Part shown: positions 1 to 38,767 of the stretch, one piece after another | How the letters are laid out: each line of letters starts with the position of its first letter | How positions within the stretch are numbered: the stretch's first letter is position 1 | DNA from: Sinomonas sp. ASV486 | GTDB lineage: Bacteria; Actinomycetota; Actinomycetes; Actinomycetales; Micrococcaceae | Assembly (NCBI RefSeq): GCF_030908215.1 | Contig: NZ_JAVFJK010000019.1 | Coordinates: forward strand, 1 to 38,767 | DNA length: 38,767 nucleotides | Reading direction: 5' to 3' | The notes under the pieces: model-generated | What the model was told of the DNA's origin: nothing | Seen by the model: only the letters and a program-made list of their open reading frames with translations | The model's database searches: none | Program-made: the position numbers and the translations under genes

Positions 1-1026
1 CTCGACATCACCGGCCTGCACAAGGCCCTGGGCGGGCGGACCATCATCGACAGCCTCCACATGAGCGTCCAGCCGGGCGAGCTCGTCTCCCTGCTCGGCC
101 CATCCGGCTGCGGCAAGACCACCACCCTGCGCATGATCGCGGGCTTCCTGGCCCCCGATGCGGGATCCATCAAGGTCGGCGGCCGCGAGGTCGTCCACCT
201 CGGCCCCGAGCAGCGCCCCAGCGCCATGGTCTTCCAGAACTACGCCCTCTGGCCCCACATGACCGTCGCGAAGAACGTCGCCTTCCCGCTCAGGCTCCGC
301 AAGCGGCCCAGAGCAGAGATCGCCGAGCGCGTCGACGCGGCCCTGGCCCTGGTGAACCTCCTGCACCACAAGGACTCCCGGCCCGCGCGGATCTCCGGCG
401 GGGAGCAGCAGCGCACCGCCCTGGCCCGCGCGCTCGTCCAGGAGCCCGAGCTCCTCCTCCTGGACGAGCCGCTGTCCAACCTGGACGCGAAGCTGCGCGT
501 GAAGGTCCGCGAGGACATCCGCGAGATCCAGCAGCGACTGGGCATCACGACCCTGATCGTCACCCACGACCAGGAGGAGGCCATGTCCATGTCGGACCGG
601 ATCGCGGTCATGAACGCCGGCCGCATCGAGCAGTTCAGCACCCCCGCCCAGCTCTACAGCACCCCCGCCACCGAGTTCGTCGCGACCTTCATCGGCAGCC
701 TCAACCGCCTCCAAGGCCGCCTCCAGGACGGCCGCATCATCCCCGGCGCCGGCGTGGTCGGCATCCGCCCCGAGGACGTCGTCTTCACCCCCGGCTCCGC
801 CGACGCCGCCAAGCACAGCACCGGCAGCGAGGGGATCCCCGCCACAGTCCACCGCGTCGTCCCCCGCGGCCACTTCACCGAGGTCCACCTCACCCGCGAC
901 GACGCCAGCCTGCGCAGCTACGCCACCGGCAACCCGCCCCCCGTCGGGACCCGCGGCCACGCGCGGGTCACCAAATGGCTCACCTTCGAGGACGGCAGGC
1001 TTGTCACCACGGGGGACGGCGCGTGA
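1..1026 (+). CDS. ABC transporter ATP-binding subunit (5'-truncated by window edge)
   Basis: Nucleotide-binding subunit of an importer of the MalK/UgpC/PotA/FbpC type; it hydrolyses ATP on the cytoplasmic face to power uptake. The reading frame is open from base 1, so the true start lies upstream of the window; the first in-frame ATG, at 61, is internal. In order one sees Walker A (GPSGCGKTT), the Q-loop (VFQNYALWPHMTV), the signature ISGGEQQR, Walker B (LLLLDEPLSNLDA) and the H-loop (VTHDQEEA). A TOBE-like C-terminal part follows (VGIRPEDVVF). The stop overlaps the GTG of the next gene (GTGA), so the two are translationally coupled. That gene degrades glycerophosphodiesters, which suggests a glycerophosphodiester or related organophosphate as cargo. 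The ATPase alone cannot prove substrate; iron or polyamine remain possible. Confidence 0.93.
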   Translation, partial: LDITGLHKALGGRTIIDSLHMSVQPGELVSLLGPSGCGKTTTLRMIAGFLAPDAGSIKVGGREVVHLGPEQRPSAMVFQNYALWPHMTVAKNVAFPLRLRKRPRAEIAERVDAALALVNLLHHKDSRPARISGGEQQRTALARALVQEPELLLLDEPLSNLDAKLRVKVREDIREIQQRLGITTLIVTHDQEEAMSMSDRIAVMNAGRIEQFSTPAQLYSTPATEFVATFIGSLNRLQGRLQDGRIIPGAGVVGIRPEDVVFTPGSADAAKHSTGSEGIPATVHRVVPRGHFTEVHLTRDDASLRSYATGNPPPVGTRGHARVTKWLTFEDGRLVTTGDGA

Positions 1027-2627
1027 ACGACGCAACGTCGCCCACGACGGCCGCCGCGCCGCTGGTGACCGCGCACCGCGGCGACGTGGAGCAGCACCGC
1101 GAGAACACCCTGGCAGCCGTCCGGGCGGCCGTCGAAGCCGGCGCGGACTTCGTCGAGGTCGACGTCCGGCTCACCCGCGACGGGTACGCAGTGCTCCTCC
1201 ACGACCCCACCCTCGAGCGGATGTGGGAGGACCCGCGGGACATCGGGGACGTGGACTGGGCAGACGTCGCGGCCCTGGGCCGGGGCGAAGGCAAGGACCA
1301 CCGCATCCCGCTCCTCTCCGACGCCCTCGACCTCGTCGCGGGCACCGGCTCCGTGCTGCTCATCGACATGGACGAGCCCGGCCCCGCCCAGGCGAGCGTC
1401 GCCGTCGTCCGCAGTCATGCCCAGGACGCGCGCGCAGCGGGCACCGAACCAGCCCGCGTCGCATGGTGCGGGAACCTCGAGGCCATGACGATCGTGCGCG
1501 GCCTCGACGCGGACGCGAGCGTGTGGCTCCCCTGGAACCGCCGCGACCTGCCGCCGGCCGAGCTCCTTGCACGGCTGCGCCCGCACGCCGTGAACTCCGA
1601 CTACGCCGTCCTCAGCCAGGCGCTCGTCGACGCCGCCCACGCCGCGGGCGCACTCGCGGCCTGCTGGACGGTCGACACCGAGGACGGCATGCGCTGGGCA
1701 CTCGCCCTCGGGGTGGACGCGGTCACCACCAACCGCCTCTCCGTCCTCCGGACCGTCATCGCCGAGGGCCCGGCCGCCTGGGCCTCGGCACCGCACCCGA
1801 GGCACCTCCCGGGCGATGAGCTCGCGGCGGCAGCCGCCGTGGCCCACGAGCTGGCCCTCTGGGCCATCGACTACACCCGCCAAGCCAACCTCGGCCGCGT
1901 CCGCACCAAGGCCAACCCCGCCGACCACGTCACCGAAGTGGACCTCGCCGTCGAGCAGCACGTCCGCCAGGTCATCGCCGCCCGTCTCCCCGGCCACCTC
2001 GTGGTCGGCGAAGAACTCGGCGGCACCCCGGCGCCGGGGGTGCCGTGCTGGTACGTCGACCCAGTCGACGGGACCGCGAACCTCGCCAACGGCATGCCAT
2101 GGACCGCCTTCTCACTCGCCCTCGCCATCGACCACGAGCCCCTCGTCGCCGTAGTAGCCGACATATGGCGCGGGAACGTCCTCGCAGCCGTCACCGGCTA
2201 CGGCGCCGAAGCCGACGGCGACCGCCTCGAGCTACGTACCACCGGCACGCGCTCCGACCTCAGCGGGAAGATCGTCTGCACCGAGCTTGAGGGCCACGCT
2301 TCGTGGCCCGGCATGGACGCCTTCTTCACTGGGCTCCGCGATCGCTTCTGCACCGCACGCCTGATGGGATCGGGGGCCCTTGCCGTTGCCGGTCCTGCCG
2401 CCGGGCGGGGTGTGGGAACGGTGATTGAGCGCTTCAGCCCGGTCGATCACCTTGCGTCCACCCTGATCATCCGCGAAGCTGGAGGGGTCATCCTCGATGA
2501 CGCCGGCCAGGAGACGGCCTGGCCGGAGCGCGCGTTCCTCGCCGCGCATCCTGACTATGCGGCCGAGCTCTACGCGGTCTGGTCCTCTGCACGACGGGCT
2601 GCCAGGGAGGTGAGCCATGTGGTCTGA
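1023..2627 (+). CDS. Bifunctional glycerophosphodiester phosphodiesterase / inositol monophosphatase-family fusion
   Basis: A single 534-residue frame carries two enzymes. Residues about 15-265 are a GDPD barrel: HRGDVEQHRENT, FVEVDVRLTRDG, LLHDPTLERM and the closing GVDAVTTNR. Residues about 270-520 are an inositol-monophosphatase fold: KANPADHVTEVD, VVGEELGG, WYVDPVDGTANL and a second metal Asp in SPVDHLAS before REAGG. Metal ligands of both halves look intact. I chose the GTG at 1023 because it overlaps the upstream stop and follows GGGGA; an in-frame ATG at 975 lies inside the ABC gene. Inference: the ABC system imports a glycerophosphodiester, the GDPD half splits it, and the phosphatase half dephosphorylates a product. 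Glycerophosphoinositol to inositol-1-phosphate to inositol would fit both activities. The last 11 bases overlap the next gene. Confidence 0.92.
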   Translation: MNDATSPTTAAAPLVTAHRGDVEQHRENTLAAVRAAVEAGADFVEVDVRLTRDGYAVLLHDPTLERMWEDPRDIGDVDWADVAALGRGEGKDHRIPLLSDALDLVAGTGSVLLIDMDEPGPAQASVAVVRSHAQDARAAGTEPARVAWCGNLEAMTIVRGLDADASVWLPWNRRDLPPAELLARLRPHAVNSDYAVLSQALVDAAHAAGALAACWTVDTEDGMRWALALGVDAVTTNRLSVLRTVIAEGPAAWASAPHPRHLPGDELAAAAAVAHELALWAIDYTRQANLGRVRTKANPADHVTEVDLAVEQHVRQVIAARLPGHLVVGEELGGTPAPGVPCWYVDPVDGTANLANGMPWTAFSLALAIDHEPLVAVVADIWRGNVLAAVTGYGAEADGDRLELRTTGTRSDLSGKIVCTELEGHASWPGMDAFFTGLRDRFCTARLMGSGALAVAGPAAGRGVGTVIERFSPVDHLASTLIIREAGGVILDDAGQETAWPERAFLAAHPDYAAELYAVWSSARRAAREVSHVV

Positions 2628-3567
2628 ACCAGTACGTGATGGCAGCCTCTCCGCGGAGGTCGCGACATGGACCCGGCGCACCCGGTTCGAACTAGTCAAT
2701 CGACTGCCTCTGCGCTTCGCCACCCACCACCCTCAAGGTATGGCGTTCGCGGCTGGTCGTATCTTCCTCACCACGGTCGAAGTCCTCGATCCGCCCCGCC
2801 CACTCCCCGACGCCGACGGTGACCCGGCTCGCCGAACGCCGGGACGAGGCCGGGGCCACGTTCTCGTCATCGAACCGGATGGGACCCTCGCCGCGGACCT
2901 CATCGTGGGCGCCGGTGACGCGTACCACCCGAGCGGGATCGACCATGCGGGATCGCTCCTCTGGGTGCCCGTCGGCGAATACCGCGCCGACAGCCGGAGC
3001 GTCGTCTACACGCTCGATCCGCACAGCCTCGAGCTCACCGAGCGTTTCGAGGTCGACGACCACATCACATGGCTCGCGCCCGCTCCGGAATCAGGCGCGC
3101 TCTATGGCGCCAGCTGGGGCTCGCGGCGCCTCTACCGCTGGAACCTCGACGCCGGAGCAGCGGTCCACGAGTCTGAGGTCTGGGACAACCCGAGCTGGCA
3201 CGTCGACTTCCAGGAGGCCCAGTACGACGGAGGGTCGCGGCTCATCTGCGGGGGCATCGCCGAGCTTCCCGACGCGGAGGGGGCGAAGTACGAGTTGGGA
3301 GGGCTAACCGTCCTGGACTTCTCCGCGCGCAGGATCGAGGCCGAGGTCCCTGTCCCCGTGTTCAGCGCCGCGGGGCACAGCGTCCTGCGGAACCCGTTCG
3401 TCCTGACCCGCGATTCGGACGGCATCCCGCTCCTGCACGTCGCCCCAGACGACGGAGACGAGGTGGCTGGGACCGAGATCCTCACCTACCGAGTGGTGAA
3501 CAGCGTCGCCCCAAGCCAGCCCTCCGGAGCCCTCCGCGAGATGACAGGGACGATGGGGCCAGCGTAG
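2617..3567 (+). CDS. DUF6454 family protein
   Basis: A 316-residue protein with no signal peptide or membrane segment that resembles the DUF6454 family. The chain alternates short beta-rich stretches (GRIFLTTVEV, GHVLVIEPDG, LLWVPVGEY, VVYTLDP, LYGASWGSRRLYRWN), which suggests a beta-propeller. Family function is unknown to me. The start is well fixed: GGGAGG at 2605-2610 sits 6 bases before ATG 2617, and the gene overlaps the GDPD-IMPase frame by 11 bases, so it is the third gene of the same operon. It may therefore act in glycerophosphodiester use, for example as a binding protein or lactonase-like enzyme, but no catalytic residue can be named. The operon ends at the hairpin at 3620-3650. 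Confidence 0.82.
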   Translation: MWSEPVRDGSLSAEVATWTRRTRFELVNRLPLRFATHHPQGMAFAAGRIFLTTVEVLDPPRPLPDADGDPARRTPGRGRGHVLVIEPDGTLAADLIVGAGDAYHPSGIDHAGSLLWVPVGEYRADSRSVVYTLDPHSLELTERFEVDDHITWLAPAPESGALYGASWGSRRLYRWNLDAGAAVHESEVWDNPSWHVDFQEAQYDGGSRLICGGIAELPDAEGAKYELGGLTVLDFSARRIEAEVPVPVFSAAGHSVLRNPFVLTRDSDGIPLLHVAPDDGDEVAGTEILTYRVVNSVAPSQPSGALREMTGTMGPA

Positions 3568-3619
3568 CGACCCGAATCGCACGACGGCGCCCCGTCCTGG
3601 GCAACTCATCGGACGCCAA

Positions 3620-3650
3620 CGGCCCCCCGCCTCCAAGAGGCGGGGGGCCG
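3620..3650. terminator. Strong hairpin between convergent genes
   Basis: Perfect 14-bp GC-rich stem (CGGCCCCCCGCCTC, 3620-3633, paired with 3637-3650) closed by a CAA loop. It lies between the 3' ends of the DUF6454 gene and clpC and can serve both strands. No T-tract follows, as is common for actinobacterial terminators. Confidence 0.85.
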
Positions 3651-3682
3651 TCGTCGTGCGTGCTCGAAGCCGCCGAGGAGCG

Positions 3683-6205
3683 CTACGCGCCGATCTCCTT
3701 GCCGCCTGGGCCCTTGGCCAGGGACACGACCTCAGGGACCTCAGGGCGCGGAGTTCCAGCAAACGTGAACTTCGCGTCGTCGCCGTCGCCCTCGACATCC
3801 ACCACAACGATGTCGCCGGCAGAGAGGTCGCCGAAGAGGATCTTCTCCGACAGCTGGTCCTCGATCTCGGACTGGATCGTGCGGCGCAGCGGGCGGGCGC
3901 CCATGGCCGGGTCGTAGCCTCGCGTGGCGAGCAGGACCTTGGCCTTCTGCGTGAGCTCGATGCCCATGTCCTTGTCCTTGAGCCGCTGCTCGAGGCGGGC
4001 AATCATGAGATCGACGATCTCGATGATCTCCTCCTGCGTCAGCTGCGGGAACACGACGATGTCATCGACACGGTTCAGGAACTCGGGGCGGAAGTGCTGC
4101 TTGAGCTCTTCCGTCACGCGCGCCTTGATGCGCTCGTAGCCGGTCTTGGTGTCGGTGCCGGACTGGAAGCCCGTCATGACGCCCTTGGAGATGTCCCGGG
4201 TGCCGAGGTTCGTGGTCATGATGATCACGGTGTTCTTGAAGTCCACGACACGGCCCTGCGAATCGGTCAGACGGCCGTCTTCGAGGATCTGCAGGAGCGA
4301 GTTGAACAGGTCAGCGTGGGCCTTCTCCACCTCGTCGAACAGCACCACCGAGAACGGGCGGCGGCGGACCTTCTCGGTGAGCTGGCCGCCCTCCTCATAT
4401 CCGACGTATCCCGGAGGGGCGCCGAAGAGCCGCGAGACCGTGTGCTTCTCGGAGAACTCGGACATGTCCAGCGTGATGAGCGCGTCCTCTTCGCCGAACA
4501 GGAACTCGGCGAGTGCCTTGGCGAGCTCGGTCTTGCCGACGCCGGTCGGGCCAGCGAAGATGAACGACCCGCCCGGACGCTTCGGATCCTTGAGGCCCGC
4601 ACGCGTGCGGCGGATCGAGCGGGACAGTGCCTTGATGGCATCGTCCTGCCCGACGACGCGCTTGTGCAGCTCGTCCTCCATGTGGAGCAGGCGGCTCGAC
4701 TCCTCCTCGGTGAGCTTGAACACCGGGATGCCGGTCGAGTTCGCGAGCACCTCGGCGATCAGGTCCTCGTCCACCTCGGCCACGCCGTCCATGTCGCCCG
4801 ACTTCCAGGCGCGCTCACGCTCGGCGCGCTCGGTGATGAGCTTCTGCTCCTTGTCGCGCAGCGAGGCGGCACCCTCGAAGTCCTGCGCGTCGATCGCGGA
4901 CTCCTTCTCGAGCTTGAGCCCCGCGATGCGCTCGTCGAGGGCCTTGAGCTCCGGCGGCGCCGTCATGCGGCGGATGCGCAGGCGCGCGCCCGCCTCATCG
5001 ATGAGGTCGATCGCCTTGTCCGGCAGGAACCGGTCCGAGATGTACCGCTCGGAAAGGTTGGCGGCTGCGGCCAGGGCCCCGTCCGTGATGGTCACGCGGT
5101 GGTGCGCCTCGTAGCGGTCGCGGAGGCCCTTGAGGATCTCGATCGCGAGGGCAACGTTCGGCTCCGACACCTGGATCGGCTGGAACCGGCGCTCGAGCGC
5201 GGCGTCCTTCTCGATGTGCTTGCGGTACTCGTCCAGCGTGGTCGCGCCGATGGTCTGGAGCTCCCCGCGGGCCAGCATCGGCTTGAGGATGCTCGCTGCG
5301 TCGATCGCGCCCTCGGCCGCACCAGCACCGACGAGGGTGTGGATCTCGTCGATGAACAGGATGATGTCGCCGCGCGTGCGGATCTCCTTGAGCACCTTCT
5401 TCAGGCGCTCCTCGAAGTCACCGCGGTAGCGCGAGCCTGCCACGAGCGAACCGAGGTCAAGCGTGTACAGCTGCTTGTCCTTGATGGTCTCCGGGACGTC
5501 ACCGCGCACAATAGCCTGCGCGAGGCCCTCCACGACGGCGGTCTTGCCGACGCCGGGCTCGCCGATGAGGACCGGGTTGTTCTTGGTGCGGCGCGAGAGG
5601 ACCTGCATGACGCGTTCCATCTCGTGCTCGCGCCCGATCACCGGGTCGAGCTTGTTCTCCCGCGCGGCCTGGGTGAGGTTGCGGCCGAACTGGTCCAGCA
5701 CCACCGAACCCGCGGGCGTGCCCTCGGGCTGGCCCGGGCCGGCGCCGGTCGAGGCCGATTCCTTGCCCTGGTATCCGGACAGGAGCTGGATGACCTGCTG
5801 GCGCACGCGGTTGAGGTCCGCGCCGAGCTTGACCAGCACCTGGGCTGCCACGCCCTCGCCCTCACGGATGAGGCCGAGCAGGATGTGCTCAGTACCGATG
5901 TAGTTGTGGCCGAGCTGGAGCGCCTCGCGGAGCGAGAGCTCAAGCACCTTCTTGGCACGCGGAGTGAAGGGGATGTGGCCGGACGGGGCCTGCTGGCCCT
6001 GGCCGATGATCTCCTGCACCTGCTCGCGGACCCCATCGAGGGAGATGCTCAGGGACTCGAGAGCCTTGGCCGCGACTCCTTCACCCTCGTGGATCAATCC
6101 CAGGAGGATGTGCTCGGTGCCGATGTAGTTGTGGTTAAGCATGCGGGCCTCTTCTTGGGCCAGCACCACCACGCGACGGGCGCGGTCTGTGAATCTCTCG
6201 AACAT
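3683..6205 (-). CDS. clpC: ATP-dependent Clp protease ATPase subunit ClpC
   Basis: An 840-residue Hsp100/AAA+ unfoldase that feeds proteins to ClpP in the cytosol. The Clp-N double repeat spans about 1-145 (two copies of [14 protein letters not shown]). The first AAA+ module has Walker A GEPGVGKT at about 215 and FIDEIHT. A UVR/M-domain coiled coil follows ([13 protein letters not shown]...). The second AAA+ module has [16 protein letters not shown] and a C-terminal sensor region ([10 protein letters not shown]). The start is the ATG giving [11 protein letters not shown], the family's usual N-terminus, with GGGGAG upstream; longer in-frame starts read into the promoter. Length and motifs match ClpC1 of actinobacteria. 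It is monocistronic, separated from lsr2 by about 270 bases. Confidence 0.98.
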
Positions 6206-6240
6206 TGCTCGAACTCCCCGGTTTAGCTTGGGTGCACTGC

Positions 6241-6366
6241 GTAGCTTCGATGCTACGTGCCGGGGGGCCGCGCGAAAGGGGTGTTCGCCACAGGGTGAAC
6301 AGCAGACCGCGCGCACGACGCCGCCCGCTCGCCTCGAGCGCGCCGGTGCGGGGCGCCGTCGTGCGC
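6241..6366. promoter_or_regulatory. clpC upstream region with palindromes (ClgR-like candidate at 6283-6300)
   Basis: The 200 bases before clpC hold three symmetric elements. GTAGC-6-GCTAC lies at 6241-6256. GTTCGCCACAGGGTGAAC lies at 6283-6300, with imperfect arms. GCGCACGACG (6311-6320) is inverted against CGTCGTGCGC (6357-6366). Actinobacterial clpC is normally controlled by ClgR, whose sites as I recall are GTTCGC-N5-GCGAAC; the 6283 element resembles this, but its spacer is 6 and one arm is altered. Assignment as a ClgR site is therefore only a guess. Confidence 0.3.
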
Positions 6367-6405
6367 CTCACGTGAGAATATTTGCGGCACCGATGGCCGG
6401 GAAGC

Positions 6406-6439
6406 AGGAAATCCCGGTGCCGCAGCACCGGGATTTCCT
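6406..6439 (-). terminator. lsr2 intrinsic terminator
   Basis: Perfect 15-bp stem (AGGAAATCCCGGTGC, 6406-6420, paired with 6425-6439) with a CGCA loop, 40 bases after the lsr2 stop. Read on the minus strand the stem is followed by GCTTCCC, so there is no clean T-run. Its position right after lsr2 supports the call. Confidence 0.85.
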
Positions 6440-6478
6440 TGCCGCCGAACCGCGGCCATACTCAAATTCACACCGAAA

Positions 6479-6820
6479 TCAGCCGTTGGCGCGGTGATAG
6501 GCCTCCTGGACCTCTTGCTGGATGCGTCCGCGGGCATTCACGTTGTAGCCATTGTCGCGGGCCCACTGGCGGATCTTCGCCGAATCTGAATTGCGCGCAC
6601 CAGATGATGCAGCGCGGGCACGCTGAACCGCACTCGGGCGGGACGCCGTTGCCTTGCGGCCTGCGGAAATGAACTCGGCAAGTGCGCCGCGGAGCTTCTC
6701 GGCATTCGCCGTCGAGAGATCGATCTCGTAGCTGGACCCGTCGAGACTGAAGCGGACGGTCTCGTCGGCCTTGCCGCCGTCGATGTCGTCCTCGAGAATG
6801 ATCTGGACCTTCTGTGCCAT
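6479..6820 (-). CDS. lsr2: Nucleoid-associated, xenogeneic-silencing protein Lsr2
   Basis: A 113-residue H-NS-like protein that bridges DNA and silences AT-rich, often foreign, genes. The N-terminal dimerisation domain (MAQKVQIILEDDIDGG..., about 1-60) includes the conserved DET-VRFSLDG strand. A basic linker (about 60-78) is followed by the DNA-binding domain IRQWARDNGYNVNARGRI, whose AT-hook-like R-G-R (about residues 98-100) inserts in the minor groove. The ATG at 6820 is preceded by GGAAGAG. The clpC-lsr2-lysS order matches M. tuberculosis Rv3596c-Rv3598c. A separate 144-base upstream region probably carries its own promoter; I saw no convincing -10/-35 pair there. Confidence 0.97.
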   Translation of the reverse strand: MAQKVQIILEDDIDGGKADETVRFSLDGSSYEIDLSTANAEKLRGALAEFISAGRKATASRPSAVQRARAASSGARNSDSAKIRQWARDNGYNVNARGRIQQEVQEAYHRANG

Positions 6821-6964
6821 ATAAGGCTCTCTTCCGTGTCATCGCTGGGTGGGCCATAACGAATTGCCATCCGGTGGAAACAAACACAGTATGCCGCCAA
6901 CAATGCCCACGCGTCAAAGAAACACGCAGACAAGGTACTAATGGAAGCTCAGAAGATCAGAAGA

Positions 6965-7111
6965 TCAATTGCTGCCGGTCTCGTCGTACTCCCGCTCGGC
7001 CTTCGCAAGAGCCTCGCGCTCGGACTTGTCCGCATTGAAGATGGCGCGCATCGCGAACCAGAATATTCCGCCGACCAGGAGCGGGGGAAGAAGGACGAGC
7101 ACGTAATCCAT
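6965..7111 (-). CDS. Small single-span membrane protein coupled to lysS
   Basis: A 48-residue frame, MDYVLVLLPPLLVGGIFWFA..., ending EREYDETGSN. Residues 3-25 form one hydrophobic span. The rest is a charged, likely helical tail (ADKSEREALAKAERE). Its ATG shares one base with the lysS stop (TGATG), so it is very probably translated by coupling to lysS. Size, topology and the overlap support a real gene, although its function is unknown to me. It could be a small regulator or stabiliser of a membrane complex. Confidence 0.75.
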   Translation of the reverse strand: MDYVLVLLPPLLVGGIFWFAMRAIFNADKSEREALAKAEREYDETGSN

Positions 7112-8649
7112 CAGTTGGCCTCCGGCTTGAGAAGGGGAAAGAGAATGGTCTCGCGGATGCCGGTCTGGGTGAAGAGCATGACCAGCCGGTCGATGCCGAG
7201 ACCGATGCCGCCCATGGGCGGTGCCCCGTATTCGAGCGCACGGAGGAAGTCCTCGTCGAGGGCCATGGCCTCGTCATCGCCCTCCGCAGCGAGCCGCGAC
7301 TGCTCGGTGAGCCGTTCACGCTGGATCACGGGGTCGATGAGCTCGGAGAACGCGGTGCCGCGCTCCATACCGCCGATGATGAGGTCCCAAGCCTCGATGA
7401 GCCGGGGATCCTCGCGGTGCGGACGCGCGAGCGGCTGGGCCGAGGGCGGGTAGTCGTACACGAACGTCGGGTTGAGGAGCGTGGGCTCGACGATCTCGCC
7501 GAACAGCTCGACGACGGCCTTCTCCTGTGTCCACAGGGCGTCGGTCTTGACGCCGTGCGCGTCGCCGATCTCGAGGAGCCGCTCAAGCGGGGTGTCGGGC
7601 GTGACCTCTTCCCCTACCGCCTCGGACAGGCCCGGGTACACGCCGAGCCACCTCCACTCGCCGTCGAGGTCGATCGTTCCCTCGGAGGTCTCGATCTGCC
7701 GCGTGCCGACCACGTCTGCGACATTGAGGATGATCTCCTTCATGCGGTCGGCCATGACGAACTGGTCCGCATACGCCTCGTAGCACTCGAGTGTCGTGAA
7801 CTCGGGGCTGTGGGTGGAGTCGACGCCCTCGTTCCGGAACACCCGCCCGATCTCGTAGACCCGCTCGATGCCCCCGACCACGGCGCGCTTGAGGTACAGC
7901 TCGGTGGCGATGCGCAGGGTCATGTGCTGGTCGAACGCATTGAGGTGCGTCTCGAACGGGCGCGCCGTCGCGCCGCCGTGGATCAGGTTGAGCATCGGGG
8001 TCTCGACCTCGACATAGCCGCGGGACTCAAGGGTCTCGCGGACGGTCTTGGTGATCTTGGCACGCGTGTAGACCATCTGACGCGCCTCTTCGCGAACCAT
8101 GAGGTCTGCGTACCGCTGGCGGACGCGCGTCTCCTCGTTGAGGTCGGCGTGGAGGGTCGGCATGGGGCGCAGGGCCTTTGAGGCCATCTGCCATGCGTCG
8201 ACCATGACCGAGAGCTCGCCGCGCCGGGACGAGATGACCTCGCCCGAGACGAACACATGGTCACCGAGGTCCACGAGGGCCTTCCAGTCCGCGAGCCGCT
8301 GCTCGCCGACGTTCGCGAGGCTCAGCATGGCCTGAAGACGCGTACCGTCGCCCTCTTGGAGGGTGGCGAAGCAGAGCTTGCCGGTGTTCCGGATGAACAC
8401 CACGCGGCCGACGACGCCGACCTTGTCCCCCGTGGCCGCGTCCGGCTCGAGCTCGGGGTACTTCGCGCGGACCTCGGCGAGCGAATGCGTGCGCGGAAGC
8501 GTGACCGGGTAGGGCGCCTCGCCGTTCGCCAAGAGCTTCTCACGCTTGTCGCGGCGGATGTGCATCTGCTCGCTGGCGTCGGCGGGCTCCGAGCCAGGCC
8601 TGTTCTCAGCGCTTGGCCTGTTCTCAGTGGGGGCGTTCTCTGCGGTCAC
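7111..8649 (-). CDS. lysS: Lysyl-tRNA synthetase, class II
   Basis: A 512-residue class II enzyme that charges tRNA-Lys. An N-terminal OB-fold (about 55-165, GVVGRVVFIRNTGKLCFATLQ) binds the anticodon. The catalytic domain shows motif 1 (GYVEVETPML), motif 2 (RVYEIGRVFRNEG then HSPEFTTLE) and motif 3 (GIGLGIDRLVML) near the C-terminus. It has no MprF-type membrane domain, so it is the housekeeping form rather than LysX. I prefer the GTG at 8649: a TAGAAT -10 lies 8 bases before it, implying a leaderless mRNA. The alternative TTG at 8658 falls inside that -10. The first 30 residues are a Glu/Pro/Asn-rich extension. Confidence 0.97.
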   Translation of the reverse strand: MTAENAPTENRPSAENRPGSEPADASEQMHIRRDKREKLLANGEAPYPVTLPRTHSLAEVRAKYPELEPDAATGDKVGVVGRVVFIRNTGKLCFATLQEGDGTRLQAMLSLANVGEQRLADWKALVDLGDHVFVSGEVISSRRGELSVMVDAWQMASKALRPMPTLHADLNEETRVRQRYADLMVREEARQMVYTRAKITKTVRETLESRGYVEVETPMLNLIHGGATARPFETHLNAFDQHMTLRIATELYLKRAVVGGIERVYEIGRVFRNEGVDSTHSPEFTTLECYEAYADQFVMADRMKEIILNVADVVGTRQIETSEGTIDLDGEWRWLGVYPGLSEAVGEEVTPDTPLERLLEIGDAHGVKTDALWTQEKAVVELFGEIVEPTLLNPTFVYDYPPSAQPLARPHREDPRLIEAWDLIIGGMERGTAFSELIDPVIQRERLTEQSRLAAEGDDEAMALDEDFLRALEYGAPPMGGIGLGIDRLVMLFTQTGIRETILFPLLKPEAN

Positions 8650-8657
8650 AATCTTCA

Positions 8658-8663
8658 ATTCTA
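8658..8663 (-). promoter_or_regulatory. Candidate -10 of leaderless lysS promoter
   Basis: TAGAAT on the minus strand ends 8 bases before the GTG chosen for lysS, the spacing expected if transcription starts at the start codon. No convincing -35 was seen. Confidence 0.45.
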
Positions 8664-8719
8664 ACGGTTGTCACTTCTCGGCCCTGCGCCTCTGGATGGG
8701 GTATGCCAGCGATTGCGGC

Positions 8720-8725
8720 TAGGCT
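8720..8725 (+). promoter_or_regulatory. Candidate -10 of leaderless hydrolase promoter
   Basis: TAGGCT followed by 6 bases and then ATG 8732. No Shine-Dalgarno sequence precedes the ATG, which fits a leaderless transcript. The same hexamer and spacing recur before the SatD-like gene and serS. Confidence 0.5.
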
Positions 8726-8731
8726 CGGTGC

Positions 8732-9580
8732 ATGGCCACGCTCCAGCTGACCTCGTCCACCGTGACCGCCCCCGACGGGGCGTCCCTCGAGCTCTTCACC
8801 GCGCCGGACGGCGGGATGACGACGCGAGGGGGCGTCGTCGTCGTGCACGGATCGATGGTGACCGCGGAACTGTACAAGGAACTCGCGCTCCGGCTCGCCG
8901 AGGCGCTCCAGGCGCCCGTGCACCTGTACAACCGCCGGGGCCGCGGCGCGTCGTCGCCACAGCCGGCGGACTACTCGCTCGCCACGGAGATCTCGGACCT
9001 CGGCGCCGTGCTCGAGCACACCGGGAGCGACGCGGTGTTCGGCCACAACTACGGCGGATGCATCGTCCTGCATGCCGGGCGCGAGCTCAAGATCGGCCAG
9101 ATCGCGGTGTACGACCCGATCATCTCGTTCGAGGGCAGTATCAAGGCCGAGTGGATTCCGGAGTTCGAGGCGGCCCTCGCGGCCAAGGACGAGGAGAAGG
9201 CTCTCGCCGTCCTGCTGCGCGGGCTCCAGACCGCCGGCCCCATCGCCAAGCTTCCGCTGCCGATCCTCACGGTGCTGAACCGGATCGGCAGCCGCACGCC
9301 GCTCGGCAAGGAGCTGTCCAAGCTCCTTCCGACCGGCCCGGCCGAGATCCGCGCAGTGATCGCCGCCGACGCCGAGGCCAAGGGGTTCGACGAGTTGCCC
9401 CTCGAGACGCTGTTCCTCGTGGGCGGCGCGAGCCCCGAGTACTTCGGAGAAGCGGCCCGGAGGCTCGACGGCATTCTGCCCGCCTCCGACATCGACGTCC
9501 TGCCCAAGCTCGCCCACGACGCCCCGACGCGGCCGGCCAAGCCGCTCGTGGACCGGCTCGCGGAGTTCTTCTCGAGCTGA
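8732..9580 (+). CDS. Alpha/beta-hydrolase fold protein with Asn at the nucleophile position
   Basis: A 282-residue cytosolic protein with the alpha/beta-hydrolase layout. It has strand VVVVHGSM (residues 35-42, oxyanion-side HG), NRRGRGASS (67-75), and a nucleophile elbow at 104-109 reading GHNYGG instead of GxSxG. A late His sits in KLAHDAP. The expected catalytic Ser is Asn106 (codon AAC, one transition from AGC). The rest of the fold and the His are kept, so the protein may have lost hydrolysis and act as a binding or regulatory protein, or use unusual chemistry. It stands alone on the plus strand, divergent from lysS and with its stop 10 bases from the panC stop. In M. tuberculosis coaX and panD occupy the comparable gap. 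Confidence 0.85.
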   Translation: MATLQLTSSTVTAPDGASLELFTAPDGGMTTRGGVVVVHGSMVTAELYKELALRLAEALQAPVHLYNRRGRGASSPQPADYSLATEISDLGAVLEHTGSDAVFGHNYGGCIVLHAGRELKIGQIAVYDPIISFEGSIKAEWIPEFEAALAAKDEEKALAVLLRGLQTAGPIAKLPLPILTVLNRIGSRTPLGKELSKLLPTGPAEIRAVIAADAEAKGFDELPLETLFLVGGASPEYFGEAARRLDGILPASDIDVLPKLAHDAPTRPAKPLVDRLAEFFSS

Positions 9581-9590
9581 CCGCGCTGGG

Positions 9591-10508
9591 TCAGCGGGCG
9601 CGCAACGGCATGTTGTCGATGAGCCGCACCGGCCCGACCTTGGCCGCGACGATCGCCAGCGCCTCGCCCGTGAACGGGGTCTCCCTGCAGTTGAAGGCGA
9701 GCGGCTCAAGGGTGTCGGTGTCCACGACGTCGAAATAGTCCAGCTGGACGCCGGGCTGCGACTCGATGAGGGCGACGGCGTCATCGGGCATAAGCGGCTC
9801 GTGCGCGGCAGCGCGCTCCTCGACGAGCCTGAGTGCTCTGGACAGCACAAGGGCGGCCTCGCGGTCGGCCTCCGAGAGGAACTGGTTGCGGCTCGAGAGG
9901 GCCAGCCCGTCCTCGGCCCGCACGATCGGGACTGAGACGATCTCGACGGGGAAGTTCAGGTCCTTGACCATGCGGCGCACGATCGCGACCTGCTGTGCGT
10001 CCTTCTGCCCGAAGTACGCGCGGAATACCGTCGGCGCCCCCGCTGCCGGGCCGGGAAGCGCGAGGTGGAGGAGCTTTGCGACGACCGTGCACACGCCGTC
10101 GAAGTGCCCGGGACGCGACGCTCCCTCCCACGCGGACGCCAGCGGCCCCGCAGTCACCCGCACGAGGGGATCCCCGCCGGGGTACATCTCCTCGAGGTCG
10201 GGCGCGAACACCACATCGACGCCAGCCTTCTCCAGGAGCGCCGCGTCCGCCTGGAGAGTGCGCGGGTAGCGCTCGAGGTCGACCGGGTCGCCGAACTGGA
10301 GCGGGTTGACGAAGATCGACGCGACGACGACGTCGTTCCCCTCCACCGCGGCCTCGGCCAGCCTGCGGTGCCCATCATGGAGCGCTCCCATCGTGGGCAC
10401 GAGTCCGAGCGAGGGAGTTCCCTCGGCTCCGCGCCGGCCTTTGCCCGCGAGGTGCCGGGAGATCGCGGACTGGAGCTCGGCTCGTGTGTGCACGATCTCG
10501 ATAGGCAT
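9591..10508 (-). CDS. panC: Pantothenate synthetase
   Basis: Joins pantoate and beta-alanine with ATP to give pantothenate (vitamin B5, coenzyme A pathway). The 305-residue sequence shows the HIGH-type nucleotidyl motif ([10 protein letters not shown], about residues 38-47), the pantoate-binding stretch IFVNPLQFG, the FGQKDAQQ motif and SSRNQFLS. The KMSKS-like region is replaced as usual in PanC. The ATG overlaps the stop of the upstream DUF2520 gene by one base (TAATG), so it is the last gene of the fol-pan operon. panD is absent from this window, so beta-alanine must be made by a gene elsewhere. Confidence 0.97.
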
Positions 10509-11452
10509 TACTCGTCCTCTTCCGTGTCCTTATCGGACGTCCTGTCCTCATCGGACTCTCTCGCGCCCTCGAGCGCCCTCTCGATCTCCGCGCGGGCCTT
10601 CGCGCTGAGCCGGCCCCGCCACTCGGCGCGGACGGCCGTGGCGTGGGCCATGGCCCGGTACGCGTCAAGGATATCGGCGCCGTCGTCCGCGAACTCCGCA
10701 AGCGCACTGACGTGCGCGGCCACCGTGCCCGCGTCGCCACGCGCCACCGGCCCCGTGAGCGCGGACTCGCCGGCTGCGAGGGCATTGTCGAGCGAGGCGC
10801 GCAGGAGGGGTCCGAGCACTGCTGCGGGGTCCGCAACGCCGATGCGCCCAAGGATCTCCGCGGCCTGCGAGGTGATCGTGACGAGGTGGTTCGACCCATG
10901 GGCGAGGGCCGCGTGGTACGCGGCACGGTCGCCCTCCGCGATGACCACGGGCTCGCCGCCCATCTCGACGACGAGCGCCTGGGCGATCGGCAGCATCGCC
11001 GGATCCGCCGTGACGCCGAAGCAGCAGTCGGTGAGGCGCGCGAGGTCCAACGACATCCCCGTGAACGTCATCGCGGGGTGGATCGCAAGCGGTATCGCGC
11101 CAGCCGCCCGCACGGGCGCGAGGATCCCCACGCCGTGCCGCCCGGAGGTGTGCGCTACGAGCTGGCCAGGCTGCCAGGCCCCCAGCTTCGCGAGGCCGAC
11201 CACGAGCGGCCCCAGCGCATCATCGGGCACGGCGAGCAGCACGAGCTCGGCACGCTCCACGATGTCCTGGATCTCGAGGATCGGCACGCCGGGCAGGAGC
11301 AGCTCAGCGCGCTCGCGGCTCGCCTCGGACACCGCCGAGACGCCGACGACGGCGTGCTGGGCCGCGCGCAGTGCCGCGCCGAGGACCGCGCCAACCTTTC
11401 CGGCACCGATAATCCCGATGCCGAGGCGTCCGGGGCGCTGCAGACTAGGCAA
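10508..11452 (-). CDS. Rossmann-fold / DUF2520 oxidoreductase-like protein
   Basis: A 314-residue protein with an N-terminal NAD(P)-binding fold ([19 protein letters not shown], about 9-27) and [14 protein letters not shown]. The helical C-terminal DUF2520 region has IHPAMTFTG and AHGSNHLV. Architecture resembles 6-phosphogluconate-dehydrogenase or ketopantoate-reductase-type enzymes. The gene lies directly before panC, as Rv3603c does in M. tuberculosis, so a ketopantoate reductase-like (PanE) role is a reasonable inference but unproven. The start is a TTG overlapping the DUF3180 stop by 8 bases, with GAGGGCGG just upstream. The C-terminus is highly acidic ([16 protein letters not shown]). 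Confidence 0.9.
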
Positions 11453-11951
11453 GGCCGCCCTCGGTGTCTGGCGCCCGGCCGCCCTCGGAGAGCCCCTCGT
11501 CGTCGCCCATGTCCTCAGGGGGGATGCGGCAGAACCGCTCGACGATGAAGCCGATCGCGACCATGACGACCCCGCCGGCGATCATGAACAGCGCTGCCTC
11601 CACGACGGGTGCGGTGATGCGGGTGGCCAGCAGGGGTATCTGGTCCGCGATCACCCCGCCGTGCCACCCGAGGAGCACCGCGCCCGCGTAGGCGCACGCG
11701 TGCGCGAGCACGAGGGTTCTGGCCGCGAAGATGGGATCGAGCATGCGGGTTCGGTGGCCCGTGCGCCAACGGAGCACCCGAATGCCGAGCACGAGGGTCA
11801 CGACAGCAATCACGGCCATCGACCCGAGGGCGCTGATGGGCAGGACCGGTGTGGGGGCGGAGCTCCGCCCCGCGAAGGAGTTGGCAGCAACGCCCACCAG
11901 GCCGATCACGACGGCCACCATCACGAGCACCCACGGCTTGAGCGGCTTCAC
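11445..11951 (-). CDS. DUF3180 integral membrane protein
   Basis: A 168-residue protein with four predicted membrane spans (about 5-27, 38-60, 78-97, 112-138) and an acidic cytosolic tail (PPEDMGDDEGLSEGG). It belongs by position and topology to DUF3180, found between folK and the DUF2520 gene in many actinobacteria (Rv3605c in M. tuberculosis). The GTG start overlaps the folK stop (GTGA). Role is unknown; constant linkage to folate/pantothenate genes hints at membrane transport of a precursor, but that is speculation. Confidence 0.9.
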   Translation of the reverse strand: MKPLKPWVLVMVAVVIGLVGVAANSFAGRSSAPTPVLPISALGSMAVIAVVTLVLGIRVLRWRTGHRTRMLDPIFAARTLVLAHACAYAGAVLLGWHGGVIADQIPLLATRITAPVVEAALFMIAGGVVMVAIGFIVERFCRIPPEDMGDDEGLSEGGRAPDTEGGLA

Positions 11952-12508
11952 TGGTTTCCCCCCGCGGTCGGCGCCTCTGAGTCCATCAGCAGGTCATACC
12001 CTTCGATTCCCTCGGCGTCCGCGCAGTCCTCGAGGAGTTCTACGACCGGATGGCCCTCAAGCACGGCGAGGGGCTCGATGACGACCCAGGGGAACAGCAC
12101 GAACGCCCGCTCGGCCGCGCGAGGGTGGGGGATAGTGAGGTCCGGGTCATCGAGGCGGAGGTTGCCGTACGTGATGATGTCGATGTCGAGGGTCCGGGGA
12201 CCCCATCGGACCTCCCGTGTGCGGTGGTGCTTGGCCTCGACCTCGTGGCAGTGCTCGAGGAGCTCGTAGGGGCCGAGGGTCGTCTCGATGATCATGACCA
12301 TGTTGAGGAAGTCCGGCTGGCCGTCGGGTCCGCCCACCGGTTTGGTGTGCACCACGGGTGAGACGTCGACGAGGCGCACCTCGGGCCGGTCGACGAGGTC
12401 AGCGACCGCCTCCGCGAGGGTCTCTGCACGCGCGCCGAGATTGCTGCCGAGCGCCAGGACCGACCGGGTCCAGACCGGTCCGGTCCCTTGATTGGACTCA
12501 GACAGCAT
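11948..12508 (-). CDS. folK: 6-hydroxymethyl-dihydropterin pyrophosphokinase (HPPK)
   Basis: Transfers pyrophosphate from ATP to 6-hydroxymethyl-7,8-dihydropterin before dihydropteroate synthase acts. Signatures: LALGSNLG (about 18-25), SPVVHTKPVGGPDGQPDFLNM, and the HPPK signature RWGPRTLDIDI with metal-binding D-x-D. IPHPRAAERAFVL is the substrate loop. At 186 residues it is slightly longer than the E. coli enzyme, with extensions at both ends. It starts inside the last 11 bases of folB and ends overlapping the DUF3180 start, placing it in the folE-P-B-K operon. Confidence 0.97.
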   Translation of the reverse strand: MLSESNQGTGPVWTRSVLALGSNLGARAETLAEAVADLVDRPEVRLVDVSPVVHTKPVGGPDGQPDFLNMVMIIETTLGPYELLEHCHEVEAKHHRTREVRWGPRTLDIDIITYGNLRLDDPDLTIPHPRAAERAFVLFPWVVIEPLAVLEGHPVVELLEDCADAEGIEGYDLLMDSEAPTAGGNQ

Positions 12509-12887
12509 CGCGGCCCTCCCGGAAGACGGTCACGGAGACATCGGTGAACGGCACCGCGATCGGTGCCTTGGGCTTGTGGACGGTGAGCTCGACGGCGGTG
12601 ATGCCGAGCGGACCGAACTCGGCCAGGATCGCGTCGGCCAGTCGCACGGCGAGCGTCTCGATGAGGTCCACAGGCTCGCCCTCGATGATCGCGACGATCC
12701 TCTCGGCGACATCGCCGTAGCTCGCCGTCCGGGCGAGGTCGTCCGACGACGCCGCGGCGCCGAAGTCTGTGTGCATCACGGCGTCGACCACAAAGGGCTG
12801 CCCATCGCGCCGCTCGAAGTCGAACACACCGTGGTGCCCGACGGCCGAGACCCCGGTCAGGGTGATGAGGTCGGGCCGGATGCCCAC
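12498..12887 (-). CDS. folB: Dihydroneopterin aldolase
   Basis: Cleaves 7,8-dihydroneopterin to 6-hydroxymethyl-dihydropterin and glycolaldehyde. The 129-residue length is standard. Visible are the LTGVSAVGHHGVFDFER strand-loop, the conserved Tyr in ASYGDVAERI, ETLAVRLADAIL, and the catalytic Lys region VELTVHKPKAPI. The start is GTG 12887, six bases after the folP stop with AGGG upstream. Its last 11 bases overlap folK. Called FolX in mycobacterial maps. Confidence 0.96.
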   Translation of the reverse strand: MGIRPDLITLTGVSAVGHHGVFDFERRDGQPFVVDAVMHTDFGAAASSDDLARTASYGDVAERIVAIIEGEPVDLIETLAVRLADAILAEFGPLGITAVELTVHKPKAPIAVPFTDVSVTVFREGRDAV

Positions 12888-12893
12888 TTCGCC

Positions 12894-13811
12894 CTAGACC
12901 TTTGCCCGGGCGGCGACCTTGACGGCGTCGAGGTTCGCCGCGACGTCGTGCACGCGCACGCCCCACGCGCCCGCCGCCGCCGCGAGGGCGGTAATCGCGG
13001 CGGTCGCCGCGTCGCGGGCCAGGGGCGGAGCTGCCTTGCCGGCGCTCGTGAGGAGCTCGCCGATGAAGCGCTTGCGGGAGGCCGCGACAAGCACGGGATG
13101 GCCCAGAGCGGTGAACCGCGAGACGTGCTTGACGAGCTCCCAGTTCTGCTGCCCGTTCTTCGCGAAACCGAGACCCGGGTCGAGGATGATCCGGGAGTCG
13201 CTCACGCCGCCGGCGCGGAGGCGGTCGCGGATCTGCAGCGTCTCGGCAATGACGTCCTCGACCACGTCGCCGTAGGAGGCCAGGCCGTCCATGTGCTTCG
13301 AGTCGCCGCGGTTGTGCATGAGGACGTAGTAGGCGTTGCGCTCCGCGACGAGGCGGATCATCTCGTCCGTCACGGCGAGGCCGGAGACGTCGTTGATGAT
13401 GGTCGCGCCGGCATCGAGGGCCTTGAGGGCCGTGCTCGCCCGGCGGGTGTCCACGGAGACGAGCGCACCGGCCTTGACGAGCGCCTCGACCACCGGCAGC
13501 ACGCGCACCTGCTCGAGGTCCTCGGGCACCTCCTCGGCGCCGGGCCGCGTTGACTCGCCGCCCACGTCGATGATGTCCGCGCCGGCATAGAACATGCGCA
13601 GACCGGCGGCGATCGCTGAATCGGCGGTTGCGTACTCGCCACCGTCGCTGAACGAGTCCGGCGTGACGTTGAGGATCCCCATGACCACGGCGCGGTCGCG
13701 CGGCAGGCCATCGAAGGTCGCACGGGCGCGCGGCTTGCGGAGGATCGGGAGCGGGGATGTATTGGGCCCGGTTCCGGGCGCTGCTGCGAGAGAGTCCATC
13801 GTCGTACTCAC
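12894..13811 (-). CDS. folP: Dihydropteroate synthase
   Basis: Condenses dihydropterin pyrophosphate with p-aminobenzoate; this is the sulfonamide target. The 305-residue TIM barrel has both family signatures: [15 protein letters not shown] (about 44-58) and [13 protein letters not shown] (loop 2). It also has [26 protein letters not shown], and [10 protein letters not shown] for the phosphate. The first 40 residues are an actinobacterial extension, so a start nearer MGILNV is conceivable. The GTG at 13811 overlaps the folE stop (GTGA), which favours the longer form. Confidence 0.97.
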
Positions 13812-14419
13812 CTTCCGAGAATGAGGCTCATGGCTTCGGCGCGGGTTGCAGGGTCATGCAGTTGGCCCCGGACGGCGCTCGTGACCGTGTGCGCGCCGGG
13901 CTTGCGGACACCGCGCATCGACATGCACATGTGCTCGCAGTTCACGACGACGATCACGCCGCGCGGCCGGAGGTGGTGCACGATCGCATCCGCCACCTGA
14001 CTGGTAAGGCGCTCCTGGACCTGAGGGCGGCGCGCGTAGATGTCCACGAGGCGGGCCAGCTTGCTCAGCCCGGTCACCCGGCCGTCATGCGAAGGAATGT
14101 AGCCCACGTGGGCTACCCCGTGGAACGGTACCAGATGGTGCTCGCACGTCGAGTAGAACGGAATGTCCTTGACGAGCACGAGCTCCTCATGATCCATGTC
14201 GAATGTGACTGCGAGGAGGTCGTCCGGGCTCTGACGGAGCCCGGCGAACGTCTCCGCGTAGGCCTTGGCAACCCGCTTCGGCGTGTCCTTGAGCCCGCTG
14301 CGGTCCGGGTCCTCGCCGACAGCAATCAGGATCTCCCGGACTGCCGCCTCGATGCGGGGGAGGTCCATACCCTCACCCAGAGGCTGCTCGGACACGGCAT
14401 CGTCGTCGAAGTCATTCAC
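13808..14419 (-). CDS. folE: GTP cyclohydrolase I
   Basis: First step of folate synthesis: GTP to 7,8-dihydroneopterin triphosphate. The 203-residue type IA enzyme has the zinc/active-site motifs [12 protein letters not shown] and [12 protein letters not shown]. It also has [18 protein letters not shown] and [11 protein letters not shown]. Start is GTG 14419, 46 bases after ftsH; the reading continues into folP by a GTGA overlap. All four dedicated pterin genes (E, P, B, K) are therefore contiguous, in nearly pathway-complete order. Confidence 0.98.
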
Positions 14420-14465
14420 GTCAAGATCCTAACGGTGCGCGGCTCGAAGGTCGGCCTGAGGCCCG

Positions 14466-16505
14466 TCACTCTCCGTCGCGATCGCCCTTCACGTACTCCT
14501 GCTCTCCGTGCGGGTGGTGCGCCATGCCGACGTCAAGCGGCTCCTCGCGCCTGGCGGCCGCGGCCTCCTCCTGGTTCTCGCGCTCCTTGCGCTCGGCCTC
14601 GGTCTCGACCGGCGGGATGTTCTGCACCGGTCGGGACTCCTTGGAGAGCCACACCTCGCGGAAGTCCCGCTTGCGCACATCCGTGAAGATCTCCGCGATC
14701 TCCCTCTGGTTGAGCGTCTCGCGGTCCAGGAGGGCCGAGGCAAGGCGGTCGAGGACGTCACGGTTGTCGGTGAGGATGTCGTAGGCCTCGTCGTGGGCCT
14801 GGTCCATGAGCCGGCGTACTTCTTCGTCCACGACGTACGCGACCTGGTCCGAGTAGTTGCGCTCATGCGCGGCGTCGCGTCCGAGGAACGGCTCGCCGCC
14901 GCCCTGGCCGAGCTTGACGGCGCCCACCCGCTCGCTCATGCCGTACTGCGTGACCATCTTGCGTGCCGTGCTCGTGGCCTTCTCGATGTCATTCGAGGCG
15001 CCCGTCGAGGGATCGTGGAACACGATCTCCTCCGCGACACGGCCGCCCATCGCATACGCCAGCTGGTCCAGGAGCTCGTTGCGGGTCACGGAGTACTTGT
15101 CCTCCTCCGGGACCACCATCGTGTAGCCGAGGGCCCGGCCGCGCGGGAGGATCGTGATCTTCGTGACCGGGGCCGAGTTGCGCAGGGCCGCGGCGACGAG
15201 CGCGTGGCCGCCCTCGTGGTACGCCGTGATCTTGCGCTCGAGGTCCTTCATGACTCGGGAGCGCTTCTGCGGGCCGGCCATGACGCGGTCAATCGCCTCG
15301 TCGAGGGCGCGGTCGTCGATGAGCTGCGCGTTCGAGCGGGCGGTGAGGAGCGCGGCCTCGTTGAGCACGTTCGCGAGGTCTGCGCCCGTGTAGCCCGGGG
15401 TCTTCTTCGCAACGCCCCGGAGATCAACGTCGCCCGCCATGGGCTTGCCCTTCGCGTGAACCGTGAGGATCTGCTCGCGGCCCTGCAGGTCCGGGGCCTC
15501 GACAGGGACCTGGCGATCGAACCGGCCGGGACGCAGGAGTGCAGGGTCGAGGACGTCGGGACGGTTCGTCGCGGCGATGAGGATGACGTTGGCCTTGGGG
15601 TCGAAGCCGTCCATCTCGACGAGGAGCTGGTTCAGGGTCTGTTCGCGCTCGTCGTTGCCACCGCCGATTCCGGCGCCGCGGTGCCGGCCGACGGCGTCGA
15701 TCTCATCGACGAAGATGATCGCCGGGGCGTTGGCCTTGGCCTGTTCGAAGAGGTCACGGACGCGGGAAGCGCCGACACCGACGAACATCTCGACGAAATC
15801 GGAACCGGAGATCGAGAAGAAGGGCACGCCGGCCTCGCCGGCGACGGCGCGTGCGAGGAGCGTCTTGCCGGTTCCCGGAGGGCCGTAGAGCAGCACGCCC
15901 TTGGGGATCTTGGCGCCGACCGCCTGGAACTTGGCGGGCTCCTGCAGGAACTCCTTGATCTCGTGGAGCTCCTCGACCGCCTCGTCGGCGCCTGCAACGT
16001 CCGCGAACGTCACCTGGGGCATGTCCTTGGTGATCATCTTCGCCCGGGACTTCCCGAACTTCATGACCTGGCTGCCGCCGCCCTGCATGCGCGAGAGGAG
16101 GAACCAGAACAGCGCCCCCAGCAGCACCACGGGGATGAGGAGGGACAGCATCGAACTGAACCAGTTGTTCTCCACCGGCTGGTCAGAGAAGCCCTGCGGA
16201 AGATTGGCGCTGTTCACCGCCGTGATGACGTCGTTGCCACGCTGCGTGATGAAGTAGAACTGGACGTTCTTGCCCTTGTCCTGGCCGTCGACGACGTAGT
16301 TGTCCTTGAGGACCAGGTCGACGCGCTCGTCACCGTTGTAGATCTTGGCCTGACCGACCTTGCCGTCCTTGAGGAGCTGCAGCCCCACCGAGGTGTCCAC
16401 GCGGGTGCTTCCGCCCGGCGCGAGCGTCCCGAAGGCGAGTAGCAGCAGGACGATCACGACGATGATCCAGACGCCCGGACCCTTGACGAAGCTCTTGACT
16501 TTCAT
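14466..16505 (-). CDS. ftsH: ATP-dependent zinc metalloprotease FtsH
   Basis: Membrane-anchored AAA+ protease for quality control of membrane and short-lived proteins. Residues 13-30 and about 115-138 are membrane spans enclosing an extracytoplasmic domain. The AAA+ core has Walker A GPPGTGKT (208-215), pore loop FVGVGA, Walker B FVDEID (265-270) and second region of homology [19 protein letters not shown]. The zinc motif is HEGGH (430-434), where most FtsH have HEAGH; both catalytic His and Glu are kept. A third ligand Asp lies in GASNDIEKA. The charged C-terminal tail (to residue 679) ends in [16 protein letters not shown]. Start ATG 16505; the Shine-Dalgarno sequence is weak. Confidence 0.98.
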
Positions 16506-16630
16506 GAACTCGGGGCAGTGCCCCGTCCCTTCTCCTCATGCACACCAGTACTGCGGCGCACCAGACTGTGCCCACAGCATGACACCGTTCGGAACCGTTC
16601 ACGCATGGCCCGACGCAAAAGTTCCCCGGG

Positions 16631-16650
16631 CGGGGCAACATCGCGCCCCG
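16631..16650 (-). terminator. Possible hpt terminator/attenuator
   Basis: CGGGGC (16631-16636) pairs with GCCCCG (16645-16650) across an 8-base loop, just after the hpt stop. On the minus strand it is followed after ten bases by TTTT. The stem is only 6 bp, so this is a modest candidate; it may separate the hpt and ftsH transcription units. The remainder of 16506-16667 shows nothing else clear. Confidence 0.4.
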
Positions 16651-16667
16651 GTGCGCTGAGGGCGAAA

Positions 16668-17219
16668 TTACTCGTAGACGTGCGGTGCCAGCGTGCCGAC
16701 GAAGTCCAGGTTGCGGTACTTCTCGGCGTAGTCGAGTCCGTAGCCCACGACGAACTCGTTGGGGATATCGAAGCCGACGTACTTGACCGGGATCTTGACC
16801 TTCGCCGCGGCAGGCTTGCGGAACGCCGTGCAGATCTCGACCGACGCGGTGCCGCGGGACTCGAGGTTGGTCTTGAGCCACGAGAGCGTCAGGCCCGAGT
16901 CGATGATGTCCTCGACAATCAGGACATCCTTGCCCATGAGGTCCGTGTCAAGATCCTTGAGGATCCGCACGACGCCCGAGGACTGCGTGCCCGAGCCGTA
17001 CGAGGACACAGCCATCCAGTCCATCGTCACGTGGGAGTGCAGGGCGCGGGCCAGATCGGCCATGACCATGACAGCGCCCTTGAGGACGCCCACGATCAGC
17101 AGGTCGCGGCCCTCGTAGTCGCGGTCGATCTCGGCGGCGAGTTCCGCGATGCGGTTCTGGATCTCCTCTTTGGACTTGAGGACATGCTTGAGGTCTGACT
17201 GGACGTCTGTCGATTCCAC
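16668..17219 (-). CDS. hpt: Hypoxanthine phosphoribosyltransferase
   Basis: Purine salvage: hypoxanthine (and usually guanine) plus PRPP to the nucleotide. The 183-residue protein has the LLIVGVLKGAVMVMADLAR strand, SSYGSGTQSSG flexible loop, and the PRPP-binding signature VLIVEDIIDSGLTL. The purine-binding KYVGFDIPNEFVVGYGLDYAEKYRNL follows. Start GTG 17219 is 16 bases after tilS; the tilS-hpt-ftsH order is widely conserved from Firmicutes to actinobacteria. Confidence 0.97.
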   Translation of the reverse strand: MESTDVQSDLKHVLKSKEEIQNRIAELAAEIDRDYEGRDLLIVGVLKGAVMVMADLARALHSHVTMDWMAVSSYGSGTQSSGVVRILKDLDTDLMGKDVLIVEDIIDSGLTLSWLKTNLESRGTASVEICTAFRKPAAAKVKIPVKYVGFDIPNEFVVGYGLDYAEKYRNLDFVGTLAPHVYE

Positions 17220-17235
17220 GTGCGGCTCCTGTGGG

Positions 17236-18360
17236 TCAGCGGTGCGATACCAAGACTAGCCTCCCCGCGCGCTCCGGCGGCGGGGCGCCCTTCCGCCGCG
17301 GCTCCCGGTAGGCGCTCACGTGCCCCGGCACCTCGATCGGGCCTGCCGAACCCCGTCGGTCGAGCAGGCGTTCGAGGGCGCCGAGCCGCTCGAAGGTCGG
17401 CTGGCCTCCCAGCTCGGTCACCGCGTGGGAGAGGACGCGTCCGCGCAGCGCCGGAGGGAGGTCCAGGAGCGGGCCAATCGGAAGAACAATGGGATGCGGG
17501 GTCACCTCCCGAGGATGCGGGGTCACCTCCCTAGTGTCCGGCCCGACCTCGGCGAGGGTCCTGTAGATGCGGAGCGCCTCGTCGTCGAGGTAGTCGGCGT
17601 CGGCGCCGAGGAGCGCTGCGGTGCGGGCAAGGCCGTGTGCCACGCCCGGCCCGAGCTCCGCCTCGAGGAACGGCATGATCGTGCTCCGTACCCTCGACCT
17701 CATGAACCGCGGGTCCTCGTTCGTGGGGTCGAACCATGGTTCGAGCCCCTCGGCCGCGCAGACGTCGAGCGTGTCAGCGCGACGGAGGCCGAGGAACGGC
17801 CGAACGAACAGCCCACGCACCCGCCGCATGGCCCCCAGAGCGCGCGGCCCGGAGCCTCGGGCAAGGCCAAGGAGCACCTGCTCGGCCTGGTCGTCCAGGG
17901 TATGGCCCAAGAGCACAGCCTGCGCTCCCCACGACGCCGCCTCCGCGGTGAGCGCCGCGAGCCGTGCCGTCCGGGCGGCGGCCTCGGGCCCCTCCCCCGT
18001 CAGCTGGACGTCGACGGCGACCACACGCACCGGCGAGAGTCCGAGCTCGCCCAGCACACGCGCCGTCGTGCGTGCGACCTCGCCGGAGCCCTCCTGCAGT
18101 TGATGGTCGACGACGACGGCGCCCACCTCGAGCGCGTGCCTCCCTCCGCCGACGCCCGGGACCTCGCCACGCCGCGCGAAGTGCGCGGCGGCGGCTGCGA
18201 GCGCGAGCGAGTCAGGCCCTCCCGAGCATCCGACGAGCACTCTCGACGGCCAGCCGGCCTCCTCGAGCGCGGCCCGCACGGCGTTGCGCGCGCTTCCGAC
18301 GGCGGGGTGGAGCCGGCGCCTGCCCGGCGAGGCCGAGTCCCTGTCCGTGCTCGCGTTCAC
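17236..18360 (-). CDS. tilS: tRNA(Ile)-lysidine synthetase TilS
   Basis: Converts the wobble C34 of the minor tRNA-Ile(CAU) to lysidine using ATP and lysine, allowing AUA decoding. The P-loop SGGPDSLAL follows RVLVGC near residue 45, then GAVVVDHQLQ, the GHTLDDQAEQVLL motif and RPFLGLRR. GTG 18360 overlaps the zinc-protease stop (GTGA), which fixes the start. Odd feature: the C-terminal part contains REVTPHP twice in tandem, encoded by a 21-bp-period repeat (17492-17531) related to one at the end of the MFS gene. This looks like an in-frame repeat insertion. The C-terminal TilS domain appears reduced, as in other actinobacteria. Length 374 residues. Confidence 0.95.
   Translation of the reverse strand: MNASTDRDSASPGRRRLHPAVGSARNAVRAALEEAGWPSRVLVGCSGGPDSLALAAAAAHFARRGEVPGVGGGRHALEVGAVVVDHQLQEGSGEVARTTARVLGELGLSPVRVVAVDVQLTGEGPEAAARTARLAALTAEAASWGAQAVLLGHTLDDQAEQVLLGLARGSGPRALGAMRRVRGLFVRPFLGLRRADTLDVCAAEGLEPWFDPTNEDPRFMRSRVRSTIMPFLEAELGPGVAHGLARTAALLGADADYLDDEALRIYRTLAEVGPDTREVTPHPREVTPHPIVLPIGPLLDLPPALRGRVLSHAVTELGGQPTFERLGALERLLDRRGSAGPIEVPGHVSAYREPRRKGAPPPERAGRLVLVSHR
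17492..17531. repeat. 21-bp-period tandem repeat inside tilS
   Basis: Two 19-base identical copies (17492-17510 and 17513-17531), offset by exactly 21 bases, each containing GCGGGGTCA. On the minus strand the unit carries TGACCCCGC and adds REVTPHP twice to TilS without breaking the frame. A 40-base block aligns without gaps to 37473-37512 at 31 of 40 positions. Confidence 0.85.
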
Positions 18361-19463
18361 AGCCCCATCCGGGCGGTCCATGCCCCCGGGTCGTGGATCT
18401 CCTCCTCCGTGGGCAGGTTCTCTGCGGACTCCCACACGCGGTTGAAGCCAGCCATCCCCACGGCGTCGACGACGTGGCGAACGAACGCCTGCCCGTCCGT
18501 GTACTGACGCATCTTCGCCTCGATGCCGAGGAGCCGGCGGACGAACGTCTCGATCGGACCGCGGTTCTCACTGCGGGACTGGAAGCGCTGCCGGATGGTC
18601 TTGACGCTCGGCACGACGGACGCGTCGACAGCGTCCATGACCACGTTCGCGTGGCCCTCGAGGAGGCTCATGACGGCTGTCAGGTGAGAGATTGCGGCGC
18701 GTTCCTCGGGATCCTGCAGGAGGTCGAGGATGGCGCCCTTGCTGGGCAGGCTCGCCGGGCTGTCAGTGCGGTCACGCAGGGACTTGGCGACCGCCGTCGC
18801 CCGTTCCATGAGGCTGTCCACGTTTCCCACGAGGCTCTCGCTGAGCTGGCCGATCTGCTCGATCATGTGCCCGCGCAGCCAGGGAGCGGCGGCGAACTGG
18901 ACGCGGTGGGTCTGCTCGTGGAGGCACACCCACATGCGGAAGTCCTCGGGGTCCACGCGGAGCTCCCGCTCGATCTGCACGATGTTGGGCGCGACCAGCA
19001 GCAGCCGACCGGCCGGGGGGAGCGTCGATCCCGGGGCCAGGGCCGCGAACGGCTCGTACTGGCCCAGGACGCGGCTCGCGAGGTACGCGAGGATCAGGCC
19101 CAGCTGAGCGCCCGTGATCGCTCCGCCCACGCGGGCCGCGGTCGGGGTCAGCTCGCTCGCCTTCTTCTCTACGAGGCTCGTGAGGACCGGGCCCATCATG
19201 ACCTCGAAGCCCTGCGAATTCGCCTTGGCCCACGACGCGCGGTCCACGATGAGCAGTTGCGAGTCCCGCAGATCCTCGGCGACCGCGAGCCCCGTAATGC
19301 GGTGGACGTGCTGAACCGAGGCATCCGCAAGGCGGCGGAGGCTGTCCACGACGTCCTTCGCCTCGGCGGGGCTCAGTGCCGGCCCCGGGGGCGTCAGGCG
19401 CGCCGCGGTCGAGGCCGCGAGGTCCCAGTTGATCAGTTGGCCAGCCATCTGCGGGGCATCCAT
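18357..19463 (-). CDS. Zinc-dependent metalloprotease-like protein, DUF2342 (F420-associated family)
   Basis: A cytosolic protein of about 370 residues carrying a zincin motif HEQTH within WVCLHEQTHRVQF. A downstream EGHANVVMD supplies the likely third ligand region. The family is widely annotated as 'zinc-dependent metalloprotease' or 'F420 biosynthesis-associated', and is DUF2342; its substrate is not known to me. There is no signal peptide. It sits between dacB and tilS, as Rv3626c does between its neighbours. The start is uncertain: ATG 19463 gives MDAPQMAGQLINWDL, ATG 19481 adds six residues, and neither has a well-spaced Shine-Dalgarno. Its stop overlaps tilS (GTGA). Confidence 0.9.
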   Translation of the reverse strand: MDAPQMAGQLINWDLAASTAARLTPPGPALSPAEAKDVVDSLRRLADASVQHVHRITGLAVAEDLRDSQLLIVDRASWAKANSQGFEVMMGPVLTSLVEKKASELTPTAARVGGAITGAQLGLILAYLASRVLGQYEPFAALAPGSTLPPAGRLLLVAPNIVQIERELRVDPEDFRMWVCLHEQTHRVQFAAAPWLRGHMIEQIGQLSESLVGNVDSLMERATAVAKSLRDRTDSPASLPSKGAILDLLQDPEERAAISHLTAVMSLLEGHANVVMDAVDASVVPSVKTIRQRFQSRSENRGPIETFVRRLLGIEAKMRQYTDGQAFVRHVVDAVGMAGFNRVWESAENLPTEEEIHDPGAWTARMGL

Positions 19464-19539
19464 GCCACCATTCGACCACATCCCCCTGACATTCCACCCC
19501 GTCGGGGCACGCCTGAACCGCGGCGTTCGCGCCGGGCGA

Positions 19540-21009
19540 TCAGCCCCGGCAGCCGCAGCCGGCCAGGGCGGCGGCCCCAGCGTCGACCGCAGACACGGCC
19601 TGCGCGCGGGCTCCCGGATCCAGATCGTTGGCCACGAAGGAGAACACGAGCAGCCGCCCGTCCGTGTCGACCAGATATCCGCTCAGCGCCGTCACCGTGT
19701 TGAGTGTCCCGGTCTTGGCGCGCACGACGCCGGCCCCGCCCGCCGTCGTGCCCCCGAACCGCCCGGCGAGCGTTCCGTCGAGGGCCGCCACTGGGAGGCC
19801 GTCGAGAGCGGCCCGCAGGCGCGGGTCCGCCCCGGAGGCCATGGCGCGCACGAGGCCCGCGAGCGCGAGGGGCGCCGCCCGGTCTGCGATCGCGAGGCCG
19901 CACGCGTCGGAAAGCTGGAAGCCGTCGGCGCTGCCGAGGATACGCGCGGCGGCCGCCTTGAGTGCCGCGACGGCGCCGTCGTTGCTCGCGGGTCCGCCGG
20001 CGGCGTGCGAGGCGAGGCGGCCGAGGGTCTCGGCCGCGTAGTTGTCCGACTCGCGCAGGGCGTAACCCGCCTGCTCCGCGACCGTGGCACTCTCGACGGA
20101 CGCGAGCTCGGCCCCGCCACGGGGCGCCGCGGCCCGCTCGACGCCGTCAGCGACCTTCACGCCGGACGCCGAGAGCGCCTTCGCGAGCGCCGCCCGGAAT
20201 GCGTTGGCGGCGTCCATCGCGGAGTCCTGGGGGCGAGGTCCCGCCGCGCCGGGGGCGGAGCGGCCCGCGTTGAGGGCGAGGGAGTACAGCGGTGCGATCT
20301 CGCCTGCGTCGACGTCCTCCTTGGCCCATGCGGGGTTGATCGATGGTCCCGTGAAGAGGGTGTCGTCGAGGCGGACGGTTACCGCTGCAGGCGGGGCCGC
20401 GCCGTCGTGCGCTCGCGTGAGCGCCGCTGCTGTCTGGGCCGCGAGCGTCGCCATCCCCGCGCGGCCCATGACCGCGTCCGGCTGCGACTCGGCCGCCCCG
20501 AGCATGACGTCGCCGCCGCCCACGAGCACCACGGTCCCCGGGTCTGAGCCGCGGACCGCGCTCGTGCGCAGCGTCGCGTCCGGGCCGAGGGTCGTGAGCG
20601 CGGCCGCCGCGGTGAGGAGCTTGAGGTTCGACGCCGGCACGCGCGGTTCGCCGCCCTGCCTGGAGTAGAGCGTCCGCCCCGTTGCACCGTCGAGCACCGC
20701 GGCGGAGATACTGCCCGTGCCCGGCTTGAGCCTGTCGTCGAGCGTCTTGGCGAGTGACGCGGGGTCCGGGGTCGGCGCGGAGGCGGAGAGCGGCGTCGCA
20801 CCCGCCAGCGTCGGTGCGGACGACGGCGCCACGAGCCACGCGGGGACCGTCGCCGTGGGCGTGGGGCTGGGGAAGAGCTCGGAGCGGGCCGCGGTCGCCG
20901 CGCCCGTAGAGACCATCGCCACAGCGACGAGCACTGCCAGCGCGACGGCGGAAGCGATGAGTGCCCACAGCCCGCTGAAGGGCATGCGGCGGCCGGGGTC
21001 GGCTGTCAT
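19540..21009 (-). CDS. dacB: D-alanyl-D-alanine carboxypeptidase / endopeptidase (PBP4 type)
   Basis: A low-molecular-mass penicillin-binding protein that trims or cleaves peptidoglycan peptides outside the membrane. It runs 489 residues from MTADPGRRM. An N-terminal signal-anchor (about 13-40) is followed by a Pro/Thr/Ala-rich linker. The catalytic SxxK is in PASNLKLLTAAA, the SxN in RESDNYAAETL, and KTG in VVRAKTGTLNTV, all intact. The C-terminus is unusual in ending CGCRG with two Cys. ATG 21009 was chosen because longer frames enter the ppa promoter. It is divergent from ppa and first of the minus-strand block with the zinc protease, tilS and hpt. Confidence 0.93.
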   Translation of the reverse strand: MTADPGRRMPFSGLWALIASAVALAVLVAVAMVSTGAATAARSELFPSPTPTATVPAWLVAPSSAPTLAGATPLSASAPTPDPASLAKTLDDRLKPGTGSISAAVLDGATGRTLYSRQGGEPRVPASNLKLLTAAAALTTLGPDATLRTSAVRGSDPGTVVLVGGGDVMLGAAESQPDAVMGRAGMATLAAQTAAALTRAHDGAAPPAAVTVRLDDTLFTGPSINPAWAKEDVDAGEIAPLYSLALNAGRSAPGAAGPRPQDSAMDAANAFRAALAKALSASGVKVADGVERAAAPRGGAELASVESATVAEQAGYALRESDNYAAETLGRLASHAAGGPASNDGAVAALKAAAARILGSADGFQLSDACGLAIADRAAPLALAGLVRAMASGADPRLRAALDGLPVAALDGTLAGRFGGTTAGGAGVVRAKTGTLNTVTALSGYLVDTDGRLLVFSFVANDLDPGARAQAVSAVDAGAAALAGCGCRG

Positions 21010-21175
21010 GGTGGGTTCCGTCCTCAGGTGCGATGTGGCCTCGCGACGGGGAACGCGGGCCCCCGGCCAGATATCCTCATGGTAGTCGCCACCGCGGCCG
21101 CGCCCCGGCGCGCCGGGTCGAGGCGGCCGCAGAACCGATGCCATCCGGCCCCCAGCGGCCATGCAAGGAGCACCC

Positions 21176-21661
21176 ATGAAGCACGATGTGACCATCGAGA
21201 TCCCGCGCGGCTCGCGCGTCAAGTACGAGGTGGACCACGAGACCGGCCGCGTCCGCCTCGACCGCGTCCTGTTCACCTCGATGCAGTACCCGACCCACTA
21301 CGGGTTCTTCGACCACACCCTCGGCGAGGACGGCGATCCGCTCGACGCGCTCGTCTGGTACCCCGATGTCGACCTGTTCCCGGGGATCGTGCTCGAGGCG
21401 CGCCCGATCGCGATCTTCAACATGGAGGACGAGTCCGGCGGCGATGCCAAGCTCGTGTGCGTGCCGGCGGACAAGCGCTTCGACCACATCCAGGAGGCCT
21501 CGGACCTCGACGAGTGGCTCATCAAGGAGATCGAGCACTTCTTCACGACCTACAAGGACCTCGAGCCCGGCAAGTGGGTCAAGCCCGCCGGGTGGGCCGA
21601 CCGCGCCGCCGCCGAGGCCGAGCTCGAGGCATCGATCAAGCGCTACACCGAGGGCGAGTAG
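21176..21661 (+). CDS. ppa: Inorganic pyrophosphatase
   Basis: Family I soluble enzyme that hydrolyses pyrophosphate to phosphate and so pulls biosynthetic reactions forward in the cytosol. At 161 residues it is typical of bacteria. Motifs: [14 protein letters not shown] (substrate Lys/Glu), [23 protein letters not shown] with the D-x-D-P-x-D signature, and DKRFDHI. AAGGAG at 21165-21170, five bases before ATG 21176, settles the start against an in-frame ATG at 21161. It diverges from dacB. Confidence 0.98.
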
Positions 21662-21681
21662 CACCTCACACCAGCAGGTAC

Positions 21682-21718
21682 ATGACCCCGCATCCGCCGC
21701 CGGGCGTTGCGGGGTCAT
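21682..21718. terminator. Hairpin after ppa
   Basis: Perfect 11-bp stem ATGACCCCGCA (21682-21692) paired with TGCGGGGTCAT (21708-21718) around a 15-base loop, 20 bases after the ppa stop. Likely ppa terminator. It shares TGACCCCGCATCC with the repeat inside tilS. Confidence 0.75.
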
Positions 21719-21753
21719 TCCCGCGCCTCCGCGCCCTCGGACAGGTGCGCGGC

Positions 21754-21759
21754 TAGGCT
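21754..21759 (+). promoter_or_regulatory. Candidate -10 of leaderless satD-like promoter
   Basis: TAGGCT, then 7 bases, then ATG 21767; no Shine-Dalgarno sequence. The hexamer and spacing match those before the alpha/beta-hydrolase and serS. Confidence 0.5.
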
Positions 21760-21766
21760 GACCGCC

Positions 21767-22378
21767 ATGTACACGGTCACGATCAACCAGCGCGACCGCG
21801 GCGCCGGGGACCGCGTGCCGGAGCTCCTGAGGGCGCTCGCACGCCAGCGGCCAGACGTGCCCTTTGATCGGACGGTCGGCGACGAGGCCCAGGCCGTGTT
21901 CACCGACCCCGCCGCCGCGCTCGACGCCGCCCTCACCGCCCTGCGTCCCGACGCGTGCGGCGGGGTCCGCTGGAACGTGGGAATCGGCGTCGGCCGGGTC
22001 GATAAGCCGCTGCCGCTCGGGGTCGCCGAAGCCCGCGGGCCAGCCCTCGCACGCTCGCGGCGCGCCGTCGAACGCGCGCAGGCCACGGGCGAGGGGCCAG
22101 CGATCGCCGTCGACGGTCCTGACGCGTCGCTCGCGCACGACGCCGAGGGCGTGCTTCGCCTGCTCGGCCTCGCGGTCGTGAAGCGCACCGCCGCGGAATG
22201 GCGGGTTCTGGATCTCCTGACCCCGGGCGTCCGCGGGCAGCAGAAGGCCGTGGCGGACGCGCTCGGCATCACGACCCAGGCCGTCTCCAAGGCGATTGCC
22301 AGAGCGCACTGGACCGAGGAATGGGCGGCACGCCCCGCGGCCGTCCGGCTCCTCGGGCTGCTCGACGCGACAGGCTAG
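21767..22378 (+). CDS. SatD-like protein with C-terminal helix-turn-helix
   Basis: A 203-residue cytosolic protein. The N-terminal part (MYTVTINQRDRGAGDRVPELL, then FDRTVGDEAQAVF, WNVGIGVGRV, EARGPALARSRRAVERAQ) resembles SatD-type proteins, which have a nucleotide-cyclase-like pattern. The C-terminal segment GQQKAVADALGITTQAVSKAIARA (about 163-186) is a clear helix-turn-helix. It probably binds DNA and senses a ligand, but neither target nor ligand is known. A longer in-frame start at 21707 is rejected because it would cover the promoter. Neighbours: the ppa hairpin upstream and the 15-bp tandem array immediately downstream. Confidence 0.82.
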   Translation: MYTVTINQRDRGAGDRVPELLRALARQRPDVPFDRTVGDEAQAVFTDPAAALDAALTALRPDACGGVRWNVGIGVGRVDKPLPLGVAEARGPALARSRRAVERAQATGEGPAIAVDGPDASLAHDAEGVLRLLGLAVVKRTAAEWRVLDLLTPGVRGQQKAVADALGITTQAVSKAIARAHWTEEWAARPAAVRLLGLLDATG

Positions 22379-22400
22379 GTGGACCGCTCCGGCGACCACG

Positions 22401-22475
22401 CGCCGTCGTGCGCGGCGCCGTCGTGCGCGGCGCCGTCGTGCGCGGCGCCGTCGTGCGCGGCGCCGTCGTGCGCGG
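22401..22475. repeat. Five exact copies of a 15-bp tandem repeat
   Basis: Unit CGCCGTCGTGCGCGG repeated head to tail five times without a mismatch (22401-22415 through 22461-22475). It begins 22 bases after the satD-like stop, between two converging genes. There are no spacers, so it is not a CRISPR. Its core CGCCGTCGTGCG also occurs singly at six other places in this window. Confidence 0.95.
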
Positions 22476-22511
22476 CACGGCCGGCAACAGGGCCAGACCG
22501 AGCCCCGGTTC

Positions 22512-23348
22512 CTAGACCAGCGAGCGGAGGACCGCGGCGGCGCCGTCCTCCTCGACGGTCGCGGTGACCTCATCGGCCGCGGCCTTGACCTCGTCGGGCG
22601 CCTGGCCCATCGCGACGCCGCGGCCGGCCCATTGGAGCATCTCGATGTCGTTGCGGCCATCGCCGATCGCCACCGCGTCCCGCTGGCTGATGCCCACGAT
22701 CTCGCGGATGTTCTCGAGGCCGCTGGCCTTGGTCACGCCATGGGCGGCGATGTCGAGCCACGCGGTCCAGCCGACCGAGTAGGTCACGCCGTGCAGGCCG
22801 ATCGACTCGACGGCCTCGCCGAACTCCTCGGCAGTCGCGTCGGTCGAGAAGACGACCAGGCGGACGGCCTCAGCCTCGAGGAGCTCGCCGAAGGAGACAC
22901 CCACGGCCTCGACGCCGAAGCTCGCGTCCTGGAAGCGCTCGGTGGAGAGGAAGTTCCCTTCGATGTCCTCGAGGGCGTACTTCGCGTTCGGGAGGCGCTC
23001 GCGCAGCGCCCTGAGCGCGGGGGCGGGATCGAAGGAACGGCGGTCGATCACCGTGTAGCCGCCGTTCGAGCCGGCGTGGATCTGGACGGTCACGCCGCCG
23101 TTGCTGCACACGGCATACCCGCGGTCGATGCCGAGGAGCTCCACGATCGGAAGCGTTGCGCCGAGGGAGCGGCCGGTGGCCACGACCAGCTCGTGTCCGG
23201 CCTGCACTGCCGCCGCGGCGGCCTCCCGAATGACGGGGGACATGTGGCCGTAGTGATCCACGAGAGTGCCGTCCACATCGAGGCAGACGAGCTTGCGGTT
23301 CAGGGTCTTGAGCTGGTCATCGATGCCAGCGTTGAGCGTAGTAGTCAT
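22512..23348 (-). CDS. HAD-superfamily hydrolase, Cof type
   Basis: A 278-residue cytosolic phosphatase-like enzyme. Motif I LVCLDVDGTLVD (nucleophile Asp about residue 24), motif II VVATGRS, the Lys of motif III in HGVTKASGL, and motif IV AIGDGRNDIEML are all present. A C2-type cap lies in between (about 85-195). These enzymes dephosphorylate sugar phosphates, flavin or pyridoxal phosphates; the substrate cannot be told from sequence. Start ATG 23348. Three similar 12-base palindromes lie 70-130 bases upstream and could regulate it. Confidence 0.93.
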   Translation of the reverse strand: MTTTLNAGIDDQLKTLNRKLVCLDVDGTLVDHYGHMSPVIREAAAAAVQAGHELVVATGRSLGATLPIVELLGIDRGYAVCSNGGVTVQIHAGSNGGYTVIDRRSFDPAPALRALRERLPNAKYALEDIEGNFLSTERFQDASFGVEAVGVSFGELLEAEAVRLVVFSTDATAEEFGEAVESIGLHGVTYSVGWTAWLDIAAHGVTKASGLENIREIVGISQRDAVAIGDGRNDIEMLQWAGRGVAMGQAPDEVKAAADEVTATVEEDGAAAVLRSLV

Positions 23349-23416
23349 GTCTACTAGTGAAGCATCCCCGACCGGGTGCGCCGAAGGGCCGCCGCAACAC
23401 AGCGGGTGAACACGCA

Positions 23417-23475
23417 GTGAATACTCACAGGCCCAGGTAAATACTCACAGCCTTCCCCACAGTGTGAATGTTCAC
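23417..23475. promoter_or_regulatory. Three operator-like 12-bp elements upstream of the HAD gene
   Basis: GTGAATACTCAC (23417-23428), GTAAATACTCAC (23437-23448) and GTGAATGTTCAC (23464-23475). The first is a 4-4-4 palindrome, the last a 5-2-5 palindrome, and the first two share a 10-base identity 20 bases apart. Spacing near two helical turns suggests cooperative binding of a dimeric regulator. The region lies between the HAD start and the 3' end of the AbiEi-like gene. Confidence 0.45.
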
Positions 23476-23528
23476 CTTTGGGTGCGGCGCGGCGTCTTTG
23501 CCGGACTCCCGCGGTCGGCGGCAAACTA

Positions 23529-23585
23529 CCCTCCGTTTTGGTCGATGCCCCCGGAAAGAGACCGGGTAATGACCGAAACGCAGGG
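23529..23585. repeat. Left hairpin flanking the AbiEi/DUF559 gene
   Basis: Imperfect inverted repeat with GCCCCCGG, loop AAAGAGA, CCGGG, then TAATGACCGAAAC. It is nearly identical over about 33 bases to the hairpin at 24759-24816, in the same orientation. It lies 21 bases past the stop of the minus-strand gene and could also act as its terminator. Confidence 0.85.
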
Positions 23586-23606
23586 CACAATCTGGCGCCC
23601 ATTCCG

Positions 23607-24662
23607 TCACGCCACCGGGGCCCGACCGGCCGAACGGCGAGGAACCCCGGCCCGGTGAAGGATCGTTGCCAACCGTGCTGGCTCGAGGATGTCCGCCCAC
23701 ACCCACCGGACCATCCGCACCCCAGTCGCGCGGATCTCGTCCTCGCGACGCTTCTCGTCGACCACAACCTGCGCCGCAGTCTTCCCACTGAGCTCCTGCG
23801 ACCGCAAGTACTTCTGGAGCCCATCGAACTCGCCGGCCAGCCTGATCCCGGGCCAGAAGTAGTCGACTCTCGCGATGCGTCGCCCGTCACGCGTCACCCA
23901 GTACTGCAGCTGCGGAATCTCGAAGCCGAGCTCCCACATGAGCGCGCGACCCAGCGATTCCCCCACAGATTCGGAGGCCCCTGAGGCACAATCCAGAACG
24001 TGCGTCATGCGCGTCTGTGCGCTGCGGTTAAGCATTCCCGTGCACAGCCTCCGGAGGTCATCGAGCGTCCTGCTGACCTTCAGATCGGGGCGCCGGGCGA
24101 GCACGGAATCCGCGAGGACCACCCCCTCGGCGAAGCTCAGTCGAGGCACCGTGTCGACGAAGGCAGGGTCGAAGGGCTCAAGCGGCAGTGTCAGATTCAG
24201 GTGGGGAAGGAACAGCGGTTCCACACCCGAAGTGATCCCGAGGTGCTTGACGTCCGGGAAGCCCTGGGGGATCTGGCCTGGCCGCCCACCCGGGCGTTCC
24301 CCCCACCGGCGCCGCGCGTCGTCCGGATCTCCATAGAGTCTGCGCGCGGGAACTGCCCCCACCGCGGACGGCCGGTCGGTTCGATAGCGGACGCTGTCGG
24401 GTACGGTCGGAAGCTCGAGACCCCAGGCCATCAGCGCCGTCTCGCGGCACAGAATCGGCGCGTTCCCGCCCACGGCGAGCGACGCCGTCGTCATCGCGTA
24501 GCGGTCGGCCGCCGTGCCGCTGAACCACTCATCGATGTCCATGTACACGCCTCGGCGCAGGCGCACGAGCCGGCCCGCCGCGTAGGCGCGGGCGAGTTGC
24601 CGAGGGGTGCGGCCGGTCAAGGCCGCGAACGAGCTGGTGAATGTCGCGTGGGGAAATCTCAT
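23607..24662 (-). CDS. AbiEi-type N-terminal domain with DUF559/Vsr-like C-terminal nuclease fold
   Basis: About 351 residues. The N-terminal HTH-like segment (LTGRTPRQLARAYAAGRLVRLRRGVYMD) matches the domain found in type IV toxin-antitoxin AbiEi proteins. The C-terminal 110 residues resemble DUF559/Vsr PD-(D/E)XK endonucleases: SVGESLGRALMWELGF, then VDYFWPGIRLAGEFDGLQKY with D-x-x-W and E-F-D, and VRMVRWVWADI. It is a lone gene with no partner toxin next to it. Two near-identical hairpins flank it about 1.2 kb apart. ATG 24662 is preferred to a TTG at 24674, though neither has a clear Shine-Dalgarno. Such genes are often multicopy in Micrococcales genomes; their function is unsettled (defence, repair or mobility). 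Confidence 0.85.
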   Translation of the reverse strand: MRFPHATFTSSFAALTGRTPRQLARAYAAGRLVRLRRGVYMDIDEWFSGTAADRYAMTTASLAVGGNAPILCRETALMAWGLELPTVPDSVRYRTDRPSAVGAVPARRLYGDPDDARRRWGERPGGRPGQIPQGFPDVKHLGITSGVEPLFLPHLNLTLPLEPFDPAFVDTVPRLSFAEGVVLADSVLARRPDLKVSRTLDDLRRLCTGMLNRSAQTRMTHVLDCASGASESVGESLGRALMWELGFEIPQLQYWVTRDGRRIARVDYFWPGIRLAGEFDGLQKYLRSQELSGKTAAQVVVDEKRREDEIRATGVRMVRWVWADILEPARLATILHRAGVPRRSAGRAPVA

Positions 24663-24758
24663 GATCCCAGCCAAGCGCCTCTAGCCGAGCGCGGCGCGCG
24701 CTCGGGCGTCGCTGTGGATAACTTCAGTGAAGCTCGCGCTGCGCCTGGCGACGAAGAA

Positions 24759-24816
24759 CCCTGTGTTTCGGTCATCACCCCCGGAAAGAGACCGGGGTAA
24801 TGACCGAAACACAGGG
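24759..24816. repeat. Right hairpin flanking the AbiEi/DUF559 gene
   Basis: A nearly perfect long hairpin. Arm 24759-24784 (CCCTGTGTTTCGGTCAT...CCCCCGG) pairs with 24792-24816 around AAAGAGA, with one mismatch and one bulge. It is a second copy of the element at 23529-23585. It lies 72 bases beyond the serS stop and may terminate serS as well. Confidence 0.9.
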
Positions 24817-24887
24817 CACTATTAGACGCGACGGCGGGTGGGCACCCGCCGTCATGCGTGCGGCGCCCGCCGGGCTACTGTGAGCTG

Positions 24888-26174
24888 CTACAGGACCGGA
24901 AAGACCTCGAGGCCGCCGAGGTACGGGCGCAGGGCGGCCGGGACAGTGACGGAGCCGTCGGCATTCTGATGGTGCTCGAGGATGGCCACGATCCAGCGGG
25001 TCGTAGCAAGCGTGCCGTTGAGTGTCGCGACGGCACGGGTCCCACGGGGCGACCCATCGCCGTCGAGCACCCGCTCGCGGATGTTGAGCCGGCGCGCCTG
25101 GAAGCCCGTGCAGTTCGAGGTCGAGGTGAGCTCTCGGTAGCGGCCCTGGGTCGGGACCCAGGCCTCGCAGTCGAACTTGCGGGCGGCGCTCATGCCGAGG
25201 TCGCCGGCGGCGGTGTCGATGACGCGGTAGGGCAGCTCGACCTTGGCGAGCATCTCCTCTTCCCACGCGAGCAGCCGGGCGTGCTCCGCCTCGGCGTTCT
25301 CCGGGGAGCAGTAGACGAACATCTCAACCTTGTTGAACTGATGCACGCGGATGATCCCGCGGGTGTCCTTGCCATGCGACCCGGCCTCGCGGCGGTAGCA
25401 CGAGGACCAGCCGGCATACCGCACGGGACCGCCCGCAAGGTCGAGGATCTCGTCCGAGTGGTACCCCGCGAGGGCCACCTCGGAGGTGCCCGTGAGGTAG
25501 AGGTCGTCCTCGGCGAGGCGGTAGATCTCGGCGTCGTGCTTGACGTCGAAGCCCGTGCCCTGCATCGTCTCCGGGCGCACGAGGGTCGGGGTGATCATGG
25601 GGACGAAGCCGTTCTGGATGGCCTGGTCCATGGCCATCTGCAGCAGCGCGAGCTCGAGTCGCGCTCCGACGCCGCGCAGGAAGTAGAACCGGGAACCGGA
25701 GACCTTGGCGCCGCGCTCCATGTCGATCGCGCCGAGCAGCTCGCCGATCTCGAGATGGTCGCGGGGCTCGAAGCCCTCGGCGGCGAAATCGCGCGGGGTG
25801 CCGACGGTCTTGACCACGGCGTAGTCGTCCTCGCCACCTGCCGGAATGCCATCGATGACGAGATTCGGCACGATGCGCATGAGCTCGTCCATCTCGGCCT
25901 GCGCCTCGTCGGCGGATGCCTGGGATGCCTTGACCTTCTGGGCGAGGTCCTTGACCTCGGCCAGAAGGGCCTGCTTCTCCTCGCCCTTCGCGGCGGCGAC
26001 CTTCTTGCCGAAGGCGTTCTGCCCGGCGCGGAGCGTCTCGTACTCGGTCAAGGACGCGCGACGCCGCACATCGGCCGAGATGATCGAATCGACGAGCCCC
26101 TCGTCCGCCCCACGGGCACGCTGGCTGGCACGGTACTTCTCGGGGTTCTCAGTAAGGTCCTTGACGTCGATCAC
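24888..26174 (-). CDS. serS: Seryl-tRNA synthetase
   Basis: Class II enzyme charging tRNA-Ser (and tRNA-Sec where present). It is 428 residues long. The N-terminal helical arm (about 27-100, including [27 protein letters not shown]) is the tRNA-binding coiled coil. The catalytic core shows motif 1 region [32 protein letters not shown], motif 2 [46 protein letters not shown], and motif 3 [21 protein letters not shown] 26174 ([14 protein letters not shown]) is the natural family start and sits 7 bases after a TAGGCT -10; longer frames would read through that promoter. Confidence 0.98.
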
Positions 26175-26181
26175 GAGTCCA

Positions 26182-26187
26182 AGCCTA
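26182..26187 (-). promoter_or_regulatory. Candidate -10 of leaderless serS promoter
   Basis: TAGGCT on the minus strand, 7 bases before GTG 26174, with no Shine-Dalgarno between. The arrangement implies transcription beginning at the GTG. Confidence 0.5.
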
Positions 26188-26242
26188 ACGGGACACGCGG
26201 CCAGCACGCGCGGCCCCGAACGGGAGCCGCTTCGCGTCGGGC

Positions 26243-26248
26243 TAGAGT
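26243..26248 (+). promoter_or_regulatory. Candidate -10 of the lipid kinase gene
   Basis: TAGAGT 9 bases before ATG 26258, back to back with the serS promoter. The short gap allows at most a few untranslated bases. Confidence 0.4.
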
Positions 26249-26257
26249 AATCCCATC

Positions 26258-27304
26258 ATGCGCGGTTGGATCGTTGCGGGTACCGTTGCCGCAGCTGGGG
26301 GCGTTGCCGTCGCCAGCTGGTGGGGCGTGCGCCGGCTCCAAGAGCAGCACGCCCGCTCGGCGGTGGCGGAGCCCGCCATCGCTCCCCCACCCGGGCCCCA
26401 GCAGGTAGCCGTTGTGCTCAATCCGGTCAAAGAGCGTGCTCACGAGGCGCGGATGCTCATCGAGGCGGCCTGCCGCGGCGCAGGCTGGCCCCAGCCGCTC
26501 GTCTTCACCACCACGAAGGCAGATCCCGGCCACACCGCGGCACGACAGGCCGTCGACGCGGGCGCCGACGTCGTCATCCCCTGCGGCGGCGACGGCACCG
26601 TCCGCGTGGTCGCGGAGGTCCTGGCCGGGACGGACACGGCGATCGGGCTCGTACCGCTCGGCACGGGCAACCTCCTGGCCCGCAACCTCGACCTCGACGT
26701 CACGCGCCTCTCGCAGTGCGTCTACACGGCGATCTTCGGCCGCCAACGGCGCATCGACACGGGCACCATGAGGCTCAGTGCCCCGGACGGCGAGACCTCC
26801 GAGCACACGTTCCTCGTGATCGCCGGCGTGGGGATGGACGCCGAGATCCTCAACGACACGAGCGAGGACCTCAAGCGCGTGGTCGGCTGGATGGCGTACA
26901 CGGAGGCGGGGATCCGGCACATGCCGGGCCAGCGGCGCCGCCGCGTGGAGATCTCGCTGGACGACGGCGACTTCCAGTCCCGCCGGGTCCGCAGCGTCCT
27001 GTTTGCGAACTGCTCCAAGCTCCCGGGCGGCGTGGACTTCATCCCCGGCTCGTACCTTGACGACGGCGCCCTCGACATCGCGATCATGAGCCCCCGCAGC
27101 CTCATCGGCTGGATCGCGATGTACGTGAAGATCATGGTCCAGCACAAGCGCCAGCTGCCGGTCATGCAGTTCTACAAGGCCCGCAAGGTCTCCATCCGCG
27201 TCCCCGAACCGATCCAGGCGCAGGCCGACGGCGACGTCGTGGGCCCCGCGACCCAGGTGGACGTCGAAGTGCGCCCGGCGAGCCTGCTCGTGCGGGTCAG
27301 CTGA
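26258..27304 (+). CDS. Diacylglycerol kinase family lipid kinase
   Basis: A 348-residue ATP-dependent lipid kinase. The N-terminus (WIVAGTVAAAGGVAVASWWGV, about 4-24) is a membrane anchor. The DAGK catalytic domain starts near VAVVLNPV (about 50) and contains the GGDGTVRVVAEVL nucleotide motif and PLGTGNLLARNL. The C-terminal half has VIAGVGMDAEIL and PGSYLDDGALDIAI. Possible substrates are diacylglycerol, sphingosine-like lipids or undecaprenol-type lipids; the sequence does not decide. It diverges from serS and converges with pheA. Confidence 0.93.
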   Translation: MRGWIVAGTVAAAGGVAVASWWGVRRLQEQHARSAVAEPAIAPPPGPQQVAVVLNPVKERAHEARMLIEAACRGAGWPQPLVFTTTKADPGHTAARQAVDAGADVVIPCGGDGTVRVVAEVLAGTDTAIGLVPLGTGNLLARNLDLDVTRLSQCVYTAIFGRQRRIDTGTMRLSAPDGETSEHTFLVIAGVGMDAEILNDTSEDLKRVVGWMAYTEAGIRHMPGQRRRRVEISLDDGDFQSRRVRSVLFANCSKLPGGVDFIPGSYLDDGALDIAIMSPRSLIGWIAMYVKIMVQHKRQLPVMQFYKARKVSIRVPEPIQAQADGDVVGPATQVDVEVRPASLLVRVS

Positions 27305-27355
27305 CCCCGGCGGCCGCAGGAAGCCGCAGCGGCGCTCTCCGGACAAGCGCGAGGG

Positions 27356-28279
27356 TCAGTGGCCGAGGATCCCGTCGACCCAGGTGCGGGCGGAGTCGAA
27401 GGCCGCGTCAGTCACGTGGTCCTTCACCAGAGGGCGGGCGCCGTCGGCGCGCGGGTACGAGCCCAGGAAGCGCGTCTCGGGGCTGATGCGGTGGAGTCCG
27501 CGGAGGGCGCTCGCGATGCGCGCGTCCTGGATGTGCCCGTCCACGTCGATCGAGAAGAAGTAGTGCCCGAGGTATCGGCCAGTGGGACGCGACTCGATGC
27601 GGGAGAGGTTGACGCCGCGCGCGGCGAACTGCTCGAGGATCTCCATGAGGGCACCCGCACGGTCCTCGGGCAGGGGAACGGCCACTGACGTCTTGTCGGA
27701 CCCCGTCCGCGGCGGCAGCGCGCCGGGCCGGGCCACGAGAATGAAACGCGTGACGGCGCCGGGGTTGTCGCCGATGTCCGTCGCGAGGACCTCGAGCTCG
27801 GGGTGCTCCGCGGCCACGATAGGCGCGCAGATCGCGGCGTCGCCGGGCTGCGAGCCGGGTTCGAGGAGGGCGAGCGCCCCCGCAGCGGTCGAGCTCGCGG
27901 CGAGGTGGACGGCGTCGGGCGCGTTCTCCGCCGCCCAGCCGCGGCACTGAGCCCAGGCATGGCCGTGGGTCGCAATGCGCCGGATGTCCTCGATGCGCGT
28001 ACCGGGCCGGGCGACGAGCAGGAACGTGATCGGCACAACTTCCTCGCCGACGATCCGCAGGTCAGGGCCCGTGGCGATCGCGTCGAGGGTCGCGGTGACC
28101 CCGCCCTCGACGGAGTTCTCAATGGGCACCATCGCGGAATCAGCGGTACCGTCGCGGACGGCGTCGAGCGCGGCGTTGACGTTGGAGGCGGGGATCCGCT
28201 GGGCGCTGCGCGCGCCGGGGACCTTCAGCAGGGCGGCCTCCGTGAAGGTGCCCTCCGGGCCGAGGAACGTGTAGATCAC
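27356..28279 (-). CDS. pheA: Prephenate dehydratase
   Basis: Converts prephenate to phenylpyruvate for phenylalanine. The 307-residue stand-alone enzyme has no chorismate mutase domain. The PDT catalytic domain (about 1-185) opens with FLGPEGTFTE, then VPIENSVEGGV and the THGHAWAQCRGW motif. An ACT regulatory domain (about 200-275) with ESRPTGRYLGHYFFSID gives Phe feedback binding. The start is GTG 28279 (VIYTFLGPEG), five bases after the rhodanese stop, so it is likely coupled. Upstream in-frame starts overlap the rhodanese gene. Confidence 0.96.
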   Translation of the reverse strand: MIYTFLGPEGTFTEAALLKVPGARSAQRIPASNVNAALDAVRDGTADSAMVPIENSVEGGVTATLDAIATGPDLRIVGEEVVPITFLLVARPGTRIEDIRRIATHGHAWAQCRGWAAENAPDAVHLAASSTAAGALALLEPGSQPGDAAICAPIVAAEHPELEVLATDIGDNPGAVTRFILVARPGALPPRTGSDKTSVAVPLPEDRAGALMEILEQFAARGVNLSRIESRPTGRYLGHYFFSIDVDGHIQDARIASALRGLHRISPETRFLGSYPRADGARPLVKDHVTDAAFDSARTWVDGILGH

Positions 28280-28284
28280 AGGAT

Positions 28285-28611
28285 TCAGAGCACCGTCGGC
28301 GTCTGGCCGCCCTCGGCGACGAGGGGCCTGCCGGCCGTGAGCCACGCGTCCATGCCGCCGGCCACGTTGAACGCCGAGTACCCGTGCGCGACGAGCCACT
28401 GGGCGGCACGGGCCGAGCGCCCGCCCGTCCGGCAGATCACGAGGAGGTCCTCGTCCGGGTCGAGCTCCTCGAGGCGGTCGGGCAGCTCGCCGAGCGGAAT
28501 GTGCAGGGCGCCCTCGGCATGGCCGGCGTCCCACTCGTAGTCCTCGCGCACGTCGAGGAGCCTGCCGCCATCGGGCAGGGAATCGACGCGGACCGTCTCG
28601 AACTCAGCCAT
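28285..28611 (-). CDS. Rhodanese-like domain protein
   Basis: A 108-residue single-domain sulfurtransferase fold. The active-site Cys lies in LLVICRTGGRS (loop CRTGGR), preceded by LLDVREDYEWDAGHAEGALHIP. It could carry persulfide sulfur or act on a small anion; no partner is evident. ATG 28611 is preceded by GGAGGCGAAGA, a strong Shine-Dalgarno. It forms a two-gene unit with pheA. Confidence 0.93.
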   Translation of the reverse strand: MAEFETVRVDSLPDGGRLLDVREDYEWDAGHAEGALHIPLGELPDRLEELDPDEDLLVICRTGGRSARAAQWLVAHGYSAFNVAGGMDAWLTAGRPLVAEGGQTPTVL

Positions 28612-28640
28612 TCTTCGCCTCCGAAAGTGGATCTCATTCC

Positions 28641-28650
28641 AGCCTATAGT
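28641..28650. promoter_or_regulatory. Overlapping divergent -10 elements
   Basis: On the plus strand TATAGT (28645-28650) points to the leader peptide/amidase. On the minus strand TAGGCT (28641-28646) points to the rhodanese-pheA unit. The two hexamers share two bases, so RNA polymerase can hardly use both at once. Confidence 0.5.
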
Positions 28651-28727
28651 GGTTCCCACGGCGGGGCAGCGCCCTGCCGGAACGAGCGACGGGACCAAAC
28701 GAGACCAGGCAACACCGACGGAGGGCC

Positions 28728-28820
28728 ATGGCGGGGGACGTGCTCGCGAACATCGGGATCGGCATCCTCTCGCTGCGATCGGTCGCGCTGGTCTTCGCCC
28801 GGCGCGACCGCGATGGCTGA
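28728..28820 (+). CDS. 30-codon leader ORF overlapping the amidase start
   Basis: MAGDVLANIGIGILSLRSVA... followed by a basic end (ARRDRDG) and TGA. GGAGGG three bases before the ATG is a good ribosome site, whereas the amidase ATG, which lies 8 bases inside this ORF, has none of its own. The peptide has one hydrophobic stretch (about 5-23). It may be a translational coupler for the amidase or a small membrane peptide. It is too short for gene callers and has no family I recognise. Confidence 0.55.
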   Translation: MAGDVLANIGIGILSLRSVALVFARRDRDG

Positions 28821-30285
28821 CATCGCCGGGGGGCCCGCGGAGTCTGCGGGGGACCCGTGGGACTCGGCCGTGGCCCTGCGCAACGCACTCCGCTCAGGCA
28901 CCGTGTCCTCGCGGGAGGCCGTGGCCCACTATCTGGGACGGATCGAGGCCCGCAATGGGCTGCTCGGGGCGTTCCTGACCGTCACCGCCGAGCGCGCGCA
29001 CGACGCCGCTGCTGCCGCGGACTCACTGTATGCGCGCCTCTCGCGCTCGGGCCAGCTCTCGGACGCCAGCGGTCCACTTCCTGCCCTCCCGGCCCTGCAC
29101 GGGATGCCGACCGCGTTCAAGGACCTCACTGACGTCGCGGGCGTACCGACGACCCACGGGTCCGCCGCTCTCGAAGCCCGGCCAGCCCCGGCCGACGCTC
29201 CGATCGTGGCCCTGCTCCGATCGGCCGGGGTCGTATCACTCGGCAAGACGCAGGTGCCCGAATTCGGCCTCACCGCGTACTCGGAGAATCGCATCGCGCC
29301 CCCGTCCCGCAACCCGCACGGGCCAGCGCTGAGCTCCGGCGGTTCCTCGGGCGGCTCGGCTGCCGCGGTTGCGGCGGGGCTCGTGCCCTTCGCCCCCGGA
29401 TCTGATGGCGGAGGGTCGGTTCGCATCCCGGCAGCGGCGTGCGGGATCGTGGGACTCAAGCCTGGCCGCGGACTCATCCCCGAGGGGCAGAGCGCTGGGG
29501 ACGCTGCGCGGCTCGTCGTCGCCGGGCCGCTCGCCCGGAGCGCCGAGGATGCGGCGCTGCTTCTGGACGCGCTCGTCTCCGGGCCAGCACGAGGCGACCA
29601 CCCGCACGCGGGGCGGCACGCCGGAACCTACACGGACGCCGTCGTGCGCGAACCACACCGCCTCCGGGTGGCCGTGAGCCTCGCGAGCCCGTGGGACGCG
29701 AGGTACGAGGTGCGGCCCGAGCCGGACGCGCTCGAAGCGCTGCGCCGCGGGGCAGAGTCCCTCGCGGCGGCGGGGCACCTCGTCGTCGAGCAGGACGTGC
29801 GGTTCGACAACCGCTACCCGGACGCGTTCACCGCCGCGTGGACCGCGGGGGTCGGGACCGCGCGGATCCGGGCCGAAAGGGAGCCGCTGCTGACGCCGCT
29901 CACGCGTTCGTTCCGTCGGCGGGCGCAGCAGCGTTCCCACGCGAAGCTCGACGAGGCGCACGCGTTCCTGCGGCACTTCGAGCGGGAGACGGTCGCCCAG
30001 CTCTCGGACTGGGACCTGCTGCTCTCCCCCGCGCTAGCCCAGACACCGCGGCCGGTCGGCTGGTTCTCCGGCGGGGCCGAATGGCGTGCGACGGCGGACG
30101 ACGACTACCGCCGCCAGTGCGAGTTCGCCCCGTGGTCATCGTGGGTGAACGTGTGCGGGCTGCCCGCCGTCGTGGCAACGACGCACTGGACCGCGGCTGG
30201 GCTGCCGATGGGCGTACAGGCCGTGGGCCACGCCGGGTCCGAGGCCATGCTGCTGCAGGTGGCCCGGCTCCTCCACCGGGCCTAG
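28813..30285 (+). CDS. Amidase, amidase-signature family
   Basis: A 490-residue cytosolic amide hydrolase with the Ser-cisSer-Lys triad: Lys103 in AFKDLTDVAG, cis-Ser about 178 in SSGGSSGGSAAAVAAG, and nucleophile Ser202 in GSDGGGSVRIPA. It lacks the GatA-specific context (no gatB or gatC nearby), so it is more likely a catabolic amidase. The C-terminal region has WVNVCGLPAVV and GVQAVG, typical of the family. Substrate is unknown. The start is ATG 28813, overlapping the 30-codon leader ORF; no other in-frame start lies nearby. Its TAG stop shares bases with the stop of the opposing DUF4190 gene. Confidence 0.94.
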   Translation: MADIAGGPAESAGDPWDSAVALRNALRSGTVSSREAVAHYLGRIEARNGLLGAFLTVTAERAHDAAAAADSLYARLSRSGQLSDASGPLPALPALHGMPTAFKDLTDVAGVPTTHGSAALEARPAPADAPIVALLRSAGVVSLGKTQVPEFGLTAYSENRIAPPSRNPHGPALSSGGSSGGSAAAVAAGLVPFAPGSDGGGSVRIPAAACGIVGLKPGRGLIPEGQSAGDAARLVVAGPLARSAEDAALLLDALVSGPARGDHPHAGRHAGTYTDAVVREPHRLRVAVSLASPWDARYEVRPEPDALEALRRGAESLAAAGHLVVEQDVRFDNRYPDAFTAAWTAGVGTARIRAEREPLLTPLTRSFRRRAQQRSHAKLDEAHAFLRHFERETVAQLSDWDLLLSPALAQTPRPVGWFSGGAEWRATADDDYRRQCEFAPWSSWVNVCGLPAVVATTHWTAAGLPMGVQAVGHAGSEAMLLQVARLLHRA

Positions 30286-31076
30286 ACCGAGCGCGTGTAC
30301 CCCGTGTGGGTCGAGAGCGAGGCGAAGGCGACCGCGAGCAGGGCCAGCACGAGGACCGTGAGCACGATCCCCACGTAGCCCATGATGAGTCCGGCGAGGG
30401 CCATACCGCGGCCCGCGGGCTCGCGGGCGAGGCCCATGTGGCCGAGGATCACCGCAGCGATCTGCGGCAGGATGAAGACCCCGAAGCCGAGGTACACGGA
30501 GATCCCGCAGACCATCGATGCGATGCTGAAGCTCCGCGGGGCCGGCGCGCCGTAGAAGCCTGGGCCACCGGGGTAGCCTTGGGCTGCGCCCGCGTAGCCC
30601 TGCTGGGGGGTGCCGTAGCCCTGATAGCCGGGGGCCTGGTACTGCGGGTTCTGGTACGCCGTGTTCGGGTACTGGGGGGTCGGATACTGGGCGTTGGGGT
30701 ACTTCGTTTCATGGTCCGGCGAGCCGTCCTGGGGCGCCTCGTGACCGGGCGTCTCGTGACCGGGGGTCTCGTGGCCGGGGGTCTCGTGGCCGGGGGTTTC
30801 GTGACCGGGGGTTTCGGGGCGAGCAGTCTCGACGCCAGTGGTCGCGGGGCCGATGCCCTGCTGGCCCGGCTGCTGCACGGGAGGCTGCTGAGGGGGCCTC
30901 TGGCCGAACGGCTCGGATGGGGCCTGCGGCTGTTGCGCCGTCCCAGGAAGCGGTGCGGCCCCCGGGATTGCATGATCCCCCGGCGGCAGGGGCTGGGTCG
31001 GGTTGCTCGGAATCGGCACCGTGTCTTGCGTGCTGCCGTCCGGTCTGTGCTCGCGCTCTTCTGGCTCCTGCGACAT
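30282..31076 (-). CDS. DUF4190 membrane protein with repetitive Pro/Gln-rich N-terminus
   Basis: 264 residues. The long disordered N-terminal half is rich in Pro, Gln, Gly and Tyr. It contains five tandem ETPGH copies and several YPxxQYP-like repeats. The C-terminal 85 residues hold two membrane spans (about 180-205 and 222-250) around GHMGLAREPAGRGMALAGLIMGYVG, the DUF4190 pattern. ATG 31076 follows GGGAGG at suitable spacing. Possibly a cell-envelope scaffold; function unknown. It converges on the amidase with overlapping stop codons (CTAG). Confidence 0.9.
   Translation of the reverse strand: MSQEPEEREHRPDGSTQDTVPIPSNPTQPLPPGDHAIPGAAPLPGTAQQPQAPSEPFGQRPPQQPPVQQPGQQGIGPATTGVETARPETPGHETPGHETPGHETPGHETPGHEAPQDGSPDHETKYPNAQYPTPQYPNTAYQNPQYQAPGYQGYGTPQQGYAGAAQGYPGGPGFYGAPAPRSFSIASMVCGISVYLGFGVFILPQIAAVILGHMGLAREPAGRGMALAGLIMGYVGIVLTVLVLALLAVAFASLSTHTGYTRSV
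30741..30815. repeat. Five 15-bp coding repeats (ETPGH)
   Basis: Units of 15 bases at 30741, 30756, 30771, 30786 and 30801, differing by one or two bases. Each encodes ETPGH on the minus strand. Length variation by slippage would keep the frame. Confidence 0.9.
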
Positions 31077-31245
31077 CGCGTGCCCTCCCCTGATGGTCCG
31101 CCGCTGATCTGGTCCCGCGTCCAGCCTACTCGGAGGCACCGGCACGCCGCCGATCTCGACGCCTCCCGCGACGGGAGCCCGAGAAATGTCGGTGGACGAT
31201 GCGAATCTGAGGACACAGCGCATCCACGGCGAAGGGGGCAGGACC

Positions 31246-32130
31246 ATGACCATCACCCACGGCGAGCAGCCACAACGGAAGCCACACCCTCGGCCAACCC
31301 CGGGCAGCGCGGGCTATGACGCCGCATTCCTCGGCACGTCGGCGCCCGTCCCCATGCCTACGAAGCCGGGGCTGATCCCGCTCACGTACACGCATTTCAC
31401 GGTCCGCCAGGACCCCGCGCGGCGCATGCCTGCCGCCACCGCCGTCAACATCGACGGACCGACACTCGTGGACATCGCTCGCGGCGGCGAGTCCTGGGCG
31501 CTAGATCCGCGCCTCGCGAAGGACCAGCAGTGGGGTGCTGAACTCTACTCAAGCAACCGGCTGGACCGCGGCCACCTCGTGCGCCGCCAGGATCCGCTCT
31601 GGGGAGACCAGGCCACCGCGGAGCGGGCGAACCTCGACACGTTCCACTACACCGTGTGCGCGCCCCAGGCGGACTACTTCAACCAGGGCCGCGAGCTGTG
31701 GCTCGGCCTGGAGGACTACATCCTCGGGCATGCTGGAGCGCACCTGCAGCGGCTCTCGGTCTTCTCGGGCGCGGTCTTCGACGCCGAGGATCCCGCGTAC
31801 CGCGGCGCGCAGATCCCCCGCCGATTCTTCAAGATCGGCGCCTGGAACGCGGGCCCCAAAAACGGTGGGGCCCTCGCGTGCACAGGCTACGTCCTCGATC
31901 AGAGCGACGGGCTGGATAGCGTACTGCGCCCTGGCGCGCGCGGGGCCGCGCCGCTGGGCCCCTTCAAGACGTTCCAGGTGCCGGTCGCGGACATCGCCCA
32001 CCTCACCGGGCTTGATCTCGGCCCCCTGACTGCGGCGGACCGCTACTCGGTGCCCCGCGGCGCGCGCACCACACTCGGCGCAATGGAACGCTGGCGCGAG
32101 ATCGAAGGGTTCAACGATGTCCAACTCTGA
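31246..32130 (+). CDS. DNA/RNA non-specific endonuclease (NUC1 family)
   Basis: 294 residues, related to Serratia nuclease and EndoG (beta-beta-alpha-metal fold). The catalytic signature DRGH lies at 107-110 in NRLDRGHLVRRQD. The downstream FNQG and GLEDYI carry the Asn and Glu that bind metal or catalyse in the family. The usual SN before PQ is VC here (YTVCAPQ), a variant. There is no signal peptide. ATG 31246 is preferred because AGGGGGCAGG precedes it; ATG 31186 would add 20 residues. It overlaps the downstream M4 protease by 14 bases. Unusual: an apparently cytosolic nuclease with no dedicated immunity gene recognised, unless the protease/inhibitor pair controls it. Confidence 0.93.
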   Translation: MTITHGEQPQRKPHPRPTPGSAGYDAAFLGTSAPVPMPTKPGLIPLTYTHFTVRQDPARRMPAATAVNIDGPTLVDIARGGESWALDPRLAKDQQWGAELYSSNRLDRGHLVRRQDPLWGDQATAERANLDTFHYTVCAPQADYFNQGRELWLGLEDYILGHAGAHLQRLSVFSGAVFDAEDPAYRGAQIPRRFFKIGAWNAGPKNGGALACTGYVLDQSDGLDSVLRPGARGAAPLGPFKTFQVPVADIAHLTGLDLGPLTAADRYSVPRGARTTLGAMERWREIEGFNDVQL

Positions 32131-33313
32131 GCACGTCTCCGTGCAGCGGCACCGGGGGGCAATCCCGCCGTATCTCCTCGAGCGCATCGCAACCTACGAT
32201 GAACGCCGGGCCCGAGCCCTGCGCGGCGAAGGTCCCCCCAACGGCTGGGCAGAGGACACTCGGGGCCTTGAAGCCGTCGCTGAGGTCGCCCGTCGCACCC
32301 TCCTGACGGACCAACGGCTCCGTTCCCGGCGCGAAGCGCACACGGCCGAGCCGGAACACAGCATCCTCAGGGATCCGGGCGCGCTCTACCGGGAGATCAG
32401 CGACGCCGAGGGGACGGAGAGACTTCCCGGGAAGCCCCTGCGCAAGGAGGGCCAGGATCCCGTCGCAGATGCGGACGCCAACCGGGCCTATGACGGACTC
32501 GGCGAGACGTACCGCTTCCTGAAGGAAGTCTTCGCCCAATCGAGCATCGACGGTGCGGGACTTGCGCTCGAGGGGACGGTCCACTTCGGCGTCGCGTACG
32601 ACAACGCGTTCTGGGATGGCTTCCGGATGGTGTTCGGCGATGGAGACGGGAAGGTGTTCGCCTCGTTCACCAGCTCACTGAGCATCATCGCCCACGAGCT
32701 CGGACACGGGCTTCTGCAGCACACCACCGATCTGGCGTACGAGGGCCAGACGGGCGCCCTGAATGAATCGTTCGCGGATGTGTTCGGGGTGCTCGTCGAG
32801 CAGTTCTCGCGCGGGGACACGGTCGAGTCGGCGAGCTGGATCGTGGGGGAGGGGATCTTCCTGCCGGGGATCCGGGGCGTGGGAGTGCGTTCGATGAAGG
32901 CGCCGGGCACTGCATACGACGACCCTGTGCTCGGCAAGGATCCCCAGCCCGACCACATGGACGGCTACGTGCGCACGCGGGAGGACAACGGCGGCGTGCA
33001 CCTCAACTCCGGCATCCCCAACCGTGCCTTCTTCCTCGCGGCCGAGTCCCTCGGCGGCCATGCGTGGGAGCGGGCCGGACGCGTCTGGTTTGAGACCGTC
33101 GCCCTGCAGAAGCTCGCCCTCGACGTCGACTTCCGCGGCTTCGCGCGGGAGACTGTGCGTGCGGCCCGTTCCCTGTACGGCCGCGAGTCCGCCGAAGAGA
33201 AAGCTGTGCGCGCGGGCTGGCGCGGCGTCGGGATCACGGTCCGGCTCACGGACGCGGGCAAGGGCACGCCGGCGAATGGGTCCGGCCGGAAGGGGCCACA
33301 GACAAAGCGCTAG
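32117..33313 (+). CDS. M4 family metallopeptidase, protealysin-like
   Basis: A 398-residue zinc protease. The short propeptide carries PPYLL (residues 17-21) in HRGAIPPYLLERIA, the hallmark of protealysin-type precursors. The catalytic domain has HELGH (193-197), the zinc Glu217 in GALNESFADVFG, and the active-site His in DNGGVHLNSGIPNRAFF. There is no Sec or Tat signal, so like protealysin it is cytosolic or leaves the cell by another route. It overlaps the nuclease gene by 14 bases and is followed after 13 bases by an emfourin-like inhibitor gene. The basic tail (GSGRKGPQTKR) is extra. Confidence 0.95.
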   Translation: MSNSEHVSVQRHRGAIPPYLLERIATYDERRARALRGEGPPNGWAEDTRGLEAVAEVARRTLLTDQRLRSRREAHTAEPEHSILRDPGALYREISDAEGTERLPGKPLRKEGQDPVADADANRAYDGLGETYRFLKEVFAQSSIDGAGLALEGTVHFGVAYDNAFWDGFRMVFGDGDGKVFASFTSSLSIIAHELGHGLLQHTTDLAYEGQTGALNESFADVFGVLVEQFSRGDTVESASWIVGEGIFLPGIRGVGVRSMKAPGTAYDDPVLGKDPQPDHMDGYVRTREDNGGVHLNSGIPNRAFFLAAESLGGHAWERAGRVWFETVALQKLALDVDFRGFARETVRAARSLYGRESAEEKAVRAGWRGVGITVRLTDAGKGTPANGSGRKGPQTKR

Positions 33314-33326
33314 GAGACGCGGTGCG

Positions 33327-33659
33327 ATGAAGATCGAGGTCATCCGGTCGGGCGGGGTAGCGGGGATCCCCCGGAGCGCCGCCGTCGAGTTCGGCTTGCG
33401 CGGTGACGCCTACGACCCCGAGTGGGCCTCGCTGTACCGTGCGGCGCGGCAGGAGCGGGCCCAGCTGTTCGCGCCGGCTGGGAGCGCCGCGAGCACGGCA
33501 GGCGAGCAGCGCCACGAAGCCGCCGGCGCGCCGTCGCACGTCAGAGATGCATTCCACTGGACTCTGAGGTTCGGGCGCGAGCGGTTCGACGTCCCGGACG
33601 GAACGCTCCAGGGTGCGCTGCGCGAGCTCGCCGAGAAGGTCCTGGCCGAGGGCACGTGA
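33327..33659 (+). CDS. Emfourin-like inhibitor of the protealysin-like protease
   Basis: A 110-residue small protein beginning MKIEVIRSGGVAGIPRS, with strand DAFHWTLRFGRERFDVPDG and helix LRELAEKVLAEG. This layout matches emfourins, cytosolic protein inhibitors of protealysin-like M4 proteases encoded next to them. The middle (about 48-72) is an Ala-rich insertion. The ATG lies 13 bases after the protease stop with GGAGA upstream. Identification rests on the neighbour and the strand/helix pattern, so confidence is moderate to high. Confidence 0.85.
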   Translation: MKIEVIRSGGVAGIPRSAAVEFGLRGDAYDPEWASLYRAARQERAQLFAPAGSAASTAGEQRHEAAGAPSHVRDAFHWTLRFGRERFDVPDGTLQGALRELAEKVLAEGT

Positions 33660-33722
33660 CCGGCAGGAGAAATCTTTACCGAACAGTCACCTCGTGTTGG
33701 GCTTCTCTGCAAAGCTAGGCAC

Positions 33723-35375
33723 ATGTCGAACCGAGCAGGCACCGTTGCCCTTCCCAGCGATCTCACGGACATCACCGCGCTCCTGGACGCGTACTACGAC
33801 GTCTCCCCCGATCTGAGCGACCCGGGCCAGCGCGTCGCGTTCGGCACGTCAGGGCATCGGGGCTCAAGCCTCAAGGCCTCGTTCAACGAGAAGCACATCG
33901 CCGCGATCACGCAGGCGATCGTCGAGTACCGCGCTGGCCAGGGCATCGCAGGCCCACTATTCCTCGCCAAGGACACGCACGCGCTTTCCGAGCCCGCAAC
34001 GAACACGGCGCTCGAGGTCCTCGCCGCGAACGGCGTGCAGGTCCTCATCGACGCGCGGCACGGCTACACGCCGACCCCCTCGGCGAGCCATGCCATCCTC
34101 AAGTACAACCACGGCCGGGGCGAGAACGATCCGGGGCGCGCGGACGGGATCGTCGTGACCCCGAGCCACAACCCGCCGCAGGACGGTGGCTTCAAGTACA
34201 ACCCGCCGCACGGCGGACCCGCTGATACCGACGCGACCGGCTGGATCGCGAATCGCGCCAACGAACTGCTCGAGGCGGGACTCTCGGGTGTCAGACGGGT
34301 GCCGCTCGCCGATGCCCTCGCAGCCGACTCGACGGGTCAGTTCGACTTCTTGTCCTCCTACGTGGACGACCTCGCGCAGGCCATCGACATCGACGCCATC
34401 CGCAACGCCCGCGTGCGCATCGGCGCGGACCCCATGGGCGGGGCGTCTGTGGACTACTGGGGCGAGATCGGCGAGCGCCACCACCTTGACCTCACCGTGG
34501 TCAACCCGACGGTGGACCCGCAGTGGGCGTTCATGACCCTTGACTGGGACGAGAAGATCCGCATGGACTGCTCCTCCCCCTTCGCGATGGCCTCCCTCAT
34601 CCAGAAGGTCTCGCAGGGCGCGAACTACGACATCGCGACGGGCAACGACGCCGACGCCGACCGCCACGGCATCGTGACGCCCGACGGCGGCCTCATGAAC
34701 CCGAACCACTACCTGTCTGTGGCGATCGACTACCTCTACCGCCACCGCACGGGCTGGCGTCCGGACACGGTGGTCGGCAAGACGCTCGTGAGCTCGTCAA
34801 TGATCGACCGGGTCGCCGAGGGTCTGGGCAAGCCGCTCATCGAGGTGCCGGTCGGGTTCAAGTGGTTCGTCCCGGGCCTCCTCTCCGGCCAGGGCGCGTT
34901 CGGCGGCGAAGAGTCCGCGGGCGCGAGCTTCGTCAAGCGCGACGGCGGGGTGTGGACCACCGACAAGGACGGCATCCTCCTGAACCTCCTCGCCTCGGAG
35001 ATCAAGGCCGTCACGGGCAAGTCGCCCAGCGAGCTCTACGGCGAGCTGACCGCGAAGTACGGCGCGCCGTCGTACGCCCGCATTGACGCCGCGGCGACCC
35101 GCGAGCAGAAGGCGAAGCTCGGCAAGCTCGCCGCGAGCGACGTCACGGCCACCGAGCTCGCGGGCGAGCCCATCACGGCCAAGCTGACCGAGGCGCCCGG
35201 CAACGGCGCGAAGATCGGCGGGCTCAAGGTCACGACCGAGCACGCCTGGTTCGCAGCGCGCCCGTCCGGCACCGAGGACGTGTACAAGATCTACGCCGAG
35301 TCCTTCAAGGGCGCGGACCACCTCAAGCAGGTCCAGGCCGAGGCGAAGGCGCTCGTCGACTCGGTCATCGCCTAG
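33723..35375 (+). CDS. pgm: Phosphoglucomutase (alpha-D-glucose phosphate-specific)
   Basis: Interconverts glucose-1-phosphate and glucose-6-phosphate, linking glycogen, trehalose and cell-wall sugar synthesis to glycolysis. The 550-residue protein begins [14 protein letters not shown], like E. coli Pgm (NRAG...), which fixes the start. It has [10 protein letters not shown] (40-49), the phosphoserine loop [11 protein letters not shown] (Ser148), the metal loop [11 protein letters not shown], the sugar-binding [10 protein letters not shown] and the C-terminal phosphate loop [15 protein letters not shown]. It is monocistronic, ending at a long hairpin. Confidence 0.98.
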
Positions 35376-35382
35376 CCATCTG

Positions 35383-35454
35383 AAACACCTTCTGGAGGTC
35401 ACGTTCTGGGAGTCACGCGACGTGACCTCCCGAAGGTGACCTCCAGATGTGTTT
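35383..35454. terminator. Long imperfect hairpin after pgm
   Basis: A 72-base inverted repeat from AAACACCTTCTGGAGGTCAC (35383-35402) to GGTGACCTCCAGATGTGTTT (35435-35454), with the middle GGGAG...CTCCC also pairing. The stem reaches about 33 bp, longer than a terminator needs, so it may be a mobile or dispersed hairpin element as well. Confidence 0.8.
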
Positions 35455-35477
35455 GGGCGGGTGACCGCGATCATATT

Positions 35478-35505
35478 CTTAGCGAAGGTAATGAGCTATG
35501 CTAAG
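35478..35505. promoter_or_regulatory. MarR operator/promoter candidate
   Basis: CTTAGC (35478-35483) and GCTAAG (35500-35505) form a perfect inverted repeat with a 16-base spacer. A TATGCT -10 (35497-35502) overlaps the right arm, and ATG 35511 follows 8 bases later, which suggests a leaderless transcript. A regulator bound here would block polymerase, fitting autorepression by MarR. Confidence 0.45.
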
Positions 35506-35510
35506 TATCG

Positions 35511-35960
35511 ATGATTCCCCCCGCGAACGCCACCAGCACCCCCGAAACCCTCGAGCTCGCCGCGGAACTGCGCGTCGCCGTCATGCGCACCTCCCGAGTC
35601 CTGCGCACGCAGGCCACGAGCGACGTCGTGAGCCCCGGACAGAACTCAGTGCTCTCGGTCCTGAACAAGCGAGGGGCCCTGACGATGCGCCAGCTCGCGG
35701 ACATCGAGCACGTCCAGGCGCCGAGCATGACCCGCACCGTGAACCACTTGTGCGAGAGCGGGCTCGTCGCACGGACCGAGCACCCGACCGACGGGCGGCT
35801 CGTCGTCGTCGACCTCACGGACGCGGGGAGAGCCGTCCTCGAGGAATCGCGCACGCTGCGGTCGGCGTGGCTCGCGAGTCACCTCGACGCGCTCTCGCCC
35901 GCCGACCGAGCCGCGATCCGCCGTGCCGCCGAGCTGCTCATGGAGATGAGCGCCCGATGA
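35511..35960 (+). CDS. MarR family transcriptional regulator
   Basis: A 149-residue winged-helix repressor. The recognition region is LTMRQLADIEHVQAPSMTRTVNHLCESGLVAR (about 58-89), followed by the wing TEHPTDGRLVVVDLT and a C-terminal dimerisation helix. It probably controls itself and the exporter gene it overlaps (ATGA at 35957-35960). Inducer unknown. Confidence 0.95.
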   Translation: MIPPANATSTPETLELAAELRVAVMRTSRVLRTQATSDVVSPGQNSVLSVLNKRGALTMRQLADIEHVQAPSMTRTVNHLCESGLVARTEHPTDGRLVVVDLTDAGRAVLEESRTLRSAWLASHLDALSPADRAAIRRAAELLMEMSAR

Positions 35961-37495
35961 GCAGCCGCATGTTCCGCGCCCTCCAGCACCCCAACTACCG
36001 ACTCTGGGCCGCCGGTGCCCTCGTCTCCAACGTGGGCACCTGGATGCAGCGCGTCGCGCAGGACTGGCTCGTCCTGACCCAGCTCACCGCGCACGACGGC
36101 GCGGCGGTCGGCATCACGACCGGCCTCCAGTTCCTGCCGATCCTCATCCTCGGGCCGTACGCCGGCGTGCTCGGCGACCGGCTCGACAAGCGCAAGCTGC
36201 TCCTGGGCACCCAGAGCGCGATGGGCCTGCTCGCACTCCTGCAGGGCGTCCTCGTGCTCACGGGAACGGTCCAGCTGTGGCACGTCTACGCGATCGCCCT
36301 CGCCCTCGGCGTTGCGAGCGCCTTCGACGCGCCTCCACGGCAGGCTTTCGTCTCGGAGCTCGTGGGCCGGACGGACGTACCCAACGCCGTCGCCCTGAAC
36401 TCCGCCTCGTTCAACCTCGCCCGCCTCGCCGGGCCGGGCGTCGCCGGGCTGCTCATCGGCCTCATCGGCACGGGCTGGGTGTTCATGCTCAACGCCGCGA
36501 CATTCCTCGGAGTCCTCATCTCGCTCACGCGCCTCGACGTCGGCGCACTGCACCGCACGCCGCCCCTGCCGCGGGGCAAGGGCCAGATCGTCGCGGGCAT
36601 CAAGTACGTCCGCACGCAGCCCCGGATCATGCTGATCATGATCATGGCAGCCCTGGTCGGGACATTCACGCTCAACTTCCAGATCACCAACGCGCTCATG
36701 GCCGCCGACGTCTTCCACACCGGCGCCGACGCGTACGGCCTGCTCGGCTCGATCCAGGCGATCGGCACGCTTGCGGGCGCGCTCCTCGCGGCGCGGCGCA
36801 GGCAGCCCCGGCTCAGCCTGCTCGTGGCATCCGCCGTGGGCCTCGGCGTGGCCTCGATGGTCGCGGCGGCGATGCCGACGTACGTCGCCTACGCGGTGGT
36901 GCTCGTGTTCGTGGGCGTCTCTGCGCTCACGTTCCTCAACAGTGCCAACACGATCGTCCAGCTCACCACCGAGCCGCAATACCGCGGGCGCGTGCTTGCG
37001 CTGTACATGGCCGTGATCCAGGGCGGGACGCCGATCGGCTCGCCCCTCGTGGGGTGGCTTGCGAACGTCGCCGGGACCCGCTGGTCCGTCCTCGCGGGCG
37101 GGGTCGCGGCGCTCGTGGCTGGCGCGATCGGCATCTGGGCCCTCATGCGCTGGGGTGAAGGGACCTTCCGCGACCAGCTGCGCGCCGCGTGGGCGGCTCG
37201 TCGTGCTGAGCAGGCCGCCACGGGCACGCTCCCGGTCCTTGCCCCTGCGCCGAGCGCCGACCGGTCATCTGCCGCACACGACGCCGACCGCTCACCTTTC
37301 GTCGCATCGTCACCCGCCGTCGGGCCTTCGGTCCCCGGACGCAAGGTCTCTGGGACCACCGAATCGGATACCGCCGCGAGTCCGCAGCGGTTTGCCGGGG
37401 CACCGGCGACTGGCTCGTTGCCTTCAGGGGTCCTGCGCTCAGCGGCAATCCGCGGCGCCGCCGCCCGACGTCGAGACGTGACCCCGCTTCCGTGA
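35957..37495 (+). CDS. MFS exporter (EntS/MFS_3-like)
   Basis: A 512-residue membrane transporter. It starts RMFRALQHPNYRLWAAGALVSN, typical of the EntS-like MFS_3 family. It has about 11-12 spans to residue 405, with the loop GVLGDRLDKRKLL (motif A) after span 2. Residues about 415-512 form an unusual Ala/Ser/Pro-rich cytosolic tail absent from most family members. The last residues RDVTPLP come from a 21-bp-period repeat like that in tilS, so the tail may have been acquired by read-through into repeat DNA. It is coupled to marR by ATGA overlap. Likely drug or siderophore efflux. Confidence 0.93.
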   Translation: MSSRMFRALQHPNYRLWAAGALVSNVGTWMQRVAQDWLVLTQLTAHDGAAVGITTGLQFLPILILGPYAGVLGDRLDKRKLLLGTQSAMGLLALLQGVLVLTGTVQLWHVYAIALALGVASAFDAPPRQAFVSELVGRTDVPNAVALNSASFNLARLAGPGVAGLLIGLIGTGWVFMLNAATFLGVLISLTRLDVGALHRTPPLPRGKGQIVAGIKYVRTQPRIMLIMIMAALVGTFTLNFQITNALMAADVFHTGADAYGLLGSIQAIGTLAGALLAARRRQPRLSLLVASAVGLGVASMVAAAMPTYVAYAVVLVFVGVSALTFLNSANTIVQLTTEPQYRGRVLALYMAVIQGGTPIGSPLVGWLANVAGTRWSVLAGGVAALVAGAIGIWALMRWGEGTFRDQLRAAWAARRAEQAATGTLPVLAPAPSADRSSAAHDADRSPFVASSPAVGPSVPGRKVSGTTESDTAASPQRFAGAPATGSLPSGVLRSAAIRGAAARRRDVTPLP

Positions 37496-37512
37496 GATAT
37501 GACCCCGCAACC
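37473..37512. repeat. 21-bp-period repeat at the MFS 3' end
   Basis: TGACCCCGC at 37479-37487 and 37500-37508, exactly 21 bases apart. The 40-base block aligns without gaps to the minus-strand repeat in tilS (31 of 40 positions). It supplies the last codons and the stop of the MFS gene. Confidence 0.8.
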
Positions 37513-37530
37513 TAGGTGTGTGATGTCAGG

Positions 37531-37632
37531 ACATCGTTGACGCATGTGGCGGGACATCGTTGACAGGTGACAGTTGACTGCTGTGGCGGGACATCGTTGA
37601 CGCCTTCCGGCATGTCGCGGGACATCGTTGAC
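37531..37632. repeat. Four ACATCGTTGAC direct repeats
   Basis: ACATCGTTGAC at 37531, 37554, 37591 and 37622, all in the same direction; the last three are preceded by CGGG. Spacings are 23, 37 and 31 bases. They lie between the MFS stop and the transposase start and are probably transposase-binding subterminal sites. Confidence 0.9.
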
Positions 37633-37655
37633 ACCTCGCCCATTGGGCTTCTGCC

Positions 37656-38767
37656 ATGTCGAAGAACAAGGTCATCGTCGTCGCAGTCCTTGAGGGTGGG
37701 ATGTCCAAGGCCGAAGCAGCCCGCCGGTACGGCATCAGCCGCCAATGGGTCCACCAACTCATCGCCCGCCACGCAGCCGAAGGAGAGGCCGGCCTCGAGG
37801 CCCGCTCCCGGCGGCCCCGCACCAGCCCGCAGCAGACGCCGGCCAACGTTCAGGAGAGGATCCTGGTCCTACGCGCCGACCTGCAGGCCAAGGGCCTGGA
37901 CTCCGGGGCCGAGACCATCGCTGCCCATCTCGGACGCGAGGGCCTCCCGGTGCCCGCGAGCACCACCATCCACCGCATCCTCCGGGCCGCCGGCGCGGTC
38001 GCCCCCGAACCCCACAAGCGTCCCAAGTCCTCCCTGCGACGCTTCGCCGCGGCCCAGCCCAACGAGACCTGGCAGTCCGACTTCACCCACTGGCACCTGG
38101 CCGACGGCACCGACACCGAGATCATCGACTTCCTCGACGACCACTCCCGCTGCCTGCTCCACCTCACCGCCCACCCCAGGACGACCGGCGCCATCGTCGT
38201 GGACGCCTTCCTGGACACCGCACAGGAACACGGCCTGCCCGCCAGCACCCTGACCGACAACGGCATGGTCTACACCACCCGCCTGGCCGGCGGGAAAGGA
38301 GGCCGCAACGCCTTCGAGAGCCTCATCGCAGGGCTCGGGATCGTCCAGAAGAACGGATCCCCCGGCCACCCCCAGACCCAGGGCAAGATCGAGCGCTTCC
38401 ACCAGACCCTGAAGAAATGGCTCCACAGCCAGCCTCCGGCCCAGACCATCGAGGACCTGAACGACCAGCTCACCAGATTCCGCCACGTCTACAACCACGA
38501 ACGCCCCCACCGCGCGCTCGGCAGGCACACACCCGCCGAGGCCTACGCCCAGACCCCCAAGGCCGGCCCCGCGGCCGCCGCCCAGGGGGCACACTTCCGC
38601 GTCCGGACCGACCGCGTCGACGCCGACGGCAAGGTCACCCTCCGCCACGCGGGACGCCTCCGTCACCTCGGCATCGGCCGCGCCCACAGGCACAAACGCA
38701 TCATCCTGCTCGTCCACGACGCCGAGGCCACCGCCATCGAGCACGGCACCGGCGAGATCCTCGCCGA
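37656..38767 (+). CDS. IS481-family transposase (3'-truncated by window edge)
   Basis: Open for 370 codons with no stop in the window. An N-terminal HTH (MSKAEAARRYGISRQWVHQLI, about 16-36) is followed by a second helical region ending HRILRAAG. The rve/DDE catalytic core has Asp142 in WQSDFTHWHL, Asp201 in LTDNGMVY and Glu246 in QGKIERFHQTLKKW. HERPHRALGRHTPAEAY follows, typical of IS481. The start ATG 37656 gives MSKNKVIVVAVLEGG; upstream lie the ACATCGTTGAC repeats. All visible catalytic residues are intact, so the element could be active. Confidence 0.94.
   Translation, partial: MSKNKVIVVAVLEGGMSKAEAARRYGISRQWVHQLIARHAAEGEAGLEARSRRPRTSPQQTPANVQERILVLRADLQAKGLDSGAETIAAHLGREGLPVPASTTIHRILRAAGAVAPEPHKRPKSSLRRFAAAQPNETWQSDFTHWHLADGTDTEIIDFLDDHSRCLLHLTAHPRTTGAIVVDAFLDTAQEHGLPASTLTDNGMVYTTRLAGGKGGRNAFESLIAGLGIVQKNGSPGHPQTQGKIERFHQTLKKWLHSQPPAQTIEDLNDQLTRFRHVYNHERPHRALGRHTPAEAYAQTPKAGPAAAAQGAHFRVRTDRVDADGKVTLRHAGRLRHLGIGRAHRHKRIILLVHDAEATAIEHGTGEILA

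Follow-up and report, generated by a model that had tools for sequence, protein, structure and literature searches.

The window analyzed here is a 38,767-nt stretch of DNA from a soil bacterium, Sinomonas sp. ASV486 (NZ_JAVFJK010000019.1). It carries a three-gene unit in which an EndoG/NucA-type endonuclease gene is followed by the gene for a protealysin-like M4 protease and then by that for a divergent emfourin (Table 1). The coordinates of these genes in a preliminary description of the sequence, the 14-nt overlap of the first two and the 13-nt gap between the protease stop and the inhibitor start were all borne out. By eye, no hydrophobic signal was seen at the N-termini of the three proteins, in keeping with the earlier claim that none has a signal peptide, and Pfam detected no further domains in any of them.

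Table 1. Features of the nuclease–protease–inhibitor operon (positions within the window).
Feature	Position	Strand	Details
Operon leader	31180..31245	+	Shine-Dalgarno-like GAAGGGGG before nuclease ATG
NUC1/EndoG/NucA-type DNA/RNA non-specific endonuclease	31246..32130	+	294 aa; ATG 31246 to TGA 32130
Stop–start overlap of nuclease and protease genes	32117..32130	+	14 nt; identical in 7/7 Sinomonas loci
Protealysin-like M4 metalloprotease precursor	32117..33313	+	398 aa; ATG to TAG; PPYLL propeptide, HELGH
Divergent emfourin, likely M4 protease inhibitor	33327..33659	+	110 aa; ATG to TGA

The preliminary description had named a NUC1 nuclease, a protealysin-type protease and an emfourin-like inhibitor, and the motifs DRGH, HELGH and PPYLL were found in the translations by sight. 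Pfam placed the first two proteins above cut-off. The third identity holds less firmly; the Emfourin profile (PF20242) gave 23.7 bits against a cut-off of 27. The nuclease matched Endonuclease_NS (E 7e-36, 124 bits, cut-off 23) and had no match in NCBIfam. Used alone, its sequence matched no PDB sequence; with an alignment as query it matched EndoG, NucA and the Serratia nuclease, and its fold is EndoG-like. Residues D107, R108, G109 and H110 (DRGH), N146 and E156 are invariant in all 27 aligned sequences; we take DRGH to be the catalytic motif and N146 and E156 to be the metal-ligand Asn and Glu. Confidence in the AF2 model is low at about residues 131–150, including N146, and 231–240, where the low pLDDT may come from nothing more than the small number of aligned sequences (27 rows). 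The N-terminal tail varies among these sequences, and neither a segment peculiar to the operon nucleases nor an operon-specific pro-segment was seen; a loop near residues 226–240 is also present in stand-alone homologs.

The protease matched Peptidase_M4_C (PF02868, 1.5e-49) and Peptidase_M4 (PF01447, 8.9e-22) and is the sole PF01447 match in its genome. NCBIfam returned only two equivalogs, far under cut-off. Its closest solved relative is 2vqx (E 1e-97), which we take to be the protealysin precursor. The protealysin propeptide profile (PF16485) reached 19.2 bits (E 0.001), under the cut-off of 28.1, and in the alignment to 2vqx its PPYLL stands opposite PPYML, at -0.5 bits. For the inhibitor, no match was obtained in NCBIfam, nor by Foldseek with the emfourin model at E 0.001. 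Of seven more inhibitor proteins, taken from related loci and compared with the Emfourin profile, five passed the cut-off (L043, 35.9; L050, 30.2; L002, 29.2; L048, 41.5; L078, 34.8) and two missed it (L075, 23.9; L138, 24.5). The third protein is a likely inhibitor of the M4 protease.

Fifteen Sinomonas genomes were surveyed, including the window's own and one from the same species. The nuclease was found in six and the protease in ten. In every nuclease-bearing genome (6/6) the nuclease gene lies directly upstream of the M4 and emfourin genes, and a seventh nuclease-bearing Sinomonas locus comes from S. cellulolyticus (L002). The other four protease-bearing genomes (G002, G003, G004 and G007) carry the M4–emfourin pair without the nuclease. 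Because the pair persists without it in four of the ten protease-bearing Sinomonas genomes, the nuclease is an optional member. One genome (G006) has elsewhere a second, divergent M4 copy, 48% identical, with no nuclease and with an emfourin behind it (L048:4486-5921).

At all seven nuclease-bearing Sinomonas loci, which represent six species judging by divergence and kinship labels, the protease ATG and the nuclease stop overlap by exactly 14 nt. At three of these (L003, L004 and L047) the conserved protease ATG lies in open frame, though the automatic start choice lay further down. Outside Sinomonas, the overlap is 17 nt at two of three loci of the genus g240 (L075 and L076), and the genes do not overlap at the locus of the genus g262 (L078). 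A Shine-Dalgarno-like stretch was recognized by sight within the end of the nuclease gene. Given their overlap, the operon genes are probably translationally coupled. At the third g240 locus, nuclease and protease lie within one open frame of 687 aa (L077:5000-7063). A true fusion is less likely there than an indel that changes the frame or a sequence error in a draft contig, because the protease start site is kept while the nuclease end departs from its relatives.

The nuclease–M4 order recurs at 11 loci in 11 assemblies from three genera (Sinomonas, g240 and g262), and none of the 11 nucleases of this group was found away from M4. The neighborhood survey proposed earlier as a check came out in favor of the association. 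Since gene order and overlap are conserved, chance neighborhood is ruled out: the operon is real and conserved across species. The four closest nuclease homologs outside the genus all adjoin M4 (G536, G550 and G488 in g240; G461 in g262). Behind M4, an emfourin match was found in L077 and L078; the L075 protein stayed below the cut-off with its 23.9 bits, and the post-M4 gene of G550 gave a weak emfourin match (33% over 83 residues, E 6e-4) in the shorter cut L052 and was sub-threshold in L076. The nuclease is missing in three of six g240 genomes with an M4 locus examined.

On a wider scale, the nuclease has homologs in 97 of 395 genomes of the family (E 1e-8), in 63 of 347 in the order search (E 1e-20) and in 11 of 396 in the phylum search (E 1e-8). 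The protease occurs in 223 of the 395 family genomes (E 1e-10), and in ten of these the nuclease lies beside it. Using tblastn with the window protease as query, we detected no M4 neighbor within the flanks of 69 other nuclease loci, a survey that covers part of the family nuclease matches and that a distant M4 could escape. These loci comprise ten from the phylum (L032-L040, L042), 36 from the family (L079-L114) and 23 from the order (L157-L179); flanks were usually 1 to 6 kb, with one side shorter in L112 (676 bases), L160 (291), L167 (125) and L162 (36). In another actinobacterial family, an M4 gene fragment lies directly upstream of a 710-aa trypsin–NUC1 fusion (L041:565-3400), which hints at a second M4–NUC1 association. 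Conversely, emfourin and nuclease were looked for at 20 M4 loci from elsewhere in the family. An emfourin match was present at 12 (tblastn, E 0.01), two of them spanning 23 residues only. The post-M4 gene clusters with emfourins in L142, L144, L151 and L152, no emfourin was seen in L143, L146, L148 and L153, and the nuclease was found at none of the 20. The nuclease is thus the accessory, and the commoner protease–inhibitor pair the stable core.

The history of the operon was followed on trees and in the leader DNA. A single change on the nuclease tree accounts for the operon copies (branch support 71/29; 76% of bootstrap trees), and the branch reached 97/90 with one outside row added; the same operon label on the M4 tree takes four changes. 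This difference fits one gain and several losses, and the nuclease was probably gained once and lost repeatedly. Two of the branches that decide between loss and insertion have supports of only 80/82 and 85/80. For the leader comparison, the 100 bases before the protease in three of the four nuclease-less Sinomonas genomes (all except G007; L043, L044 and L045) were aligned and scored against 200 mononucleotide shuffles. They aligned to the nuclease leaders of L002, L050 and L003 with scores of 35 to 81 (shuffle maximum at most 29), and with the pre-protease stretch of five nuclease-bearing relatives they scored 17 to 28, inside the range of the shuffles. Weaker matches, 18 to 35, came from the nuclease leaders in the window, L004 and L047; the window leader gave 27, 31 and 35 with the three nuclease-less leaders, where the shuffle maxima were 29, 25 and 29. 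In L002 and L050, an 11-base repeat, CGATGTCCAGC, occurs at both the nuclease and the protease start codons. Because the nuclease leader now precedes the protease, and because of this repeat, the nuclease-less Sinomonas operons are best read as products of a nuclease deletion between its own start and the protease start; the nuclease leader upstream of M4 in L043, L044 and L045 would then be a likely deletion scar near the 11-base repeat. The alternative, an insertion of the nuclease in the nuclease-bearing relatives, is less likely given the tree. Nothing convincing was found when eleven nuclease-less loci were searched for nuclease remnants before M4.

Estimates of dN/dS (Nei–Gojobori, five pairs each) were 0.08–0.30 for the nuclease, 0.12–0.20 for M4 and 0.20–0.39 for emfourin; all three genes look constrained, as under purifying selection, the inhibitor least. 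A promoter scan of the operon detected no promoter-like site and no sigma-70 consensus, and a terminator scan gave a single terminator-like site, within the coding sequence of the protease, in line with chance expectation.

In Pfam, the ten neighbors of the operon are a seryl-tRNA synthetase, a diacylglycerol kinase, a prephenate dehydratase, a rhodanese, an amidase, a DUF4190 protein, a phosphoglucomutase, a MarR protein, an MFS protein and an rve transposase. Flanking clusters are common to the relatives, including nuclease-less ones, with the amidase and DUF4190 genes upstream and the phosphoglucomutase gene downstream. The DUF4190 protein (window 30282-31256, minus strand), encoded divergently from the operon, has a proline-rich N-terminal part with tandem ETPGH repeats. 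The rve (integrase-core) transposase gene occupies window positions 37656-38767 and runs to the contig end. With housekeeping neighbors and a locus common to several genera, a recent mobile or defense island is unsupported. None of the three operon proteins matched PADLOC-DB 2.0.0 at E up to 1, and the ten neighbors gave weak MarR matches only, to CARF, Csa3 and SoFic models, which we take as shared helix-turn-helix. The absence of PADLOC matches to the operon and the housekeeping neighbors argue against the anti-phage role that the preliminary description had entertained. Among plasmid records, 80 matched the nuclease and 95 the protease; when 40 of each were compared, the sole record in common was a chromosome-sized Nonomuraea record with the two matches 1.4 Mb apart.

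The protease and inhibitor genes resemble the protealysin–emfourin operon of Serratia proteamaculans, where an M4 protease gene is likewise followed by emfourin and the protease is described as intracellular (PMC9505478). According to the available text of that study, Serratia protealysin cleaves RecA and FtsZ, loss of emfourin leads to an earlier fall in culture density and to less FtsZ, and the authors proposed an antibacterial delivery role for the protease. Unlike in the window, no nuclease gene is mentioned and the word 'nuclease' is absent from the available text of PMC9505478; moreover, the emfourin here is divergent and a putative inhibitor.

The suggestion in the preliminary description that coupling to a nuclease might be undescribed finds no support. 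The accessible text of Kaur et al. 2020 (PMC7159879) couples NucA endonucleases to trypsin and S8 peptidases and proposes a proteolytic cascade that deploys the nuclease, and Tuck et al. 2025 (PMC12799240, as far as available) report a protease-activated nuclease of another fold, MBL. The operon is like System 3 of the former study, described there as mostly alphaproteobacterial, in joining an Endonuclease_NS (NucA-type) protein to a peptidase. It differs in that the core peptidase of System 3 is of the trypsin type, in some cases accompanied by S8 subtilisin, EAD1 or STAND parts, whereas the partner here is M4 with an inhibitor; the words 'thermolysin' and 'emfourin' are absent from the accessible text of PMC7159879. 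No trypsin domain was found in the three operon proteins or the ten neighbors, and no STAND NTPase in the latter (Pfam). Nuclease genes also stand beside protease genes in Hachiman, AVAST, Lamassu, DRT and Canu, a pairing repeated in evolution; in the part of PMC12799240 at hand, those pairs combine an MBL-fold nuclease with a trypsin-like or caspase protease in a defense context, unlike the EndoG fold and M4 partner seen here. A further parallel is Caulobacter crescentus LypC, in which an endonuclease domain, which that study aligns with S. marcescens NucA, is joined to a peptidase and takes part in lysis control (PMC13236601). Unlike the operon, LypC is a trypsin-like fusion with NLR-like partners, and its endonuclease residues are dispensable for lysis, according to the available text.

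Within the same family as Sinomonas, NUC1 is fused to Trypsin_2 in proteins of about 700 aa (L101-L106; by Pfam in L101 and L104, the others by similarity), and five of these six (L101, L102, L103, L105 and L106) adjoin a homolog of the gene that Pfam names an S8 subtilase in L101; in that locus the arrangement lies at L101:3952-7397. These Micrococcaceae fusions beside S8 resemble System 3 as it appears in the accessible text of PMC7159879. The fusions L101 and L104 group with L039 and L041 of other families (90/91), apart from the operon copies, which suggests that nucleases of this family have been paired with proteases at least twice. Searches of the open-licence PMC literature pointed to no M4–nuclease–emfourin operon in the titles and abstract openings that they returned. 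Nuclease–peptidase coupling is known; within that scope, M4 with its own inhibitor as the partner is apparently new.

We favor, with modest confidence and at a probability somewhat below even, the joint reading that the operon has been inherited vertically and works as an intracellular shutdown (self-digestion) module. It is favored because the pair is the stable core, because protealysin cuts RecA and FtsZ, and because the nuclease would make breaks that go unrepaired. All three proteins would stay in the cytoplasm, the protease being held by its propeptide and by emfourin. Terminal stress or infection would free the protease, key proteins would be destroyed, and the nuclease would destroy DNA and RNA. 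Should the protease cut RecA, as Serratia protealysin does, nuclease breaks would be left unrepaired and the two activities would reinforce each other. Apart from the intact catalytic motifs, the observations consistent with this shutdown reading are the nuclease–M4 order at 11/11 loci with an emfourin-like gene behind it (weak in g240, in L075 and L076/L052), the 14-nt overlap, the label counts on the two trees, the dN/dS values, the leader common to nuclease-bearing and nuclease-less operons, and the protealysin cleavages and emfourin-loss phenotype in the available text of PMC9505478. On the other side, the pair is kept without the nuclease in four Sinomonas genomes and in three of six g240 genomes and so can do without it. 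Conservation extends to the flanking genes, which makes the retained adjacency in part a matter of plain synteny; the reading would also require some means of silencing such a nuclease inside the cell; and the LypC endonuclease residues can be dispensed with (PMC13236601, available text). Two enzymes of independent function behind one promoter, the nuclease having joined an existing protease–inhibitor operon with a housekeeping or scavenging role of its own, appear rather unlikely. Such independence would accord with the rarity of the nuclease beside a family-wide protease (10 of 223 genomes), its seemingly repeated loss and the many homologs without a neighboring M4 (homologs occur in 97 of the 395 family genomes); against it stand the exact overlap kept across species, the 0/11 nucleases of the group away from M4 and the recurrence of the protease–nuclease theme as trypsin–NUC1 fusions.

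Activation of a nuclease proenzyme, with release from emfourin allowing M4 to cleave the nuclease in a loop or tail, much as trypsin-like proteases and caspases act on the gated nucleases of Hachiman, AVAST and Canu, is unlikely in our estimate. A precedent exists with another nuclease fold (PMC12799240) and a proposal for NucA and trypsin (PMC7159879), both in the text available, and the low-confidence stretches at about 131–150 and 231–240 of the AF2 model might form loops close to the active site and leave room for gating. However, no tail or loop peculiar to the operon copies was seen, the 226–240 loop being shared with stand-alone homologs, and the low pLDDT may stem from the 27-row alignment; activation by the protease is possible but unsupported. 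The reverse relation, a safety latch in which the co-made protease can destroy the nuclease, would suit the stop–start overlap and the fact that within the genus the nuclease never occurs without the protease (6/6). We consider it quite improbable: an inhibitor encoded on the same transcript would keep the latch from working, and 69/69 other nuclease loci lack such a neighbor. Equally improbable is that nuclease and protease are antibacterial effectors, injected or leaked into rivals while emfourin protects kin. Delivery was proposed for protealysin by its authors (PMC9505478, available text), and a single WXG100 match in the genome points to a possible type VII system. Against it, the operon includes no recognized nuclease immunity protein and no further Pfam domain, and the lack of any Phage_sheath_1 match in the genome argues against a phage-tail-like injector.

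It is possible, if doubtful, that the operon is a bacterial death cassette made of an emfourin-held metalloprotease and an EndoG-type nuclease, in which a single event, the loss of either the inhibitor or the propeptide latch, would both take away DNA repair by RecA and accompany DNA destruction. If true, it would be the metalloprotease counterpart of the trypsin–NucA and caspase–nuclease systems. Nuclease–protease pairing is an increasingly recognized theme in bacterial immunity and cell death, and with this operon it would gain a third protease class, one accompanied by a gene for its own inhibitor. Because some Sinomonas have the nuclease and some of their relatives lack it, behind seemingly the same leader, the genus offers a clean natural comparison, which makes the in-cell role of protealysin–emfourin pairs, and the dependence of the nuclease on them, directly testable. 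Among the other nuclease loci, two carry proteins of about 1,300 aa (L037:726-4574 and L038:6866-10873); the L037 one is without a Pfam match at E 0.01, and both belong to one cluster and lie beside stand-alone NUC1 genes.
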